Positions 1 through 64,000 of a stretch of DNA of 64,000 bases are shown here, piece after piece. The DNA comes from Paenibacillus thiaminolyticus (GTDB lineage Bacteria; Bacillota; Bacilli; Paenibacillales; Paenibacillaceae), in the NCBI RefSeq assembly GCF_007066085.1, contig NZ_CP041405.1:5088501-5152500 (forward strand), written 5' to 3'. Under the pieces are notes generated by a model. The model had not been told where the DNA came from. It saw only the letters and a program-made list of their open reading frames with translations, and made no database searches. The translations under genes and the position numbers were made by a program. Positions within the stretch are counted from its first letter, which is position 1, and each line of letters starts with the position of its first letter.

Positions 1-1
1 A

Positions 2-919
2 CCCGCCAACTACCGCGAGATGGACGGCTTCAGCGTCCACGCGTTCAAATGGGTCAATGAAAAGGGCGATGTCCTGTACGTCAAATATACGTGGAAGTCG
101 CTGCAGGGCGTGCGCGGATTGAGCGTGGAGGAAGCCGAGCGGATTCAAGCCAAAGATTTCAGTCATGCGACGCGTGATCTGCATCAGGCGATTGAAGAGG
201 GCCGCTGCCCGGAGTGGGAGCTGTGTGTTCAAATGCTCGAGCCGTCGCGGTTGGACGATTTCGAATTCGACCCGCTTGATCCGACGAAGGTATGGCCCGA
301 AGCGATATTCCCGATGATGAAGGCAGGACGGATGACGCTGAATCAGAACCCGGACAATTATTTCGCCCAGGTGGAGCAGGCGGCATTCTCCCCTAGCGCG
401 CTCGTACCCGGGATTGAGCCATCCGAGGACAAATTGCTCCAAGGCCGTCTATTCTCTTATCCGGATACGCAGCGGCATCGGCTCGGGCCGAATTACTTGC
501 AGATTCCGGTGAACTGTCCGTTCGCGCGGGTAAGGAATCATCAACGGGACGGTTACATGACGGTGAAGCAGGATACGTCCCCGGTCAACTACGAGCCGAA
601 CAGCCATGCCGGGGCATATGTTGAAGCGGGCGAGGCCTATGCCGAGAGTGAATCGGTTATAGAAGGAACGACGCTGCGCCGCTCGATAGACAAGACGAAT
701 AATTTTGGCCAGGCCGGAGAGAAATATCGTGAGATGTCGCCGGAAGAACAAGACCGGCTCGTGCACAACCTGGTGAACGATCTGAAGCAGGTACGCCCCG
801 AAGTTCAAATGCGGGCGCTGTGCAACTTCTTCCGGGCCGATGCGGAATATGGAGCGAAGCTTGCGGCCGGACTCGGCGTGGAAATAAGCGAATATTTGCA
901 GCATGGATCGCGTTCATAG
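2..919 (+). CDS. Catalase, C-terminal part (5' end outside window)
   Basis: Haem catalase, which breaks hydrogen peroxide down to water and oxygen in the cytoplasm. The reading frame is already open at base 2, and the residues before the first Met (PANYRE) belong to the conserved catalase core leading into YREMDGFSVHAF, so the N-terminal third or more lies outside the window. The proximal haem-tyrosine motif is visible as RLFSYPDTQRHRLG, with the Tyr at about residue 147 counted from the Met at base 20. The tail has the helical segment usual for small-subunit catalases and no large-subunit flavodoxin-like domain. A truncated Fur/PerR-type gene follows about 85 bp downstream on the same strand, a pairing typical of peroxide-stress loci. 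Confidence 0.95.
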   Translation, partial: PANYREMDGFSVHAFKWVNEKGDVLYVKYTWKSLQGVRGLSVEEAERIQAKDFSHATRDLHQAIEEGRCPEWELCVQMLEPSRLDDFEFDPLDPTKVWPEAIFPMMKAGRMTLNQNPDNYFAQVEQAAFSPSALVPGIEPSEDKLLQGRLFSYPDTQRHRLGPNYLQIPVNCPFARVRNHQRDGYMTVKQDTSPVNYEPNSHAGAYVEAGEAYAESESVIEGTTLRRSIDKTNNFGQAGEKYREMSPEEQDRLVHNLVNDLKQVRPEVQMRALCNFFRADAEYGAKLAAGLGVEISEYLQHGSRS

Positions 920-1004
920 CATTCATCGCGTGTATAGCGTTTATCGTGACAAATCGTAGAGGCAGAACTTCTTTTCAAATTCTGTGTGGAAGGGAATGGG
1001 GCAA

Positions 1005-1292
1005 GTGAATGATAACAATATGGAAGCTTCGGTTATTCGGCAGGGCAAGGATAAAAAAATGCATATGACGCAGCAAAGAGAAGCCGTCTATGCTTGCATC
1101 CGCCAAGCGGCATCCCCTTTGACCGCAATGGATGTATTTCTGGCGTTGAAGTCGGGCGGGCAGCGGGTTTCCCTCTCTACCGTCTACTGCAGTCTGAAGT
1201 TTTTCGTCAAAAAAGGACTTGTTCACGAGCTTCAAAACGATCAGCTCTCCAAGCGTTACAAGCATGCCTGCCCCATATGCCGCGGCGCGTAA
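1005..1292 (+). pseudogene. Truncated Fur/PerR-family regulator
   Basis: The product of about 95 residues carries the Fur-family winged helix: a TQQREAVYACI start helix, then RVSLSTVYCSLKFFVKKGLV, the recognition-helix region. It stops just after the first zinc-binding pair, in KHACPICRGA. Full Fur/PerR proteins run about 140-150 residues, so the dimerisation domain and the second CxxC are missing, and neither other frame restores them downstream. A GTG start at 1005 after GGAAGGG/GGGG was chosen; GTG at 984 and ATG at 996 or 1020 are alternatives. It lies next to the catalase, so it was probably a peroxide regulator. An intact PerR is encoded at 60725, so this copy is probably dead or a DNA-binding remnant. 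Confidence 0.7.
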
Positions 1293-1344
1293 GCGGCCGT
1301 TCACTTTGTTCATCTCATGGTTCCTTGAACCTGATGCGATAGGA

Positions 1345-1376
1345 AGCCCTTTGCAGAACTGCTGCAGAGGGCTTTT
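1345..1376 (+). terminator. Rho-independent terminator after the catalase/Fur-like pair
   Basis: A 12-bp stem (AGCCCTTTGCAG pairing with CTGCAGAGGGCT, one G-U pair) with a 5-nt loop is followed by a short T run. Confidence 0.75.
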
Positions 1377-1486
1377 CCTCCTCTGCTTGCAACCGGGCGT
1401 GATCACCATCATGCTCTGCCTCGATCCGATGCTGTGAACCACCATGACGCAGTTTGGCGAGAGCCAAGAGATTTTATAAAGTAGAC

Positions 1487-1546
1487 TGAAATAAAATATT
1501 AATAAAATGAAATTATATTTAAAAAAATATTTCAATAACGTATAAT
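1487..1546 (+). promoter_or_regulatory. Candidate promoter and operator upstream of anmK
   Basis: A very AT-rich stretch holds a TGAAAT direct copy at 1487, then an inverted pair TGAAAT (1508-1513) and ATTTCA (1529-1534). A -10 box TATAAT at 1541-1546 with TTTAAA 17 bp upstream overlaps the inverted pair. RpiR/MurR-type regulators of muropeptide recycling bind TGAAA/TTTCA-like palindromes in Bacillus, so this is a plausible operator. No such regulator is encoded nearby. The leader to the anmK start would be about 170 nt. The rest of the 1292-1722 gap shows nothing else. Confidence 0.4.
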
Positions 1547-1722
1547 TTAACTAACTTGCTTGGCAATTCTTTATTCATCCACTTTTCCCATATCACCCCG
1601 CAAGAACGGTAAGCCCCCTGTACAACAACGAATGTGCTGAACTCCACTTTTACTTTATATGGTTACTATAAGTGTCGATTGCATTGTGCTGCTTTGATTT
1701 TCGAATGGGAGGGGAGACAACG

Positions 1723-2910
1723 ATGCGGATTGTAATGCCGGACCGTCCTTACCGGACCATCATTGGTCTGATGTCAGGCACGTCGCTGGACGGAATCGAT
1801 GCTGCCGTTGTCCGGGTGCAAGGAAGCGGTCCCGGAACGGAGGTCGAGCTGCTGGCGTTTCATGGTATCGAATATGATGCTGAACTGCGCGACAGAATGA
1901 AGCGATTATGCGGAAAAGAGCATTCCCATACTGCCGACCTCTGCATGATGAATGCTTATCTTGGTCAGCGGTTCGCGGAGGCTGCCCGGGAAGCGGCAGC
2001 AGCTGCCGGGATCCCGATGGAAGACATCGATCTGGTCAGCTCCCACGGGCAGACGGTCTGGCACCAGCCGGAGGCGGACAGCGAAGATCGCTACAGTGTT
2101 CCGTCCACGCTTCAGATCGGAGATTTGTCCGTTATCGCGAAGCTGACAGGACGGCCCGTGGTCGGAGATTATCGCCCCGCTGATATGGCCGTCGGTGGTC
2201 AAGGGGCACCGCTTACTCCGTATGCGGATTATATCTTTCACCGCCATGAGCGCATGGGCCGCATTGCTCAAAATATCGGCGGCATCGGGAACTGCACCGT
2301 CGTGCCGGCCGGGGCTGATGCGGAACAGGTGCTTGCCTTCGATACCGGTCCGGGCAATATGCTGATTGATCAGGCTGTCTACCGGCTGTCGGAAGGAGCG
2401 CAGGCCTATGATCGCGATGGCGGCTGGGCCGCGCAAGGCCAGGTGAGCGAAGCGTGGCTGTCTGAACTGTTGGAGCATCCTTACTATGCCCAGAAGCCGC
2501 GGAAAACGACCGGCAGAGAAATGTTCGGCGAATCCTATGCCATGGCTTTGATTCAGGACGGTCTAGCGCGGGGCTTGCCGCCTGCCGATATCGTGGCTGC
2601 CTTCACGATGCTGACGGTTCGGACCATCGCCAGTGCATACCGCGACTTTATATTCCCTGAGCACGATATCCATGAAGTCATCGTCAGCGGAGGCGGGGCC
2701 CGCAACGAGACGATGATGCGATGGTTGGCGGCAGAGCTGCCCGAACAGCGGGTACAGCGCTCCGATGAGATTGGCTTGCCTGGCGATGCGAAGGAGGCGG
2801 TTGCCTTCGCCGTGCTGGCGAATGAATTTGTGCACGGGATCGCGAATCAGCTTCCTTCCGTTACCGGAGCGTCGCGTCCGACCGTCATGGGCAAGCTTGC
2901 TCTTCCGTGA
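1723..2910 (+). CDS. anmK: Anhydro-N-acetylmuramic acid kinase
   Basis: AnmK phosphorylates and opens 1,6-anhydro-MurNAc to give MurNAc-6-phosphate, a step of peptidoglycan recycling in the cytoplasm. The 395-residue product has the sugar-kinase GTSLDGID motif at about residues 19-26, DTGPGN near residue 206, and VIVSGGGARNETMM near the C-terminus. This covers the whole ASKHA-fold family. ATG 1723 follows the strong site GGGAGGGGAG; an in-frame ATG at 1672 lacks one. A beta-lactamase-fold hydrolase follows 69 bp downstream, and its best Bacillus parallel is the muropeptide amidase AmiE. The pair therefore reads as a small wall-recycling operon, though murQ, nagZ and murP are not in the window. 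Confidence 0.95.
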   Translation: MRIVMPDRPYRTIIGLMSGTSLDGIDAAVVRVQGSGPGTEVELLAFHGIEYDAELRDRMKRLCGKEHSHTADLCMMNAYLGQRFAEAAREAAAAAGIPMEDIDLVSSHGQTVWHQPEADSEDRYSVPSTLQIGDLSVIAKLTGRPVVGDYRPADMAVGGQGAPLTPYADYIFHRHERMGRIAQNIGGIGNCTVVPAGADAEQVLAFDTGPGNMLIDQAVYRLSEGAQAYDRDGGWAAQGQVSEAWLSELLEHPYYAQKPRKTTGREMFGESYAMALIQDGLARGLPPADIVAAFTMLTVRTIASAYRDFIFPEHDIHEVIVSGGGARNETMMRWLAAELPEQRVQRSDEIGLPGDAKEAVAFAVLANEFVHGIANQLPSVTGASRPTVMGKLALP

Positions 2911-2979
2911 ACTTCCCGTGGAGTATGAATGTCATTCCGCAGGGCTTGAATTCAATACGACAAGAAGGCGGTTTTTGCC

Positions 2980-4161
2980 ATGAAAAAATGGGATCTATCG
3001 GCTGCCGGACAGCTTGGCCTGAGCGAGGAAGGATTGCAGGCTGCTTGGTCCACGCTGGATAAGGCGATAGAGCAGGGGGTGATCCCCGGAGGTGTGGCAC
3101 TCATTGGACGCCGCGGCGATGCGGCCGCTTATGCTGCCGGGCATGCGTTCGTGAGCGAGGAGCATTCCATTCCGGCCAGCGTGGATACGATCTATGACTG
3201 CGCGTCATTGACGAAGGTCGTCGTTACGCTGGCGCTCACGCTCATCTTGACGGATCGGGGCCAAGTGCGGCTTGCCGATCCGGTGGCACAGCATATCCCT
3301 GCATTTGGCGCCGCGGGGAAGACGGAGATTACGATTGGGCAATTGCTGGCCCATACCTCGGGCTTGCCCGCACACCGTGATCTGTATTCGCATGGCTGGA
3401 CGCCGCAGCAGATCCATGAGGAGATCTGCGCGATGGAACCGGACTATCCGCCAGGGACGCGCTGTGTCTACAGCTGCCTCGGTTATATTATCCTCGGGCA
3501 CATCATCCGGCAGCAGTTCGGGCGTCCGTTGGAGGAAGCGGCCTGGAGCGAGGTGCTGCAGCCGCTCGGGATGACGGCGAGCCGGTATAACCCGCCGCCG
3601 GAATGGAAGCCGCGCATCGCAGCGACCGAATACGATGCGGGGCTGGGCGAGTACCGCTGGGGCTTCGTGCACGATGAAAATGCACATGCACTTGGCGGAG
3701 CGGCAGGCAATGCGGGCCTCTTCTCGACCGCATCGGATCTGCTGCGGTATGCCCGCATGTGGCTGGCCTTGGCAGGCAGCGCTAGCGGCGCCGTTAGTTA
3801 CGTAGACGGCGCGGTGGACGCTTCCTTGAGCTGCACCGGGCCAGAGGGCTTCCCGGAATCCCTGCTCTTGTCGCGCGAGGCCGTCAAAGAAGCGCTGCGA
3901 AGCCATACCCTTGACATTCCGGGAGCGCACCGGGGGCTGGGATGGGTGCTACGCGGCGACCCGGCCGATGTGACCGGGGAAAGGCTGTCTCCATTCAGCT
4001 TCGGTCATACGGGCTTCACCGGAACGAGCCTCTGGATCGATCCGGCGCAGGATCTGATTTTGATTCTGCTGACGAACCGCGTCCATTACGGCCGGGGCAA
4101 CTCAATCGCGGCGCTGCGGCGACAGTTTCACGAGGCAGCGGCAGCGGCCATACAGACCTAA
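2980..4161 (+). CDS. Serine hydrolase of the beta-lactamase / AmiE family
   Basis: This 393-residue cytoplasmic protein has no signal peptide and has the penicillin-binding/class C beta-lactamase fold. The catalytic SxxK tetrad is SLTK at residues 76-79, and the KTG-equivalent is HTG at about 343-345. The second motif, normally YxN or YSD, reads YSC at 164-166, an unusual change at the third position. In B. subtilis a cytoplasmic member (AmiE) removes peptide from MurNAc during wall recycling, and the neighbouring anmK favours a similar role here; this is inference. An esterase or D-aminopeptidase role is also possible. The ribosome-binding site AGAAGGCGG precedes ATG 2980. Confidence 0.8.
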   Translation: MKKWDLSAAGQLGLSEEGLQAAWSTLDKAIEQGVIPGGVALIGRRGDAAAYAAGHAFVSEEHSIPASVDTIYDCASLTKVVVTLALTLILTDRGQVRLADPVAQHIPAFGAAGKTEITIGQLLAHTSGLPAHRDLYSHGWTPQQIHEEICAMEPDYPPGTRCVYSCLGYIILGHIIRQQFGRPLEEAAWSEVLQPLGMTASRYNPPPEWKPRIAATEYDAGLGEYRWGFVHDENAHALGGAAGNAGLFSTASDLLRYARMWLALAGSASGAVSYVDGAVDASLSCTGPEGFPESLLLSREAVKEALRSHTLDIPGAHRGLGWVLRGDPADVTGERLSPFSFGHTGFTGTSLWIDPAQDLILILLTNRVHYGRGNSIAALRRQFHEAAAAAIQT

Positions 4162-4191
4162 TTCCTATATCAAAACCTTGGGCAGTACATC

Positions 4192-4238
4192 AAATCCTTG
4201 GCAAGCGCATCCCGCCGGATGCCGGCCAGGGATTTTTT
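4192..4238 (+). terminator. Likely terminator of the anmK operon
   Basis: AAATCCTTGGC pairs with GCCAGGGATTT (one G-U pair) across a GC-rich loop, and the 3' arm runs into seven T. Confidence 0.6.
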
Positions 4239-4337
4239 TGCTGGCCGACAGCTCTGCCGAAATGATCGAGCGGCTTGGCTTCTGCATAGCGGAAATCGTA
4301 AGCTATTTCGGCCGCTTCCCTGTGCGTGGAGTGTGGC

Positions 4338-4417
4338 TTGTGGAAATTCAACAGAATTGTGGGAATTCAATGGAAGTGTGTGTGGGTTCAACAGAATGTG
4401 GCAGTTCAGCAGATTGT
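4338..4417 (+). repeat. Degenerate tandem repeat, about 20-bp unit, four copies
   Basis: Four successive variants of TGTGGGAATTCAACAGAA occur head to tail. Each unit combines a GTGG start, a TTCA centre and a CAGA/GGAA end. Confidence 0.6.
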
Positions 4418-4514
4418 AAGAGGGAAAATGCCGCAGCGGGGAATACAGCCTTGAATTGGCGTACGCGACAAATGGCAGCGTGGTCTGTCGAATCAGGCAC
4501 GAGTGTATCTATCA

Positions 4515-4544
4515 GCTCTTTGATCCATTCTCCCATTGGCTCAG
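4515..4544 (-). repeat. Dispersed repeat copy (minus)
   Basis: The complement begins CTGAGCCAATGGGAGAATGG and continues ATCAAAGAGC. It matches the minus copy at 45555-45584 at 26 of 30 positions. Confidence 0.7.
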
Positions 4545-4765
4545 AAGCGAAAGAACAGTCAGGCACGGCAAGCGGTAGGAGGCGGAGCGAGCGATGAAGC
4601 AATCAGGCGGGGAAGCAGTTGAGGTAAGGAGAAGCGCAGCCACCTGGGGAAAGCAGAAGGAGCAAACGATGGAGCAAGGACACGCAGTAAGTAGACGGTG
4701 AAAGCCGACGGACTACGCTGACGCACTACGCAGATGGACTACATATATGACTGCACGGATGGACT

Positions 4766-4817
4766 AAGCAGATGGAACAAGCAGATGGAACAAGCAGATG
4801 GAGCAAGCAGTTGAATC
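4766..4817 (+). repeat. 13-bp tandem repeat, four copies
   Basis: AAGCAGATGGAAC occurs twice exactly, then as AAGCAGATGGAGC and AAGCAGTTGAATC. Weaker related units (GCAGATGGACTAC, GCACGGATGGACT) precede it. Confidence 0.85.
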
Positions 4818-4910
4818 AAGCCGTCGTAATGGCAACAATGTGATGGGAACTAAGGGTCCCCCCTTGGCGCGTCCCTGAGCGGAAAGTGGGCATTCCATGC
4901 CGTCGCGCCC

Positions 4911-4938
4911 CTGAGTCAGTGGGAGACTGGCTAAAAGG
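4911..4938 (+). repeat. Dispersed repeat copy (plus)
   Basis: CTGAGTCAGTGGGAGACTGG followed by CTAAAAGG. It is nearly identical to the copies at 45687 and 45741. Confidence 0.75.
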
Positions 4939-4967
4939 AACGGCAAGCTGATAAGCCCGGGCCGATT

Positions 4968-5017
4968 CTGAATCTATGGGATAGTGTCGCTAAGGAAGAA
5001 AACACCACATGTACCGG
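4968..5017 (+). repeat. Dispersed repeat copy, long form (plus)
   Basis: It begins CTGAATCTATGGGATAGTGT, continues CTAAGGAAGAAAA and ends TGTACCGGG. The same three blocks occur in the same order at 15166-15216. Confidence 0.7.
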
Positions 5018-5025
5018 GCAAGTTA

Positions 5026-5050
5026 CTGATTCGAAGGGATAGCGCCCCTG
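5026..5050 (+). repeat. Dispersed repeat copy, diverged (plus)
   Basis: CTGATTCGAAGGGATAGCGC starts 58 bp after the previous copy and shares its core with two to three changes. Confidence 0.5.
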
Positions 5051-5220
5051 AACGGAAAGAGGCAGTCGCCCCCTAGACTGGCCCCTGGGCAAGGGGCTGG
5101 GGCATCCTCACAGGCATTACATCAAGTGTAAGGTATGTGCTTCCATAATATACATAAGTCCACTACAAGGAGACAAGAAAACCGTGATGTCCTCATGTTA
5201 AAAACAAGAAAAAATAGTTG

Positions 5221-5248
5221 TTGATCTTTCGTTGGCATCGTTTATAAT
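5221..5248 (+). promoter_or_regulatory. SigA-type promoter of the IclR/Dpp operon
   Basis: TTGATC and TATAAT are separated by 16 bp, in an AT-rich stretch about 80 bp upstream of the IclR-type start codon. No other good promoter is visible ahead of the downstream transporter genes, so IclR and the transporter probably share it. Confidence 0.6.
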
Positions 5249-5330
5249 GATGAAAAATTATTTATAGAAACAGTGGTTCGATTATCGGTACAGAGGCCTT
5301 GCTGAATTAAAAAGGGGAAGAGGTGAGGAA

Positions 5331-6092
5331 GTGTCGCTCAAGACGCTGGCCAAATCGCTTGAATTGCTCGATTGCTTTACATCGGATCATCCGATATGGG
5401 GGGTACGTGATTTAGCGAAGAAGCTGGGAATGCACCACTCGGTCGTGCATCGCATCGTAAGTACGTTTGAACAGCACGGCTTTCTCATTCAGAACAGAGA
5501 CACGCAGAAATATCATCTCGGCTTGAAGCTGCTGGAGTATGGCAAGGTTGTCACCGATCAGCTTAACATTCAGCAATATTTCCAGCCGATATTGAAGGAG
5601 ATTGCGAATTCGACCGGGGAATCGGTGTACCTGAATATGCTGGAAGGGAAGGAAGGCGTCTGCGTCTCTATCGTCCTCAGCTCGAAGGATATTCAATATC
5701 TGATTCCGGTCGGCGACCGTTCGCCGCTGTATGCCGGAGCTTCGCAGAAGGTCATGATGGCTTACGTATCCGAAGATCTTCAGGAGGAGATTATTCAGGA
5801 AGGCTTGACGGCCGTCACTTCCCGAACGATAACGGACTCGCTCCGCTTGCGGGCCCAATTGGCGCAAATCAAGGAGGAGGGCTGGTGCATTTCTGTCGGT
5901 GAATATACGGAAGATGTCGTCGGTATCTCCGTTCCGATGCTGGACAGTCATCGCCGCATTCTTGGCTCCATTACGATTGCCGGACCAAGATACCGGATAG
6001 ACGATGACAGATGCGGGTCGTACTTGCGCATTTTGCTGGACCAAGTCCCTTTAATACGTCAAAGCTGCAATATTATATCGCATATGTGGTAA
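5331..6092 (+). CDS. IclR-family transcriptional regulator
   Basis: A 253-residue regulator with an N-terminal winged helix (about residues 1-65, DLAKKLGMHHSVVHRIVSTF being helix-turn-helix) and a C-terminal IclR effector domain (about 75-250). The latter shows the usual AGASQKVMMAY and VGISVPMLD segments. IclR proteins bind small carbon or amino-acid-derived effectors and repress or activate a neighbouring catabolic operon. The GTG start is set by GGGGAAGAGG upstream. It is the first gene of a same-strand run of eight more genes for peptide-type import and hydrolysis, 74 bp ahead of the permease start, so it most likely controls that operon. The effector is unknown. Confidence 0.92.
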   Translation: MSLKTLAKSLELLDCFTSDHPIWGVRDLAKKLGMHHSVVHRIVSTFEQHGFLIQNRDTQKYHLGLKLLEYGKVVTDQLNIQQYFQPILKEIANSTGESVYLNMLEGKEGVCVSIVLSSKDIQYLIPVGDRSPLYAGASQKVMMAYVSEDLQEEIIQEGLTAVTSRTITDSLRLRAQLAQIKEEGWCISVGEYTEDVVGISVPMLDSHRRILGSITIAGPRYRIDDDRCGSYLRILLDQVPLIRQSCNIISHMW

Positions 6093-6166
6093 CCAGGGTT
6101 CACATTTTTACACAGCTGCACTTTATTTAGATAATGAGATACCGCTTTAAAGGGGGAGGGCTTGCT

Positions 6167-7177
6167 TTGCTACAATTCATTACTCGACGTCTGTTATACC
6201 TCATTCCAAGCTTGCTCGGCATCGTGCTCATCACGTTCATTCTGTCCAGAGTGCTGCCGGGCGACCCTGCTCTGATGATTGCCGGAGAGCAAGCGCCGCA
6301 GCATGTGGTGGAGAACATTCGCGCTCAGCTCGGGCTGAACGAGCCGTTGTACGTTCAGTTCGGCGCTTATATCAAGCAGCTGGCGCAAGGGGATTTGGGG
6401 ATTGCGTGGCACACGGGACATACGGTGGTAGAGGATTTCGCCGTCCGTCTGCCGGCCACGATTGAGCTTGGCTTCGCCAGTCTGTTGATTGCGTTATTGG
6501 TGGCTATTCCGGTAGGCATCGTGGCCGCCACGAAAAAAGAATCGATTGTGGATCACATCTCCCGCGTTTTTTCACTTATCGGCGCCTGCATGCCGGTCTT
6601 CTGGCTGGGACTGCTGCTCATCCTGTTTTTCTATTCCAAGCTCGGCATTGCGCCTGCTCCTATGGGCCGAATCGGCGGAGATATCCTCCCGCCCACTTCG
6701 ATTACCGGATTATATCTGGTGGACAGCTTGCTTACGGCGGATTGGGTGGCCTTTAAGCAATCCTTATCTCATCTGATTCTTCCGGCCATTTGTCTTAGCG
6801 CCGGCACGATGGCCATCATCGCCCGCATGATGCGTTCCAGCATGCTGGAAGTCATCGGCCAGGATTATATCCGGACGGCCCGCGCCAAAGGCCTTAACGA
6901 ACGCTCCGTCGTGTACAAGCATGCCCTGGCCAATGCTTCGATCCCGACGATTACGATGGTCGGTCTCCAGATCGGCTACCTGCTTGGGGGCGCGGTCATC
7001 ACTGAGACAATCTTCGCCTGGCCTGGCGTCGGAAGCTATGTCACGGAGTCAATTCTCGCGACGGATTACGCTCCGATTCAGGCATTCACGCTGCTTAGCG
7101 CCGTCGTATACAGCTGCATCAATTTGCTGGTCGATCTGATATATGGCTTCATCGATCCGCGCATCCGCTATGAATAA
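6167..7177 (+). CDS. ABC transporter permease, DppB/OppB type
   Basis: First inner permease subunit of a peptide/nickel-type (family 5) importer. The product of 336 residues has six predicted membrane segments, beginning LLYLIPSLLGIVLITFIL. The periplasmic-side DPALMIAGEQA loop is typical of DppB. The ATPase-coupling loop reads DYIRTARAKGLNERSVVYKH. TTG 6167, six bases after AGGGGGAGG, is the best start because the reading LLQFITRRLLYLIPS fits the family N-terminus; ATG 6134 would add eleven residues and precede the ribosome site. It works with the DppC-, DppA-, DppD- and DppF-type genes downstream. Confidence 0.9.
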   Translation: MLQFITRRLLYLIPSLLGIVLITFILSRVLPGDPALMIAGEQAPQHVVENIRAQLGLNEPLYVQFGAYIKQLAQGDLGIAWHTGHTVVEDFAVRLPATIELGFASLLIALLVAIPVGIVAATKKESIVDHISRVFSLIGACMPVFWLGLLLILFFYSKLGIAPAPMGRIGGDILPPTSITGLYLVDSLLTADWVAFKQSLSHLILPAICLSAGTMAIIARMMRSSMLEVIGQDYIRTARAKGLNERSVVYKHALANASIPTITMVGLQIGYLLGGAVITETIFAWPGVGSYVTESILATDYAPIQAFTLLSAVVYSCINLLVDLIYGFIDPRIRYE

Positions 7178-7215
7178 TCAATCTCTCATGTCATGACATC
7201 TTAGGAGGTGCAACC

Positions 7216-8139
7216 GTGATGAAAGCATCAACCTCATCGTCCGCTGCAATCGCGGCGGCGAGCGACACGTCCATGCTGCAGGAGTTCTGGCATGGGCTGC
7301 GGCAGTGGAGCAAGCTATTCCTTCGCAACAAGCTTGCCGCGCTCGGTCTCTTCCTGATCGTGCTGTGGACGCTCCTGGCCATCGCCGCGCCTCTGGTCGC
7401 GCCCTATGCGCCGGATGCCACGCAGTTGGATGCGAAGCTGCAAGGCCCGAGCGGGGAGCATTGGTTCGGGACCGACCAGTTCGGCCGGGATATTTTCAGC
7501 CGCGTCGTCTACGCTGCGCGCATCTCGATCTGGACCGGGCTTATCGCCGTCGGAATTTCCTTCTTCATCGGCGTTCCGCTCGGCGGCATCGCCGCTTATT
7601 ACGGCGGCTGGATCGGGAATGTGATCATGCGCGTCATGGATATTTTTCTGGCGTTCCCTTCGCTCATTCTGGCGATGGCGATCGCGGCCGCCATGGGCCC
7701 TGGCCTCGTCAGCGCGATGATGGCCGTCGGCATCGTCGGTATTCCGGAGTTCGCCCGTCTTATGTACAGTCAGACCATCTATTTGAAGGAACGCGAATTC
7801 GTGGAGGCGAGCCGTTCCATCGGGGTCAAGGACGGCACCATTCTTGTCCGCCATATCTTCCCGAATGCGCTGGCGCCGCTGCTCGTCCGCATCACGCTCG
7901 GGATGGGCTTCGCCATCTTGACGGCGGCGAGCTTGAGCTTCCTCGGTCTCGGCGTGCGTCCGCCGTTGGCGGAATGGGGGGCCATGATATCCGAAGGCCG
8001 CGAGTACATTATTACCGGCGAATGGTGGCTGGTCACGTTCCCGGGACTTGCCATCGCAACAACCATTCTTGGCTTCAATCTGCTTGGCGACGGACTGCGC
8101 GACGTACTTGATCCGCGGCTGCGCACAAGCCGGAAATAA
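7216..8139 (+). CDS. ABC transporter permease, DppC/OppC type
   Basis: Second permease of the same importer, about 307 residues. It has an N-terminal OppC-type segment followed by the signature WFGTDQFGRDIFSRVVYAAR, then the permease domain with the coupling loop EASRSIGVKDGTILVRHIFP. The family ends GDGLRDVLDPRLR, which is present. AGGAGGTG lies just ahead; the GTG at 7216 is followed directly by ATG 7219, which may be the true start. It is 38 bp after the DppB-type gene and 38 bp before the binding-protein gene, so it is in the same transcript. Confidence 0.92.
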   Translation: MMKASTSSSAAIAAASDTSMLQEFWHGLRQWSKLFLRNKLAALGLFLIVLWTLLAIAAPLVAPYAPDATQLDAKLQGPSGEHWFGTDQFGRDIFSRVVYAARISIWTGLIAVGISFFIGVPLGGIAAYYGGWIGNVIMRVMDIFLAFPSLILAMAIAAAMGPGLVSAMMAVGIVGIPEFARLMYSQTIYLKEREFVEASRSIGVKDGTILVRHIFPNALAPLLVRITLGMGFAILTAASLSFLGLGVRPPLAEWGAMISEGREYIITGEWWLVTFPGLAIATTILGFNLLGDGLRDVLDPRLRTSRK

Positions 8140-8177
8140 GCGATATTTTTCAGACGAATATTCAGGGGGAGGAAACA

Positions 8178-9776
8178 ATGATGAAACGAAGCAACTTGAC
8201 GATGGCCCTTGTATTGACACTCATTTTGGCTCTGGTTGCGGGCTGCGCGCCGAAGGCGAACCAGTCCGGGGGAGACAGTGCCGCCGGTACAGGCGAGCAA
8301 ACGAACGCTACCGGAAGCAAAACGCTGACCGTCGCCTATTCCGAAGGCGGGCAGACGCTCGATCCGGCGGAAGCGAACGATCTGACGTCGGATACGCTGG
8401 TGCTGTCCACATATGATCAACTGGTCACGTACGGCGTCAAAAACGTAGATGGCGCGGATATCGCGGCCACGGAAGAAATCAAGCCGATGCTGGCCGAGTC
8501 GTGGGACGTGTCCGATGACCAGAAGACGTATACGTTCAAGCTGCGCCAGGATGTGAAGTTCCATAGCGGCAATCCGCTCGATGCGGATGCGGTCGTGTTC
8601 TCGCTCGATCATATCAAAAACTCGAACTCGGGCGGATTCCTGTATCAGCAAGCCTCCATCGAGTCGTACCGCAAAGTGGACGACCATACGGTGGAAGTGA
8701 AGCTGGAGCGCCCGAACCATATGTTCCTGCAAATCTTGGCGATGTACTCCTTCTCCGTCATCGACCCGAAAGCGATCGAAGGGGATGCGAGTGAATTTTT
8801 GAAGACCAAGACGGCAGGATCCGGGCCATTCAAGCTGGAGAAATGGGATCCTTCCTCCGAGGCGGTATTTGCGGCGAACGACGATTACTGGCAGGAGCGC
8901 GCCAAGCTGGACAAAGTCGTCATGAAGTTCATGAAGGAAGCTTCCTCCCGTACGATGATGCTGGACAAAGGCGATATCGACCTGGCCATGGAGATTCCGC
9001 CGAAGGATGTCGATACGCTGAAGCAGAACACCGCACTCACTGTGCGCTCTGATGCGAGCAACCGCATTTTGTATATGGGTCTGAACAATAACATGAAGCC
9101 GTTCGACAATCCGAAGGTGCGCCAGGCGATCGCCTACGCGATTCCGCATGATGCGCTTCTGAAGGATGTCATGTACGGACAAGCCAAGCAAATGAAGAGC
9201 ATCGTGGCAAGCAATACGCCGGGCTTTTCCGATAATGGCTACGAGTATGAATATAACCTGGATAAAGCGAAGGAACTGCTAAAGGAAGCGGGCTACGAGA
9301 ATGGCTTCTCCTTCGACTTCACGCTCGGATCCGGCTTCAAAGACTGGGAAGACGCCGCTACGGTCATTCAAGCGGAGCTGAAAAAGATCGGCGTCACGAT
9401 GAACATCAACAAGCTGGCGCGCGCGCAGTTCCTGGAACAGCTTCGCACCGGCAACGTGCAGTCCTTCATGTCGAAATGGACCTCGTTCGTCAACGATCCG
9501 GAATATCATCTCGGATTCCTAGTAGATAGCGAGAGCTCGTCCAACTACGTTCATTACGATAATGCGAAGGTCAATGAACTGCTGAAGCAAGCGGCCGTCG
9601 AGACGGATATGACGAAGCGCAATGCTATGTATGAAGAAATTCAGGGCTTGATCAATGCGGACATGCCTTATGTGTACATGTACGAGTACAACCGTCTCGT
9701 GGCGTTCAACAACGAAGTGAAGGGGTATATTTTCTTCCCGGATGAATGCTTGCGTTTCTACCCGCTTTCCAAATAA
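8178..9776 (+). CDS. Family 5 extracellular solute-binding lipoprotein (DppA/OppA type)
   Basis: Substrate-capturing component of the importer, 532 residues. A lipoprotein signal peptide is clear: positively charged MMKRS, a hydrophobic core, then the lipobox LVAGC with Cys at about residue 24, so it should be anchored to the outer face of the membrane. A Ser/Gly/Thr-rich linker follows. The mature domain starts LTVAYSEGGQTLDPAEANDL and carries the family-5 features YTFKLRQDVKFHSG and AIAYAIPHDALL. The specificity cannot be read from the sequence; relatives bind peptides, glutathione, nickel or opines. The ribosome site is GGGGGAGG before ATG 8178. Confidence 0.93.
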   Translation: MMKRSNLTMALVLTLILALVAGCAPKANQSGGDSAAGTGEQTNATGSKTLTVAYSEGGQTLDPAEANDLTSDTLVLSTYDQLVTYGVKNVDGADIAATEEIKPMLAESWDVSDDQKTYTFKLRQDVKFHSGNPLDADAVVFSLDHIKNSNSGGFLYQQASIESYRKVDDHTVEVKLERPNHMFLQILAMYSFSVIDPKAIEGDASEFLKTKTAGSGPFKLEKWDPSSEAVFAANDDYWQERAKLDKVVMKFMKEASSRTMMLDKGDIDLAMEIPPKDVDTLKQNTALTVRSDASNRILYMGLNNNMKPFDNPKVRQAIAYAIPHDALLKDVMYGQAKQMKSIVASNTPGFSDNGYEYEYNLDKAKELLKEAGYENGFSFDFTLGSGFKDWEDAATVIQAELKKIGVTMNINKLARAQFLEQLRTGNVQSFMSKWTSFVNDPEYHLGFLVDSESSSNYVHYDNAKVNELLKQAAVETDMTKRNAMYEEIQGLINADMPYVYMYEYNRLVAFNNEVKGYIFFPDECLRFYPLSK

Positions 9777-9824
9777 GAAAAGAGATAACGATCGCAACGG
9801 ATATGGATACAGGAGGGGATTACG

Positions 9825-11084
9825 GTGAACGAATGGAAGCAACGCTGGATAGATGAAGTGGAACAGCGCCAGGACGAATTGCTGGGCTTATGCTCCAAGC
9901 TGATTCAATTCCCAACGGAGAATCCGCCTGGAGACTCGCGGGACATCAGCCAATTCATTATCGACTACTTGGCCGAGGTCGGCATCGAGACGAAGGTGTA
10001 TGACGCCGGCGGCAACATGCTCAATCTGATTGCGACGATCGGCGATGAATCGGCATCGGAACGCCATTTGATCTATTGCGGCCATACCGATGTCGTGCCG
10101 GCAGGCGACCGCTCCCGCTGGGATTTCGATCCATTCTCCGGCGAAGTGCGGGACGGCTATGTACTCGGACGCGGGGCCAGCGACATGAAGTGCGGCTTGG
10201 CCGGACTTATCTTCAGCGTGAAGCTGCTGAAGGAGCTGCAGGTTCCGCTCAAAGGCAGAGTATCGCTGCTCATCGTGCCGGATGAGGAGACCGGCGGGCA
10301 TCTCGGCGTGCCGTGGGTGTTCGAGCGGAAGCTGATCCATGGCACGGCGGCGGTTATCGCCGAGCCGTCGCATCCGCTGCATCCGACGATCGGGCAGAAG
10401 GGAAGCTGCTGGTTCAACTTCACGGTGACAGGCACGCCGGGCCACGGCAGCCTGTCTCCCCTCCTCGGCGACAATGCGATTATGAAGGCGGCCGCAGCCG
10501 TTCAGGCGCTGCAGCAGCTGCATCATTATCCAGTCGAGCTGCCAGAGGAAGTGAAGGATATTATCGAAGTGACGAAGCGTTATATCGCGGAAAAAGAAAA
10601 TGCCGATTTCTCCGCCATCATCGATCGCGTGTCGGTCAATGTCGGCCTGATCGAAGGCGGAACGAAGACGAACGTCGTGCCAGACCGCTGCACGGTGAGT
10701 GTCGATACCCGCCTGCCGTTCGGCGTCGAGCCGGCCCAGGTGCTAGCCGAGGCGAAGCGGCTGCTGTCCGACATCGGCATCGAGACGGAGCTTCATCCGG
10801 AAGGGTTCCAGGGGCTGGCCAACTGGACGCCGCCGACGGATCCGATCGTGGAGGAGCTCGTGCAGCATATTTGCGATGTGAAGCAGGAAGAAGGCTACGG
10901 CGTCCTGCAATGGGCTTCCAGCGATGCGCGGCATTTCCGCCGCGCCGGCATTCCGGTGCTGCAATACGGTCCGGCCGAGTTGTCCACCATTCACGGCTTC
11001 AATGAGAAGGCGCCGGTACAGGACGTGGTGGACGCGGCCAAGGTGTACACGCTGACGGCGCTCAGCTACCTGGGTGGTGAGTAA
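9825..11084 (+). CDS. M20-family metallo-amidohydrolase (ArgE/DapE/ACY1-like)
   Basis: A 419-residue cytoplasmic hydrolase of acyl-amino acids or small peptides. Metal-site motifs are visible: CGHTDVVP with His87 and Asp89, [10 protein letters not shown] with bridging Asp120, and VPDEETGG with Glu154 (base) and Glu155. The dimerisation insert lies at about 190-300, and [11 protein letters not shown] near the end supplies the last His. GTG 9825 follows AGGAGGGGATTAC. It sits between the binding protein and the two ATPase genes of the importer, so it probably hydrolyses what the transporter brings in. Deacylase, dipeptidase and amidase roles are all possible. Confidence 0.9.
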
Positions 11085-11085
11085 T

Positions 11086-12066
11086 ATGGAACCGGTGCTG
11101 GCAGTCGAACAGCTGGAAACGGAATTTGTAACTAACGGGGGCGTATTCAAGGCGGTGGATGGCGTAAGCTTCCACGTGCACCAAGGCGAGACGCTCGGCG
11201 TTGTCGGCGAATCGGGCTGCGGCAAAAGCGTCACCTCCTTGTCCATCATGGGACTTCTCCCGAAGAAAATAGGCCGGGTGAAGGGGGGACGCATTCAGTT
11301 CCACGGGAACGACCTGCTGCAAGTCCCGGAAAGGCAAATGAGATCCATTCGCGGCAACCGGATCGCCATGATCTTCCAGGAGCCGATGACATCGCTCAAT
11401 CCGGTGTTCCGAATCGGCGATCAACTGGCTGAGGCCATTCAGCTTCATAAGAAGCTGAAGCGCAAGGAAGCGATGCGGCATGCCGTCGACATGCTGCACA
11501 AGGTCGGCATCCCGCATCCCGAGTCGGTGGCGCAGGAATATCCGCACCAGCTCTCGGGCGGGATGCGCCAGCGGGTCATGATCGCGATGGCGATGTCCTG
11601 CAATCCGGAGGTGTTGATCGCGGATGAGCCGACGACGGCGCTTGACGTGACCATTCAAGCGCAAATTTTGGATTTGATGCGGCAGCTGCAGGAGGAAGAG
11701 AAGACGTCCATCCTGCTCATAACCCACGACCTCGGGGTCGTCGCCGAGATGTGCCACCGCGTCGTCGTCATGTACGCGGGGCAGGTCGTGGAGGAGGCGG
11801 ATGTGGACACGCTGTTCGAATCGCCGCAGCATCCGTATACGCAGGGGCTGCTGGCTTCGCTGCCGCAGCTCGCTGGGGAACAGGAGCGGCTGGAGTCGAT
11901 CCCCGGCGCGGTGCCGAGTCCGCTGCAGATGCCGCCGGGCTGCCGCTTCGCCCCGCGCTGCAAATACCGGACGGAAGCGTGCGATCAGGCGCAGCCCGCG
12001 CTGACAGACTTGGGCGGCGGCCATCGCTGCCGCTGTCTGCTCGTCGAGAAGGGGGTGGCGCGATGA
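11086..12066 (+). CDS. ABC transporter ATPase, DppD/OppD type
   Basis: First ATPase of the importer, about 326 residues. Walker [10 protein letters not shown]-loop [14 protein letters not shown], signature [14 protein letters not shown], and Walker [13 protein letters not shown] are all present. The C-terminal oligopeptide-transporter extension ends in Cys-rich [15 protein letters not shown], which in relatives binds an Fe-S cluster. ATG 11086 lies one base beyond the stop of the M20 gene and after GGGTGGTGAG, indicating translational coupling. The next gene starts within its stop codon. Confidence 0.94.
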
Positions 12067-13025
12067 CGGCTTTGCTGCAAGTGCGCAATCTGAAGAAGCA
12101 TTATCCGATTCGCAAAGGGCTGCTGAATAAGCAGGTCGGATCCGTGAAATCGGTGGATGGCTTGAACTTCGATATTTATGAAGGAGAGACATTCGGCATC
12201 GTCGGCGAATCCGGCTGCGGCAAGTCGACGACAGGCCGCTCCGTCTTGCGCTTGATTGAACCGACGGAAGGAGAGGTCTTGTTCCAAGGACGCAATCTTA
12301 TGGCGCTCTCTCCGAAGGAACTGCGCCAGCTTCGCCCCGAGATGAGCATGATCTTCCAGGATCCGTACGCGTCGCTGGACCCGCGCTGGACCGTTCAGCG
12401 CATCCTGGAGGAGCCGCTGCAGACGCATCTGTCGATGCGGTCCCCGGAGCGGAAGCAGCGGGTGCAGGAACTGATGGAGCGGGTAGGACTGTCCGCATTT
12501 CAAGCGAACCGTTTTCCGCATGAATTTTCGGGCGGCCAGCGGCAGCGTGTCGGCATTGCCCGCGCCCTGGCGCTCAACCCGAAGTTCATCGTCTGCGACG
12601 AGCCGGTCTCGGCGCTGGACGTATCGATTCAGTCACAGGTGCTCAACCTGATGCAGGATTTGCAGGAGCAAGAGAAGCTGACCTATATGTTCATTTCTCA
12701 TGATTTATCGGTCGTGAAGTTCCTGTGCACACGGGTCGGCGTCATGTATCTTGGCAAAATGGTCGAGCTGGCGCCGAAGCGGAAGCTGTATGCGAATCCG
12801 CTCCATCCTTATACGAAGGCGCTCATGTCGGCGGTGCCTGTGCCGAACCCGAAGGCCAAGAAGGAGCGCATCGTCTTGTCCGGCGAAGTGCCGAGCGCCA
12901 AAAATCCGCCGCAAGGCTGCGCCTTCCATCTTCGCTGCCCGATTGCGTCGGAGCGCTGCCGCACCGTCCAGCCGGAATGGCAGGAGGCGGATGAAGGGCA
13001 TTGGGTGGCTTGCCATCATATCTAA
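12063..13025 (+). CDS. ABC transporter ATPase, DppF/OppF type
   Basis: Second ATPase, 320 residues, pairing with the DppD-type subunit. Walker [24 protein letters not shown], signature [15 protein letters not shown], and Walker [13 protein letters not shown] are present, with the Cys-containing tail [18 protein letters not shown] 12063 overlaps the upstream stop as ATGA, so the two ATPases are translationally coupled. A longer in-frame reading from 11751 would run antagonistically through the DppD gene and is not used. Confidence 0.94.
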
Positions 13026-13115
13026 GGCAGGCCGGGCAGAGAGGCGGATCGGTTTCGTTGCAATGTAACTATGATATCGACAACTATGAGATCGAGCGGA
13101 AAGGGAGAGAGAATC

Positions 13116-14054
13116 ATGGCTTTACTGCAAACGTTGCGAATCTATGAAGCGGTAGACAATGCATTTACATCCGGCGAGGCGGTGAAGGAGCTGTTCCAGC
13201 CTTATCCGCTGGCTGACGTAAGCGTGCAGCGGGTTCATGGTGAGAAGGGATTTACGGATTTCATCCGCATTTTTATCCCGGGGACGGAAGGCAAGCACGG
13301 GGGCGGACAAGCGCCGAGCTTCGGCATCGTCGGCCGGCTGGGCGGCTTGGGCGCCCGGCCGCAGCGCATCGGGCTCGTCTCCGATGGCGACGGCGCGATT
13401 GCGGCGCTGTCTGCCGCATTGAAGCTGGCCGACATGAGCGAGAAGGGCGACCGGTTAAAAGGGGATGTATACATTACGACCCACATCTGCCCGGACGCGC
13501 CTACCTTGCCGCATGAGCCGGTCGATTTCATGGATTCGCCCGTTGATATTGCGACGATGAACGAATACGAGGTGCTGGACGAGATGGAAGCGGTCTTGTC
13601 CATCGACACGACAAAGGGCAACCGTGTCATCAATCATAAAGGAATCGCCATTTCCCCGACAGTGAAGGAAGGCTACATCCTGCGCGTCAGCGACGATCTG
13701 CTTCGCGTCATGGAGATGACGACCGGACAGCTTCCGGTCACATTCCCGGTGACGACGCAGGACATTACGCCGTACGGCAACGGGCTGTATCATATTAACA
13801 GCATCCTGCAGCCTTGCGTGACGACGGCCGCGCCGGTCGTCGGCGTCGCGATTACCGCGCAATCGACCGTGCCCGGCTGCGGGACGGGAGCAAGTCATGA
13901 AGTCGATATCGCGCTCGCCGCGCGCTACGCGGTGGAAGTCGCCAAGGAATTCACGAATGAAGTCTGTTCCTTCTATAATAAGGAGGAGTTCGAGCATATG
14001 CTCAACCTGTATGGGCCGATGAATGCCCTGCAGACGTTGGGGAAAACAGTATAA
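13116..14054 (+). CDS. DUF1177-family protein
   Basis: A 312-residue soluble protein of the DUF1177 family, whose function is not established. It has long conserved stretches such as FGIVGRLGGLGARPQRIGLVS and THICPDAPTLPHEPVDFMDS; the His/Asp/Cys-rich second stretch and the later VVGVAITAQSTVPGCGTGASHE look like candidate metal or catalytic segments. ATG 13116 follows AAAGGGAGAGAG. The gene directly follows the peptide-importer ATPases and precedes aroM. DUF1177, AroM and a family-5 importer recur together in several bacteria as far as I recall, which suggests one pathway for an imported amide or amino-acid derivative. Confidence 0.85.
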   Translation: MALLQTLRIYEAVDNAFTSGEAVKELFQPYPLADVSVQRVHGEKGFTDFIRIFIPGTEGKHGGGQAPSFGIVGRLGGLGARPQRIGLVSDGDGAIAALSAALKLADMSEKGDRLKGDVYITTHICPDAPTLPHEPVDFMDSPVDIATMNEYEVLDEMEAVLSIDTTKGNRVINHKGIAISPTVKEGYILRVSDDLLRVMEMTTGQLPVTFPVTTQDITPYGNGLYHINSILQPCVTTAAPVVGVAITAQSTVPGCGTGASHEVDIALAARYAVEVAKEFTNEVCSFYNKEEFEHMLNLYGPMNALQTLGKTV

Positions 14055-14127
14055 TCTCAGACCTTGCGTAGAATTCATCGTTTTGCTTTAGGCTCCGCCC
14101 GCCGCAAGAGAGAAAGGAGGCAGCCGC

Positions 14128-14829
14128 ATGGAACGAAGCGATACCCGGCAACGTGTCAAAATAGGTCTCATTACGATAGGACAAGCGCCGCGAACGGATG
14201 TGCAGCCCTTGATTGAACGCTGGCTGGCGCCCTGCTCGGATGTCATCCAGCTTGGCGTCCTCGACGGCATGACGGTGGCGGAGATCGAGCGCGAGCTTGG
14301 CCCGCAGCTGGACGAATTCGTCCTGACGACACGGTTGGCTGATGGTCAAGCCGTTGTCTTGTCCGCGGCCAAAACGGAAACAGCAATGCAGCGCTTGATT
14401 GACGAGTGCGAACGGCTGGGCTGCCAAGTCATCATTCTGCTCTGTACCGGCGCCTTCCGCCATCTTGCCGCTGAACGGGCGTTGTTGATTGAACCGGAGC
14501 GGATACTGACGCCCGCGATTGCGAAGCTGGCCGGCGGGACGCAGATTGGCCTGATCATTCCGCTGGCGGAGCAAGCGGAGGAGATGCGCCAGAAATGGGG
14601 CGCGTTCGGCGCCTCGATTACGACGGCCGCCGCTTCTCCCTACACGGCGACGCGCGAGCAGCTTGCGGCCGCCGCACAGGAGCTGAGAGCTGCGGGCGCC
14701 GGAATCATCGTGCTCGATTGTATGGGATACACGTTAGAGCATCAGCAGATCGCCCGCGAGGCGAGCGGATGCTTCGCGCTGCTGTCGAGCAGCTTGCTGT
14801 TCAAGCTGACAACAGAACTGTGTGGGTAA
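14128..14829 (+). CDS. aroM: AroM-family protein
   Basis: A 233-residue AroM-family protein, named after an E. coli gene near aroL whose biochemical role is unknown. It starts with the family signature IGLITIGQAPRTD. Two cysteines sit in short hydrophobic-strand contexts, LLCTGAF (Cys106) and VLDCMGY (Cys198), about 90 residues apart. That spacing and setting resemble the two-Cys active site of the Asp/Glu/hydantoin racemase superfamily; this resemblance is my inference. ATG 14128 follows AGAAAGGAGGCAG. It is the last gene of the operon, with a strong terminator about 70 bp after its stop. Confidence 0.85.
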   Translation: MERSDTRQRVKIGLITIGQAPRTDVQPLIERWLAPCSDVIQLGVLDGMTVAEIERELGPQLDEFVLTTRLADGQAVVLSAAKTETAMQRLIDECERLGCQVIILLCTGAFRHLAAERALLIEPERILTPAIAKLAGGTQIGLIIPLAEQAEEMRQKWGAFGASITTAAASPYTATREQLAAAAQELRAAGAGIIVLDCMGYTLEHQQIAREASGCFALLSSSLLFKLTTELCG

Positions 14830-14896
14830 AGGTTAGAACGATTAGAATAGTTAGACGATTAGAGAATAGCTAGAACGACGGGAATTAACGATGATA

Positions 14897-14936
14897 ACCG
14901 CCTGTTGCTTGGGGATGCAAGCAGCGGGCGGTTTTT
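14897..14936 (+). terminator. Terminator of the IclR-Dpp-AroM operon
   Basis: A 15-bp stem, ACCGCCTGTTGCTTG pairing with CAAGCAGCGGGCGGT through two G-U pairs, is followed by TTTTT. Confidence 0.9.
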
Positions 14937-15000
14937 AAGTTTGAGCCTGCCTCAACCTGCACTAAGGCTGTTTTATTTTGAAGAAAATGCACCTTCTCCC

Positions 15001-15030
15001 GCCCTTAGCTTCACTATCCCATCGGTTCAG
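15001..15030 (-). repeat. Dispersed repeat copy (minus)
   Basis: The complement reads CTGAACCGATGGGATAGTGA then AGCTAAGGGC, matching the plus copy at 15219. Confidence 0.7.
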
Positions 15031-15165
15031 CAAGAGGAGTTCAATGCGCGAGAACCATACTTCTAAGTATAGGCTGCAAGGCGTCCCTAACCTGCTGCCA
15101 TAATGGGAGAGTTGCTGCGCGCGCCGCTCGGAGATCGGAGGGCTCAGGATTCGCCTCGGCCGCTT

Positions 15166-15216
15166 CTGAACGAATGGGAGAGTGGAAATAAGGAAGAAAA
15201 TAGCGCCTGTACCCGG
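15166..15216 (+). repeat. Dispersed repeat copy, long form (plus)
   Basis: CTGAACGAATGGGAGAGTGG is followed by TAAGGAAGAAAA and CTGTACCCGG, the same block order as the copy at 4968. Confidence 0.75.
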
Positions 15217-15218
15217 CG

Positions 15219-15246
15219 CTGAGTCGATGGGATAGTGTGACTAAGG
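15219..15246 (+). repeat. Dispersed repeat copy (plus)
   Basis: CTGAGTCGATGGGATAGTGT then GACTAAGG, directly after the preceding long copy. Confidence 0.75.
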
Positions 15247-15463
15247 CCTAAGAAGAGAAAGACTGAAGCATCAACTTGAACCCTTGGCGTTGCCCGAACA
15301 TTTGATTCTGCCCGAACATGTGACTCTGCCCCCCGTAGAACAACAAGGGACTGTCCCATAATCATGTTGTAGGGCAAGAAGGGCAACAGGGAGCACTGGG
15401 ACGTAAAAGACGGCGGCGGGCCAAGCGGTGAAAGAGTGATGCGGCAATGAAATCCTGCGAATA

Positions 15464-15635
15464 TCAGGCTGTTGAGAAAGTCCAAGGGATTTTGTGGCAC
15501 TTCATTTTTTGTGTGGTGGATCTCGTCTCTCCGTAGAAAAAATCGATTTAAAACGTTATGGGTGCCAAGTTTTGAGTAGGAAAATGGACAATCCCCACCC
15601 CTTCGTAAAAAAACAGGGGTTTTCCAACGGCCTGA
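15464..15635. mobile_element. MITE-like element, 172 bp
   Basis: The ends form an imperfect inverted repeat: TCAGGCTGTTGAGAAAGTCC on the left and, as the complement of the right end, TCAGGCCGTTGGAAAACCCC. Nothing inside can encode a transposase. CAGGC-GTTG-type ends occur on some insertion sequences of Firmicutes (IS1182-like, from memory), so this may be a non-autonomous relative. No clear target duplication is visible. Confidence 0.55.
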
Positions 15636-15638
15636 ACA

Positions 15639-15920
15639 CTGCACCATTTCCCTAGACACGTCTATCTGGTAGGCTAAATCCGCAAAACTGCACGATTTCT
15701 CCAGACACGCCTATTCGGTAAGCGAAATCCTGCGTAAATACAGCAATTCGATATGGACGACTTTCCCAGAAAGGGAATCCTGCAAAACTGCAGGAATTTC
15801 ACGCGTTTCGCTTCGACTTGAAGCAAAAGGGCCTAAAATGATGTAGATTTGCAGCAATTCCTCGGGATGTGGATTCATTGAGCCGAAATTCCTGTAAAAT
15901 AGCAGCAATTCCCTCCACAT
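15639..15920 (+). repeat. Degenerate tandem array, about 50-bp unit, six units
   Basis: Units start at 15639, 15688, 15739, 15788, 15849 and 15900, giving lengths of 49, 51, 49, 61 and 51 bp, the last being cut off. Each unit opens with (C/T)(T/A)GCA(G/C)(C/G)AATT-like sequence and closes with AAATCCTGCAAAA-like sequence. At each junction these form a small imperfect hairpin such as AATCCTGCAAAACTGCAGGA. Units 1 and 2 also share AGACACG(C/T)CTAT and GGTA(G/A)GC. Confidence 0.75.
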
Positions 15921-16421
15921 GTTCAAGCCGCAGCCGGATCGGATGCCGCCACCGATGGCGACATGGATATGGCCTATGCGCTGCTGCTGGCCGACAAGCA
16001 ATGAGGCAGTTCCAGCGGCATCAATTACCGCGCAGAAGCGGTCAACCTCATCAATGCCATCATGCAAAGCGAGGTCAACAAGCAATCGTGGCATCTGAAG
16101 CTTGGGGACTGGGTGTCCGATTCGGACTCGAAGTGGGGCAAAGGAACGCGGCCGTCCGACTTTATGCCCCATCATCTCCGCGCCTTCAAGGAATCGACCG
16201 GGGATTCGCGTTGGGACAATGTGCTGAACCAGACCTACGCCATCATTCAGCAGCTGTTTTCCGGGTACTCAAGTTCAACCGGGCTGATGCCTGATTTCGC
16301 AACCAAAGAATCCAGCGGCTATAAACCGGCTGTCGGTGACGTGTACGATTGGTGCTGCGGGAACGGGCGGTTGACGGCCGCGGCAGACACCGTCTTCTCG
16401 GATATGACAAACAGGGTCTGA
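15921..16421 (+). pseudogene. Glycoside hydrolase family 8 remnant
   Basis: The frame reads GSDAATDGDMDMAYALLLADKQ, stop, then GSSSGINYRAEAVNLINAIM and onward through WGKGTRPSDFMPHHLRAF and GLMPDFATKESSGYKPAVGD. This is the catalytic-core region of GH8 enzymes (endoglucanase, chitosanase, lichenase), where DAATDGDMD is the hallmark. The gene is dead: its 5' end is replaced by the tandem array at 15920, a TGA at 16002-16004 stands where the family has Trp, and similarity breaks off after about 16340. Intact relatives are 350-450 residues, secreted. The remnant shows that this spacer has lost a carbohydrate-active gene. Confidence 0.8.
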
Positions 16422-16872
16422 ACTTTGCCGAGAAGCAGGGTAAGTCAGAGAAACCATTTTACTGACTTTCGCAAAGCGATACGACTCCTTTCAATTTATA
16501 AAGTTGAAGCGATTCAATTTTCATGCAACAAAATTAAATCGGTTTCATTTTAAGCTATGCCGATGGCGGTACGTTCATGATCGCAGGATTATGCCAGAGG
16601 AAAATCATCTAGGCCGAAAATATGAGCGATTTAACTTTCGGAGCCGAGTACAAGATCATGCACGCATCAGGAGGCATTTTTTTCATTAGAATACGCGTCC
16701 AACAAAAAGATAAGAGAAGATTAGAGCGCTTATAAATCCTTGATATAATTCGCGTTATTTCCCGAAATTGCTGTCGAAAAGAGCCGGACTTAACGACATA
16801 AATCCCTAAATTTTGAAAAATCGATTTCATGTTATAGAATATAATGGAAAACGTTTGTATACTAAGGAGGAA
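16422..16872. other. AT-rich gene-free stretch upstream of the gtr operon
   Basis: No gene is supported. The sequence is clearly AT-richer than its surroundings. Near its end TTGAAA (about 16815) and TAGAAT (about 16837) are 16 bp apart, a possible promoter for the glycosyltransferase operon. The following GGAAAACGTTTGTA (about 16847) matches the CcpA cre consensus at all but two fixed positions, a weak candidate catabolite-control site. Confidence 0.35.
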
Positions 16873-16900
16873 ATGAATTCCTTCTCCGAAGGAAGCTGTT

Positions 16901-17905
16901 ATGACTACAACACCGATTTTGTATATGGTTGTTCCTTGCTATAACGAAGAGGCGGTGCTTCCCCTCACGATGCAGACGTTGACCGGCGTCCTGTCCCGCT
17001 TGGTTCAGGACCGCGTCGTCTCCGCCGAGAGCCGGATATTGCTGGTCGATGACGGCAGCAGAGATGCGACCTGGCTGACCATCGTCCAGGAGCGGGAACG
17101 GAACCGCTGGATTGCCGGATTGAAGCTGTCCCGCAATGCCGGGCATCAGAAGGCGCTGCTCGCCGGGCTGATGTATGCCAAAAATTTTGCCGATTGCGTC
17201 GTCTCCCTTGACGCCGATCTGCAGGACGATGTCGCCGTCGTGAGGCAATTCGTCGAGCAGTTCCGCGACGGCTGCGATATTGTGTACGGCGTAAGGGATA
17301 ATCGGGATAACGATACGTATTTCAAGCGGTGGAGCGCCGAATTTTTCTATAAGCTGATGCGGCGGATGGGCATTCCGCTTGTCTACAATCATGCTGATTA
17401 CCGTCTGATGAGCCGCCGTGCCCTCGACTACCTGAGCCAGTTCCCCGAGTCCAATCTGTTCCTGCGCGGCATCGTGCCGCTCATCGGCTTCCCGTCTTCC
17501 GTCGTGTCTTACCGGAGATTGGAGCGGGCCGCGGGCGTGACCAAGTATCCGCTTCGCAAAATGCTGTCGTTCGCCTGGGACGGCATTACGTCATTTAGCA
17601 TGAAGCCGATGCGGCTCGTCACTGCGCTTGGCTTCGTCAGCCTGGGCGCAAGCGCGCTGGCGGGCCTCTACGCCCTCCTGTCCAAGCTGCTGGGACAGAC
17701 CGTATCCGGATGGACCTCCCTGATGCTGTCCGTCTGGTTCGTCGGAAGCGTTCAATTGCTAGGCCTGGGGGTGGTCGGGGAATATATCGGCAAGATCTAT
17801 TCCGAGGTCAAGCGGCGCCCGCCGTACATTATTGAGCAGGTGCTGGCGGACAAGCCAGTCATCGAGCGGCCGATCCGTGCTTATGGAACGGGGTGGGCGG
17901 AGTGA
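16901..17905 (+). CDS. GtrB-like family 2 glycosyltransferase
   Basis: A 334-residue membrane-associated glycosyltransferase of the GtrB/dolichol-phosphate-sugar type, which loads a sugar from a nucleotide onto undecaprenyl phosphate at the inner face of the membrane. The GT-A domain (about 1-230) begins YMVVPCYNEEAVLPLT and has VDDGSRD and the metal-binding SLDADLQDD. Two C-terminal membrane segments follow (about 238-260 and 273-297), then a GEYIGKIYSEVKRRP tail, as in GtrB. ATG 16901 follows GAAGGA; a stronger AAGGAGG at 16864 precedes a 23-codon out-of-frame ORF instead. The GtrA-type flippase gene overlaps its stop. Confidence 0.92.
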   Translation: MTTTPILYMVVPCYNEEAVLPLTMQTLTGVLSRLVQDRVVSAESRILLVDDGSRDATWLTIVQERERNRWIAGLKLSRNAGHQKALLAGLMYAKNFADCVVSLDADLQDDVAVVRQFVEQFRDGCDIVYGVRDNRDNDTYFKRWSAEFFYKLMRRMGIPLVYNHADYRLMSRRALDYLSQFPESNLFLRGIVPLIGFPSSVVSYRRLERAAGVTKYPLRKMLSFAWDGITSFSMKPMRLVTALGFVSLGASALAGLYALLSKLLGQTVSGWTSLMLSVWFVGSVQLLGLGVVGEYIGKIYSEVKRRPPYIIEQVLADKPVIERPIRAYGTGWAE

Positions 17906-18390
17906 GCGGCGCGAAGCTCGCCGCGCCGGGCGGCGCCCGCTTGTTCGGCCGCTATGCCGCCGTCGGAGCCGTGAACACGCTGGTCGGGCTCGGCACGGCG
18001 TATGTGCTGCTGTATGCCGGATGGAGCCATCTTCATGCGACCTTCGCGGGCAACTCGGTCGGCGTAGGGATGAGCTATATTCTGAACCGCCGCTATACGT
18101 TCCGCTATCGGGGGCAATGGCTGCCAAGCTTGCTCCGCTTCATCTCCATCGCGCTGCTCTGTTACGGGTTGGCGTATCAGGTGCTGCATCCGGCCATGTC
18201 TGCCTTGGCGGCCTTCCTGCTGCCCGCATGGGCTTCGCCTTGGGAGCCGTATGCAGCCATATTGGGGGAAGCGGCGATCTATACCGCCGCCTCGTTCCGG
18301 CTTCACCGGGGCATCACCTTCGCCCGGACAAGCGATGGGGAGGACACACCATGCCTATCGAAGCCGGCGTCAAATAGCAAGCAAACATAG
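17902..18390 (+). CDS. GtrA-like membrane protein
   Basis: A 162-residue protein with four membrane segments, of the GtrA family, proposed to flip undecaprenyl-phosphate-linked sugar across the membrane. The family signature FGRYAAVGAVNTLVGLGTAYVL begins the first segment, and NSVGVGMSYILNRRYTFRYRG links segments 2 and 3. GTG 17902 overlaps the upstream stop as GTGA and has GGGTGGGCGG ahead of it, so translation is coupled to the GtrB-like gene. The C-terminal tail after FARTSDGED is short and probably unstructured. Confidence 0.9.
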   Translation: MSGAKLAAPGGARLFGRYAAVGAVNTLVGLGTAYVLLYAGWSHLHATFAGNSVGVGMSYILNRRYTFRYRGQWLPSLLRFISIALLCYGLAYQVLHPAMSALAAFLLPAWASPWEPYAAILGEAAIYTAASFRLHRGITFARTSDGEDTPCLSKPASNSKQT

Positions 18391-18419
18391 CGAATTCCAC
18401 ACGGGAGGGTGATTCAGGC

Positions 18420-19841
18420 ATGAAGCAGAAAGATTGGGTAACGTGGGGAGCCATGGGAATAGGCGCGCTTATTCTCATCGGAATTCTGTTCATTCCCCCG
18501 TTCATCGGAGTCGCGAACAACGGCGACTTCGAACGGATTGTGGGCAGCGGCGGCATTGCCCCGCTGAGCGACAAGTTCACTTATGAACAAAAATATTTCG
18601 GATACAGCCACTCGCGCTATGACTACGGTCCCTTCTCCTTGAACTATTTGTCATCCCAAGCGCTGTTCGTCTTCCTGGCCGGGCTGCTCGGGCGGGCATG
18701 GAGTTCCGCTTCGTTTCCACTGGAAGCGATGGGGGCGATCTATGCCGCCCTGCTGCTGGCGGCGCTGTTCCTTATTCTCCGATACGCCTGTTCCGGACAG
18801 CGCTGGCTGCAATTAACCGTCGCGCTCTGCGTGCTGTTTATCTTCTTCGATATTGGCTATGTGGCGTATTTTCAATCTTTTTTCGGCGAGCCGGTCTCCC
18901 TTATCTTCTTGCTTCTCGCATCCGGAACGTCCTTCGTGCTCGCATCGCGCCGCAAGCCTTCCATCGGCTGGCTCGTTCTGTTCTTCGTCTCCGTCCTGAT
19001 TCTATCCGCATCCAAGCTGCAGAATGCGCCGATCGGCCTCGTCTTCGTCCTCTTCGCTTTCCGGTTATACCGGACGCGTCCGGAGCGGAGCTGGAGGAGC
19101 ACGGTCATTGCCGGCTCGGTATCGATACTGGCCGTGTCCGTCTTGATGTATGCCTATGCGCCGCAGGAGCTGAAGCAGATTAACCTGTATCAGACGATTT
19201 TTTACGGAATATTGAAAGACTCGCCTCATGTGGAGAAAGATCTGAAGGAGTTGGGCATTCCGGACAAATTCGCCCCGCTCGCCGGCACGAATTACTTCCA
19301 GAAGGATGTGCCGATCCGGCAGGACGATCCGGAATTGGCGGAGCATGTCTATTCCCGGCTCGGGCATGCTGATGTGGCTGCATACTATATGCGCCACCCC
19401 GGGCGGATGATCGATAAGCTGGAGGCCGCCTCTTCTCAGGCCGCGATGATTCGGCCGTACTATCTGGGCAATTACGAGCAAGAGGCCGGCAAGCCTCGGG
19501 GCGCACTGTCGTATACATACAGCGTCTGGAGTGAGACGAAGAAGGACCTGCTCCCGCAGCGCTTCGCTTTTTATCTTGTTTTTTTCCTTCTATATATAGG
19601 TGTCGCGCTCAGGGAGTATACCCGCAGACGATACGCGAAGCATGTAGTCGACGCAGCGCTGGTCATCGGCTTCGTGGCCATAATCGCAGTGGCGGTGCCG
19701 CTTGTGGGGGACGGCGAGGCGGATTTGGGCAAGCATTTGTTCCTGTTCAACGTCAGCTTCGACATGATGATGGTCGTAACGGTCGTCTGGGTGATAGCCC
19801 AGATCCGCAGAATCTTCGACCGCTCCCCCGAACTGCATTGA
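18420..19841 (+). CDS. Large polytopic membrane protein, probable lipid-linked-sugar glycosyltransferase
   Basis: A 473-residue protein with about nine hydrophobic segments: one near the N-terminus, six or so in the middle (about 75-240), and two near the C-terminus. The extracytoplasmic loop after the first segment is rich in acidic and aromatic residues (GVANNGDFERIVG). It is 30 bp after gtrA and on the same strand. In Gtr systems the third gene is a polytopic transferase that moves the sugar from the lipid onto its acceptor, such as O-antigen, teichoic acid or another wall polymer. That is the most likely role here; I do not recognise a named family. Confidence 0.65.
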   Translation: MKQKDWVTWGAMGIGALILIGILFIPPFIGVANNGDFERIVGSGGIAPLSDKFTYEQKYFGYSHSRYDYGPFSLNYLSSQALFVFLAGLLGRAWSSASFPLEAMGAIYAALLLAALFLILRYACSGQRWLQLTVALCVLFIFFDIGYVAYFQSFFGEPVSLIFLLLASGTSFVLASRRKPSIGWLVLFFVSVLILSASKLQNAPIGLVFVLFAFRLYRTRPERSWRSTVIAGSVSILAVSVLMYAYAPQELKQINLYQTIFYGILKDSPHVEKDLKELGIPDKFAPLAGTNYFQKDVPIRQDDPELAEHVYSRLGHADVAAYYMRHPGRMIDKLEAASSQAAMIRPYYLGNYEQEAGKPRGALSYTYSVWSETKKDLLPQRFAFYLVFFLLYIGVALREYTRRRYAKHVVDAALVIGFVAIIAVAVPLVGDGEADLGKHLFLFNVSFDMMMVVTVVWVIAQIRRIFDRSPELH

Positions 19842-19985
19842 TGAAGGCAGACGACATGGCGATAAGGGGCGTATGCACCCGCCGGCATATGACCTTGTTC
19901 CTAGCGAATCGTTCAAAAATAAGGATATTGTAGATGGGACAGCTAATGAACCGAGCCACATCTACAGATTAAGGGGGCACAGCCT

Positions 19986-21239
19986 ATGAACGTTGACGTG
20001 AGAGACATCGCCCGCCATCCATTCACTGGTGTCATGTGGAAGACCGTGTCCGAGGATTGCAATCTAGCCTGCGACTACTGCTACTACAGTTCCTGCCAGG
20101 GACGGCCTGGCCATGCGATTCAGCGGATTGATGACGATGTGCTGGATACGTTCATCCGCCAATGGATGGAACAATCCAAGGGGGTGGCCTCATTTGCCTG
20201 GCAAGGAGGAGAACCGCTGCTCGCCGGCAAGCCTTTCTTCGAGCAGGTCGTCCGGCTACAGGCGGCCTATGCGCCGCCGCGTACGGTGATCAGCAATGCG
20301 CTGCAGACGAACGGGACCCTGCTTGATGCGGAGTGGGCGGCCTTTTTCAAGCAATACGCCTTCCTGATCGGCATCAGTCTGGACGGTCCGCAGCCGATTC
20401 ACGATAAGCACCGCGTTACCGGATCGGGAGCGGGCTCCTATCAGGCCGTCATGCGGGGAATCGATCATTTGCGCAAGGCAGGCGTGGACTATAATATATT
20501 GACCGTCATCCACGAGGACAATGTGGGAGAGGCGGCCGCGCTGATGGATTTCTTCGCGGCGGAGCGGTTTACGCATGTCCAGTTCATACCGTGCATGGAT
20601 TTCCGCTCCCAGAATGTTGACGCGCCCGGCATGTATACGATTACACCAGAGCAGTACGGACAATTTTTGTGCGAGGCCTTCGATAAATGGTACAACGGCG
20701 GGGAGCCGCTCTTCTCCGTCCGCATGTTCGACAACGTCCTCCAGGCCGAATTGGGCCTGGAGCCGGAAATGTGCACTCATCGCGAATCCTGCCCCTCGGC
20801 GCTCGTGCTCGAGCCGAACGGGGATGCCTATCCGTGCGACTTCTTCCTGCATGACCGCTACCGGCTCGGCAACGTCGGCACCGGCCGGCTGGCCTCCTTG
20901 TCCCGCCATCCGAGCTGGCAGCAATTCCATCAGATGAAGAAGGAGGTGCCGGACGCTTGCCGCGCATGCGAATATTGGCGCTACTGCCATGGAGGCTGTC
21001 CGCGCAACCGAATCGATCGGGATGGCTTGTGGGAAGGACATACCGACTATTTCTGCGAGAGCTACCGGATGCTGTATGCGCATGCGGGAGAGCGCATCGC
21101 CACGCTGGGCCGGAAGATCCGCCTGCAGGAGCTGCTGCGGCTCCGCGGGAGCGGCCGTCCGCTCCCTGGGCGCAATGAACGTTGCGTGTGCGGGAGCGGA
21201 CGCAAGTTCAAGCAATGCTGCGGGCCGCTGCTGCCGTAG
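19986..21239 (+). CDS. Radical SAM/SPASM sulfatase-maturase-like enzyme with C-terminal SEC-C motif
   Basis: A 417-residue radical SAM enzyme. The CxxxCxxC cluster motif is DCNLACDYCYY at Cys25, Cys29 and Cys32, followed by FAWQGGEPLLAG. The SPASM half carries its auxiliary-cluster cysteines (CPSALVLEPNGDAYPCDFF, CRACEYWRYCHGGCPRNR, YFCESY). The arrangement is that of anaerobic sulfatase-maturating enzymes, which convert a Cys or Ser of a sulfatase to formylglycine. The last about 22 residues, RCVCGSGRKFKQCCG, are a SEC-C zinc motif, as on SecA. No sulfatase is encoded in the window, so the substrate is open. A weak AAGGGGGCAC site precedes ATG 19986. Confidence 0.85.
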   Translation: MNVDVRDIARHPFTGVMWKTVSEDCNLACDYCYYSSCQGRPGHAIQRIDDDVLDTFIRQWMEQSKGVASFAWQGGEPLLAGKPFFEQVVRLQAAYAPPRTVISNALQTNGTLLDAEWAAFFKQYAFLIGISLDGPQPIHDKHRVTGSGAGSYQAVMRGIDHLRKAGVDYNILTVIHEDNVGEAAALMDFFAAERFTHVQFIPCMDFRSQNVDAPGMYTITPEQYGQFLCEAFDKWYNGGEPLFSVRMFDNVLQAELGLEPEMCTHRESCPSALVLEPNGDAYPCDFFLHDRYRLGNVGTGRLASLSRHPSWQQFHQMKKEVPDACRACEYWRYCHGGCPRNRIDRDGLWEGHTDYFCESYRMLYAHAGERIATLGRKIRLQELLRLRGSGRPLPGRNERCVCGSGRKFKQCCGPLLP

Positions 21240-21296
21240 CCTGTCAATATCCAATGACAAGAGGCGATGCCCAGACGGCATCGCCTTCTATGTATA

Positions 21297-21956
21297 CTAC
21301 CACTTAATCCACAAGTCGCCTTTCCAGGTGAACACCTTGCCCCAGCGCTGCTTATTTCCGTCGTATCGGACTTCTGACACGGTCACCGTCTGCGGGGAGA
21401 GCGCGCCTGCCTTGCGGCCATTGACTTGGTCATACAACGCAGTCTTCTTCGTTAGCTTGGCCTTCTGCTTCTCCTGGCTTGGGGATATGACCCAGGCCTT
21501 GCCCTTGTAAGTATGAAGCTGATACCAGACGAACCCGGAGTCGTCGACCTGTTCATTGATCACGTTTACGGTCTGGCGGCCGAGCAGACCGAGCCGCTCG
21601 CCGTTTACTTTATCGTAGAAGGCCGTCTGATCAGGCAGCACAATCGTCTTGTAGGAAGCGTTCGGATCCTTGAAGTAGCCGTATCCGATCCAGGTCAATG
21701 CTCTATGCCAGGTCCGGTTCTCCTGATCCACGACCGATTCTTCGATCTTGACGACCTGGGGCGCCAGCGCCCCCATCCGCTTCCCGCCCGGAAACGTATA
21801 GAACGGAACGGACTCATCGAGATCGATTTGCTTCGTCGTCTTGCCGAGCGCGCCGGGAACCACGTGTCCCTCAGATTCCGCGGCCCACGCCGCCGTAGCC
21901 GAGAAGGCGCTTAAGGCTGCGGTCAGTGCCAACACTGCCGATAATTTCTTCATCAT
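21297..21956 (-). CDS. Secreted protein with three SH3/GW-like repeats
   Basis: A 219-residue exported protein. A signal peptide is clear (MMKKLSAVLALTAALSAF, then cleavage near AWAAE). The mature part consists of three repeats of about 50 residues, each opening with a FYxxxxGxxxGxL pattern: FYTFPGGKRMGAL, FYDKVNGERLGLL and LYDQVNGRKAGAL. Each ends in an aromatic strand, YGYFK, KAWVI or DLWIKW. This resembles GW or bacterial SH3 modules that bind cell-wall polymers, an inference from the pattern. ATG 21956 follows GAGAGGAG; an in-frame ATG 18 bases earlier would swallow that site. It lies between convergent and divergent neighbours as a single gene. Confidence 0.8.
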   Translation of the reverse strand: MMKKLSAVLALTAALSAFSATAAWAAESEGHVVPGALGKTTKQIDLDESVPFYTFPGGKRMGALAPQVVKIEESVVDQENRTWHRALTWIGYGYFKDPNASYKTIVLPDQTAFYDKVNGERLGLLGRQTVNVINEQVDDSGFVWYQLHTYKGKAWVISPSQEKQKAKLTKKTALYDQVNGRKAGALSPQTVTVSEVRYDGNKQRWGKVFTWKGDLWIKW

Positions 21957-22118
21957 TGAAATCTCCTCTCTCATGGTTATACAATGGTATGGTTTACAGG
22001 GGTGACATAGACGGTACGCCGTCTATTCATAGTTGCTTGTACACTATGTAACCGTGGGCAATTCGGATTGAAACAGGGCCTTCCCGCTGGTTAAATAGAA
22101 GGAGAGGGAGGAGATTGC

Positions 22119-22697
22119 ATGAAAAAAAGGTGGAAATGGCTGGGGAGAACGATTGCCTTCCTGATCTTATTCGTGATTATCGCAAGCGTTGCTTTCATAT
22201 TCTATATTCGGCCGGCGGACAAGATTGGGTGGCCGGGCCATGTCGAGGTATCTATCCTTGGCAAGCTGGAGCAGATGGTGAAGAACCGCTCCTTGTCCTT
22301 GCAGCTGAATGAGGACGAGATCAATGCGCTGGCGATTCAAGGGATGCAGAAGACGGAGCCGTACCGATCTTATATGAAATTATGGAAGCTGGACGGCATG
22401 CGGATTCATCTGCAGCCGGGCGGCCTGGAGGCGCAGGTGCAAATGGAGCCGTTCCCGGGCATTCGGGCCGAAGCGAACATTCTCTATGATATGGAATGGA
22501 ACCCGGAGCAGCAGAGCGTGCGCGCGGTTCCGCAGTCGGTGCGCATGAAGGGCTGGGAGATTCCAGAGTCTTGGCTGAATCTGAAGCCGATGGAATTCCC
22601 AATCGCGGCGGAGCTGCCGGATTGGGTGAAAGTCAAGGAGTTCGACTTCAATGCTGACGGCTGGGTGATGAAGCTGGGACTATCTTTGACCAGGTAA
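22119..22697 (+). CDS. Membrane-anchored protein of unknown function
   Basis: A 192-residue protein with one N-terminal membrane anchor (FLILFVIIASVAFIFYI, about residues 15-31) preceded by a basic MKKRWKWLGR. The rest is predicted to lie outside. The outer part begins with SLSLQLNEDEINALA, loosely like the start of YpmS-type (DUF2140) domains, but the similarity is too slight to assign. GGAGAGGGAGGAG lies before ATG 22119. It stands alone between a minus-strand secreted-protein gene and a cystine symporter gene, so context gives no function. Confidence 0.7.
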   Translation: MKKRWKWLGRTIAFLILFVIIASVAFIFYIRPADKIGWPGHVEVSILGKLEQMVKNRSLSLQLNEDEINALAIQGMQKTEPYRSYMKLWKLDGMRIHLQPGGLEAQVQMEPFPGIRAEANILYDMEWNPEQQSVRAVPQSVRMKGWEIPESWLNLKPMEFPIAAELPDWVKVKEFDFNADGWVMKLGLSLTR

Positions 22698-22849
22698 AAA
22701 TACCCGCGTGCCATCCAATAACAGGCCGTCCATTGCATGCATCACTTGCCTGGGCTGGATAACTGTTCCCGAATTGGGCAGTAATAAAAACGCAGGGGAC
22801 CGGCAAACGGCTGCTCCGCGATTTGAACCAGGACAGGGGAGTGATGTGG

Positions 22850-24244
22850 ATGACAGTCGGATGGTGGGTAGCGCTTCACGCCATCATTATGCTGGGCCTG
22901 GTGGTGCTGTTGTACCGCATGCAGCGCAAGCATGTCTCTTTTACGAAGCGGGTGTTCGCGGGTCTTGGTCTTGGAATTGTATACGGGGCGGTGCTGCAAT
23001 GGCTCCATGGCCCGGACAGCGCCATAGTGGAACAGGCGGCCGACTGGTTCGAGATCGTCGGCGTCGGCTATGTGCGGCTGCTGCAAATGGTCGTCATGCC
23101 GCTCATTATCGTATCCATCATGTCCGCCATCATTCATGTGAAGGCCAAGGCGGGGGTGGGCAAGATGAGCGCCTCCATCATCGGCATCTTGATCGGGACG
23201 ACCGCTGTGGCGGCCGTGGTCGGCATCGTGACGGCTCTTGTCTTTCAACTGTCCTCGTTCGAGATTGAAGCGGGCAAGCAGGAGATTGAGCGCGGCAATT
23301 ATTTGGACAGCAAGCTGGGGGAAGTGAGCGAGATGACGCTGCCGCAGCAAATTATTGAATTCATTCCGGCCAATCCGTTCCTCGATATGACGGGGGAGCG
23401 GCGGACCTCGACGATCGCTGTCGTCATCTTCGCGGCCTTTGTCGGCGTCGCCGCACTTGGCGTGATGCGCAAGAAGCCGGACGCAGGGGCTGCCTTCATG
23501 TCTATCATCGACGCGCTGCATGCCGTCGTCATGCGTATGGTGACGCTGGTGCTGAGGCTGACCCCTTATGGCGTGATGTCGCTGATGGCCGTCGTGGTGG
23601 CCACGACGGCGCCGTCGGAAATATGGAAGCTCGGGAAATTCATCATCGCTTCGTATGTGGCACTCGTCATCATGTTCTGCCTGCACCTGCTGTTCTTGGC
23701 GCTGTCCGGCATCTCGCCGCTCCGGTATGTGACCGGGGCGCTGCCGGCGCTTCTCTTCGCGTTCACCTCCCGCACGAGCGCAGGCTCGATTCCGATCAAC
23801 GTGGAGATGCAGGTCAATCGGCTCGGCGTGCCGGAGAGCTTCGCCAACTTCAGCGCCTCGTTCGGCGCCTCGATGGGGCAGAACGGCTGCGCCGGCATCT
23901 ACCCGGCGATGCTGGCCGTCATGATCGCCCCGAGCGCGGGCATCGATCCGTACAACCTTGGATTTCTGCTGCAGCTGGTCGCGGTTGTCGCTGTTAGCTC
24001 GTTCGGCGTTGCCGGGGTCGGCGGAGGAGCGACCTTCGCTGCGCTGATTGTGCTGTCCTCGATGAACTTGCCGGTCGCGCTGGCGGGGCTGCTGATTAGC
24101 GTCGAGCCGCTGATTGACATGGGGCGGACGGCCTTGAATGTGAACGGCTCGATGACTGCGGGCGTCCTGTCCTCCCGCTGGCTCGGCCAATGGAACCGGA
24201 AGCGGTTCTATGAGGAGCGCCAGGCGCAGCGCGAGGATATATAG
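22850..24244 (+). CDS. tcyP: L-cystine / dicarboxylate-amino acid:cation symporter
   Basis: A 464-residue secondary transporter of the DAACS family, closest to Bacillus TcyP, which takes up L-cystine with sodium or protons. Eight or so membrane helices and two re-entrant loops are expected. Diagnostic segments are RLLQMVVMPLIIVSIMSAI, the hairpin FTSRTSAGSIPINVEMQ, GASMGQNGCAGIYPAM and GVAGVGGGATFA. ATG 22850 has AGGGGAG eight bases ahead; ATG 22844 is closer and TTG 22823 lies upstream of the site. It appears to be a single-gene unit with a strong hairpin about 65 bp past its stop. No S-box or T-box-like leader is visible. Confidence 0.9.
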   Translation: MTVGWWVALHAIIMLGLVVLLYRMQRKHVSFTKRVFAGLGLGIVYGAVLQWLHGPDSAIVEQAADWFEIVGVGYVRLLQMVVMPLIIVSIMSAIIHVKAKAGVGKMSASIIGILIGTTAVAAVVGIVTALVFQLSSFEIEAGKQEIERGNYLDSKLGEVSEMTLPQQIIEFIPANPFLDMTGERRTSTIAVVIFAAFVGVAALGVMRKKPDAGAAFMSIIDALHAVVMRMVTLVLRLTPYGVMSLMAVVVATTAPSEIWKLGKFIIASYVALVIMFCLHLLFLALSGISPLRYVTGALPALLFAFTSRTSAGSIPINVEMQVNRLGVPESFANFSASFGASMGQNGCAGIYPAMLAVMIAPSAGIDPYNLGFLLQLVAVVAVSSFGVAGVGGGATFAALIVLSSMNLPVALAGLLISVEPLIDMGRTALNVNGSMTAGVLSSRWLGQWNRKRFYEERQAQREDI

Positions 24245-24310
24245 CGGGTGAATCCCATGGAAAATATGAACAAGCTTTCACACTTTTTTGCCCGCAAATG
24301 CGATACAATA

Positions 24311-24345
24311 CAAAGGACGCCTTCTTCGTCGGAAGGCGTCCTTTG
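24311..24345. terminator. Bidirectional terminator between tcyP and the DUF1328 gene
   Basis: A perfect 14-bp stem, CAAAGGACGCCTTC with GAAGGCGTCCTTTG, and a 7-nt loop, lies between two convergent genes. Confidence 0.85.
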
Positions 24346-24383
24346 TTGCATTGCGGGGCAGACACGGCTGCACGCTATATCCG

Positions 24384-24545
24384 CTATGGCGTTCTTCGTC
24401 CCGTGAAGAGGGAGAGCACGAACAGAATCAGGAACAGGAAGAACAGGACTTTGGCAATGGACGCCGCGGCCTCCACAATGCCGAAAAACCCGAATACCCC
24501 GGCAATGATTGCGATAATCAAAAAAATGACGGACCATCTTAGCAT
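24384..24545 (-). CDS. DUF1328-family small membrane protein (YtjA-like)
   Basis: A 53-residue protein made of two membrane helices. It begins [20 protein letters not shown] and continues [19 protein letters not shown], the whole DUF1328 pattern; E. coli YtjA is a relative. AAAGGAGTGG precedes the ATG at 24545, which fixes the start against longer frames. Function is unknown, but such proteins are often stress-induced. A SigB-like promoter (24633-24659) points at it, and the opposite-strand DUF948 gene has a matching divergent one, so both probably belong to the SigB regulon encoded 8 kb downstream. Confidence 0.85.
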
Positions 24546-24632
24546 CGGTTTCCACTCCTTTGGCAGATTCATGCGGCGGATGAATGCATGGCTCCTCACC
24601 GGCCGATGGTTCCACGGTGAAGGTAAGCATGA

Positions 24633-24659
24633 ATAACCGGTCTTCAGCCGGAATGAAAC
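24633..24659 (-). promoter_or_regulatory. Candidate SigB-type promoter of the DUF1328 gene
   Basis: Read on the minus strand, GTTTCA and GGTTAT are 15 bp apart, against a Bacillus SigB consensus near GTTTAA-N12/15-GGGTAT. The leader to the start codon would be about 80 nt. Confidence 0.5.
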
Positions 24660-24673
24660 AAATGAATAAAGCT

Positions 24674-24699
24674 GTTTCACAAGCGGCCTATACGGGTAC
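24674..24699 (+). promoter_or_regulatory. Candidate SigB-type promoter of the DUF948 gene
   Basis: GTTTCA and GGGTAC are 14 bp apart, a close match to the SigB consensus, about 90 bp ahead of the start codon. It diverges from the similar element at 24633-24659. Confidence 0.55.
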
Positions 24700-24790
24700 T
24701 AAATGGATGATTTCATGGCAACATGCACATCCGTTTTGCAAATAGATGATTGGGTTCACATTTATACAGAGAGAGAAAGGCGGAGATGTT

Positions 24791-25399
24791 ATGCTAGTTG
24801 AAATCAGCGCGCTGATCGCGGCGCTGGCCTTTGCCGTGTTGGTCGTCTTCCTGATTCAGACGCTGCGGTCAGCCAAGCACTCGCTCGACAAGGCGTCTAG
24901 GACGATGGAGGATGTGCAGCAGACCGTGCAGATGCTGAGCGGGGATCTGCAGGCGATCGCGCGGAATGCCAACCATATGACCGAGGAATTGCAGGGACAA
25001 TTGAAGAAGATCGAGCCTGTGGCCGATTCGGTCCAGAATGCCGGAGAAGCCTTGAATGAATTGACGCTGGCCGCGAAGCAAGTCTCGGTCGGCTTCGTCA
25101 GCGGCGTCCGCAAAGCGGCGAGCCGCTTCGAGAAGAAGCGCCAGGACGGGCCGGCACCGGGCAGCCAGCCGGCGAACGCGGGAGGCTCTTATGCGGGCAG
25201 CCCGGCACCCGGCGGACAGGCCGCTTCTCCGGTGCAGGACGGGGTGCCCGGAGCAAGCTCCGCTTCCGCGCTGCCGCTCGCGGCCGCAGCTGCAGAGCAC
25301 CCGCAACCGGGAGCGGCGGCGAAGCAGGGCGGGGACGATTGGAAGGCCTGGGTCGATCTGGGGATTCGCGCATGGCAGCTGTGGAGACAACGAAGCTAG
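24791..25399 (+). CDS. DUF948-family protein
   Basis: A 202-residue protein with one N-terminal membrane helix (about residues 3-25). A helical, coiled-coil-like stretch follows (SLDKASRTMEDVQQTVQML and so on), as in DUF948 general-stress proteins of Bacillus such as YtxG. The tail from about residue 120 is low-complexity Ala/Gly/Pro/Gln and ends in a short amphipathic WKAWVDLGIRAWQLWRQR segment. ATG 24791 follows AAAGGCGGAG. In Bacillus, YtxG lies with YtxH and is SigB-controlled; here a YtxH gene occurs at 34516, also with a SigB-like promoter. Confidence 0.8.
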   Translation: MLVEISALIAALAFAVLVVFLIQTLRSAKHSLDKASRTMEDVQQTVQMLSGDLQAIARNANHMTEELQGQLKKIEPVADSVQNAGEALNELTLAAKQVSVGFVSGVRKAASRFEKKRQDGPAPGSQPANAGGSYAGSPAPGGQAASPVQDGVPGASSASALPLAAAAAEHPQPGAAAKQGGDDWKAWVDLGIRAWQLWRQRS

Positions 25400-25405
25400 T
25401 TATCC

Positions 25406-25437
25406 AGCCGGACTAACGGTTACGTTAGCCGGCTTTT
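25406..25437 (+). terminator. Terminator after the DUF948 gene
   Basis: AGCCGGACTAACG pairs with CGTTAGCCGGCT with one bulge, then TTTT. Confidence 0.75.
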
Positions 25438-25572
25438 CCGATCTGAACGGGAATACGACTGGATCCTATGGCATAAAAAGGGGTGCGAAAGCGGCCGCGT
25501 TTCCGTTATATTGGAGGTAGAGATTGTAAGTGTTCGGGCAGTGGAATGCTGTCGATTGAGGGGAGGAGAAGG

Positions 25573-26715
25573 ATGTTGAACGTACTTGTTGTCGACGATA
25601 ATCCGACCAATGTGATGCTGATTCGGGAGATCCTTCGGAAGGCAGGCTATACGGGGGTGCAATCCGCCTCTTCAGCGAGGGAAATGTATGAGGTGTTAGG
25701 GCTGGAAGGACCGGTAGGTCCGCTGTATGTGCCGGATATTGATCTCATTTTGCTGGATATGATGATGCCTGAGATTGACGGGCTGGAGGCATGCCGGACC
25801 ATTCAGCAGTATTCCGAGCTGCGGGATATTCCGATCATTATCGTGACGGCGATCGGCGATTCGCATATGCTGGCCGAAGCGCTGGACGCGGGAGCGGCCG
25901 ACTACGTGACGAAGCCGATCAACCGCATCGAGCTGCTCGCCCGCATCCGGCTGGCCCTTCGCTTGAAGCAGGAGAAGGACTGGCATAAGCAACGCGACCG
26001 CCATATCCGGGAGGAGCTGCGCCTCGCCGCCCGGGTCCAGAGCTCGGTGCTGACGGAGCCGCTCTCCGATGAGCGGATTACGATAGACGCCCTCTATCAG
26101 CCGTCCGAGGAGCTGGCTGGAGATCTGTATGCCTGGTTCAAGCTGGGGGAGGGCCGGTACGGCATCATGATTATCGACATGATGGGGCATGGCGTCTCCT
26201 CCGCGCTGCTGTGCATGTTCATCGCCTCGGTCCTGAGGGACGCGGTGGTGCAGACCGAGCAGCCGGACATGGTGTTGAAGCGGTTGAACACGAAGTTCCA
26301 CCAGCTTCATATGAGCGGGAATCTGATGCTGTATTATATGACGGCGCTCTATGTCGTCGTCGATACGAACGAGCGCACGATCCAATATGCCAATGCGGGC
26401 CACCCGCCGGGAATCGTCATGATGGAGGACGGCCGGATGGTGACGCTGGAGTCGACAGGGTATCCTGTCGGTATGTTCCCCGAGCTGGAAGTGGATACCC
26501 ATGCGCTCAAATTCGATTCGCGGGCGAGAATCGCACTGTATACCGACGGGCTGCTGGAATCGGCGGGCGCAACCGTGGAGAGCGCGATGGAGCGGATAGG
26601 AGCGCTGTTGAAGCAAGAACCATCCTTGAAAAGCCAAGCTTGGGACGAGCTGCTCCACCCGCCCGGAAAAGAGAGCGAGGACGATAAATGCCTCGTATGG
26701 GCCGACATTCATTAA
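25573..26715 (+). CDS. Response regulator with PP2C phosphatase domain (RsbY-like)
   Basis: A 380-residue protein with an N-terminal receiver (about 1-125) and a C-terminal PP2C/SpoIIE phosphatase (about 150-375). The receiver has VVDDNPTN, phospho-acceptor Asp62 in LLDMMMPEIDG, and the Lys in YVTKP. The phosphatase has GDLYAWFKL and IIDMMGHGVSSALL metal-binding motifs. In B. cereus, RsbY has this architecture: once phosphorylated by RsbK it dephosphorylates RsbV, freeing SigB. The hybrid kinase lies 18 bp downstream and RsbV-RsbW-SigB about 6 kb downstream, so the same role is likely. ATG 25573 follows GGGGAGGAGAAGG; the longer frame from 25483 adds unrelated residues. Confidence 0.92.
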   Translation: MLNVLVVDDNPTNVMLIREILRKAGYTGVQSASSAREMYEVLGLEGPVGPLYVPDIDLILLDMMMPEIDGLEACRTIQQYSELRDIPIIIVTAIGDSHMLAEALDAGAADYVTKPINRIELLARIRLALRLKQEKDWHKQRDRHIREELRLAARVQSSVLTEPLSDERITIDALYQPSEELAGDLYAWFKLGEGRYGIMIIDMMGHGVSSALLCMFIASVLRDAVVQTEQPDMVLKRLNTKFHQLHMSGNLMLYYMTALYVVVDTNERTIQYANAGHPPGIVMMEDGRMVTLESTGYPVGMFPELEVDTHALKFDSRARIALYTDGLLESAGATVESAMERIGALLKQEPSLKSQAWDELLHPPGKESEDDKCLVWADIH

Positions 26716-26733
26716 GCAGAGGGGGAGCAAGCG

Positions 26734-29700
26734 TTGAAGCTGCGTACGAAGCTCATCATCGGCTATGTCATGTTCATGATCATCATTCTCGCATTGGGCG
26801 GGTATTCGTTTGCCCAGATGGGCGGCCTGAAGCAAGACCTTGATCATTTCTACCAGGACAGCTTCCGGAAGGTTGAGCTGGCGCTGGCGGCGCGGGACGA
26901 TGCCAATGCGATTGCCCGTGACCTGGTGACCGAGCTGCTCAATCCGGATAAGGCGGATCAGACGGGCAGAGAAGTGCTGGATAAGGTCGACGGCTACAAG
27001 GAGCGGATCAACCGCTCCCTGGAAGAGCTGACCCGGCAAGCGGCGAAGGCCGAAGAGAAGCAGATGGTGGAGGCGGCGCTTCACGATTGGGGCCGGTACG
27101 ATCAATTCGTGATCGATGCAATTCGGCTGAGCATGGAGAACGAGTATGAGCAAGCGAACCAGCTCCGCAATGAATACGGGCTTGATTATCAGAACTATTT
27201 GTTGAACAGCCTGGGCGATCTGGCCCGCTACCATGAAGCGATAATGGAAGATCAGGTGACGGCCGCGACCGGTACGTATGAAGCCGCCCTGACTTGGACA
27301 GCAGCAATTATGCTGATCGGAATTGTCGTGACCGCAGCGGTCATGCTGTGGGTCATTCCGAGCGTCACGCGCAATCTGAATACGATGTCGGTTATGATGC
27401 GGAGCCTGGCCCGCGGACGGATGCGCGTCATTCAGAAGCTGGAGCCGCATACGAATGATGAGATTGGGGAAGTCATCGATGTCTTCAAGCAGATGGCCGA
27501 GGACATCGAGAGACGGAAGCGGAGCGAGGAGCAGTTCCGGTTGATGCAGGAGGAACAAGCCTGGATGGATGCCAATATCGCCCGCGTGACGGAGCTGTTG
27601 CACGGTGCGACGACCTTGAACCAGGTCGGGGAGACGTTCGTAAGCGAGTTCGTGCCGACGCTGGGCGCGCAATACGGGGCGCTGTATATCCGGGATGACC
27701 TGAAGAACCCGAACTGGCTTCATCTGTGCGGCGCCTATGCGGCCAACGGCAGCCTCCAGGCCGAGACAGGCTTCCGCGTCGGCGAAGGCTTGGTCGGACA
27801 GTGCGCGCATGACGAGAAGCCGATCTATATTCATGATTTGAAAAACAGTTCGCTGCGCATCCAGAGCGGGATTTGCGATACAGCCCCGGTGGAGCTCGTG
27901 GTCTATCCGATCATCTTCGAAGCTACGGTCATTGCCGTGCTGGAGCTGGCGTCCGTGTCGCCGCTGACGAACAAGGAGCAGCAGCTGCTTGAGCAGCTCG
28001 CAGACAAGCTGGGCGTCATTATCCACACCATATCCGGACGGCTGCGCGTCGAGGAATTGCTGCGCGAGTCGCAGACGCTGACGGAGGAACTGCAGTGCCA
28101 GTCCGAGGAGCTGCTGACGCAGCAAGAAGAGATGCGGCGCTCGAACGAGCATCTGGAATCCCAGACCGAGGCGTTGAGGCGGTCAGAGGAGATGCTGCAG
28201 CGCCAGCAGGAGGAACTGGAGCACTACAATACGGAACTCATCGCGAAGACGCGCGCGTTGGAAGAGCAGATGCTGGCCTCGCAGGAGAAGAACGAGGAGC
28301 TGGAGGGCGCCCGCAAGGAGCTGGAGCGCCAGGCGCTCCGGCTTGCGCTCGCTTCCAAGTACAAATCGGAATTCCTGGCGAACATGTCGCATGAATTGCG
28401 GACGCCGCTGAACAGTCTGCTCGTCCTGTCCCAGCTTCTCTCCGAGAACAAGGAGGGCAATCTGCAGCAGAAGCAGATCGAGTATGCGCGTACGATTCAT
28501 ATGTCCGGATCGGATCTGTTGAAAATGATTGACGAGATTTTGGACTTGTCCAAAGTTGACGCGGGCCAAATGCAGCTGAACTATGAAAAGGTGCATTTGT
28601 CGGAGCTGACAGCCTATATCCGTGACAGCTTCTCCGAGATCGCTTCACAAAAAGGCCTCCGGCTTGAAGTCCATATGGATGAGAACGTGCGGGACAGCCT
28701 GATGACCGATGGGCACCGTGTCATGCAGATTATCCGCAATCTGATGTCCAATGCGGTCAAATTCACGAACCGCGGAAGCGTCGCTTTCCATATCGGAATG
28801 GCGGCGGAGGAAGAGATTCCGTCCCATATCCGCAAGGAGGGAATGCCTTTCTTCGCGCTGCGGGTGACGGATACCGGAATTGGAATTCCGGAGGAGAAGC
28901 AGGACCTGATCTTCGAAGCGTTCCAGCAGCTGGACGGCACGACCAGCCGGAAGTACGGCGGAGCCGGGCTGGGGTTGTCCATCAGCCGGGAACTCGCCCG
29001 TCTGTTGGGCGGAACGCTTACGGTGGAGAGCAAGGAGAAGGAGGGCAGCACCTTCACCTTCTATTTGCCGGTTCAAGCGACCAAGCAGCCGGAAGCAATG
29101 GAGGGCAGCGTCCGTCTCATCGACCAATGGAATGAGAAGGCGATGGCGTCTGCGGCGGCGGAATTATCCGCAGCGGCAGGATCATCTCCAGCGGAAGGAC
29201 CATCCGTAGCGTATCCGGATGAGGAGCAAGAAGACGATGAGCCGGCGGCTTCGCCCGATCGGACGTGGAAGAAGCCGTATCGGGAGTGGGACAACGCGGT
29301 GATGCATGAGGCCGCTGCAGCCGAGGAGCAGGAGCAGAAGCGGGAGCGGGTATGGCCGCTGGAGCGGAAGAAGCTGCTCATCGTGGAAGACGACGGTCCG
29401 CAGCGGCAGTCGCTGATCGCGCTCATCGAGGGCGCCGATGTGGAAGTGCATGCCGTCTCGACCGGGACGGAGGCGCTGAAGTCGCTGGCAGACACGAAGT
29501 ACGACGGCCTGGTGCTGGATCTGCTGCTGCCTGACATGAACGGATTCGAGCTGCTGGACAGCATGGGCGCTCATGCGGAACTGAGCAAGGTTCCGGTTAT
29601 TGTATACACGGGCAAGCTGCTGGACAAGAAGGAAGAGCTGGAGCTGAAGAAGCGCGCCCGGAGCATCATTATCAAGGATGTGAAGTCGCCGGAGCGGCTG

Positions 29701-30165
29701 CTTCAGGAGACAATGCTGCTGCTGAACCGGTCCGGAGAAGCGGAAGCGGGGGCGCGCGCCAGCGGGCACGCATCGAAGGATCAGCTGCTGGCAGGCAAGC
29801 GCATCCTGCTCGTCGATGACGATGTGCGCAACGTATTCGCTCTGTCCAGCGTGCTGGAGCAGTACGAAATGGACATCGTCTACGCGGAGAACGGCCAAGA
29901 AGCCATCGAGGCGCTGACCGGGGATCCGGAGCATTTCGATCTGGTCCTGATGGATATGATGATGCCGGAAATGGACGGCTACGAGGCGATGCGCCTCATT
30001 CGTAAGATGCCTTCGTTCGAGAAGCTCCCGATCATTGCCCTGACCGCCAAGGCGATGAAGGAAGACCGCAACAAATGCATTGAAGCCGGGGCTTCCGACT
30101 ACGTGAGCAAGCCGTTCCAGACGGATCAGCTGCTATCGCTGATGCGGGTCTGGCTGTACAAGTAG
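26734..30165 (+). CDS. Hybrid sensor histidine kinase with two receivers (RsbK-like)
   Basis: A 1143-residue membrane kinase. Order of parts: membrane helix (8-28), extracytoplasmic helical sensor (30-185), membrane helix (188-208), HAMP (205-262), GAF (285-435), long Gln/Glu-rich coiled coil (435-545), then HisKA with His553 in MSHELRTPLN. HATPase follows with Asn-box NLMSNAVKF, DTGIGIP and YGGAGLGLSIS, an acidic linker (800-870), receiver 1 (Asp929) and receiver 2 (Asp1074). B. cereus RsbK has helices, CHASE3, HAMP, GAF, kinase and one receiver; a second receiver is extra here. TTG 26734 follows GAGGGGGAGC. It probably phosphorylates the RsbY-like protein upstream. Confidence 0.9.
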   Translation: MKLRTKLIIGYVMFMIIILALGGYSFAQMGGLKQDLDHFYQDSFRKVELALAARDDANAIARDLVTELLNPDKADQTGREVLDKVDGYKERINRSLEELTRQAAKAEEKQMVEAALHDWGRYDQFVIDAIRLSMENEYEQANQLRNEYGLDYQNYLLNSLGDLARYHEAIMEDQVTAATGTYEAALTWTAAIMLIGIVVTAAVMLWVIPSVTRNLNTMSVMMRSLARGRMRVIQKLEPHTNDEIGEVIDVFKQMAEDIERRKRSEEQFRLMQEEQAWMDANIARVTELLHGATTLNQVGETFVSEFVPTLGAQYGALYIRDDLKNPNWLHLCGAYAANGSLQAETGFRVGEGLVGQCAHDEKPIYIHDLKNSSLRIQSGICDTAPVELVVYPIIFEATVIAVLELASVSPLTNKEQQLLEQLADKLGVIIHTISGRLRVEELLRESQTLTEELQCQSEELLTQQEEMRRSNEHLESQTEALRRSEEMLQRQQEELEHYNTELIAKTRALEEQMLASQEKNEELEGARKELERQALRLALASKYKSEFLANMSHELRTPLNSLLVLSQLLSENKEGNLQQKQIEYARTIHMSGSDLLKMIDEILDLSKVDAGQMQLNYEKVHLSELTAYIRDSFSEIASQKGLRLEVHMDENVRDSLMTDGHRVMQIIRNLMSNAVKFTNRGSVAFHIGMAAEEEIPSHIRKEGMPFFALRVTDTGIGIPEEKQDLIFEAFQQLDGTTSRKYGGAGLGLSISRELARLLGGTLTVESKEKEGSTFTFYLPVQATKQPEAMEGSVRLIDQWNEKAMASAAAELSAAAGSSPAEGPSVAYPDEEQEDDEPAASPDRTWKKPYREWDNAVMHEAAAAEEQEQKRERVWPLERKKLLIVEDDGPQRQSLIALIEGADVEVHAVSTGTEALKSLADTKYDGLVLDLLLPDMNGFELLDSMGAHAELSKVPVIVYTGKLLDKKEELELKKRARSIIIKDVKSPERLLQETMLLLNRSGEAEAGARASGHASKDQLLAGKRILLVDDDVRNVFALSSVLEQYEMDIVYAENGQEAIEALTGDPEHFDLVLMDMMMPEMDGYEAMRLIRKMPSFEKLPIIALTAKAMKEDRNKCIEAGASDYVSKPFQTDQLLSLMRVWLYK

Positions 30166-30210
30166 ACGGGTATCCCTTGTCAAGATGACACAGACATGAA
30201 GGAGTATGGG

Positions 30211-31083
30211 ATGGAGATGACAGGCAGAGAAACCGGGCGGAACCGTGAGGAACCTCGTCCGCATGATTCGGATCGGGAGCGAGTAGAAATCGAACTGCTC
30301 CTGGAAGGAATTTATCGGGTCTATGGTTACGATTTTCGGGACTATGCCTTTCCTTCTCTCCAACGGCGAATCTGGCATCAAGTATACACCGAGCAGGTGG
30401 AGACAATCTCCGAATTGCAAAGCCGCGTGCTTCATAACCGGGACAGCCTGCAGAGGCTCGTTCACAGCCTGTCCATTCCGGTGACGGAGATGTTCCGCGA
30501 TCCCCAGATGTTCGGCGCATTTCGCCGCACCGTCGTTCCTTTGCTCCGGACCTACCCGTATATCCGCATCTGGCACGCCGGCTGCTCGACCGGGGAGGAG
30601 GTCTACTCGATGGCCATCCTTCTTCACGAGGAAGGGCTGTACGAGAAGACGAGACTGTATGCGACCGACATGAATTCGCGTTCGCTGCGCATCGCCAAGG
30701 ACGGTATCTGCCCCCTGGACAAAATGAGATTGTACACCAAAAACTATATGGAAGCGGGCGGCACCCGTTCCTTCTCCGAATATTATACGGCTTCCGGAGA
30801 TGGGGTCGTCATCCATCCCGATTTGCGCAAAAACATTATTTTTGCCGAGCATAACTTGGCGACGGACCGTTCCTTCAATGAGTTCAATGTCATTCTCTGC
30901 CGCAATGTCATGATCTATTTCAACGAACCGCTGCGCAACCGGGTGCATGAGCTGTTCTACGAGAGCCTCGCCCCGCTGGGCGTGCTCATTGTCGGCGCCA
31001 AGGAATCGCTGCATTTCACGGTGCATGAAGCGCGCTATGAGGAGATGGACCGGAACGAGAAGATTTATCGCAAAATACGGTAG
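30211..31083 (+). CDS. CheR-type SAM-dependent methyltransferase (RsbM-like)
   Basis: A protein of about 290 residues of the CheR family, which methylates glutamates in coiled coils of chemoreceptors. An N-terminal helical domain (RRIWHQVYTEQVETISELQSR) precedes the SAM-binding fold: VTEMFRDPQMF, WHAGCSTGEEVYSMAILL, LYATDMNSRSL and IILCRNVMIYFNEP-like VILCRNVMIYF. There is no CheB, CheW or chemoreceptor nearby. In B. cereus, RsbM is a CheR-type enzyme that methylates RsbK and damps SigB; position right after the RsbK-like gene supports that role. AAGGAG at 30199 favours ATG 30211 over ATG 30196. Confidence 0.88.
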   Translation: MEMTGRETGRNREEPRPHDSDRERVEIELLLEGIYRVYGYDFRDYAFPSLQRRIWHQVYTEQVETISELQSRVLHNRDSLQRLVHSLSIPVTEMFRDPQMFGAFRRTVVPLLRTYPYIRIWHAGCSTGEEVYSMAILLHEEGLYEKTRLYATDMNSRSLRIAKDGICPLDKMRLYTKNYMEAGGTRSFSEYYTASGDGVVIHPDLRKNIIFAEHNLATDRSFNEFNVILCRNVMIYFNEPLRNRVHELFYESLAPLGVLIVGAKESLHFTVHEARYEEMDRNEKIYRKIR

Positions 31084-31095
31084 GAGGTACTGCGG

Positions 31096-32310
31096 ATGAC
31101 TACCTTGGAACCGATAAATATACTGTTGGTCGATGACAGACCTGAAAATCTGCTGGCGCTGGAGGCGGTCCTGTCCGAAGAAAGCTACCGCCTGGTCAAG
31201 GCAACGTCGGGCGAGGAGGCGCTGCGCCATCTGATGAAGAGCGAATTCGCCGTCATTGTCCTCGACGTTCAAATGCCCGGCATGGACGGCATCGAGACCG
31301 CCAAGTGGATTAAAGCGCGGGAAAAGACGAAAAACATCCCGATCATCTTCGTATCCGCCAACTACAAAGAGACCGAGCATCTCTTCGCCGGCTATTCGGC
31401 AGGCGGGATAGATTACATGATCAAGCCATTTGTCCCCCATATTCTCAAATCCAAAATCCACAGCTTCGTCGGCATGTTCCTGGCGCAGAAGCGGCTTCAA
31501 GCGCAGAAGATGCTCCTTCACCAGAAGACCCAGGAGCTGGAGCGGATGAACCGCGAGCTGGCTGCGGCGAAGGAGGCCGCCGAACGCGCCGCTCTCGCCC
31601 GCACGCAGTTCCTGGCCATGATGAGCCATGAGATCCGGACCCCGATGAACGGAGTGCTCGGCATGGTCGACTTGCTGATGGATACCGAGCTCTCTCCCGA
31701 GCAGGGGAATTATGCCGAGATGATCCGGAAGAGCGCGGATGCGCTCATTCGGACGATCAACAACATTCTCGACTTCACGAAGATGGAATCGGGCAAGCTG
31801 GAGCTGGACGAATTCCCGTTCGACGGCACAGCGCTCGTCACGGAAGTGTATGAGTTGTTCACTCCGGAAGCGAGCAAGCGCGATTTGAATCTGACGTACA
31901 CGATTGCGCCCGACGTGCCGAATTGTCTCTACGGCGACATGTTCCGGCTGCGGCAGATTCTCGTCAACCTGGTCGGGAACGCCGTCAAATTCACTGACAG
32001 CGGCGAGGTCGAGATCCACATCTCTCTTCTGCCGGGACGGCAGGGAGATGCGGACCGGGAACGGGTGAAGGTCCAATTTGAAGTGAAGGATTCGGGCGTC
32101 GGCATTCCCGAGAATAAAATGGACGGGCTGTTCCAGCCGTTCTCCCAGCTGGATTCATCGATGAACCGCAAGTATGGCGGAAGCGGGCTCGGACTCGCGA
32201 TCTGCAAATCGCTCGTCCATATGATGCAGGGAGATATCCGCACCGTTCCGGTAGAGGAAGGCGCATTGTTCGTCTTCCATGTATGGCTGGGGATATGCGA
32301 GGAGCCGTAG
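31096..32310 (+). CDS. Receiver-histidine kinase hybrid
   Basis: A 404-residue soluble protein, with a receiver first (about 5-125; [10 protein letters not shown], phospho-acceptor Asp57 in [17 protein letters not shown]) and then a coiled-coil linker. HisKA (His178 in [12 protein letters not shown]) and HATPase ([28 protein letters not shown]) follow. It has no membrane segment, so it must take its signal from another protein through its receiver. It lies between the CheR-type and RsbV genes and 12 bp after the former. A likely role is a side input or phosphate sink for the RsbK-RsbY pathway; this gene is not part of the classical B. cereus set. GTAGGAGGTACTGCGG precedes ATG 31096. Confidence 0.9.
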
Positions 32311-32323
32311 GATTTGTTTCGAT

Positions 32324-32349
32324 GTTTCGGGCCCTCGTATTTCGGTTAT
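32324..32349 (+). promoter_or_regulatory. Candidate SigB-type promoter of rsbV-rsbW-sigB
   Basis: GTTTCG and GGTTAT are 14 bp apart and about 60 bp ahead of rsbV. The -10 is identical to the one facing the DUF1328 gene. It would allow the sigma factor to drive its own operon, as in Bacillus. Confidence 0.5.
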
Positions 32350-32409
32350 TTACGTTACAGTGAGGGGATTAGATTAGAACCTAGAAGTCGTGAGTTAGGA
32401 GAGGAAGCT

Positions 32410-32730
32410 ATGAACGGCAATAAATTCAATGTAACGATGCAGCAAGACGAACATCAAGTGACAGCGCATTTGCAAGGGGACCTGGACTTGGCGGCCGCAG
32501 GGGAGTTCCGCAGCCTGCTGGAGCCGATTGTCAATGACCCGGCATTGGATTTGACGCTGGATCTGCAGAAGCTTACCTATATCGACAGCACCGGGATCGG
32601 GATTCTCATCTCCGTGCTGAAGCTTCGGAAGGAGCAGCAGGCGCCGTTCCGCATCGTTCATGTGCCGCAGCAGATTCAGAAGCTGTTCGATATGACGGGG
32701 ATTTCGAAGTTCTTGACACCGAACGCATAA
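32410..32730 (+). CDS. rsbV: Anti-sigma factor antagonist (RsbV, STAS domain)
   Basis: A 106-residue single STAS-domain protein. The phosphorylation loop IDSTGIGILIS places the target serine at residue 60. Unphosphorylated RsbV binds RsbW and releases SigB; RsbW phosphorylates and PP2C enzymes dephosphorylate that serine. ATG 32410 follows AGGAGAGGAAGC. The rsbW start is only 30 bp downstream. SpoIIAA-like function in sporulation is an alternative, but the sigma factor two genes on matches the SigB/SigF group without a linked SpoIIA context. Confidence 0.92.
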   Translation: MNGNKFNVTMQQDEHQVTAHLQGDLDLAAAGEFRSLLEPIVNDPALDLTLDLQKLTYIDSTGIGILISVLKLRKEQQAPFRIVHVPQQIQKLFDMTGISKFLTPNA

Positions 32731-32759
32731 ATTTAAGGGATTATGAAAGGGAATGACTT

Positions 32760-33218
32760 ATGGAAAATGACAGAGAACGGAAGCAAATCAAGTTAATTCT
32801 TCCCGCGCAAGCGGCATATGTCGATCTGGCCCGTCTGACGCTGTACGGCATTGCAAGCCGCATCGGGTTCTCTTACGAGGATATCGAGGATATGAAGGTC
32901 GCCATCTCCGAGGCCTGCAACAACGCGGTATTATACGCTTATCGAACGACGCAGGGGATGGTCGAGATTGTTTTCGAGGAGGGGCCGGACGAGATTGGCA
33001 TCATGGTCAAGGACGAGGGCGGCAGCTTCGATGCGGACAGCAAGACGAGCGGCTTGCGCGGATGGCATGAGAAGAGCCTGGACGAGGTGGAGGCCGGGGG
33101 GCTCGGGTTCTACCTGATGCAGGCGCTGATGGATGATGTGGAAGTGATGAGCACGGAGGGGCGAGGTACTGTTGTCAAAATGCGCAAGCGACTTTTGAAA
33201 AGTGGAGAACTGCTATGA
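32760..33218 (+). CDS. rsbW: Anti-sigma factor and serine kinase (RsbW)
   Basis: A 152-residue GHKL-type kinase. The N-box reads SEACNNAVLYAY, the Asp-box VKDEGGSFD and the glycine-rich lid GLGFYLMQALMDDV. RsbW either holds SigB inactive or, bound to RsbV, phosphorylates it. The C-terminal GTVVKMRKRL strand is usual. GAAAGGGAATG precedes ATG 32760. Its stop overlaps the sigB start by four bases (ATGA), the coupling expected for a sigma/anti-sigma pair. The adjoining Gly between the Asp-box and the lid shows no degradation of the active site. Confidence 0.93.
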   Translation: MENDRERKQIKLILPAQAAYVDLARLTLYGIASRIGFSYEDIEDMKVAISEACNNAVLYAYRTTQGMVEIVFEEGPDEIGIMVKDEGGSFDADSKTSGLRGWHEKSLDEVEAGGLGFYLMQALMDDVEVMSTEGRGTVVKMRKRLLKSGELL

Positions 33219-33985
33219 GCGAGCCCTCCCGGCATGGACCAACGGAAGATGCGAATCAGCTCATCAGTGCTTATCAAGAGACGCAGGACAACGATATCGC
33301 CACGATACTCATCCACAAGTATGAGCCCATGGTCAAGATGGCCGCCGGCAAAATTTCGCGCAACCGTCCCGATTTATATGAAGACCTGATGCAGGTCGGG
33401 AATATGGCATTGATTCGTCTGCTGCAGCAATTCGACAGCTCCTTAGGCGTGCCCTTCGAAGCTTATGCGATGAAGAGCATGATCGGTCATATGAAAAATT
33501 TCCTCCGGGACAAGTCGTGGTATATTCAAGTGCCGCGGCGAATCAAGGAGAAGGGGGCCCTCATTCAGCAGACGATCGACGAATTGACCGTTCAACTGGA
33601 ACGTTCGCCGAATGTGGAGGAGATTGCGGAGCGGCTGGAACTATCCGTTGAGGAAACGGTCGAAGTACTAGCTGGCCGGGAATGCTATCACTATGTGTCG
33701 CTGGACACGCCATTGTCGCAGGAAGAGAGCGCGGCAACACTAGGGGAGCTGATCAGCTCGGACAGCAACGATTACGAAGCAGTCGAGCGCCGGATGGATC
33801 TGAGCGATGCCATGGCATCGCTCAAAGCGGAAGAGCGGCAGGTGCTTGCCCTCGTATTCGAGGAAGGGCTGTCTCAACGTGCGGCCGCGGAACGGCTCGG
33901 GGTATCCCAGATGAGCGTCTCGCGGATTCAACGCAGAGCCACCGACAAGCTTCGGCATATCCTATCTTCCCGCTATGACGGATAG
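33215..33985 (+). CDS. sigB: SigB/SigF/SigG-family RNA polymerase sigma factor
   Basis: A 256-residue sigma-70 factor with region 2 (about 35-110; YEDLMQVGNMALIRLLQQFD, then YAMKSMIGHMKNFLRD), region 3 (WYIQVPRRIKEKGALIQQ) and region 4 (ALVFEEGLSQRAAAERLGVSQMSVSRIQRRA). Overlap with rsbW and linkage to RsbY/K/M-like genes identify it as the general-stress sigma rather than SigF or SigG. ATG 33215 lies in the stop of rsbW. A hairpin about 30 bp after the stop probably ends the operon. Candidate target promoters in this window begin with GTTTC(A/G). Confidence 0.92.
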   Translation: MSEPSRHGPTEDANQLISAYQETQDNDIATILIHKYEPMVKMAAGKISRNRPDLYEDLMQVGNMALIRLLQQFDSSLGVPFEAYAMKSMIGHMKNFLRDKSWYIQVPRRIKEKGALIQQTIDELTVQLERSPNVEEIAERLELSVEETVEVLAGRECYHYVSLDTPLSQEESAATLGELISSDSNDYEAVERRMDLSDAMASLKAEERQVLALVFEEGLSQRAAAERLGVSQMSVSRIQRRATDKLRHILSSRYDG

Positions 33986-34015
33986 CTGTGCTGCGCTTCA
34001 TGCCGCGGACAGAAC

Positions 34016-34040
34016 GAAGCACGCCCTGAAGGCGTGCTTC
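34016..34040 (+). terminator. Hairpin after sigB
   Basis: GAAGCACGCC and GGCGTGCTTC form a perfect 10-bp stem around CTGAA. The T run is poor, so termination strength is uncertain. Confidence 0.55.
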
Positions 34041-34093
34041 GATCGTGCTTCTTTGGCTGCTCTTCTCGATGATTCGGATCATCCCCAGAACAC

Positions 34094-34501
34094 TCAATCT
34101 GTCATGGCTTGAACCTGTCTCATCCTCGCTGCGCGCGATGCGAGGGCATGGAGCAGATCCGCATCGGGAGCGGAAGGCTCCATGCAGGGAACGCTGAGCT
34201 TGCGCTCGAGTTGGGCGCACAGCTTCGACAGGATCGTCCACGCTCTTGCTTGTATGGCTTCCGGTACAGGCGCGTTGCTCGAGAAGCCCGCCAAGCCGGC
34301 TTCGACATGCAATGCTCCGTTCGCCAGCTTGACGGCCGGAACGGTGAACATATGGCTTGCCCTTTCGGTGTCAAGCGCCTCGTTCATTAGACCCAGTACG
34401 AAGACTTCTTGCTCGCTGCACTGAATACCGGTGAAGCCGTGCCGCAAAAATAATTTGCGCACGGCTTCGGCCTGAGCAGAGACCGGAGGTATCGGCGTCA
34501 T
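34094..34501 (-). CDS. Conserved-looking protein of unknown function
   Basis: A 135-residue soluble protein that I do not recognise. It has no signal peptide or membrane segment. The N-terminal half reads like an alpha/beta fold (LFLRHGFTGIQCSEQEVFVLGL), and three cysteines are spread through it without a motif. ATG 34501 has GGGAGG seven bases ahead, while ATG 34507 is too close to it. It starts 14 bp after the YtxH gene on the same strand, so it is probably cotranscribed with YtxH and shares its stress promoter. Confidence 0.65.
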   Translation of the reverse strand: MTPIPPVSAQAEAVRKLFLRHGFTGIQCSEQEVFVLGLMNEALDTERASHMFTVPAVKLANGALHVEAGLAGFSSNAPVPEAIQARAWTILSKLCAQLERKLSVPCMEPSAPDADLLHALASRAARMRQVQAMTD

Positions 34502-34515
34502 TCCCATTCCTCCCG

Positions 34516-34881
34516 TCAGTTCGAGTTCAGTTGACTCGCCACTTCATCCGCCACATCGGCGGAAGCTTCCTTCAACTGCGTTGTCGCCTCGGATGCGGCG
34601 TCCTTCACGGTAGCCGTAACCTGATGGGACGCATCCTTCATGCTGTTAACGACCGCTTCGGCCTTGCTGCCGACCGACTTGACGGCATCAGCGGTCTTCG
34701 TGCCGAGATCACAGGCGATATCCTTCGTCTTCTCGCCCACCTTCTGCGCCGTGTCGCACAGATCGGAACGCAATTCGCGGCCCGGCTTCGGTGCCAGCAG
34801 CAGGGCAGCTGCCGCGCCGATAATGCCGCCAACAATGGCGCCTTTCAAAAATACGCTGGAATTGTTATTATTTTCACTCAC
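34516..34881 (-). CDS. YtxH-domain general stress protein
   Basis: A 121-residue protein with a glycine/alanine membrane anchor, FLKGAIVGGIIGAAAALLLA, then PKPGRELRSDL, the hallmark of YtxH (general stress). The rest is a polar amphipathic helix with repeated KxxxDxxSxxxxQLKEA-type spacing, as in LEA-like stress proteins. GTG 34881 follows AAGGAG by nine bases; ATG 34890 is too close. In Bacillus ytxH is transcribed by SigB. Here a SigB-like promoter (34927-34952) lies about 45 bp upstream and the sigB gene is only 0.5 kb away, on the other strand. Confidence 0.88.
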   Translation of the reverse strand: MSENNNNSSVFLKGAIVGGIIGAAAALLLAPKPGRELRSDLCDTAQKVGEKTKDIACDLGTKTADAVKSVGSKAEAVVNSMKDASHQVTATVKDAASEATTQLKEASADVADEVASQLNSN

Positions 34882-34926
34882 TATGGTCATCTCCTTGTAC
34901 GTCATTCGTTGCTATCTACCATACGA

Positions 34927-34952
34927 TTACACTCATTTACCACTTTTGAAAC
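34927..34952 (-). promoter_or_regulatory. Candidate SigB-type promoter of the YtxH gene
   Basis: On the minus strand, GTTTCA and GTGTAA are 14 bp apart. The -35 matches the two elements at 24.6 kb exactly; the -10 deviates at its second base. Confidence 0.45.
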
Positions 34953-34979
34953 AGGCTGTGCCGAAATTTGCTCCCCCAA

Positions 34980-35675
34980 TTACGCCCGGCGCTTCCGGCG
35001 AATCCATTGCAGCGCGTAAATAGAGGCGATGAGCCAGACGCCTCCGGCACAAAAGCCGGCGATCACATCCGTAGCATAATGCACGCCCAGATAGATTCGG
35101 CTCAAGCCGATGGCAAGGACGAGCAGTCCGGTCAGGACGAGAATATAGGCGGCGGGCCGCCCCCGTTCCTTCCGATGCAGCCAGATCAGATAGCCAAGCA
35201 TGCCGTAGAACGCGATCGAAGCCATGGAATGACCGCTCGGGAAGCTGTAACCGGATTCGACCACCCAATGCTCCCATGACGGTCTGACGCGCTGAATCAG
35301 GTTTTTGATAATCAGGTTCAGCGTGTAGCTGCCGCCAAGCGCGACCAGCAAGCCGAACGCGTCCCAGCGCCGCTTGAATCCCCAGGCGCAAATGCCTGCG
35401 CACAGCAGCGAGACGGGGATGATGACGTGGCTGGAAGCGAGATCGGTGAGCAAGGATACGGCCTTGGTCAGCCCCGGCGAAGCGGCGAGCCGCACCGTGT
35501 CCGTGACGACGGCGTCAAATTGCTGAAAGTTGTCCGCAAGGACTCCCCGGATCAGCACAAAAAGCAGCACGATCAGAATCAGAACGGCAAGGCCGCCCCA
35601 TAATAGGCTTAATGTGAACATCGCCGTTTCTTTTGGGGAGGGTGCGGCCGGTTTGTTGTTAGATTGGTGATTCAT
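34980..35675 (-). CDS. PAP2-family membrane phosphatase
   Basis: A 231-residue membrane phosphatase of the PAP2 type, which removes phosphate from lipid pyrophosphates or phosphatidic-acid-like lipids at the outer face of the membrane. The three signature blocks are complete: KNLIQRVRP (Lys124, Arg131, Pro132), SFPSGHS (His149), and SRIYLGVHYATDV (Arg193, His199, Asp203). Five to six membrane helices are visible. The start at 35675 gives a sensible N-terminus (MNHQSNNKPA) after AAGGAG, though the spacing is long at about 14 bases. An undecaprenyl-pyrophosphate phosphatase role is possible. Confidence 0.88.
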   Translation of the reverse strand: MNHQSNNKPAAPSPKETAMFTLSLLWGGLAVLILIVLLFVLIRGVLADNFQQFDAVVTDTVRLAASPGLTKAVSLLTDLASSHVIIPVSLLCAGICAWGFKRRWDAFGLLVALGGSYTLNLIIKNLIQRVRPSWEHWVVESGYSFPSGHSMASIAFYGMLGYLIWLHRKERGRPAAYILVLTGLLVLAIGLSRIYLGVHYATDVIAGFCAGGVWLIASIYALQWIRRKRRA

Positions 35676-35880
35676 CGCAGTCAAACTTCTCCTTAAGCGG
35701 CACACAGGCGAGTGAGCACATGCTCTCGCCTGAAGCTCTGTGAATATAAATAGACCGAATACAGGAAAGAGCCCCATTATATGAATATCACAAAGCTTCT
35801 ATCGAATGCAAATAGACCGATAGGCAGCAGCTTCGGAAAGGGATATAATTTAGGAAGTGGCTACGAGGAAAGGAAGACCG

Positions 35881-36891
35881 ATGATGAATGAACGACTGAT
35901 AGAAGAAACGCGCAACGGCTGGCTGGAATGCGAGCATCGGGGCGCGATATGCGGCGTGGACGAACATGGCCGCATCCGCTATGCTGTAGGGGACACGGCC
36001 CGGCTGATGTTTCTCCGTTCGGCAGCCAAGCCGCTGCAGGCGATTCCCGTCGTGCGAAGCGGCATGCTCGAGCATTTCCAGCTTGGGGATCGGGACTTGG
36101 CGCTAATGACCGCCTCGCACCGGGGGGAAGCGGCGCATGTCGATACGTTAGAGCATGTGATGGAGCATTGCGGGCTTCACGACGAGGCGCTGATCTGCAG
36201 CCCTTCCCTGCCGCTTCATGAGGAATCGAGGGAAGAGCTGCTTCGCAAGGGCGGAGACCGGCGGCGCATGTACCACAATTGCGCCGGCAAGCATTTCGGC
36301 GTGTTGGCCTGGAGCAAGATGGCCGGCATGGATATGGGATCGTATGCCGATCCCGCGCATCCGGCGCAGCGCCAGATGAGAGACACGATCAGCTGCCTGT
36401 CGGAAGTGCCGCAGGAATCGATGATTCAAGGGACGGACGGATGCGGATTCCCGGTATACGGCATTCCGCTCACCGGTCTGGCGACCGCCTACCTGAAGCT
36501 GGCCTGTCCCGATCTGATCGAAGACGCGCCCACGAGGGAAGCCGCGGCGCGCGTTCGCCGCGCGATGCAGCGCTATCCGTTCCTGGTCGGCGGCACGGAC
36601 CGGGTCGACTCGCTGCTGATGGAGGATGACAACATCATCGCCAAGGGCGGGTTCAAAGGGATCTTCGCCTTCGCGCTGACCAAGGAGCGGCTTGGCTTCG
36701 CCTTCAAGATCGCCGACGGATCAGATGAAGAGTGGGCGTTGGTTACCGCATCCATTCTGGAGCAGATCGGGTACGAGCGCCGGGAGACGGTAGAGCGGCT
36801 TCGCAGCCGGATACCGGCGGTGATTCTCAATGACAACGGCCGGCAGGTCGGGGAACAACGGACCGTCTTCGTGCTGAAGCCGGGAACGTGA
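35881..36891 (+). CDS. Thermolabile-type L-asparaginase (Rhizobium etli AspII-like, PF06089)
   Basis: A 336-residue cytoplasmic amidase of the family unrelated to bacterial type I/II asparaginases, converting asparagine to aspartate and ammonia. The serine-lysine motif is FLRSAAKPLQAIP, with Ser47 and Lys50. The other conserved blocks are ASHRGEAAHVD, NCAGKHFGVLAWS and GTDGCGFPVYG, holding the conserved cysteines. ATG 35881 follows AGGAAAGGAAG. Its stop (TGA at 36889) overlaps a GTG at 36888 that opens a longer reading of cutC, and a 27-bp tandem repeat starts at its last codons. Cotranscription with cutC is likely. Confidence 0.9.
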   Translation: MMNERLIEETRNGWLECEHRGAICGVDEHGRIRYAVGDTARLMFLRSAAKPLQAIPVVRSGMLEHFQLGDRDLALMTASHRGEAAHVDTLEHVMEHCGLHDEALICSPSLPLHEESREELLRKGGDRRRMYHNCAGKHFGVLAWSKMAGMDMGSYADPAHPAQRQMRDTISCLSEVPQESMIQGTDGCGFPVYGIPLTGLATAYLKLACPDLIEDAPTREAAARVRRAMQRYPFLVGGTDRVDSLLMEDDNIIAKGGFKGIFAFALTKERLGFAFKIADGSDEEWALVTASILEQIGYERRETVERLRSRIPAVILNDNGRQVGEQRTVFVLKPGT

Positions 36892-36964
36892 GCGGCTCAA
36901 GCAAAGATGGGAACGTAAGCGGCCCAAGCAAAGATGAGAACGCAAGCGGCCCCAAGCGAAGGCG
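36883..36964 (+). repeat. In-frame 27-bp tandem repeat, three copies
   Basis: GGAACGTGAGCGGCTCAAGC plus AAAGATG (36883-36909) is followed by a near-exact copy (36910-36936) and a diverged third of 28 bp (36937-36964). It spans the end of the asparaginase gene and the spacer before cutC. In the cutC frame it reads GNVSGSSKD, GNVSGPSKD, ENASGPK, without stops. Confidence 0.9.
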
Positions 36965-36992
36965 GGAACGCAACATGGAGAGAGGCAGGGTG

Positions 36993-37697
36993 ATGAAGAT
37001 GAAGCAAGTGCTGCTGGAAGTGATAGGGACGACACGGGAAGAGGTGGTGACGGCGGCCCGGAACGGGGCGGATCGAATTGAGCTGATTACCGCCATTACC
37101 GAAGGCGGGCTGACGCCGAGCCTCGGACTCGTGCAAGAGGCGGTGGAGGCAGTGGACATTCCGGTCAACGTCATGATCCGGCCGCACAGCCGCTCTTTTC
37201 AATATGATGCGGATGATATGCGAACGATTGTGGCTGATGTGCGGCTCATCCGTTCCACCGGAGCGAACGCGATCGTCTTCGGCGCCCTGACGCCGGAAGG
37301 AACGATAGACAAGGCAGCCTTGGAGCAGGTCTTGGAGGCTGCCGACGGTCTGCCGATGACCTTCCATCGAGCCGTGGACGAGACGAGGGACATCTATGAA
37401 GCGCTTGATGTGCTGCTCGGGTATCCTCAGATAACGAGCGTGCTGACCTCGGGAGGACAGCCGAGCGCCTTGCAGGCGACTGATGTGATCGCCGAGATGG
37501 TCCGGCGCGCGGAAGGATCCTCGCTGGCGATTCTGGCCGGCAGCGGGCTTACGGTGGAGTCGGTGGGCGGATTCATTCAGGAGACCGGCGTCCGCCATGT
37601 CCATTTCGGCTCGAATGTAAGGCAGGGAACGCGGGCACTGTCACCGATTGATCCCGAGCGGCTGTCGGGTCTGGCCGCGCTGCTTCGCACGGTATAG
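36993..37697 (+). CDS. cutC: CutC-family copper homeostasis protein
   Basis: A 234-residue TIM-barrel protein of the CutC family, linked to copper tolerance in E. coli, though its enzymatic role is uncertain. Conserved blocks are LLEVIGTT, NGADRIELI, EGGLTPSLG, VMIRPHSRSF, GALTPEGTID, MTFHRAVDETRD and LTSGG. ATG 36993 with GAGAGGCAGGGTG ahead was chosen, and ATG 36999 is next. A longer GTG start at 36888, overlapping the asparaginase stop as GTGA, would add 35 residues that include the tandem-repeat sequence; I judge this less likely. The gene seems to be the last of the pair. Confidence 0.9.
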   Translation: MKMKQVLLEVIGTTREEVVTAARNGADRIELITAITEGGLTPSLGLVQEAVEAVDIPVNVMIRPHSRSFQYDADDMRTIVADVRLIRSTGANAIVFGALTPEGTIDKAALEQVLEAADGLPMTFHRAVDETRDIYEALDVLLGYPQITSVLTSGGQPSALQATDVIAEMVRRAEGSSLAILAGSGLTVESVGGFIQETGVRHVHFGSNVRQGTRALSPIDPERLSGLAALLRTV

Positions 37698-37756
37698 ACG
37701 CCGAATCCCGCCCTTGACCGGCTGCCGGCCCAGCCGGCCCGGTCAAGAGCAGGAAC

Positions 37757-37981
37757 TCATCCCCGGCGCAGGCGGCCGAGCTCGGAGACGAGCGCTTCCA
37801 TTTCGCTGATGCTGTACGACGATTTGCTCATGACGATATCGTATACGTCCTTAATATCGTCATACTGCTCCACAGAGAAGGCGGAGGGCTGCATCGCGGC
37901 TGCCGTCGCCATCTTCAGTCGCCCCTTTATCGCCTCAATCATCAATTCCACGTTCTGCTGCGTTTTTTCATTGGTAATCAT
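37757..37981 (-). CDS. DUF1128-family protein
   Basis: A 74-residue acidic, helical protein of the DUF1128 family, found in Bacillales, function unknown. It reads TQQNVELMIEAIKGRLKMA and ends in SEMEALVSELGRLRRG, with a conserved YDDIKDVYDIV middle. GAGGAGGAATAGC precedes ATG 37981, which rules out the longer frame from 38155. It converges with cutC (60 bp between stops) and diverges from yyaC. Confidence 0.85.
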   Translation of the reverse strand: MITNEKTQQNVELMIEAIKGRLKMATAAAMQPSAFSVEQYDDIKDVYDIVMSKSSYSISEMEALVSELGRLRRG

Positions 37982-38158
37982 GCTATTCCTCCTCGAACGG
38001 TTGTGAACAACCTGCTCGTATTGTATCACGAATGCGGCGGAAACAGAACGAGCTCCGGGGATGCGCTCTGCGCCAGCCGGCCTGCGGGACAGGCTTGGCA
38101 TGGCAGGAAATGTGAAGTACAATAAGGCATCATGAAGATGAAAAGGAGTACGCAACCG

Positions 38159-38710
38159 ATGCAGCTCAATTTATTTCCGCCCCTGGATCCCCGGTCCGCG
38201 GAGCGGCGGCAGAAGATGGCGGGAGCACAGCTATCCGGTTTTTTGCAATCGGTGGCTGCGGCGCATCCGTCCGAGCCGATCATGTTCATCTGTATCGGAA
38301 CCGACCGTTCAACGGGAGACGCGCTTGGCCCGCTGGTTGGAACAAGGCTGCGGGAGAGGGGATGGACGAATGTGATCGGCTGTCTGGACGAGCCTTGTGA
38401 TTCGTCCAATCTGGAGGCGAGGCTCGCCGAATTGCCGGAGAATCTCCTCACCATTGCGATTGACGCCTGCCTGGGCCATCCTTCGACAGTAGGCTATTAT
38501 CTGGTCGGTAATCAGCCGCTGGTTCCCGCAGAGTCGGTTGGTATGGCGCTCCCTGCCGTAGGCAGATACAGCATCGCTGCCGTCGTCAATACGAACGGAC
38601 CGAAGCCGTACTGGACCCTGCAGACAACCTCTCTCCGCTTCGTGATGAAGATGGCGCAGGAACTGGCGGACGCTATTTTACAATCTTTCCCAGTAAATCA
38701 TCAGGAATAA
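38159..38710 (+). CDS. yyaC: YyaC-like spore protease-fold protein
   Basis: A 183-residue protein of the YyaC family, related in fold to the spore germination protease Gpr and expressed during sporulation in Bacillus. The diagnostic segment is FICIGTDRSTGDALGPLVG, followed by LDEPCDSSNLEARL and IAIDACLGHP. The aspartates in GTDRSTGD and AIDAC are conserved. AAAAGGAGTACGC precedes ATG 38159. The presence of this gene fits an endospore former. Confidence 0.88.
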   Translation: MQLNLFPPLDPRSAERRQKMAGAQLSGFLQSVAAAHPSEPIMFICIGTDRSTGDALGPLVGTRLRERGWTNVIGCLDEPCDSSNLEARLAELPENLLTIAIDACLGHPSTVGYYLVGNQPLVPAESVGMALPAVGRYSIAAVVNTNGPKPYWTLQTTSLRFVMKMAQELADAILQSFPVNHQE

Positions 38711-38785
38711 AAACAGTATTTTCCCCATATGAATGATGTCGTGGGCCTGGGGAGGGATCTCGTACGACAGGTTCGGATACAGAAT

Positions 38786-38814
38786 AAAGAGCCGGACCCG
38801 ACATCCGACTCTTT
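38786..38814 (+). terminator. Hairpin after yyaC
   Basis: AAAGAGCCGGA and TCCGACTCTTT form an 11-bp stem with one mismatch. It lies about 75 bp past the yyaC stop. Confidence 0.5.
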
Positions 38815-38842
38815 GGCACTGAACGCGGTAACCCCTATGTGT

Positions 38843-38876
38843 GATCCGTTCCTGGCATGAACGGATCATTTTTTAT
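38843..38876 (+). terminator. Strong terminator for yyaC
   Basis: GATCCGTTC and GAACGGATC form a perfect 9-bp stem, 7-nt loop, and the arm runs into ATTTTTTAT. Its 3' arm overlaps the stop of the small minus-strand gene. Confidence 0.75.
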
Positions 38877-38961
38877 CCTGCCGGTCCGTCAGCTTAATGA
38901 TGAGCTGAACCAGGCCGAGCACAAACGCACTCGTGGCGAAGAACATTTCGAACCCTTCCAT
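38866..38961 (-). CDS. Small putative holin-like toxin peptide
   Basis: A 31-residue peptide, MEGFEMFFATSAFVLGLVQL followed by IIKLTDRQDKK. It has a single hydrophobic helix and a charged Lys/Asp tail. The ribosome site AAAGGAGG lies eight bases ahead of ATG 38961 and is as good as any in the window, which argues that this ORF is translated. The layout matches the short putative holin-like toxins (about 30-35 residues) found singly in Bacillales chromosomes. No antitoxin RNA can be assigned by eye, but the bidirectional hairpin at its 3' end overlaps the stop. Confidence 0.65.
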   Translation of the reverse strand: MEGFEMFFATSAFVLGLVQLIIKLTDRQDKK

Positions 38962-39200
38962 GATGGTCACCTCCTTTCGCGGCTGGACAACAAATACTGG
39001 TGCAGACACTGCGCCATAGAAGGTGCTGATTCAGCAGTATACAATTTGTGTAATCTTATTCTATATCTATGTAGAAAAAGCGTTTCATAGAATCCATCTG
39101 TAGGAAATTTTGAATTTTTTTTGCACTTTGTGACAAGCATTCATAATAGTACAACGTCGTGCATACGATGGGCGGCGCATACGGAAAAGAGGAGATAGCT

Positions 39201-39989
39201 ATGCCAACGATCGCGGTTCATCCACAATTCAGCATGCGTATAGAGGAGCAGGGCCAGGGGCCGGCCGTCGTACTGCTCCACGGGTTCTGCGGCAGCTCGC
39301 GGTACTGGGCGGAGCTGGCGCCGCTGCTGGCAGGAAGCTGCCGCGTCATTACCCCGGACCTGAGAGGCCACGGCTCATCGGATGCGCCTGTCGGTCCCTA
39401 CACAATCGAGCAAATGGCGGACGATGTGCTCCACTTGGCCGATACGCTCGGCCTGGATCAATTCGTGCTGTTGGGCCATTCGTTGGGAGGGTATATTACG
39501 CTGTCATTCGCGCAGCGGCATGCGCACCGCTTGAAGGGATTCGGGCTGATCCACTCGACCGGGAAGCCGGACACGGAGGAGGGCAAGCAGAAGCGGCTTG
39601 CGACCGTAGAAGCGCTCCAGCGGCATGGCATCGTTCCGGTCGTGGACGATCTCGTGCCGAAGCTGTTCGCCGAGGATAGCGGCCCGGGGGAGGCTCTCGA
39701 CAAGGCGAAGGAGATTGGCTATTCCACGCCGCCTCAAGGCGCGATCGGCGCGGTGCTCGCGATGCGCGAACGGCCCGACCGCACGGCGGTCCTGCAAGCG
39801 GCCACGCTCCCGGTGCTGCTCGTGGCCGGGGAGAAGGATCGGATTGTTGCGCCGGAGAACGTATTTACCGCGGCGGGAGACCATATCGAGCACGTCACTC
39901 TCGAAGGGGTCGGCCATATGGGCATGATGGAGGCACCGCAGAAGCTGGCGGCCGCAATTCGTTCCTTCATGGACACTGCATACGCTTGA
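39201..39989 (+). CDS. Alpha/beta hydrolase
   Basis: A 262-residue alpha/beta-hydrolase-fold enzyme. The oxyanion motif is VVLLHGFCGSS, the nucleophile elbow GHSLGGY (Ser94), the acid lies in VAGEKDRIVAPE and the His in GVGHMGMMEAP. The substrate cannot be told; esterase, lactonase and haloperoxidase-like members look alike at this level. B. subtilis RsbQ, a SigB-pathway protein, belongs to this fold, but there is no PAS-PP2C partner nearby, so I do not assign that role. AAAGAGGAGATAGC precedes ATG 39201, which excludes the longer frame. It forms a single-gene unit. Confidence 0.9.
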   Translation: MPTIAVHPQFSMRIEEQGQGPAVVLLHGFCGSSRYWAELAPLLAGSCRVITPDLRGHGSSDAPVGPYTIEQMADDVLHLADTLGLDQFVLLGHSLGGYITLSFAQRHAHRLKGFGLIHSTGKPDTEEGKQKRLATVEALQRHGIVPVVDDLVPKLFAEDSGPGEALDKAKEIGYSTPPQGAIGAVLAMRERPDRTAVLQAATLPVLLVAGEKDRIVAPENVFTAAGDHIEHVTLEGVGHMGMMEAPQKLAAAIRSFMDTAYA

Positions 39990-40027
39990 CAGACGGCCGA
40001 ATGATACATGGGCCCTTGTGAGAACGG

Positions 40028-40058
40028 GAGTGCTGCACCCTTGTGGACAGCACTCTTT
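40028..40058 (+). terminator. Terminator after the alpha/beta hydrolase gene
   Basis: GAGTGCTG and CAGCACTC form an 8-bp stem with a 12-nt loop, followed by TTTG. Confidence 0.6.
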
Positions 40059-40197
40059 GTGCGTTATACTGGATGTAATTTTTGTACAAATTAGACAGTT
40101 ATCAAAACGAATGCCTCAGCTGCCCGATCATGATTATCACCGTTAGTTCTGTAGGTTCGAGGCTGCACCTTATCGTCTTCGGCAGGGAGGTGGATTC

Positions 40198-40923
40198 ATG
40201 TATAGAAAAGATTATTTGCTGCGGTTGGTGCAGGAGATGACCGACCTGATCGGCAAAGCGATGAACCTGCGGCAGCAGAAAAAACGAACCGAGCTGCTGT
40301 TCGAATGGGACGAGCTGCTGCGGGAACGGTTCCGCATCAATGGCGATCTGTCCGATCGGCTGACCGGAGAGGACTTGATTCACCTGTTCCGGACCAATGG
40401 GCGTCTGCATGCCGATGAACTTCAGGCCTTCGCGATCCTGCTTCATGAACGGGCGAAGCTCGAACGGGAGAAGGAACTGGCGGAACGCCATGAGATGCCT
40501 GTCAGTGACGCTTCCCGTTCTGGTCCGGATGACATCGAGGACCTGTATGTCCGGCGTTCCCTCAAAAGCCTGCATCTGCTGCTCGAGGCGATGCTGCATG
40601 GCAGCGATCGGCGGCTGCTTCCCGTCATGGAGACGACGGATCGCCTGCTGTTAGAGCTGAAGGGCTACCGGCTGCCGGACGAGTTGCTTGAACGCCTGTG
40701 GGCTTGGCTCGAGCGGGAAGGCCGCTACGCCGGGGCTGAGGATGCGCTGTTCCGTTGGGTGCGGCAGGCGTCCGGCCAGCCGGAAGAAGCGGAGCGGCGC
40801 AAGCGCCAGGGGGCACGATTCTATGAACGCCTCGCGGAATGTCCGGATGAAGCGCTCGAGCAGGGCGGCCTGCCTCGCGAAGAACTGGCCGACGGCCGCG
40901 CTGATCTGGAGACGATTCAATGA
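40198..40923 (+). CDS. DUF6483-type protein
   Basis: A 241-residue soluble, helical, highly charged protein beginning MYRKDYLLRLVQEMTDLIGK, which I recall as a DUF6483 family start in Paenibacillus. Leu-rich amphipathic helices fill the sequence, and a TPR-like arrangement in the C-terminal half (GYRLPDELLERLWAWLEREG, then GAEDALFRWV) suggests protein-protein contact. Function is unknown. GGCAGGGAGGTGG precedes ATG 40198. It is a single-gene unit; a terminator lies about 95 bp downstream. Confidence 0.7.
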   Translation: MYRKDYLLRLVQEMTDLIGKAMNLRQQKKRTELLFEWDELLRERFRINGDLSDRLTGEDLIHLFRTNGRLHADELQAFAILLHERAKLEREKELAERHEMPVSDASRSGPDDIEDLYVRRSLKSLHLLLEAMLHGSDRRLLPVMETTDRLLLELKGYRLPDELLERLWAWLEREGRYAGAEDALFRWVRQASGQPEEAERRKRQGARFYERLAECPDEALEQGGLPREELADGRADLETIQ

Positions 40924-41015
40924 ACCCGGCCTTGGCCGGCCTGTGCGAGTGCCGATGGGCGCCCCATGCCAACCCTTCTTCACAACCGAATATGCGACGT
41001 GACGATGAAGATGAC

Positions 41016-41046
41016 AAGAACCTTGCCGAACCGCAGGGTTCTTTTT
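41016..41046 (+). terminator. Terminator after the DUF6483 gene
   Basis: AAGAACC and GGGTTCTT flank a 14-nt loop, with TTTTT. It lies within a 368-bp gene-free spacer (40924-41291). Confidence 0.6.
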
Positions 41047-41123
41047 CGATCCGCGCGAATCGGTTCTCTTGCGCAGAATCATAGTTCCTAAGTCCTCCGA
41101 GATAAGAAGCTCTTCACAATTAT

Positions 41124-41135
41124 GATCGATCGGTC
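41124..41135. promoter_or_regulatory. Palindrome upstream of the PilZ gene, possible operator
   Basis: GATCGATCGGTC is a 12-bp palindrome with one mismatch, of the kind bound by TetR-family repressors, 150 bp ahead of the PilZ gene. A TATAGT -10-like box is at 41143. No regulator lies nearby. Confidence 0.3.
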
Positions 41136-41291
41136 GATAAAGTATAGTAGGTAATTCGGACTATGCATATTTTTCAATCTCTGGAAACAGGAATTCCCGG
41201 ATGACGAGGAGGCTTGCCTATGTGGCCGTTAGCATAGTGCATCCGGACCGATATAACACCCTGGCGCGAGAGACATGAGGAGGTTTATTAC

Positions 41292-41957
41292 ATGGGAAAT
41301 CAGGCATACACGATGGACAGCCCGGGTTTATTATCGGGAGCTTTGTTGAACTGCAGAACTGTGATCGAAGGCAGTGGCTGCGTGGCAACGGGTATGTTAT
41401 CTTATATGGAAGGCGACTTGATTGAGATTGAATTGCCTCAATTCGAACACTTCGAATTGGGGGAACAAGTCAAAGTTACGATCTATTCCGGAATGGGCAT
41501 CGTCAATTTTTTCACCAAAATCATCGCCCGGAACGAGGGCTCCCTGCTGCTCATCCATCCGCCTCAGCAGCAGCAGCGGTTTACGGACAAGCGCGAGTCG
41601 CCGCGAGTCATTATCCGCAAGCATGGCTTTATCCATTCCGAAGCCGCGTCACAGAAGAACCAGAGCGCCGCTTCGAGCGGAACCCCGATACACCTGGTCG
41701 ATATTAGCCTGACCGGCGTAGGCTTCACGATGAACGAAGGCGAGCCGCTGCGCGAAGGCATGCGGGTCGAAGCGGAGCTTCATTTGGGCTTCACCTTGCC
41801 CTGCCGCCTCAAGATTATGCACCGCTCCCGCCATTCCGAGGAGATGCTGTACGGAGCCAACCTGGAAGGCCTCGACGAAGGCTCCCTCCGCTCCCTGCGC
41901 GCATTCATCCTGCGCGAACAGATTACGGCTTATGTGGATAAGAAGCAGAATATATAG
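41292..41957 (+). CDS. PilZ-domain c-di-GMP-binding protein
   Basis: A 221-residue protein with an N-terminal YcgR-N/PilZN-like beta domain (about 15-95) and a PilZ domain (about 98-215). The c-di-GMP-binding RxxxR is RESPR (101-105) and the DxSxxG is DISLTGVG (Asp137, Ser139, Gly142). Such proteins slow the flagellar motor or control exopolysaccharide when c-di-GMP is high. A flexible Ser/Gln-rich insert (HSEAASQKNQSAASSG) splits the two motifs. AGGAGGTTTATTAC precedes ATG 41292. It stands alone; a secreted-protein gene starts 46 bp downstream and may be cotranscribed. Confidence 0.9.
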   Translation: MGNQAYTMDSPGLLSGALLNCRTVIEGSGCVATGMLSYMEGDLIEIELPQFEHFELGEQVKVTIYSGMGIVNFFTKIIARNEGSLLLIHPPQQQQRFTDKRESPRVIIRKHGFIHSEAASQKNQSAASSGTPIHLVDISLTGVGFTMNEGEPLREGMRVEAELHLGFTLPCRLKIMHRSRHSEEMLYGANLEGLDEGSLRSLRAFILREQITAYVDKKQNI

Positions 41958-42003
41958 ATAACATGTCGGCACTATATCCCTTTTCGTAGAAAGGAGAAGC
42001 AAT

Positions 42004-43392
42004 TTGAAAATATCATCCTTACGGTATTTCCTAACTTGCTGCGGACTAGCTGTATTCGGCGTCATGTTATTTCTTCTTCCAGGAACTGCAGAAGCCGGAA
42101 CGGTCTTCCCGTCGAAGCAGATCGATTCCTACGATGTAGAATTGGAGGCGGTTCCGACCTATGTTCCGACTCCGCTGAGCGTCACAGAAGCTACCTACAC
42201 CCAGACCGTCAACCTCGACCCGGCAGTGGCGGAAGTCTCGGTCGATCCGGTTCTGGGCCAATATGCGATTACAGGCAAAACCTACGGCACGACGACCATC
42301 GAATACAAATGGATCACTGCCGAAAATGCAGAACTCGTACATAAGTTCACGGTCACGGTTGATTCTGGCGGGATCGCGCCGCGTGTTAACATTTACGGTC
42401 AGGACAATATCTATTTTCCATTATCCAAGAGCACTACATATGACATAAAATTAAATACTATTTTCTCAGGGAATATGAACTGGGCTTTAAATTCATTTGA
42501 GTATACTGATAAAAATAATCTGTTTCGTCGTGGCTACAACTTTAACGATCCCAACAATTGTTCTTATACGTTAATATATGATGACCGCACAGGTGATACG
42601 AGAATAGAGCTCAAGGTGAAGGATCTGAATGGTTATTACGCATCCTACTTCTTCGACGTCTCAACCAACTGGGATCCCGTCTTTCAGCCGCAGCCGGATA
42701 TGACTCTGATTCAAGGGAAGGAGTCCACCTTGAATTTGAACGACATGCAGGTCTTCACGGACGCAGATGATGACACATTGCATTACACCATCGATCCGGT
42801 AACTGGAGTAACCGCATCCGTTAATGGGGATATGTTGACCATTACGTCCACTATCGACCAGGAGTTCGCGTTGACGATCCGGGCCGATGACGGGCGGAAC
42901 GGGACGGCTTCCGGCGTGCTTCATTTCAAGGCTTGGCGCTCGGAGGAGGTTGGCATTGCAGGTACCTATCCGGAGACGCAGAACATGATCCGATTTACCC
43001 AGGTCGCTCCAGGGAGATACGTGCTCGCTCCCCTCAAACCTACGATGCCTAGCGAGACGGAGCTGCTGGGGTGGATAAATGATGGTACAGCGCGGGCTGC
43101 GGATTCAGACGGGGATCTTGAATTTGCAATCGATGAAATTAATGATTTGAACCAAAAGCTTCCGGCCTTGCAGGCAGACACTTACGGGCTTTATTTCTAT
43201 GACTCTTCTAATATTACTCTCGACAGAGCCGTGCATCTTATCGGCATCGATGTCGTGCGAAGCCAGTTAGAGCAAATCGACCGTGACCATGAAAATAACG
43301 GACTGGATATTATGGATGCCCATAGATGGTTAATGATGTACAATAATACGTATTTCAATGCGAAAGTCATTCTGTCGCTGCTTCCCTCTTAA
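42004..43392 (+). CDS. Secreted protein with cadherin-like domain
   Basis: A 462-residue exported protein. A signal peptide is present (basic MKISSLRY, hydrophobic core, cleavage near GTAEAG). The middle (about 218-315) reads as a cadherin-like/Ig domain: LIQGKESTLNLNDMQVFTDADDDTLHYTI and so on to FALTIRADDGRNGTASG. The first part of the mature protein and the C-terminus (DYGLYF-like acidic region ending VILSLLPS) match no family I know. The part from about 42400 to 42620 is much AT-richer than the rest of the gene. TTG 42004 follows AAAGGAGAAGC. The acidic loops suggest Ca binding. Confidence 0.75.
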   Translation: MKISSLRYFLTCCGLAVFGVMLFLLPGTAEAGTVFPSKQIDSYDVELEAVPTYVPTPLSVTEATYTQTVNLDPAVAEVSVDPVLGQYAITGKTYGTTTIEYKWITAENAELVHKFTVTVDSGGIAPRVNIYGQDNIYFPLSKSTTYDIKLNTIFSGNMNWALNSFEYTDKNNLFRRGYNFNDPNNCSYTLIYDDRTGDTRIELKVKDLNGYYASYFFDVSTNWDPVFQPQPDMTLIQGKESTLNLNDMQVFTDADDDTLHYTIDPVTGVTASVNGDMLTITSTIDQEFALTIRADDGRNGTASGVLHFKAWRSEEVGIAGTYPETQNMIRFTQVAPGRYVLAPLKPTMPSETELLGWINDGTARAADSDGDLEFAIDEINDLNQKLPALQADTYGLYFYDSSNITLDRAVHLIGIDVVRSQLEQIDRDHENNGLDIMDAHRWLMMYNNTYFNAKVILSLLPS

Positions 43393-43418
43393 CATCGGAA
43401 TTGCGCGTCAGGACCTAC

Positions 43419-43444
43419 AGGCTAACCTTAGGGTTGGCCTTTTG
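43419..43444 (+). terminator. Terminator after the cadherin-like gene
   Basis: AGGCTAACC and GGTTGGCCT form a 9-bp stem with one mismatch, then TTTT. Confidence 0.65.
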
Positions 43445-43497
43445 CTATTATGAGCAAAATAAGAGAGATAGATAAAGCGATAGGTGGAGAAGAACGT

Positions 43498-45462
43498 ATG
43501 AACGATGTACGGGAACGCAACGAAGGATGGAGCGCGGCGGCTGCCGGAGCGGCAGCGGGCATACTGCTGTTGACGCTGTGGCTGAACGGCTTATTCTACA
43601 ACCAGGATACTGTCTTGCTATCCGCTCTAATGTGCGCTGCAGCTGGTGCGCTTCTTCTTATGAGGCGCGCAGTTCTCTCCGCTGCCATTCTGCTGCCGCT
43701 CGTTCTCCTGATCGCCTATGGCATCGTCCGTTTCCTCGATCCGGCGAGCGTGCATGGCACTCACATGCAGATGATTCGCTATGCGATGTATACCGGGTGG
43801 GCAGTAGTGATATCCGCGTTATTTTGCCGGCGAACCTCTGACTCATCGTGGACAAAAGGACTGCAAGCTCTCCTCGTCGTTGGCATCATTAACAGCCTGA
43901 GTTCGCTCCTTATGTTGGGCGGTTGGCTGCCTTATGCAGCCGGGGTCATGACAAGCGAGAATGTTGAAATTTCCGCCTGGGGATTCCGCCTGGCTGGATT
44001 CCTGCAATATCCGAACACCCTCGGGGCGGTAACGGGAGCTTTTCTGCTCCTTCAGCTTTATCTTGTTCAGACCGCTTCCGGCTTCCGGGCGCGTACGGCA
44101 GCGCTGCTGCCCGTCCTTCCTCACATGGCCGTCCTGTTATTGACGGAGTCCCGGGGCTCGTGGCTGGTCGTTGCCTTTGTATGGATTGTCGGGCTGCTAT
44201 TTTTGCATAAAAGACGGCGCGCTTCTATTGCGTTTGCCGCCCGTTCGGCAGCCTGGGGCTTCGCCGGGGCTGCGAGCGCCGCTTCCTTGTGGCCGGATCA
44301 TCGCGATATGATTCCGTTAGCCGTGGCGGCGGCCTGGGCGGGATCAATAGGGGGAGAAGCACTGCTTCACCGTCTGCGGCATTCCCGCCGGCCCGGAATC
44401 GTATGCTCGTTCTTGATTGCGGCGGCACCTGCTGTGCTTGGCCTGGTGCTGATGCCACAGGGAGCATCCGAGCGCCTAACCGATCATTATGCGACCGCAG
44501 GCGCGCGGACGCAGTTCTACCGCGATGCGGTGACATTGTGGCGGGAGCATCCATGGTTCGGCGCGGGCGGGGAGGCCTGGCGGCAGCAGTTCGCACGCAT
44601 TCAGAGCGAGCCCTATGTCGGCAAAGAGGTGCACAGCAGCCTTTTCGACCTGCTGCTCGACGTCGGCGTCATCGGAACGGTGCCTGCCCTCATACTGGCC
44701 GCGGCGGCGCTCTATATTGCTTGGCGCCGTCACCGGGGGCTGGCCATGGCTGCGGCCGTGCTCCTGCTGCATAGCGCAGTCGACTTCGACATGGCCTTCG
44801 GCTTCTTCGCACTGCTGCTCCTTGCCTTGCTGGCTCTCGCGGCAGGCGCGAACGAGCCGGGCCATGACAGGCCGCTCAAGCGCCTGAGCCGCACGGCCTC
44901 GCTTCTGCTGGCGCTGCCGCTTGGGGCCGCATGGTTACTTGCGGCTGTGCACGCCGTGGCCCAGCCGCTCGCCGACGCCGACGGCTTGCTGGCGTTGAAG
45001 CTGACGCCAGCCGACACCGAGCTTCGCATCGCGGTGTCACGGACCCTGCCGCCGGAAGAGGCCGCCGCCATGCTCGCGGAAGGCCGCCGCTATGAACGGA
45101 GCGGCTTCGCTCTCTATCGCGAGCTTGCCTTGGCGAGCAGCAGCCTCGGCCGGACAGCGGATGAAGCCGGCTATTGGCGGGAGGCCATCGCCTGCGCCCC
45201 GTTCGACCGCGACTTGCGGACAGAAGCGATTGAACGGCTGGCCGAGCAGGCACGACACGCCGCGCTGACCGGTGACCGCGAGAATGCCAAAATATTGGCG
45301 GCTGCTGCCGAAGACTTGTACCATCGCTATGAAGCCGAGGTAGAGCGCGTCGAAGCGATGCCGAATGTCGCCAATGACAAGCATTTTGCGATGACCGAGG
45401 AGGCCAAACGTGCGCATATGGCTATCGTGCCGCTTCTTGGCTTTACTAATGACCGGCGATGA
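43498..45462 (+). CDS. O-antigen-ligase-like (Wzy_C) polytopic membrane protein with helical C-terminal domain
   Basis: A 654-residue membrane protein. About twelve hydrophobic segments fill residues 10-490, and the Wzy_C ligase segment is recognisable by ARTQFYRDAVTLWREHPWFGAGGEAWRQQF, followed by VGKEVHSSLFDLLLDVGVIG. The last about 150 residues form TPR-like helices (ALYRELALASSSLGRTADEAGYW and so on). Such proteins transfer or polymerise oligosaccharides on the outer face of the membrane. No other polysaccharide genes adjoin it. The ATG at 43498 has AGGTGGAGAAG ahead; the in-frame ATG at 43450 does not. Confidence 0.8.
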   Translation: MNDVRERNEGWSAAAAGAAAGILLLTLWLNGLFYNQDTVLLSALMCAAAGALLLMRRAVLSAAILLPLVLLIAYGIVRFLDPASVHGTHMQMIRYAMYTGWAVVISALFCRRTSDSSWTKGLQALLVVGIINSLSSLLMLGGWLPYAAGVMTSENVEISAWGFRLAGFLQYPNTLGAVTGAFLLLQLYLVQTASGFRARTAALLPVLPHMAVLLLTESRGSWLVVAFVWIVGLLFLHKRRRASIAFAARSAAWGFAGAASAASLWPDHRDMIPLAVAAAWAGSIGGEALLHRLRHSRRPGIVCSFLIAAAPAVLGLVLMPQGASERLTDHYATAGARTQFYRDAVTLWREHPWFGAGGEAWRQQFARIQSEPYVGKEVHSSLFDLLLDVGVIGTVPALILAAAALYIAWRRHRGLAMAAAVLLLHSAVDFDMAFGFFALLLLALLALAAGANEPGHDRPLKRLSRTASLLLALPLGAAWLLAAVHAVAQPLADADGLLALKLTPADTELRIAVSRTLPPEEAAAMLAEGRRYERSGFALYRELALASSSLGRTADEAGYWREAIACAPFDRDLRTEAIERLAEQARHAALTGDRENAKILAAAAEDLYHRYEAEVERVEAMPNVANDKHFAMTEEAKRAHMAIVPLLGFTNDRR

Positions 45463-45554
45463 TTCCGCCTGCAATCGTAGGAGGGGATTATCGGCCGGTT
45501 ATTTTTTGACTGTTTTCTCATATGATGTGTCGAATCCGAAACATGTGCTGTAGA

Positions 45555-45584
45555 GCTCTTTGATCCACTCTCCCTTTTACTCAG
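45555..45584 (-). repeat. Dispersed repeat copy (minus)
   Basis: The complement reads CTGAGTAAAAGGGAGAGTGG then ATCAAAGAGC, 26 of 30 positions as at 4515-4544. Confidence 0.7.
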
Positions 45585-45686
45585 AAAAAGAAAATGCTAA
45601 ATTCCCGATAGGCTATTCTCACGCTAATCTTCCTTATATATTGATATTGCTTACTGAGCCAAGTGCCGCTTCTCGCACGACCGAGC

Positions 45687-45714
45687 CTGAGTCAATGGGA
45701 GACCGAGCAAAAGG
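45687..45714 (+). repeat. Dispersed repeat copy (plus)
   Basis: CTGAGTCAATGGGAGACCGA then GCAAAAGG. Confidence 0.8.
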
Positions 45715-45740
45715 CCCGCGAACCCGCTTGCATACCGCGT

Positions 45741-45768
45741 CTGAGTCAATGGGAGACCGGCCAAAAGA
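45741..45768 (+). repeat. Dispersed repeat copy (plus)
   Basis: CTGAGTCAATGGGAGACCGG then CCAAAAGA, 54 bp after the previous copy. Confidence 0.8.
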
Positions 45769-45815
45769 GAAGACAGAGCCTCCTTGTCCAATCCCAGATA
45801 AATATCGATTAAAGA

Positions 45816-45842
45816 ACCGGGGGCGGCGCCCTCCGGTTTTTT
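45816..45842. terminator. Bidirectional hairpin terminator
   Basis: AACCGGGGGC and GCCCTCCGGTT form a stem around a GC loop, with TTTTTT on the plus strand. It closes the minus-strand dehydrogenase gene as well. Confidence 0.7.
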
Positions 45843-45846
45843 CGTG

Positions 45847-46800
45847 TCAGTATTGGCGGTCGTAATCGACAAGATTGCGGGCGGGGGAGCCCGTCTCGAG
45901 GTAAGCAGCCAGATTTTCGAGGAATAATGCCGTGACTCTTTCCTTAAGACGGTCGGTATTCCCTCCGGTATGCGGCGTGATGATTACGTTGTCCAGTGAC
46001 CAGAGGGGATGATCTTCCGGCAGCGGCTCGGTCTCGAACACGTCCAGGCCCGCGCCGGCCAGATGGCCATTCGTCAAGGCCTGGACGAGCGCATCGGTGC
46101 GGACCGACGCGCCGCGGCCGATGTTCACGAAGAAGGCGCCTTGCTTCATGGCGGCAAAGCGGGCTTCGTCGAACAGGCCGTCCGTCTCCGTAGTCTTCGG
46201 GAGCACGTTGACAATGACGTCGCTGGCGGCAAGCGCCTCGTCCAGCTTGTCCGGTGTAAGGACGGCATCGACATGCTCTGCCGGGCGAGCGGTCCGGCGC
46301 ACGCCGATGACGCGCATGCCGAAGGCTTGGGCCAGGCGGGCGATCTCGGTGCCGATGCTGCCGAGTCCGATAACGGCCATCGTGCGGCCGTTCAGCTCGG
46401 TGAAGCGGCCTGCCTTATCCCAATGGCGGCGTGTCTGGTTGCGAATCGCGCGCGGCAGCTCGCGCGTGAAGGCGAGCAGCATGGCGAACACTGTCTCGGC
46501 CATCGGGACGGGATGGACCCCGCTCGCGGTGGTCAGCATAACCTCCCCCTCCTTAAGCTTCCCGAACGGCATATAATCGGCTCCGGATGACCATAATTGG
46601 ATCCAGCGCAGCTTGCTTCCGGCCGCCAGTCCTGTCTCTTCAACCGCATCGCACCAGCCGAATATCACTTCGGCATCGCGGAATTCGGCCGGATCCAGAT
46701 CCTTCGGCCGCCCGAAGATGAGATGCCAATCCGGCGCCGCAGCCCGGATGCCGGCTTCCTGCTCAGGCGCCAGTCCGTGCAAACATATCATTTTACGCAC
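45847..46800 (-). CDS. D-2-hydroxyacid dehydrogenase
   Basis: A 317-residue NAD-dependent enzyme that reduces 2-oxo acids to D-hydroxy acids. The Rossmann motif is VIGLGSIGTEIARLAQAFG. Catalytic residues lie in FVNIGRGASVRTDAL (Arg), GLDVFETEPLPEDHPLW (Glu) and VIITPHTGG (His). The substrate is not predictable; phosphoglycerate, glyoxylate and lactate dehydrogenases share these motifs. GTG 46800 has AAAGGAGGACAAGC ahead, so it is preferred to the ATG 12 bases later and to the longer frame to 46842. It diverges from the LLM-type gene at 46964, the two sharing a 160-bp promoter region. Confidence 0.9.
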   Translation of the reverse strand: MRKMICLHGLAPEQEAGIRAAAPDWHLIFGRPKDLDPAEFRDAEVIFGWCDAVEETGLAAGSKLRWIQLWSSGADYMPFGKLKEGEVMLTTASGVHPVPMAETVFAMLLAFTRELPRAIRNQTRRHWDKAGRFTELNGRTMAVIGLGSIGTEIARLAQAFGMRVIGVRRTARPAEHVDAVLTPDKLDEALAASDVIVNVLPKTTETDGLFDEARFAAMKQGAFFVNIGRGASVRTDALVQALTNGHLAGAGLDVFETEPLPEDHPLWSLDNVIITPHTGGNTDRLKERVTALFLENLAAYLETGSPARNLVDYDRQY

Positions 46801-46963
46801 AGCTTGTCCTCCTTTATCATCACATATCTCTTCTTCAAACATTCCCCGTTTCGAGGGGGATTTCCTCTTTTACCCGAAATAAGCTACTATATAACGTATA
46901 ACGGCTATGGAAACCATAGCAATTGCATAGGTTCTACTCCATACGAGTAAGGAGGCCCGCGAT

Positions 46964-47974
46964 ATGAACATCGGAATTCTTGATCAATCCCCTATACTGC
47001 CAGGCGAGAATGCGACCGACGCATTCCGGCACACGCTGGAGCTAGCCGCGCATGCCGATCGGCTTGGCTTCAGCCGATATTGGGTGTCCGAGCATCACGA
47101 TGCAACCGGGCTGGCCGGTTCCTCTCCGGAAGTGCTGATTGCCTCGATTGCGGCCCATACGAAGCGGATTCGGGTCGGCTCCGGCGGCGTGCTGCTTCCG
47201 CATTACAGTCCGTACAAGGTGGCTGAAAATTTCCACGTGCTGGCGGCGCTCTATCCCGGGCGGATTGATCTCGGCATCGGACGCGCTCCGGGGGGGATGC
47301 CGCTCGCGACGCGGGCCCTCCGCTATGGCCGGCCTGCGGATTATGAGAACACCTTCGACAGGGCGCTCTCGGATCTTGGCGGCTTCCTGAAGCATGACCT
47401 GCCTGCGGAGCATCCGCTGCACGGTCTGAAGGCGACGCCGATCCCCGAGCAGGCGCCTGAAGTATGGCTGCTTGGTTCGAGCGGCTATAGCGGAAGGAAG
47501 GCTGCGGAAATGGGGGCTTCGTTCTCGTTCGCCCACTTCATTAACGGGGAAGGCGGAGAGGAGGTCGTCCGCGCTTATTATGATGCGTTCCGCCCCGGGC
47601 CGCTCGGCGACAAGCCGCGAGCGAACGCTTGCATCATTGTTATCTGCGCCGATTCGGATGAGGAAGCGGAGAGGCTGGCAACTTCCGTAGATTTGCGGCT
47701 GCTGCTGCTCGATCGGGGGGATTCGAGGGCAACGTTCGTCTCTCCGGAGGAAGCGGCGGCCTTTCCCTATACAGAGTGGGATCGAGATCGGATCCGGTAC
47801 AATCGCGGCCGGATGATTGTCGGCGGACCGGATAAGGTGAAGCGGGACTTGGAGGCATTTGCGGAGCGGTACGGTATTGATGAGGTGATCGCCATGACGG
47901 TGACGTATGACTTCGAGGCGAGGCTCCGATCGTATGAACTGCTCGGGGAGATGTTCCACCCGCATAGGGAATAA
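46964..47974 (+). CDS. LLM-class flavin-dependent oxidoreductase
   Basis: A 336-residue luciferase-like monooxygenase of the Bacillus YhbW/YtmO-like group, requiring reduced flavin. The start reads MNIGILDQSPILPGENATDA. SRYWVSEHHDATGLAGSSPE is the diagnostic first block, followed by IRVGSGGVLLPHYSPYKVAE and GRIDLGIGRAPGG. The C-terminal VGGPDKVKRDLEAFAERYG closes the family. GTAAGGAGGCCCGC precedes ATG 46964. It is divergent from the hydroxyacid dehydrogenase gene. The substrate is not known. Confidence 0.9.
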   Translation: MNIGILDQSPILPGENATDAFRHTLELAAHADRLGFSRYWVSEHHDATGLAGSSPEVLIASIAAHTKRIRVGSGGVLLPHYSPYKVAENFHVLAALYPGRIDLGIGRAPGGMPLATRALRYGRPADYENTFDRALSDLGGFLKHDLPAEHPLHGLKATPIPEQAPEVWLLGSSGYSGRKAAEMGASFSFAHFINGEGGEEVVRAYYDAFRPGPLGDKPRANACIIVICADSDEEAERLATSVDLRLLLLDRGDSRATFVSPEEAAAFPYTEWDRDRIRYNRGRMIVGGPDKVKRDLEAFAERYGIDEVIAMTVTYDFEARLRSYELLGEMFHPHRE

Positions 47975-48010
47975 GCCGGTTCGCATCGGGCGGCCGGCTG
48001 TTCGAGCTGC

Positions 48011-48322
48011 CTATCCGCCGAAGGCTTGGCGGAAGCTGGCGGAGAGCTTCTTCGCATCGACCTCCCATAGGGCGGCAAGCTCCTCGCATACGGCTTCGTC
48101 CCACCAGTCTGACAGCTTCTTGCGGTTGGCGTGATTTTCGTGAATCCATATCAGATTGCCAATTACTTTGCGGTAATAGAGCTCTTCGCCTTCCTTCCGT
48201 TTGTCTTCAGGAATCCAGGCATTCATGCGCTTGATCGTGCGATACAGCTCGTTGCTGCAAGCCCGGCGGATGCCCCGGGCGGTAGGCAGGGCAGCGGTGT
48301 GGCGCTGTCTCGGTGTCTTCAT
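48011..48322 (-). CDS. Small conserved-looking protein of unknown function
   Basis: A 103-residue soluble basic protein. It reads MKTPRQRHTAALPTARGIRR, then MNAWIPEDKRKEGEELYYRK, IHENHANRKKLSDWWDEAV and a short amphipathic C-terminal helix. I have a memory of Paenibacillus proteins with this opening but no function. There is no metal or nucleotide motif that I recognise. GGGGCCAACAGCC offers only a weak ribosome-binding site. It lies between the LLM-type gene and the cupredoxin gene on the opposite strand. Confidence 0.6.
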   Translation of the reverse strand: MKTPRQRHTAALPTARGIRRACSNELYRTIKRMNAWIPEDKRKEGEELYYRKVIGNLIWIHENHANRKKLSDWWDEAVCEELAALWEVDAKKLSASFRQAFGG

Positions 48323-48400
48323 GGCTGTTGGCCCCTTTTCATCAGGTTGTGTTATACCATATGCAGGATGGGGGCCCGCTGCCAGAAAGATCTCCTGCCG

Positions 48401-48853
48401 CTAATCTACCACGATGTACCCGATCATCGGACCGTTGTTGGCCGCATCGGCATGCGTCGTGCAGACGATGCGGTAAATCCCTTCCTTCGCGGTGAACCGA
48501 ATGATCGTCTCCTTGTTTTTTTCGATTGTGCCGGAGATACCCAGCCCTTCAATCACGAAATCATGGCGGTGCCCGTTCACGCCCCGGATACGAAGCTCGA
48601 CGCGCTCGCCTTCGCTCGCGTTCAATGTACCGGGAGCAAATTGATATGCTTCGATCTCGGTTCCGTCTTCAAGGGTGGACTTGAATTCGCCCGTCACCAT
48701 ATGCAGGATGCGGGTCTCTTGGGGGGCGGCTTGCGCAGCCTGCTCCATCCGTATTGATTCGTACCGCCAGAAGGCGGCGCCGACCATGATGGCAGCGATG
48801 GCGAGCAAGCCGATGCGCCATTGCTTAGGGGTGATGACCCAGAAATTAGCCAT
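48401..48853 (-). CDS. Membrane-anchored cupredoxin (type 1 copper) protein
   Basis: A 150-residue protein with an N-terminal membrane anchor (IGLLAIAAIMVGAAFW, about 14-29) and an outer cupredoxin domain. Candidate copper ligands are His95 or His97 in GHRHDFVIEG, Cys131 and His134 in VCTTHADAANNG, and Met143 in PMIGYIVVD, the mononuclear blue-copper set rather than the two-Cys CuA set of oxidase subunit II. GAGGAGGTTCACATC precedes ATG 48853. It may carry electrons or handle copper at the membrane; no cytochrome oxidase gene adjoins it. It diverges from the DedA gene. Confidence 0.82.
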   Translation of the reverse strand: MANFWVITPKQWRIGLLAIAAIMVGAAFWRYESIRMEQAAQAAPQETRILHMVTGEFKSTLEDGTEIEAYQFAPGTLNASEGERVELRIRGVNGHRHDFVIEGLGISGTIEKNKETIIRFTAKEGIYRIVCTTHADAANNGPMIGYIVVD

Positions 48854-49053
48854 AGATGTGAACCTCCTCGACATGTATTCGGAAAGCTTGGAGTACGCAA
48901 AATCGGTGTAAGAGAGCGAAAGTGGCCATGCTGTCCAGCTAGTCCATATGTATGCCGGAGAGGGCGGTAACATGAGCCCTGCCGGTTGATTGCTTTAGGG
49001 TCATGTCTCATCGTATGATAGAATATACTGATAGCAAAAAGAGGAGATGGGAC

Positions 49054-49665
49054 ATGGAATTTTTGCACCAAATTGTGACTACACTTTTGCATTGGGTGCA
49101 GCAATTGGGAGAATGGGGAATCATGCTTGGCCTGATGATAGAGGTTATTCCGAGTGAGATTGTACTTGCCTATGGAGGTTATCTCGTCTCGATTCAACAG
49201 ATTACCTTTGTGGAAGCGGTCATCTTCGGCGTCATCGGCGGGGTTATTGCTCAACTGTTCGTCTATTGGATCGGCAGATATGGGGGAAGACCTGTGCTTG
49301 AACGGTATGGCAAATACATTCTCATCCAGCCGCATCATATTGCGAAATCGGAAGAATGGTTCCAAAAATATGGGACAGGCGTTATCTTCACGGCCCGGTT
49401 CGTTCCTGTCGTACGGCATGCCATCTCCATTCCGGCGGGCATCTCCAAAATGAATGTGTGGCGATTCACGATCCTGACGACGCTGGCGGTCATCCCGTGG
49501 ACGATATTGTTTGTTTATTTAGGCTTCGTGCTGGGCGATAAATGGGAGCAAATCAACGACGTGGCCGGCCAATGGGTCAAGCCGTTCATTCTCGTTGCCC
49601 TGGCGCTGTTTATCGTGTATGTTGTCATTAAATATACGTATGCCAAAAAGAAAGCGGGGAAATGA
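49054..49665 (+). CDS. DedA-family (VTT/SNARE-associated) membrane protein
   Basis: A 203-residue membrane protein of the DedA family, some members of which flip undecaprenyl phosphate or phospholipids. The family blocks are present: IPSEIVLAYGGYL, the polar re-entrant stretch GGVIAQLFVYWIGRYGGRP, and FTARFVPVVRHAISIPAGISKM. Five or so membrane segments are predicted. ATG 49054 has AGAGGAGATGGG ahead of it, so the longer frame from 49003 is not used. The thioredoxin-like gene begins about 3 bp after its stop, indicating cotranscription. Confidence 0.9.
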   Translation: MEFLHQIVTTLLHWVQQLGEWGIMLGLMIEVIPSEIVLAYGGYLVSIQQITFVEAVIFGVIGGVIAQLFVYWIGRYGGRPVLERYGKYILIQPHHIAKSEEWFQKYGTGVIFTARFVPVVRHAISIPAGISKMNVWRFTILTTLAVIPWTILFVYLGFVLGDKWEQINDVAGQWVKPFILVALALFIVYVVIKYTYAKKKAGK

Positions 49666-49667
49666 AT

Positions 49668-50234
49668 ATGGCCAAGCGCGTAGCCGGCGTAATGGGAAAA
49701 GGAATTCGGCCCCAAGCCTTTGTGGACGGGATGCAAAAGAACAAGGAGGCCTTCGTCTCTTGGTATGACCAATTTGCATGGGCGGATGAAGAGGACAAAT
49801 CTTTCTTCGAGTCGCTGCAATACCGCGACGACCTGCGCTGCCTTATCCTGGCGGCGGATTGGTGCGGCGATGTCGTCCGCAACGTGCCGGTCGTCTTCCG
49901 TGCGATGGAAGCGGCACAGATCGAGACGGAAGTGCTGATTATGGAGCAGTTCCCGGAGACGATGGATCATTTCCTTACGATGGGCGGGCGTTCGGTGCCG
50001 GTTGTCATCTTCGCGGATACCGGCGGGCATGTTCTCGGCCAGTGGGGACCGCGCCCGAGCGATGTGCAGGCGCATATGATCCGCTTCAAGCAGGAGAATC
50101 CGGACCGGGAAGCGCCGGACTATCCCGACAAACTGAAAGCGGTAAGACAGCAAATGATGGAAACGTACGGCGAAGGCACGGGATACCAGACACGCATCGT
50201 GCGCGAGCTCAAAGAGCTTCTGTCTTCTTTTTGA
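49668..50234 (+). CDS. Thioredoxin-family protein lacking the second active-site Cys
   Basis: A 188-residue soluble thioredoxin-fold protein. The active-site segment reads LAADWCGDVVRNVP, so the usual WCGPC is WCGDV and only one cysteine (about residue 66) remains. The cis-Pro block GGRSVPVVIFAD is intact. Similar Bacillus proteins (thioredoxin-like YbdE/YtpP types) act as thiol regulators or bacillithiol-exchangers with a single Cys; that role is inferred. ATG 49668 lies eight bases after GGGG; ATG 49662 overlaps the DedA stop and is too near the site. Confidence 0.8.
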   Translation: MAKRVAGVMGKGIRPQAFVDGMQKNKEAFVSWYDQFAWADEEDKSFFESLQYRDDLRCLILAADWCGDVVRNVPVVFRAMEAAQIETEVLIMEQFPETMDHFLTMGGRSVPVVIFADTGGHVLGQWGPRPSDVQAHMIRFKQENPDREAPDYPDKLKAVRQQMMETYGEGTGYQTRIVRELKELLSSF

Positions 50235-50330
50235 CATCAAGCTACGTTCAACAAGTCAACCTTTCCCAAAAGTGAAACCTATGTTTGCGGTCGACTTCGC
50301 GAATAACTTTAACAAAGGCGGTGTTCTTCT

Positions 50331-50954
50331 ATGTCCCGCATTCAAAGCTATACACTCGGCCCGGTTCAGACCAATGCCTACGTGCTGATCAACGAAGAGA
50401 CGAAGGAAGCGGTCGTGATTGACCCTGGCATGAATCCGGAGCCGCTGCTGCAGGGACTTCAAGGCTTGAAGGTGTCGGCCGTCCTGCTGACGCATGCGCA
50501 TTTCGATCATATCGGCGGAGTTGACGCCGTGCGTGAAGCTCACGGCTGCCCGGTCTATATTCATGAGAGGGAAGCAGAGTGGCTTACGACCCCCGAGCTG
50601 AACGGTTCGAAGATGTGGCCTCAAGTCTGCCCGCCGATGTCGATGAAGCCTGCCGAGCATTTGCTGCAGGACGGACAGACCCTGGAACTGATCGGCTATA
50701 CGTTCCAGGTCATGCATACGCCGGGCCATTCTCCCGGCAGCGTCAGCTTCCTCCACGAGAAGCACTTGTTCTCGGGCGACGTGCTCTTCCGCACGTCCGT
50801 GGGACGAACGGATCTCCGTGACGGGGATATGAACGTGCTGCTCCAATCGATTCACGGCAAGCTGTTCCCGCTGGGAGATGACGTTACCGTCTATCCAGGG
50901 CATGGTCCCGAGACCCAGATCGGGTATGAGAAGGAGCATAATCCGTTTGTATAG
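50331..50954 (+). CDS. MBL-fold metallohydrolase (glyoxalase II-like)
   Basis: A 207-residue metallo-beta-lactamase-fold hydrolase. The zinc motif is LLTHAHFDHIGG, followed by HTPGHSPGSVSF (His) and HLFSGDVLFRTSVGRTDL (Asp) and VYPGHGPETQIG (final His). The length and the last block place it near the YqgX/GloB group, which hydrolyses thioesters. AAAGGCGGTGTTCTTC precedes ATG 50331. A hairpin lies 20-60 bp beyond its stop. It lies about 100 bp beyond the thioredoxin-like gene. Confidence 0.92.
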   Translation: MSRIQSYTLGPVQTNAYVLINEETKEAVVIDPGMNPEPLLQGLQGLKVSAVLLTHAHFDHIGGVDAVREAHGCPVYIHEREAEWLTTPELNGSKMWPQVCPPMSMKPAEHLLQDGQTLELIGYTFQVMHTPGHSPGSVSFLHEKHLFSGDVLFRTSVGRTDLRDGDMNVLLQSIHGKLFPLGDDVTVYPGHGPETQIGYEKEHNPFV

Positions 50955-50970
50955 TAAGGCTATGCTTGGC

Positions 50971-51016
50971 GAGGCGGCTTGCCGGACGGAATGTCCGGAC
51001 AGGCCGTCTTTCTTAT
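50971..51016 (+). terminator. Terminator after the MBL gene
   Basis: An imperfect 15-bp stem built on GCCGGAC and GTCCGGACAGGC, followed by TCTTTCTTATTT. The remaining spacer to 51305 shows only a doubtful 46-codon ORF. Confidence 0.6.
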
Positions 51017-51305
51017 TTAACGCCATCGGTCCGTTGGCGCTGATTTTGGGTTCGTGGTATGATGAGCTTAATTGAGGAACGGATGCGCATTCTGCGGGGG
51101 AATGAGGCTGGCCCTTGGGCGGAAGCATGGATTGGATTCGTGTTTGCGGAGCTGCACGCACAGGAACGAGGATGGATAGAAGGACAAGCGGGCGCGTGAA
51201 CCAGGTGAGGTTTGCGCTTTTTGTGTCCCCCGCGGAAGCATTCGCGCAAGGCGGGAGCCTCTGTCTGAATGGGGGCTTCAGTAAGCAGGGAAGGGAGCAA
51301 GATCG

Positions 51306-52511
51306 ATGGAAGGCGTATTGAAGCGAGAAATCGAAGGACGAATTGTCCGGCTGCAGGCAGCAATGCAGGAACAAAGCATGGACGGCTGTCTAATTACGCA
51401 AAATGTGGGGCTCTATTATTTTACCGGATCGATGCAGACTGGATATCTGTTCGTGCCGAAGCAGGGCGAGCCTGTCTACTTCGTCAAGCGAAGCTTGGAG
51501 CGCGCGAGGCATGAAGCCGGGGTGGCGGTCGAGCCGCTCGGCTCCTTCCGATCCTTCGGCACGCTGCTGCAGGAGCGCTTCCCGGCGGTGTTCGCGTCCG
51601 GACGCCCGGTTATTGCAACGGAATATGACGTGCTTCCGGTGCAGGTATTCGAACGGCTCCGCTCCGTGATGCCGGAGACGGCCTGGACCGACGGATCCGC
51701 GATGCTGCGCGGGCTGCGGATGGTCAAATCTCCGTGGGAAATCGACCGCATCCGCACTGCTGCCCATGCGGCGCATCATGCGCTTGAGCAAGCGGCTGCT
51801 TATGTCCGGCCCGGCATGATGGAGCTCCAGCTTATCGCCCACATCGAGCATGTGTTCCGCATGCAGGGCCATGTCGGGTTCATCCGGATGCGCGGGTACA
51901 ATCAAGAGATTATTACAGGGATGGTCGCCTCGGGCGAAGCGGGGGCGGAGCCGACTTACTTCGACGGTCCCGCCGGCGGCCGCGGCTTGACCCCGGCCAG
52001 CCCGCAAGGGTCCAGCCGGAAGGTCATCGATGAGAATGAACCGATTCTCGTCGATATCGGATGCTGCATCGACGGCTATGTTATCGACCAGACCCGGACG
52101 CTGGTCATTGGCAAGCTGGATGAGGACCTTGAACGGGCCTATGAGTCGTCCGAGGCGATACTGCGGGCCGCCGAAGCGAGCCTGAAGCCGGGGGCGGTGT
52201 GCGAGACGTTGTATGCCGACGCGCTGAAGCTGGCCGAACAATACGGCCTGTCGGACCATTTCATGGGCTTCGGGAGCGATCAGGTCAGCTTCCTCGGCCA
52301 TGGCATCGGCATGGAGATGGACGAATGGCCCGTGCTGGCGCGCGGCTTCACGATGCCGCTTGAACCCGGGATGGTCATCGCGATCGAGCCGAAGTTCACG
52401 TTCCCTGGCCGAGGCGTCGTCGGCATCGAGAACACGTACCTGATTACGGACGACGGGTTCGAGAAGCTGACTACTCCGCCGGAAAGCGTGTGGCGCATCG
52501 CCGCGCCATAA
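51306..52511 (+). CDS. M24-family Xaa-Pro peptidase-like protein
   Basis: A 401-residue two-domain protein. The N-terminal creatinase-type domain spans about 1-130 and the C-terminal pita-bread metallopeptidase about 150-395. Metal ligands are in LVDIGCCIDGYVIDQTRTL (two Asp), HGIGMEMDEWP (His), IEPKFTFP (Glu) and VVGIENTYL (Glu). It cleaves, in known relatives, the bond before a Pro. A possible insertion near residue 225 (PAGGRGLTPASPQGSSRK) is longer than in some Bacillus YqhT forms. GGGAAGGGAGCAAG precedes ATG 51306. It is a single gene. Confidence 0.9.
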   Translation: MEGVLKREIEGRIVRLQAAMQEQSMDGCLITQNVGLYYFTGSMQTGYLFVPKQGEPVYFVKRSLERARHEAGVAVEPLGSFRSFGTLLQERFPAVFASGRPVIATEYDVLPVQVFERLRSVMPETAWTDGSAMLRGLRMVKSPWEIDRIRTAAHAAHHALEQAAAYVRPGMMELQLIAHIEHVFRMQGHVGFIRMRGYNQEIITGMVASGEAGAEPTYFDGPAGGRGLTPASPQGSSRKVIDENEPILVDIGCCIDGYVIDQTRTLVIGKLDEDLERAYESSEAILRAAEASLKPGAVCETLYADALKLAEQYGLSDHFMGFGSDQVSFLGHGIGMEMDEWPVLARGFTMPLEPGMVIAIEPKFTFPGRGVVGIENTYLITDDGFEKLTTPPESVWRIAAP

Positions 52512-52583
52512 TCGGAGGGCTAGATTCGGAAGCAGGATGGAACCCGCACTGCCGCGCTTCCACCGATTTCCAGCGAATGCATG

Positions 52584-52612
52584 TTGACATTTGCACGGAC
52601 GTCACATATTTT
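52584..52612 (+). promoter_or_regulatory. SigA-type promoter
   Basis: TTGACA and TATTTT are separated by 17 bp, about 105 bp ahead of the small acidic protein gene. Confidence 0.6.
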
Positions 52613-52717
52613 AGTGTGAAAAGGCAGCGTCTTTTTTGCGGAAACAAGCATACATTTACACCAATCATAAATTTTAGTACGATAGAGGAAACAGCATATG
52701 GATGGGAGGCATGGACA

Positions 52718-53101
52718 ATGCTGCATTTGGGAGAGAAAGTAGTCATTGTTGCCGACCGCTTCGAACAACATTTGCCTATCGGGGAATATGGCTATATCAT
52801 TGCCTATGACCGCAATGCGGATAACGCATTCGATTACGTCATCCGGGTTCCGAGAGCAAACCGTAACTTCTTCGTGCCGGCGTCTGACGTCGAGCAGGAA
52901 GGCCTGCTCCTGCAGCAGGAAGCGGACCGCATCGAACGGGAAGCGCTTATCGACTATGCACTGGCTACTCACAATGAGTCTCTGTTCCGCCGGATCATGA
53001 ATGGTGATGCGGCAGAAGACCAGGAGGAAGAGAACGAGCAGGAAGAAGCGATGTCTCAGGAAGAGTTCATCCGGCAAGTCAACCTGCGCGCATGGATATA
53101 A
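52718..53101 (+). CDS. Small acidic conserved-looking protein of unknown function
   Basis: A 127-residue soluble protein. The N-terminal half (LHLGEKVVIVADRFEQHLPIG, YDRNADNAFDYVIRVPRAN, FFVPASDVEQEG) reads like a small beta-barrel. The C-terminal half is very acidic (EEENEQEEAMSQEE) and ends in a helical VNLRAWI motif. I do not assign a function. ATG 52718 follows GGGAGGCATGG; the longer frame from 52490 would cross the promoter. It lies between the M24 gene and gatCAB. Confidence 0.7.
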   Translation: MLHLGEKVVIVADRFEQHLPIGEYGYIIAYDRNADNAFDYVIRVPRANRNFFVPASDVEQEGLLLQQEADRIEREALIDYALATHNESLFRRIMNGDAAEDQEEENEQEEAMSQEEFIRQVNLRAWI

Positions 53102-53319
53102 GAAAGAGCACCGGTTTGCGTTACGGGGTAACGTGTGACCGGTGCTTTTTTGTATAGAGAAGAAGATGGTGATGGAACCGGCCCGCAAGCTTATAAGGCT
53201 CCCGGGCGGGCGGAAGCGCGGCACTGCGCCGCATTAATGGAAGCCAGCGTTGAGTTGCCCACGCTTCTAGGCTATAATAGAGGGATGAATTTGGCCCAAT
53301 TGGGACAAGGAGGAACAGG

Positions 53320-53613
53320 TTGCCGATGAGCATTCAGGTACAAGACGTCGAGCATGTGGCCAAGCTGGCACGGCTCAATTTAACCGATGAAGAAAAAGCG
53401 CGCTATACCGAGCAGCTGAACGCGATTCTGAAGTACGCAGAGAAGTTGAACGAGCTGGATACGCATGACGTGCCGCCGACAACGCATGTTCTGCCGATTC
53501 GCAACGTGATGCGTGACGATACCGTTCGTCCATCGCTGCCGATAGAGAAAGTCATGCTTAACGCGCCGCAGGAAGAAGAAGGTCAATTCCAGGTTCCGGC
53601 GGTTCTGGAGTAA
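53320..53613 (+). CDS. gatC: Asp-tRNA(Asn)/Glu-tRNA(Gln) amidotransferase subunit C
   Basis: Small subunit of the GatCAB complex, which converts Glu-tRNA(Gln) and Asp-tRNA(Asn) to the amidated forms in bacteria lacking the corresponding synthetases. The product of about 97 residues reads [20 protein letters not shown] and [20 protein letters not shown], both hallmarks. AAGGAGG lies six bases ahead of TTG 53320 and twelve ahead of ATG 53326; TTG is therefore preferred, with ATG an alternative two codons in. gatA begins 20 bp on. Confidence 0.93.
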
Positions 53614-53633
53614 AGAGAGAGGGGGTAACCGCA

Positions 53634-55094
<1,461 letters not shown>

Positions 55095-55108
55095 AGGAGG
55101 CTTACGAC

Positions 55109-56551
55109 ATGCCAAGTGCTAGATATGAGACGGTAATCGGGCTGGAAGTTCACGTTGAGCTTCGCACCGAATCCAAAATATTTTGCGGCTGCTCCACTGC
55201 CTTCGGCGCGCCGCCGAACACACATACTTGCCCGATCTGTCTCGGGCATCCGGGCGTCTTGCCGGTGCTGAACCGCCAGGCGGTCGAATATGCAATGAAA
55301 GCAGCCATGGCGCTCAACTGCGAGATCGCGTCCGTGAGTAAATTCGATCGCAAAAACTATTTCTATCCCGATTCGCCGAAGGCCTATCAGATATCGCAGT
55401 ATGATCAGCCGGTTGGGCGGAACGGCTGGATTGATATCGAAATCGGCGGCGAGACGAAGCGCATACGTATCGATCGTCTGCATCTGGAAGAGGATGCGGG
55501 CAAGCTGACGCACGTCGATGGCGGCTATGCATCGCTGGTCGACTTCAACCGGGTAGGCACGCCGCTGGTCGAGATCGTATCGGAGGCGGATCTGCGTTCG
55601 CCGGAAGAAGCCAAGGCTTATTTGGAGAAATTAAAGGCTATTATGCAATATTGCGAAGTATCCGATGTGAAGATGGAGGAAGGTTCGCTCCGCTGTGACG
55701 CGAATATCAGCCTCCGCCCGTACGGGCAAGAGGAGTTCGGTACGAAGGCCGAGCTGAAGAACATGAACTCCTTCCGCGGCGTGCAGCGCGGCCTCGAGTA
55801 TGAAGAGGAGCGCCAGGCCGATATTCTGGACGAGGGCGGCCAGGTGGTGCAGGAGACGCGCCGCTGGGATGAAGCGCAAGGACGAACGCTGTCGATGCGC
55901 AGCAAGGAAGAGGCGCATGACTACCGCTACTTCCCGGATCCGGACCTCGTAACCGTCGTCATCGACGACGAATGGAAGGAGCGCATCCGCGCTATGATTC
56001 CGGAGCTGCCGGATGCCCGCAAAGCCCGGTATGCCGCCGGTTACGGCTTGTCCGGATACGATGCCGAGGTCATCACGTCCTCCAAAAAGCTGGCCGATCT
56101 GTTCGAAGACAGCCTTCAATACACGAAGGATGCCAAAGCGGTGGCGAACTGGATCATGGGAGATCTGCTCGCCTTCTTGAATGCGGGCGGTCTTGAGATC
56201 GAAGCTGTCAAGCTGGACGGACAAGGGCTCGGGGAAATGATCGGGCTGATCGAGAAGGGCACCATCAGCACGAAAATTGCCAAAACGGTATTCAAGGAAA
56301 TGCTCGAATCCGGCAAGCCGCCGCAAGCGATCGTCGAGGAGCAAGGACTGGTGCAAATTAGCGACGAAGGCGCCATCCTGGCTGTCGTGCAGCAAATCAT
56401 CGCGTCCAATCCTCAATCGGTCGAGGACTATAAGGCCGGCAAGCAAAAAGCGATCGGCTTCCTCGTCGGCCAGGTGATGAAGGAGACGAAGGGCAAGGCG
56501 AATCCGGGACTCGTCAATCAATTGCTGGTCCAGTGCCTGAACAGCCAATGA
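55109..56551 (+). CDS. gatB: Asp-tRNA(Asn)/Glu-tRNA(Gln) amidotransferase subunit B
   Basis: Kinase/tRNA-recognition subunit of GatCAB, 480 residues. The catalytic cradle starts [20 protein letters not shown] and has Cys-rich [23 protein letters not shown], a zinc-type site, and [20 protein letters not shown]. The tail is the YqeY-like helical domain, ending [27 protein letters not shown] precedes ATG 55109. The ends match family length, so it is complete. Confidence 0.96.
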
Positions 56552-56693
56552 TACCGGCTACGAAATAACAGTCCGCGAGACGGAGCATGCGCCGCAGTTT
56601 TTTCATCGATTCACATGGAGGAGCTTGGCGCATACTTCGTCTTTTTTTGCTTACAGATAAATAGAGCAATAAAAATTTACGGTCTGTGGGGGA

Positions 56694-57179
56694 ATGATTG
56701 TGCTTCGTCAACTGGATATGAATGATAATGAGACCCTCGAACAATTATGGTACTTGCAGCAGAGCGCCTACCGCATCGAAGCGGATCTTCTCGGCTTCGA
56801 CCGGATTCCTCCGTTAATGGATACGATCGACGATCTGAGGCATTGCAAGGAAACCTTCTACGGCTGGTGGGATGAAGCCGAACTGATGGGAGCCATCTCG
56901 TATGAGGTGCCGGAGCCGGATGTCATCGATATTTGCCGGCTGATGGTTCATCCGCGCGCATTCCGCCAAGGCATCGGCTCCCGTCTGCTGGAGCATGTCC
57001 TGCAGATTCCGGGATTCCCCATTCACCGCATTGCGACGGGGGCCCGCAACACTCCTGCCTTGCGGTTGTATGAGCGTGAAGGCTTCCAATTTCGGCATGA
57101 AGAAGAAATCGCACCCGGGGTATATCTTCGCCATCTGGAACGGGTGTCGAAGGAGGGCGGTTCAGGATGGGAGAAGTAA
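56694..57179 (+). CDS. GNAT-family N-acetyltransferase
   Basis: A 161-residue acetyltransferase. The acetyl-CoA-binding loop is LMVHPRAFRQGIGSRLLEHVL (motif A), followed by the ARNTPALRLYEREGFQFRHE block (motif B). The acceptor is unknown. ATG 56694 has GTGGGGGA directly before it; GTG 56700 is a possible alternative. Its 3' end overlaps the MgtC/SapB-type gene by 13 bp, so the two are coupled. Confidence 0.88.
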   Translation: MIVLRQLDMNDNETLEQLWYLQQSAYRIEADLLGFDRIPPLMDTIDDLRHCKETFYGWWDEAELMGAISYEVPEPDVIDICRLMVHPRAFRQGIGSRLLEHVLQIPGFPIHRIATGARNTPALRLYEREGFQFRHEEEIAPGVYLRHLERVSKEGGSGWEK

Positions 57180-57892
57180 TCGACGCCTCGAATCCGTGGG
57201 TCATTGACAATGTCTCGCTGATGATGCGCTTGTTCCTGGCGATGCTACTGGGCGGCCTGGTCGGATTGGAGCGGGAGCAGGCGAATCATCCTGCGGGCTT
57301 GCGTACGCATATTCTTGTATGTCTCGGCTCAGCCTTGATTATGCTGTTGTCCATTTATGGCTTCTCGCAATTCGTCTATGAAGGCAATGTCCGCGTTGAC
57401 CCGGCCCGTCTCGCGACGGCGGTCATTACGGGCATTGGCTTCCTCGGAGCGGGGACTATCATCTTTACGGGCAAATCCATCGCCGGTCTGACGACGGCCG
57501 CTTCTTTATGGGTCGTTGCTTCAATCGGTCTCGCCGTCGGGGCCGGATTTTATTTCGCGGCCGTCGCGGCAACGGTGCTCGTCATCGTCAATCTGTTTGT
57601 CTTCAACAAGATTGAGCAGCGGTATTTCACAAGCAAGAAAACCTATGTCCTTACGCTGGAGACGGACGGAGCTTCCCATTTTCTTCATCAGCTCCATGAA
57701 TTTTTGAACGAAGAGGAGATTCAGACGAAAAAAGTAACGACGCAGCGCCTGCTTAATCGCCCGTACGAGGGTCCAGACGTCAAGCATACCGAAATTCAAG
57801 TTGTCCTTATTGTACCCCGCCAGTTCGAAATTTTTGCATTTACGACCCAAGTCGAGCAGATGACCGGCGTTCGTTCCGTTACCGTTGAATAG
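57167..57892 (+). CDS. MgtC/SapB-family membrane protein
   Basis: A 241-residue membrane protein. The MgtC/SapB core (about 18-150) has four hydrophobic segments and reads LFLAMLLGGLVGLEREQANH, HPAGLRTHILVCLGSAL and GIGFLGAGTIIFTGKSIAGL, with TTAASLWVVASIGLAVG. A soluble ACT-like C-terminal domain follows (about 155-241). MgtC members relate to magnesium limitation or virulence; housekeeping SapB-type members are of unknown role. GAAGGAGGGCGG precedes ATG 57167. Confidence 0.9.
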   Translation: MGEVIDASNPWVIDNVSLMMRLFLAMLLGGLVGLEREQANHPAGLRTHILVCLGSALIMLLSIYGFSQFVYEGNVRVDPARLATAVITGIGFLGAGTIIFTGKSIAGLTTAASLWVVASIGLAVGAGFYFAAVAATVLVIVNLFVFNKIEQRYFTSKKTYVLTLETDGASHFLHQLHEFLNEEEIQTKKVTTQRLLNRPYEGPDVKHTEIQVVLIVPRQFEIFAFTTQVEQMTGVRSVTVE

Positions 57893-58061
57893 CCCTTTCC
57901 CCGGCAATCGGCGCAATGCGGACTAGACTAAAGTCGGTGAAACCTTCCTGGACCCGGGAAGGTTTCTTTCGTTTCCCCGTCCGCCTTACAATAAAAGCAG
58001 AAGATTGGAGAGGCGCCTGACAGGCTGCCATCGTGGAGAAACAGAAAGGAAGTCGGCTATC

Positions 58062-58640
58062 GTGGAACGTGAATTGCGGAATCAATCAGATGAACAGCTC
58101 GTTCAGCTTATTTTGGGCGGCAATGAAGAGGGGATGCGCATTCTGGTGGAAAGACACCGCCCATTTGTGTTAACTTGTATTTGTCAAACGGTTCAGGACC
58201 GGCATCTGGCGGAGGACATCGCTCAAGAAGTCTTCGTCAAGGTATACCGCCGGCTCCATACATTCCGCGGGGATTCGAAATGGACGACATGGTTGTACCG
58301 TCTTACGCGGAACCAGCTCATCGATTCGCTGCGCAGACAGAGACGGGGGGCCGCCGATCGGCTGGAGCCTGCTACGATAGTGGCTCTTCCGCATCAAGAT
58401 GAGGAAGCGATGCCGGAGGAATGGGTCATCAAGCGTGAGCGGTGCGAGCAGGTGCGCCGGACGTTGGGCAGCCTCCCGGACAAGTATCGGACAGTGATGG
58501 TGCTCTACCATATGCGCCAGCGAACCTACGCCGAGATTGCCGAACAGCTGCAAATGCCTGTGCGGACGGTTGAGACTCGATTGTACCGGGCCAAAGCGCT
58601 GTTCAAAAACGTATGGAATGAATCGGTCGGAGCCGTATGA
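58062..58640 (+). CDS. ECF-subfamily RNA polymerase sigma factor
   Basis: A 192-residue ECF sigma factor with region 2 (about 20-85; HLAEDIAQEVFVKVYRRLHTF) and region 4 (about 130-185; TLGSLPDKYRTVMVLYHMRQ and YAEIAEQLQMPVRTVETRLYRAK). The best match is the SigW/SigV/SigM group of cell-envelope stress sigma factors. AGAAAGGAAG precedes GTG 58062. No anti-sigma factor (zinc-binding ZAS domain or RsiV-type) is encoded beside it. The downstream gene is a membrane protein, which could serve as a novel anti-sigma. Confidence 0.9.
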   Translation: MERELRNQSDEQLVQLILGGNEEGMRILVERHRPFVLTCICQTVQDRHLAEDIAQEVFVKVYRRLHTFRGDSKWTTWLYRLTRNQLIDSLRRQRRGAADRLEPATIVALPHQDEEAMPEEWVIKRERCEQVRRTLGSLPDKYRTVMVLYHMRQRTYAEIAEQLQMPVRTVETRLYRAKALFKNVWNESVGAV

Positions 58641-58662
58641 TGGCAAGGGAGGAATGAATACA

Positions 58663-59352
58663 ATGAACGACGGAGGCCGCAGAGACAAGGAACCACCGGT
58701 GGATCAACCGGAACGCCAGCGGATGGATCAGATCCGCACGCCGGATTGGGACAGAGAAGAAGAGCAATTTCTCCGGCGAAGAATGGCGAATCTGGAGCAT
58801 CAGCAGCGCGAGCACCAGCATCCTGGCAATTATCCGCCGTACGACGGATTGCCTCCTGTACCTCCCGTATATGGAACACCGCCTCAGCGCAAGAGCAAAT
58901 TTTTATCGCTCCTGCTGTCTTTTATTTTCCCCGGAAGCGGTCATTTTTACTTGGGATTGATGCAGCGGGGCCTGCTTATTATGATGCTGCTCGCTCTGGA
59001 TATTGTTGCGATTGTCTATTTCAGTGCTACCGATGCCCGGATTAACGTGCCGCTCATCGTGCTGCTTGCCCTTATGCTGCCTGTTATTTATTTCTTCAAT
59101 TTATTCGATGCTTTGCAGAGTACGGAGCGCGTCAACCAGCAGGCGGTCTATGGATTGGGAGCCGGCAATGTGAAGCAAGGCCCTTGGCTTGGCCTGCTGC
59201 TCCTGTTCGGCGGCGTCGTTCTGCTGCTGTTCACGGTCGACCCGGCCTGGCTGCGCTGGTTTTTCAGCAATGCGGGCTCTTATGCTGGAGCAGCCGTGCT
59301 TATCGGTGGAGGGATTTTTCTGCTAATCAAGGAATCGCGCAAAAGACGCTAG
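58663..59352 (+). CDS. Membrane protein of unknown function, possibly acting with the ECF factor
   Basis: A 229-residue protein. A polar, Arg/Asp/Glu/Gln/His-rich cytoplasmic N-terminal part (about 1-80; DREEEQFLRRRMANLEHQQR) is followed by about five membrane segments from residue 85. The first contains the TM2-type FPGSGHFYLGLMQRGLL. Position immediately after the ECF gene, where an anti-sigma normally sits, and a helical cytoplasmic N-terminus before membrane segments are suggestive of a non-standard anti-sigma. There is no HxxxCxxC motif. ATG 58663 has GGGAGG about ten bases ahead, while ATG 58654 is too near it. Confidence 0.75.
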   Translation: MNDGGRRDKEPPVDQPERQRMDQIRTPDWDREEEQFLRRRMANLEHQQREHQHPGNYPPYDGLPPVPPVYGTPPQRKSKFLSLLLSFIFPGSGHFYLGLMQRGLLIMMLLALDIVAIVYFSATDARINVPLIVLLALMLPVIYFFNLFDALQSTERVNQQAVYGLGAGNVKQGPWLGLLLLFGGVVLLLFTVDPAWLRWFFSNAGSYAGAAVLIGGGIFLLIKESRKRR

Positions 59353-59377
59353 CCGATCTTAAGGAGTTGGGGCATAC

Positions 59378-60571
59378 TTGATAAAGGTAGGCCGGATTAC
59401 TGCAGCTTTGTTGATTATCGCCGTCGGCGTGATGGTTCTCGTCGATCAATTTTTCGGCCTGCGCAGCATCCGGCTTCTGCTCGTGTGGTGGCCCTTCATC
59501 TTCGTGCTGTGGGGATTGGAGATGATGGTGAGCGCCAAGCGCGGGCGAAGTCCGGACGGGAAAAGAAGCTGGAAGATCGACTGGCTCGGTATGTTCGCTG
59601 CTATTTTTTTGTCCGTCTCGGTGTTCATGATTGTTCAGCCTTATCTGTTCAGGGACTGGGTACGGAGCATTCAGTTCGATTTTTCGATGATGAAGGAAAT
59701 GAAGCTTGCCGAAGGGATGAAGTTCAAGCAATCTGCCCTGAATTATTCCATAGAAGGCCGTTCGATCCGGGAGCTTGCCGTTCGCAATCGCTATGGCAAT
59801 GTGTCGATTCGGAGCGGAAATGTGGCGGATGTGGTGGTGGAGCCGACGGTCATCGTGAGCAGCTTGCCCAAGGAGGAGGCTCAGCAGTTGGCAGACCAGT
59901 CTCTCGTAGACATCGCGGCGTCTGCCACAGAACACCGGCTTCGCATCGAAGGCACGCCAGCACGTTATGCGGCGAATAAAGAGCTCGTCCGCATCGACCT
60001 GAGCATTACGGTTCCGGATGAGGTGGCGTGGAATCTCCATGTACAACTGGACGACGGGCTGATTGACATCCGTGAGCTCCGCGGGGCCATCGCCGCCGAG
60101 ACGAAGAGCGGATCGATCCAGATTGCCAATATCGATAACTCGGTTCAAGCGCGCACTTGGGACGGGGATATTGTCGTAAAGGGAATTGGACAGGATCTGA
60201 ATGCGGACACGGCCCGAGGAGATATCATCATTCATGATATCAAGGGGGATGTGACAGCAGATACGAAGAGCGGCGCTATCGATATTAGCCGCGCGGTACG
60301 AGCTGTTCAGGCGGAGACGCTGAGCGGGGACGTGCTGGTCGAATCGGAGGTTGTCGGAGGATACTGGAAGCTTCTGAGTCTGGCAGGGGATATGACGATT
60401 CACTTGCCGGATGACGCAAATGCCACTGTATTCGGAAGGAATACATTCGGCGATATTACTTCGGATTATCCGTTGGACATTGCTGACAATCGTATCGAAG
60501 GGACGCTGGGAAGCGGGATGCATGATATCGTCTTGCAGACGAATGGAGACCTTCATGTTCTGAGGAGATGA
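59378..60571 (+). CDS. LiaF/DUF5668-like membrane segment fused to DUF4097 beta-helix domain
   Basis: A 397-residue protein with three hydrophobic segments at the N-terminus (about 5-24, 28-48, 70-92) and then a DUF4097 repeated-beta domain (about 125-395). The latter shows the recurring VRNRYGNVSIRSGNV, AETKSGSIQIANI, ADTKSGAIDISRA, AETLSGDVLVES pattern. The architecture is like LiaF/YvqF-type sensors of envelope stress. TTG 59378 follows TAAGGAGTTGGGG. It is in the ECF operon, 25 bp after the membrane-protein gene, so it probably belongs to an envelope-stress regulon. Confidence 0.82.
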   Translation: MIKVGRITAALLIIAVGVMVLVDQFFGLRSIRLLLVWWPFIFVLWGLEMMVSAKRGRSPDGKRSWKIDWLGMFAAIFLSVSVFMIVQPYLFRDWVRSIQFDFSMMKEMKLAEGMKFKQSALNYSIEGRSIRELAVRNRYGNVSIRSGNVADVVVEPTVIVSSLPKEEAQQLADQSLVDIAASATEHRLRIEGTPARYAANKELVRIDLSITVPDEVAWNLHVQLDDGLIDIRELRGAIAAETKSGSIQIANIDNSVQARTWDGDIVVKGIGQDLNADTARGDIIIHDIKGDVTADTKSGAIDISRAVRAVQAETLSGDVLVESEVVGGYWKLLSLAGDMTIHLPDDANATVFGRNTFGDITSDYPLDIADNRIEGTLGSGMHDIVLQTNGDLHVLRR

Positions 60572-60605
60572 TCGCGGAGTTGCGGACGTCCGAGACAGAA
60601 TAAGA

Positions 60606-60635
60606 TTGACAAATCGAAAAAGGTAACCGTACAAT
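60606..60635 (+). promoter_or_regulatory. SigA-type promoter of perR
   Basis: TTGACA and TACAAT are 18 bp apart, about 90 bp ahead of perR. No clear inverted Per box (TTATAAT-type) is seen. Confidence 0.6.
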
Positions 60636-60724
60636 GGACATATAGAGATTATTTCTTGAGAATCGTTACAATGTACAGATTAGACAACCCGAATGAATCA
60701 TGAGCGTAGAAGGCGGTGGACAGG

Positions 60725-61162
60725 ATGAAGACACGGGTTCAACATGCATTGGAACAATTGAAAATGTCCGGAGTACGCATTACGCCACAACGCCATGCGA
60801 TCTTAACCTATTTGATGGATGCGATGAACCATCCGACGGCGGATGAAATATATCGGGCGCTTGAGCCCAAGTTTCCGAGCATGAGCGTAGCCACGGTCTA
60901 CAACAACTTGAAGTTGTTTATTGAAGCCGGCCTGGTGCGTGAATTGACCTACGGAGACAGCTCAAGCCGATTTGATGCGAACGTCTCTGATCACTATCAT
61001 GCGATTTGCGAGCAATGCGGCAAGATTGTCGATTTCACGCTGCCGGCTCTGCAATCGGTAGAGGAGACCGCCGCCGAACGGACGGGCTTCTTCATACGGG
61101 GACACCGCATGGAAGTGTATGGCGTGTGCGAATCGTGTGCAGCTGCGGCTGCCAAGAAGTAA
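60725..61162 (+). CDS. perR: Peroxide-stress regulator PerR
   Basis: A 145-residue Fur-family regulator that represses peroxide-defence genes and is inactivated by metal-catalysed oxidation. The regulatory-metal residues of B. subtilis PerR are all present, offset by one: His36, Asp84, His90, His92 and Asp103. So are the structural-zinc cysteines Cys95, Cys98, Cys135 and Cys138. The recognition helix is [23 protein letters not shown] precedes ATG 60725, so the GTG at 60716 is less likely. It is the intact counterpart of the fragment beside the catalase. Confidence 0.93.
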
Positions 61163-61275
61163 CCGGAGCGTTCCGGAGGACAACCGTTGAATCATACATG
61201 CGCGCAGCAGATTTTGCTTGCGCGTTTTCTTTTGGACAGGGAGATGCAAGACTTGGGAGTGGGAGGAACGACAAC

Positions 61276-63048
61276 ATGAGTTACCGGGGAGAGCGTCGGG
61301 GCGGAAGGGCAGTAAATGGAAGGCATGCGGACAGGCCGGGAAGCCGTCCCCAACGCAAAAAGGGTGGCTGTGGCGGATGTCTCGTCATCTTGATAGGAGT
61401 TATTGTTTTGTCCGTGTGCATTTGGAACGGATGGTCGGAGTGGTGGCCTGGCCATGAACGATCAGAGTCTGATATGACGCAAGTTGAGCAGCCGCTCACC
61501 TATAACGGGACGTGGAGCGGTTACGGCACGACAGGACAGGGAAAGGATCTGCTCATTCCCGTGCCGGCGCTGGATGGACTGCTGCCGGTTACATTTGAAG
61601 CGGAGAGCGGCACCGTTATTTTGACAAGCCCGGTCTCGGTCGCTTCGATGCCACTGGATCAGCGAGGCGGGCTGTTGAACGGAAGTCCGAAGGAGTGGCC
61701 TGCGGCTGCCGTCCGCATCGACAAGACGGTTCATGTTCCCGCATCTGTGCTGGAAGAGTTGTACGGGATTGAAGTGAAGCAGTATCCGGCGAATGGAGCC
61801 GTTCAGTTCGGAATGCCGGGCCAGACGCTACAATCCGGCACGATCGCGAAGCTGCGGCAGCCGGAAGACACGGTACCGATGAGGCAGGATTCAGACCAGA
61901 AGTCGCCGATTATCGCCGATCTGAAGAGCGAGTCGCCAGTGACCATTTGGGAGGAGAGTGGAGATTGGCTTTGGGTAGAGGCGGATGACGGCACATTGGG
62001 GTATGTGGCGGCCGAGGATGTCGTGCCGGGAGACGCCCATACCGTACCTAAGACGGCTGAGGCGCCGCTGCCGCGGTTCGTCGAGGAGAAGACGCCCGTG
62101 AGCCTGGCCTGGGAGGCCGTATATTCCCGCAACCCTGACCCATCCAAGCTGCCGGACATGACGGGCACGAATGTCATCAGCCCGACCTGGTTCAGTCTGG
62201 AGGATGAGGAAGGGAATGTCCTCAGCAAGGGGGACTTGAGTCTGACCGAATGGGCGCACCGTAACGGCAAGCAGGTGTGGGCGCTGTACAGCAACAGCTT
62301 CGAACCGGAGCGGACAACGGAAGCCCTATCGACCTTCGAACGGCGGAATCGTACAATCGGTCAATTGCTTGCCTTGGCGGATCGTTATCAGGTGGACGGA
62401 ATCAATCTTGATTTTGAAAATGTGAATGTCGAGGATCGGAATAAGCTGACTCAGTTCGTAAGAGAGCTTGTCCCTCGGCTGCATGCCAAAGGTCTCGTCG
62501 TATCCATCGATGTGACGGCGAAGTCGGAGAGTGGCAGATGGTCGCAATTCCTGGACAGGGAAGCCCTTGGCAAGCTTGTCGACTATATGATGGTCATGGC
62601 GTATGACGAGCATTGGGCGGCAAGCCCTGTTGCCGGATCCGTCGCATCTCTGCCTTGGACTGAGCAAGCGGTGACGCGAATTATGAATGAAGACAGCGTG
62701 CCGGCACATAAGCTGGTGCTGGGTATGCCGCTCTATACGCGTATCTGGACGGAAGAAGTGCAGGACGGGGAGACGAAGGTGAGTTCCAAGGCCTTGGGCA
62801 TGCAATCGATTCAAGATATATTGACGGACAAGAAGCTGAAGCCGGAATTTGATGACGCTGCTGGGCAGCACTACATTGAGTATAAAGAAGAGGGGAATTT
62901 GCAGCGGATTTGGATTGAGGATGAGCGTTCGGTTCGGGCGCGAATTGAACTGGCCGATCGGCTGGGTCTTGGAGGAATTGCCGTCTGGGCCCGCACGTTC
63001 GCCAGTGATGACATATGGGATGTGCTGCGTTATCCGCCGGTTCCTTAA
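61276..63048 (+). CDS. GH18 glycosidase with SH3 domain, germination/wall-hydrolase type
   Basis: A 590-residue protein. A cytoplasmic basic N-terminus precedes one membrane anchor (GGCLVILIGVIVLSVCIW, about 33-50). A copper-amine-oxidase-like/SH3b region follows (about 75-270; GTIAKLRQPEDTVPMRQDSD, then SGDWLWVEADDGTLGYV). Last comes a GH18 domain (about 275-590) with the catalytic DGINLDFE, Glu381 as acid/base. Related Bacillus enzymes (SleL, YdhD, YaaH) hydrolyse spore-cortex or wall glycan. ATG 61276 follows GTGGGAGGAACG. It lies between perR and ygzB, which are adjacent in B. subtilis, so it looks like an insertion in that block. Confidence 0.88.
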   Translation: MSYRGERRGGRAVNGRHADRPGSRPQRKKGGCGGCLVILIGVIVLSVCIWNGWSEWWPGHERSESDMTQVEQPLTYNGTWSGYGTTGQGKDLLIPVPALDGLLPVTFEAESGTVILTSPVSVASMPLDQRGGLLNGSPKEWPAAAVRIDKTVHVPASVLEELYGIEVKQYPANGAVQFGMPGQTLQSGTIAKLRQPEDTVPMRQDSDQKSPIIADLKSESPVTIWEESGDWLWVEADDGTLGYVAAEDVVPGDAHTVPKTAEAPLPRFVEEKTPVSLAWEAVYSRNPDPSKLPDMTGTNVISPTWFSLEDEEGNVLSKGDLSLTEWAHRNGKQVWALYSNSFEPERTTEALSTFERRNRTIGQLLALADRYQVDGINLDFENVNVEDRNKLTQFVRELVPRLHAKGLVVSIDVTAKSESGRWSQFLDREALGKLVDYMMVMAYDEHWAASPVAGSVASLPWTEQAVTRIMNEDSVPAHKLVLGMPLYTRIWTEEVQDGETKVSSKALGMQSIQDILTDKKLKPEFDDAAGQHYIEYKEEGNLQRIWIEDERSVRARIELADRLGLGGIAVWARTFASDDIWDVLRYPPVP

Positions 63049-63055
63049 TATGAAG

Positions 63056-63094
63056 AAGACAAGCCGCTTTCCCGGAAGGGAGGCGGCTTGTCTT
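63056..63094. terminator. Bidirectional terminator between the GH18 and ygzB genes
   Basis: AAGACAAGCCGC and GCGGCTTGTCTT form a perfect 12-bp stem around a 15-nt loop, between convergent genes. Confidence 0.85.
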
Positions 63095-63103
63095 ATGTAC
63101 TCG

Positions 63104-63493
63104 TCAAGACTTCGGCGCGGACGCAGCCGATTCGGCTGGATCTTCATCGGACAGCCCTGCATTGGCTTGCGCAGGATCGAAGGTCAGGATAGTCCGGCAG
63201 AACATGCAGCGGTCCGTCTTGCCGATCATTTTCGTCGGCTGGCCGCATTCCGGGCACTCCAGCGCGACGACACTCGTGGAGAGCATGCCGGCCCAAAAAT
63301 AAATTCCCATGCTTCCCAATAGAAGAATGCCGCCAAGCACCATGAATACCGCAGCGAACGGACGGCCTTGCACGCCCCACATCAATATGCCGGAGGTGCC
63401 CAAGATCATCATACCCATGCCTGCTAAAATAAGGACGAGCCCCCACAACCGAAATTCACTAAGCTTGCTTGTCTTAAATAGCCGAGTGTTCAT
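63104..63493 (-). CDS. ygzB: YgzB-like (DUF2614) zinc-ribbon membrane protein
   Basis: A 129-residue protein with two membrane helices (about 16-38, 46-68) and a cytoplasmic zinc ribbon LECPECGQP...RCMFCRT (two CxxC pairs). This is the DUF2614/YgzB layout. The tail is short and acidic. GGGAGG lies just before two ATGs; ATG 63493 has better spacing than ATG 63496. In B. subtilis, perR, ygzB and ygxA are neighbours, and all three occur here, with ygzB on the other strand. Confidence 0.88.
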   Translation of the reverse strand: MNTRLFKTSKLSEFRLWGLVLILAGMGMMILGTSGILMWGVQGRPFAAVFMVLGGILLLGSMGIYFWAGMLSTSVVALECPECGQPTKMIGKTDRCMFCRTILTFDPAQANAGLSDEDPAESAASAPKS

Positions 63494-63628
63494 CATGAGC
63501 CTCCCAATACATATCTTGAAAATGTTTTGCAAAATAGAAGGAAAGAGAGAATCTATGTAGAATTATAAACATGAATCAAGACAAAAGGAAGCTTGTTGGC
63601 AAGAAAGTCGAAAAAGCGTGGGATTCAT

Positions 63629-64000
63629 ATGAAGCAAGCAGTAGACAAGGTCAAGGTGGAGCAATGGTTGAACGCGACGCACATTCAAGGCATTCTTCGG
63701 TTGACCCCTGACTCAAGGAAGCTGGCAGTACAGGAATACAACAGGTGTGATCGCCTGTATATCGTTATCGATGAACAGTGTCCGTCTTCTCCCTATCATA
63801 CACAGACGGAGCAGGACAGCTCCATCACGCAGTGGCTATTCATTCATCCGGAGCAGTGGAGAGCATGGAGCACATCAATGGAGGGTCTGCCTATGATGTC
63901 TTCCTTTGGACGAGCAGAGATTATCGCCGATCGCAGCGGTATGTTGGCGGAATGGCAGCAGCTGCATCAGGCGGACGGCAAGGAACTATTTCAATCGGAA
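63629..64000 (+). CDS. ygxA: YgxA-like nucleotidyltransferase-fold protein (3' end outside window)
   Basis: The frame opens MKQAVDKVKVEQWLNATHIQ and runs to the window end without a stop (124 residues seen). SRKLAVQEYNRCDRLYIVID and MSSFGRAEIIADRSGMLAEW match my recollection of Bacillus YgxA, a nucleotidyltransferase-like protein of about 290 residues. The position beside perR and ygzB supports this. The start is uncertain since the ribosome site (GTGGGA) is weak. It diverges from ygzB. The role is unknown. Confidence 0.75.
   Translation, partial: MKQAVDKVKVEQWLNATHIQGILRLTPDSRKLAVQEYNRCDRLYIVIDEQCPSSPYHTQTEQDSSITQWLFIHPEQWRAWSTSMEGLPMMSSFGRAEIIADRSGMLAEWQQLHQADGKELFQSE

Follow-up and report, generated by a model that had tools for sequence, protein, structure and literature searches.

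Which route leads to the general-stress sigma factor in a locus that encodes, besides SigB and its partner switch, two histidine kinases and a CheR-type methyltransferase? The locus lies at positions 25573-33985 of the window (the whole 64-kb stretch of DNA analysed, to which all coordinates refer) and consists of seven genes, all on one strand, in the order rsbY-rsbK-rsbM-RH-rsbV-rsbW-sigB. Open reading frames and Pfam searches confirmed the placement, single strand and gene order given in an earlier note on this DNA. Synteny comparison found the same order in the own genus and in relatives, and since it recurs in related genomes it is not a chance arrangement. Domains and gene order likewise support the RsbK-RsbM-RsbY-type input to an RsbV-RsbW-SigB switch that the note had proposed, that is, a methyltransferase-equipped two-kinase locus whose phosphatase should free the general-stress sigma factor. 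The core of the locus is already known, as RsbKY and RsbM were reported earlier in Paenibacillus (PMC9847131). The tie to RsbK, RsbM and RsbY of B. cereus is drawn through domains, gene order and relatives (Lysinibacillus), because no B. cereus protein was among those compared. The likeness to the RsbK family extends to the domain set, the REC-PP2C protein and the presence of RsbV-RsbW-SigB in one locus; RsbM lies outside the clade of loci with a B. cereus-like gene order on a CheR tree holding no B. cereus sequence.

The partner switch, its promoters and other SigB inputs

The first gene, rsbY (25573..26715, + strand), encodes a REC-PP2C protein (Pfam REC and SpoIIE/PP2C, PDB match 3eq2) whose phospho-acceptor is, by residue position, Asp62. 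At the other end of the locus, the anti-anti-sigma factor RsbV (32410..32730, +; 106 aa, Pfam STAS, Ser60 in IDSTG) matched the anti-sigma-B antagonist 6m36_B with 54.6 bits, compared to 37.8 for an anti-sigma-F antagonist, and passed an NCBIfam cut-off only for the superfamily model TIGR00377. Its start is most likely the ATG at 32410 and not that of a longer TTG-started frame, since a SigB-type site at 32324-32349 falls inside the latter. RsbW, the anti-sigma factor and kinase (32760..33218, +; Pfam HATPase_c_2), scored above the cut-off of NCBIfam NF003144 (160.4 vs 145) and below that of TIGR01924 (135.7 vs 155.05), and matched the RsbW entry 6m36_A with 113.8 bits compared to 50.4 for anti-sigma F. 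SigB (33215..33985, +; Pfam sigma-70 r2, r3 and r4) was best matched by Sigma_B (TIGR02941), which topped 65 families with 222.5 bits (SigF, 129.1) and whose cut-off of 315 was missed. Both in the RsbY tree and in the SigB tree, the 22 rows of the window's CheR clade stay together.

The predicted SigB-type promoter of rsbV-rsbW-sigB, GTTTCGGGCCCTCGTATTTCGGTTAT (32324..32349, +), was recognised by pattern match. Of the 28 loci in the window's own clade (clade A), 22, the window's among them, have such a site upstream of rsbV, as do 10 of 11 clade B loci (0.001 in shuffles), and it is absent in all 15 loci outside these two clades. The exact pattern matched twice in the window, against 0.15 expected; genome-wide it was not enriched (7 matches vs 12 for the reversed pattern), and an earlier pattern, taken over from B. 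subtilis, matched once vs 1.48 expected. Upstream of the locus, the gene of a DUF1328 small membrane protein (24384..24545, -; 53 aa, Pfam PF07043, 51.3 bits) is a probable SigB regulon gene: its predicted promoter, GTTTCATTCCGGCTGAAGACCGGTTAT (24633..24659, -), is an exact match, and a SigB-type site precedes 18 of the 23 DUF1328 genes found in 86 loci scanned by motif. Another probable regulon gene is that of a YtxG-like DUF948 protein of 217 aa (24746..25399, +; Pfam PF06103, 80.4 bits). Its site, GTTTCACAAGCGGCCTATACGGGTAC (24674..24699, +), has one mismatch; sites with at most one mismatch were found upstream in 26 of 27 loci, 15 of them exact, compared to a background of 8 in 426 window segments of 300 nt. 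The YtxH gene (34516..34905, -; Pfam PF12732) is a possible regulon gene, with a one-mismatch site, GTTTCAAAAGTGGTAAATGAGTGTAA (34952-34927, -); one-mismatch sites were found in 16 of 27 loci and exact ones in none. Between the DUF948 gene and rsbY, a stem-loop followed by TTTT (25407..25437, +), seen by eye and carrying one bulged base, is a possible terminator; it is absent from the list of the simple-terminator scan. Neither simple terminators (7 in the window vs 6.3 in shuffles) nor sigma-70 promoters (7 vs 4.2) were clearly above the shuffled counts.

No RsbR/RsbS-like STAS proteins, as expected of a stressosome, were found in the genome by a STAS search that was positive in B. subtilis. 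The genome matches were three, namely RsbV, a 588-aa frame and a 141-aa frame whose neighbour is an RsbW/SpoIIAB-type gene; two HATPase_c_2 matches are of RsbW length, and one STAS/HATPase_c_2 pair is presumably SpoIIAA/SpoIIAB. The only strong PP2C matches in the genome were RsbY and the presumed SpoIIE. Because neither a stressosome nor any further strong PP2C was found, the block is probably the main input of SigB.

Kinases, methyltransferase and their kinship

The gene rsbK (26734..30165, +) starts at TTG and encodes an RsbK-type hybrid kinase of 1143 aa with His553 and the Pfam order 4HB_MCP_1-HAMP-GAF-HisKA-HATPase-REC-REC. The 4HB domain lies between hydrophobic segments (about aa 1-32 and 183-213), and CHASE3 was not among the Pfam matches of the outer domain at E<=0.001. 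The S-helix with TEELQCQSEEL heptads (aa 434-535; 28033..28338, +) is presumed, on the model of B. cereus RsbK (PMC4574943), to be the region methylated by RsbM. This had also been suggested in the earlier note and is supported by composition, residues 435-545 being 34% Glu+Gln vs 16% in the whole kinase. The S-helix was seen in all 36 kinases inspected of 37 picked. The 17 own-genome matches to RsbK besides itself (E<=1e-20) all begin no earlier than kinase residue 498 and therefore miss the GAF domain and most of the helix.

The two receivers that had been described are both present, with Asp929 and Asp1074 in canonical motifs (LVLD929LLLP, VLMD1074MMMP). In the receiver comparison, the nearest relatives of receiver beta (about aa 880-1000; 29371..29733, +) outside the own genus are the second receivers of three-receiver kinases, with 57% identity over 119 aa between receiver beta and the kinase of another locus (L060), and receiver gamma (aa 1022-1143; 29797..30162, +) groups with the third ones. 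An Ala/Glu-rich linker (about aa 785-879; 29086..29370, +) stands at the place of receiver alpha of sister genera. The single receivers of one-receiver kinases are nearest to each other, then to the receiver-gamma group.

RsbM (30196..31083, +) is a CheR-type methyltransferase of 295 aa (Pfam CheR_N and CheR, PDB CheR match 5ftw) whose gene directly adjoins rsbK with a 30-nt gap; its start is unsure because homologues mostly align only from about residue 22 (13 relatives). The CheR tree, which leaves out ten near-duplicate loci by name, sets the module apart from two presumed chemotaxis CheR proteins used as outgroup and assigns the window to a clade of 22 rows (SH-aLRT 97). In 55 of the 59 non-Bacillota loci sampled a CheB gene lies close to CheR, compared to 2 of 102 from Bacillota, counts that leave out 30 loci added later.

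RH (31096..32310, +) is a REC-HisKA-HATPase protein with Asp57 and His178, lacking a sensor; a simple hydropathy scan found no hydrophobic segment, in keeping with the membrane-free kinase that the note had described. Its gene follows rsbM after 12 nt, without a stand-alone CheB between, and sits between rsbM and rsbV in 27 listed clade A loci, mostly with short gaps to rsbM. The H-box and G2 box occur in both RsbK and RH in 27/27 clade A loci; strict N-box and G1 patterns were matched by 5 and 20 of the 27 RsbK and by 16 and 23 of the 27 RH proteins, respectively. Given these shortfalls, and a strict H-box pattern that matches 54 of 123 RH proteins, the RH kinases differ among themselves. That RH should lack an obvious partner is questionable. 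When the N-terminal receivers of 37 RH proteins, drawn from 48 picked loci, were compared, all 111 nearest-three comparisons linked them to one another, as expected of a kept partner; this result concerns CheR-linked RH, since RH was sought only near CheR. The receivers of RsbY and RH in the window are only 30% identical, which makes a shared phosphodonor not obvious. Derivation of the RsbY receiver from RH was rejected, as the RsbY receivers form a group apart in the receiver comparison and in view of the same identity value.

The kinase, RsbM and RH have their counterparts in a module of many phyla made up of a three-receiver kinase, CheR, a stand-alone CheB and a REC-kinase; in the window the related kinase, CheR and REC-kinase stand in Cfc-like order without CheB. 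The window kinase keeps receivers 2 and 3 with receiver alpha missing; where the gene order is B. cereus-like, receiver 3 alone remains and RH is mostly lacking. Receiver comparison and synteny thus point to an older module, and it was probably wrong to regard the second kinase and the second receiver as additions. Most likely, RH and receiver beta are parts of that module and the B. cereus-like order is a reduced form, a direction that depends on quickly made trees and a remote outgroup. RsbK, RsbM and RH would then most likely descend from a Cfc-like module. In the window, this module lacks CheB and receiver alpha and has SigB output genes joined to it. Kinase-CheR-RH triads also occur without a SigB or PP2C gene in the stretches read. 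A single joining to SigB was rejected when the 33 SigB/PP2C-linked RsbM rows were kept together (p-AU 0.0031, 66 rows; a quick tree, the group having first been seen on an earlier one); the RsbM tree requires at least 4 changes, among which gains and losses are indistinguishable.

Among one-receiver Bacillota loci, 36 have RH without RsbY, 31 RsbY without RH, 1 both and 9 neither; 13 three-receiver loci also have RH with no RsbY found. Replacement of RH and RsbY by each other is not claimed, since the tree offers only 2 independent pairs (5 with all branches; sign test p=1). It should be noted that RH, CheB and kinase were sought within 6-7 kb of CheR, that some contigs of relatives end near CheR and that the Bacillota rows are mostly of one family. 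Gene calls outside the window were mechanical (in L057 the kinase was not called) and used profiles built up from proteins of the window itself. As the best 80 of 593 loci confirmed by RsbM similarity, the named loci are not an even sample.

Proposed signal route to SigB and its alternatives

Taken together, these results suggest, with a probability of about 0.72, a general-stress control operon in which RsbM-damped RsbK acts through RsbY on SigB and RH is most likely a second RsbK target. In the route that we infer, the membrane kinase RsbK would sense stress through its outer four-helix sensor and GAF domain and autophosphorylate at His553. In unstressed cells, RsbM would methylate the Glu/Gln-rich helix of RsbK and, with the C-terminal receiver or receivers, keep the kinase off. 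Upon stress, RsbK would transfer phosphate to Asp62 of RsbY, the PP2C domain of RsbY would remove the phosphate from Ser60 of RsbV, and RsbV would pull RsbW off SigB, which would drive its own operon from 32324-32349 together with flanking stress genes. Phosphorylation of RH at Asp57 would most likely turn its kinase on and open a branch to RsbY or another regulator. RH may be dispensable, since P. putida mutants of other cfc genes retained the tested phenotype (given as unpublished in PMC4951495).

The two kinases could instead work in series, RsbK phosphorylating mainly the RH receiver and active RH phosphorylating RsbY, with weak or no transfer from RsbK to RsbY. Such a relay would fit the mutual nearness of RH receivers across several phyla, behind which the kinase parts differ, and the Leptospira pair, in which transfer from LvrA raises LvrB autokinase activity, a step likened to KipF-PakF in PMC5863495. 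We nevertheless hold it to be rather unlikely, for one-receiver loci with RsbY and a B. cereus-like order lack RH in 31 cases and have it in 1, and RH is common where no RsbY was found. A two-tier cascade from RsbK over the RH receiver to RsbY, combined with an irreversible RsbM brake and with B. cereus RsbKMY as a separately reduced branch of an ancient CheR/CheB-controlled kinase module, is unlikely. If it were true, only receiver phosphorylation or freshly made RsbK could relieve the RsbM mark because the Bacillota line had lost CheB, this loss would be common to SigB-linked and unlinked Bacillota loci, and the same ancient module would drive c-di-GMP signalling in Pseudomonas.

Both RH and receiver beta might also be phosphate sinks or feedback elements limiting phosphorylated RsbY, with RH mainly a phosphatase or competitor. 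The acceptor Asp is kept in both receivers of the window kinase, and PMC4574943 describes the C-terminal receiver of B. cereus as inhibitory and not as part of a relay; however, the H-box and G2 box kept by RH in all 27 clade A loci go beyond the needs of a mere sink, and this reading seems quite unlikely. It is similarly improbable that RH and the RsbK-RsbM pair serve a second, unlinked output, RH being merely inherited by the sigB operon from the ancestral module. This would accord with the triads devoid of SigB and PP2C genes and with the P. putida relative that controls a diguanylate cyclase (PMC4951495), but not with the place of RH between rsbM and rsbV in the 27 listed clade A loci. A remnant of a chemosensory (Che) array, to which a CheR-type methyltransferase and a 4HB_MCP_1 sensor domain might point, is highly improbable: in the seven proteins Pfam detected neither CheA nor CheW nor an MCP signalling domain, which upholds the note's view that the block is nothing chemotactic, and the genome's one other CheR, 31% identical to RsbM, lies outside the module clade. 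The accompanying statement that CheB is lacking is true of the block but not of the genome, where one CheB lies 1.1 Mb away.

Comparison with known systems

In B. cereus, the kinase and methyltransferase genes face RsbY. The preferred reading, RsbM-damped signalling from RsbK through RsbY, is closest to that system, which shares with the window a membrane sensor-HAMP-GAF-S-helix hybrid kinase, an adjoining CheR-type methyltransferase, a REC-PP2C protein and RsbV-RsbW-SigB. The window differs in having two kinase receivers (beta and gamma) instead of one, the extra RH gene, and all seven genes on one strand, unlike the facing order seen by synteny in Lysinibacillus-type loci. According to PMC4574943, B. 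cereus RsbM methylates the RsbK S-helix, the RsbK receiver is inhibitory and the outer domain is named CHASE3, compared to 4HB_MCP_1 here. The RsbV-RsbW-SigB output and PP2C logic are also those of the stressosome/RsbU and RsbQ-RsbP systems of B. subtilis, whereas RsbR/RsbS-like STAS proteins were not found in the present genome.

KipF-PakF of Sphingomonas feeds the general stress response, and the PakF kinase type differs from that of RH. As in this pair and in LvrA-LvrB of Leptospira, both made up of a hybrid kinase and a hybrid response regulator, the window has a REC-kinase without a sensor that is predicted to receive phosphate from a partner kinase, and RH has the build of a hybrid response regulator of the PakF/LvrB type, with an N-terminal REC and a kinase core and without sensor or membrane segment. 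LvrA phosphorylates the REC domain of LvrB and boosts its autokinase activity, and a methyltransferase is not mentioned for these pairs in the part of PMC5863495 at hand. HmrABCX of Caulobacter, considered as a relative, is not this module, judging from the part of its description at hand.

In P. putida cfcABCDE, as in the window, a hybrid kinase gene is followed by CheR; CheB and the REC-containing CfcD come next, and the window is without CheB and receiver alpha. The P. putida locus L161, which from species and gene order we take to be cfc with CfcD as its REC-kinase, is 59% identical to the window in DHp, 61% in receiver gamma, 48% in beta, 52% in RsbM and 35% in RH. The outputs differ, being the GGDEF/EAL regulator CfcR in P. 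putida and REC-PP2C with SigB in the window. This link between the Cfc and RsbK modules was not found stated in the literature searched; one paper on both CfcA and RsbK compares, in its part at hand, CHASE3 sensing. The apparent history is thereby reversed: the kinase and receiver that seemed added most likely date back to the old module, of which a one-receiver kinase with RsbM would be the reduced state, and B. cereus-type stress control would be tied to the Pseudomonas Cfc module through a common kinase, CheR and REC-kinase. For B. cereus, the release from RsbM inhibition in the absence of a cognate methylesterase is a question raised in PMC4574943, and the module, which has CheB in most of the non-Bacillota loci sampled and lacks it in nearly all Bacillota sampled, provides a direct natural comparison.

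The seven-gene locus and its SigB-type sites

The genome is a single contig of 6.6 Mb, in which the window occupies 5.09-5.15 Mb. As the earlier note had proposed, seven genes are contiguous on one strand (25573-33985, +), in the order REC-PP2C (RsbY, 380 aa), hybrid kinase (RsbK, 1143 aa), CheR-type methyltransferase (RsbM, 295 aa), REC-HisKA-HATPase kinase (RH, 404 aa), RsbV, RsbW and SigB, with gaps of 18, 30 and 12 nt from rsbY through to RH. RsbK is composed of hydrophobic segments flanking a four-helix outer domain, HAMP and GAF domains, a helix some 100 residues long, HisKA (His553), HATPase and the two receivers with Asp929 and Asp1074 that the same note had described. The serine of the RsbV IDSTG motif aligns with that of MDSTG in the anti-sigma-B antagonist 6m36_B. 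RsbW scored 113.8 bits against RsbW and 50.4 against anti-sigma F, and passed one of the two NCBIfam RsbW cut-offs; SigB fell below the Sigma_B cut-off, yet Sigma_B was its top family. The locus is real and mostly known in kind.

A SigB-type site, GTTTCGGGCCCTCGTATTTCGGTTAT, is located between RH and rsbV (32324-32349). The pattern GTTTCR, 12-15 nt, GGKWAW, composed after this site was known, was found before rsbV in 22 of 28 loci of clade A (the window's SigB-linked group, window counted), in 10 of 11 clade B loci and in none of the 15 loci outside both clades, compared to 0.1% in a shuffle control. It preceded rsbY in 8/67, sigB in 0/55 and the kinase in 3/124 cases, and a looser scan gave 32/54 for rsbV and 8/56 for rsbY. 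The output looks SigB-like and autoregulated. Because this promoter falls inside the longer, TTG-started rsbV frame, the 32314-32409 part of that frame is probably not coding.

Such sites also recur in relatives at three genes flanking the operon: a DUF1328 gene (24384-24545, -; 18 of the 23 loci where it was detected among 86 scanned), a DUF948, YtxG-like gene (24746-25399, +; 26/27 loci with at most one mismatch, 15 exact) and a YtxH gene (34516-34905, -; 16/27 at the same tolerance, none exact), the background for the latter two being 8/426 segments. The 137-aa frame downstream of sigB (34094-34507, -) had no Pfam or NCBIfam match and no SigB-type site, even allowing two mismatches. Across the whole genome the pattern was not enriched (7 matches versus 12 with the reversed control); the footprints are therefore good locally and support no regulon list.

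Regarding other inputs to SigB, three STAS matches were detected in this genome: RsbV, a 141-aa frame that presumably forms a SpoIIAA-SpoIIAB pair with an adjoining second RsbW-length gene, and a 588-aa frame; hence no RsbR/RsbS stressosome was seen among them. SpoIIE-family PP2C domains were found in RsbY (135 bits), in an 838-aa frame that is presumably SpoIIE (128.8) and, weakly, in two others (25.6 and 21.5). Neither search revealed a known SigB input besides this block.

Distribution and age of the module

Within the genus, 18 of 19 genomes have an RsbM-type CheR (at least 63% identity); at E<=1e-45 it occurs in 116 of 148 genomes of the family sample and 10 of 299 of the phylum sample, family members included. 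Gene order was compared in 80 stretches (up to 20 kb), then in the best 80 of 593 loci and in 30 more stretches, genes being called with profiles built from the window's own proteins. The seven-gene order was seen in 12 of the 13 loci inspected in the genus, the kinase not being called in the exception (L057). Related loci have it too, for instance L133-L136, which include loci of Paenibacillus pini and P. massiliensis. In G004 and G012, both of the same genus, a second, clade C-like kinase-RsbM pair (L104, L105) accompanies this cluster, with SigB absent from the stretch.

Of the 59 loci outside Bacillota, 55 have a stand-alone CheB close to CheR and 38 have RH there; neither PP2C nor SigB was found within the stretches. 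The 102 Bacillota loci gave CheB in 2, RH in 66, PP2C in 56 and SigB in 53; Pfam confirmed three CheB frames. The two exceptions among the 102, with CheB close to the module CheR, are L110 and L111 (G325, G192), from two distant Bacillota families. Many of the Bacillota loci L286, L288-L295 and L298-L306 are kinase-CheR-REC-kinase triads without SigB or PP2C in the stretch. As judged from gene content, the loss of CheB does not depend on the link to SigB, because CheB is absent from SigB-linked and unlinked Bacillota loci alike. The module of hybrid kinase, CheR, CheB and REC-kinase probably predates its link to SigB.

A quick tree of 153 CheR rows, with two distant CheR from beyond the module as root, placed the SigB-linked rows in three groups, A, B and C. 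The RsbY and SigB trees gave these groups back nearly intact; L137 was discordant, near B by RsbM with its RsbY among C. Clade A comprised 22 rows, window included (SH-aLRT 97). In most clade C rows the kinase has a single receiver and RH is lacking, and in many the kinase and RsbM genes, in that order, face the RsbY gene. In six clade B loci (L081, L083, L084, L095, L101, L124), an opposite-strand gene of about 408-424 aa separates the module from rsbV.

We further compared 178 receivers from 48 picked loci, four of fewer than 95 residues being excluded. In three-receiver kinases, the three nearest rows were of the same kind for first (alpha, 72/72), second (beta, 63/63) and third (gamma, 68/72) receivers, and single receivers were nearest to their own kind (50/54) or otherwise to gamma (4/54). 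Outside the genus, window receivers 1 and 2 were nearest to beta and gamma, respectively; alpha is missing, an Ala/Glu-rich linker standing in its position. Certain other two-receiver kinases have first receivers closer to alpha. The N-terminal receivers of RH group together (111/111) while the attached kinase part varies by lineage, RH of this genus being without the C-terminal receiver present in sister genera; the REC-kinases of L071 and L108 contain a PAS domain. The earlier note had taken the second receiver and second kinase as additions, which the match to beta and gamma and the non-Bacillota RH do not bear out, and the history of the locus that this implied is corrected here.

Signal flow and comparison with known systems

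The helix of RsbK preceding HisKA was compared through the GAF to H-box span of 36 of 37 picked kinases. In 26 of the 36 it measured 77, 84, 91, 98, 112-113, 119-120 or 126 residues, in steps near seven, the remainder being 99-107, 114 or 147. Most kinases start this helix with [TS]EELQ.Q-like repeats, which Sediminibacterium, Chitinophaga and one Spirochaetales row, among others, do not have. The 17 other matches in this genome (E<=1e-20) all begin from RsbK residue 498 onward. In B. cereus, RsbM methylates the S-helix of RsbK, and the receiver is inhibitory jointly with methylation (PMC4574943).

Most likely, RsbK, damped by RsbM, would pass phosphate to RsbY, and RH would be its other target. 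A relay in series, in which the RsbK signal would reach RsbY through RH, appears rather unlikely: most loci with a B. cereus-like gene arrangement are without RH, identity between the receivers of RsbY and RH is just 30%, and other P. putida cfc mutants are said, as unpublished results, to retain the tested phenotype.

As far as our searches go, the architecture of the window is unreported, and no description of the shared module was found in the portions available of the literature on RsbK with CfcA or CheR, or on CheR/CheB/S-helix kinases, a body including few subscription journals. RsbKY and RsbM have already been reported in two Paenibacillus genomes (PMC9847131), and a count of 127 RsbK-like kinases in ten phyla is cited in PMC4574943 from another paper. 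Homologues of rsbK and rsbM occur in 17 of 244 mycobacteria, a cyanobacterial origin being suggested for this mycobacterial rsbK (PMC8115616), and in Mycobacterium smegmatis a kinase and REC-type PP2C pair acts on SigF without RsbM (PMC10950880). Transfer from a hybrid kinase to a REC-kinase has been demonstrated for LvrA-LvrB, likened there to KipF-PakF (PMC5863495). Finally, P. putida cfcABCDE encodes the kinase CfcA, CheR/CheB and CfcD, whose receiver shares 48% identity with the receiver of CfcR, the output regulator; both CfcD and CfcR were proposed as targets of CfcA (PMC4951495).
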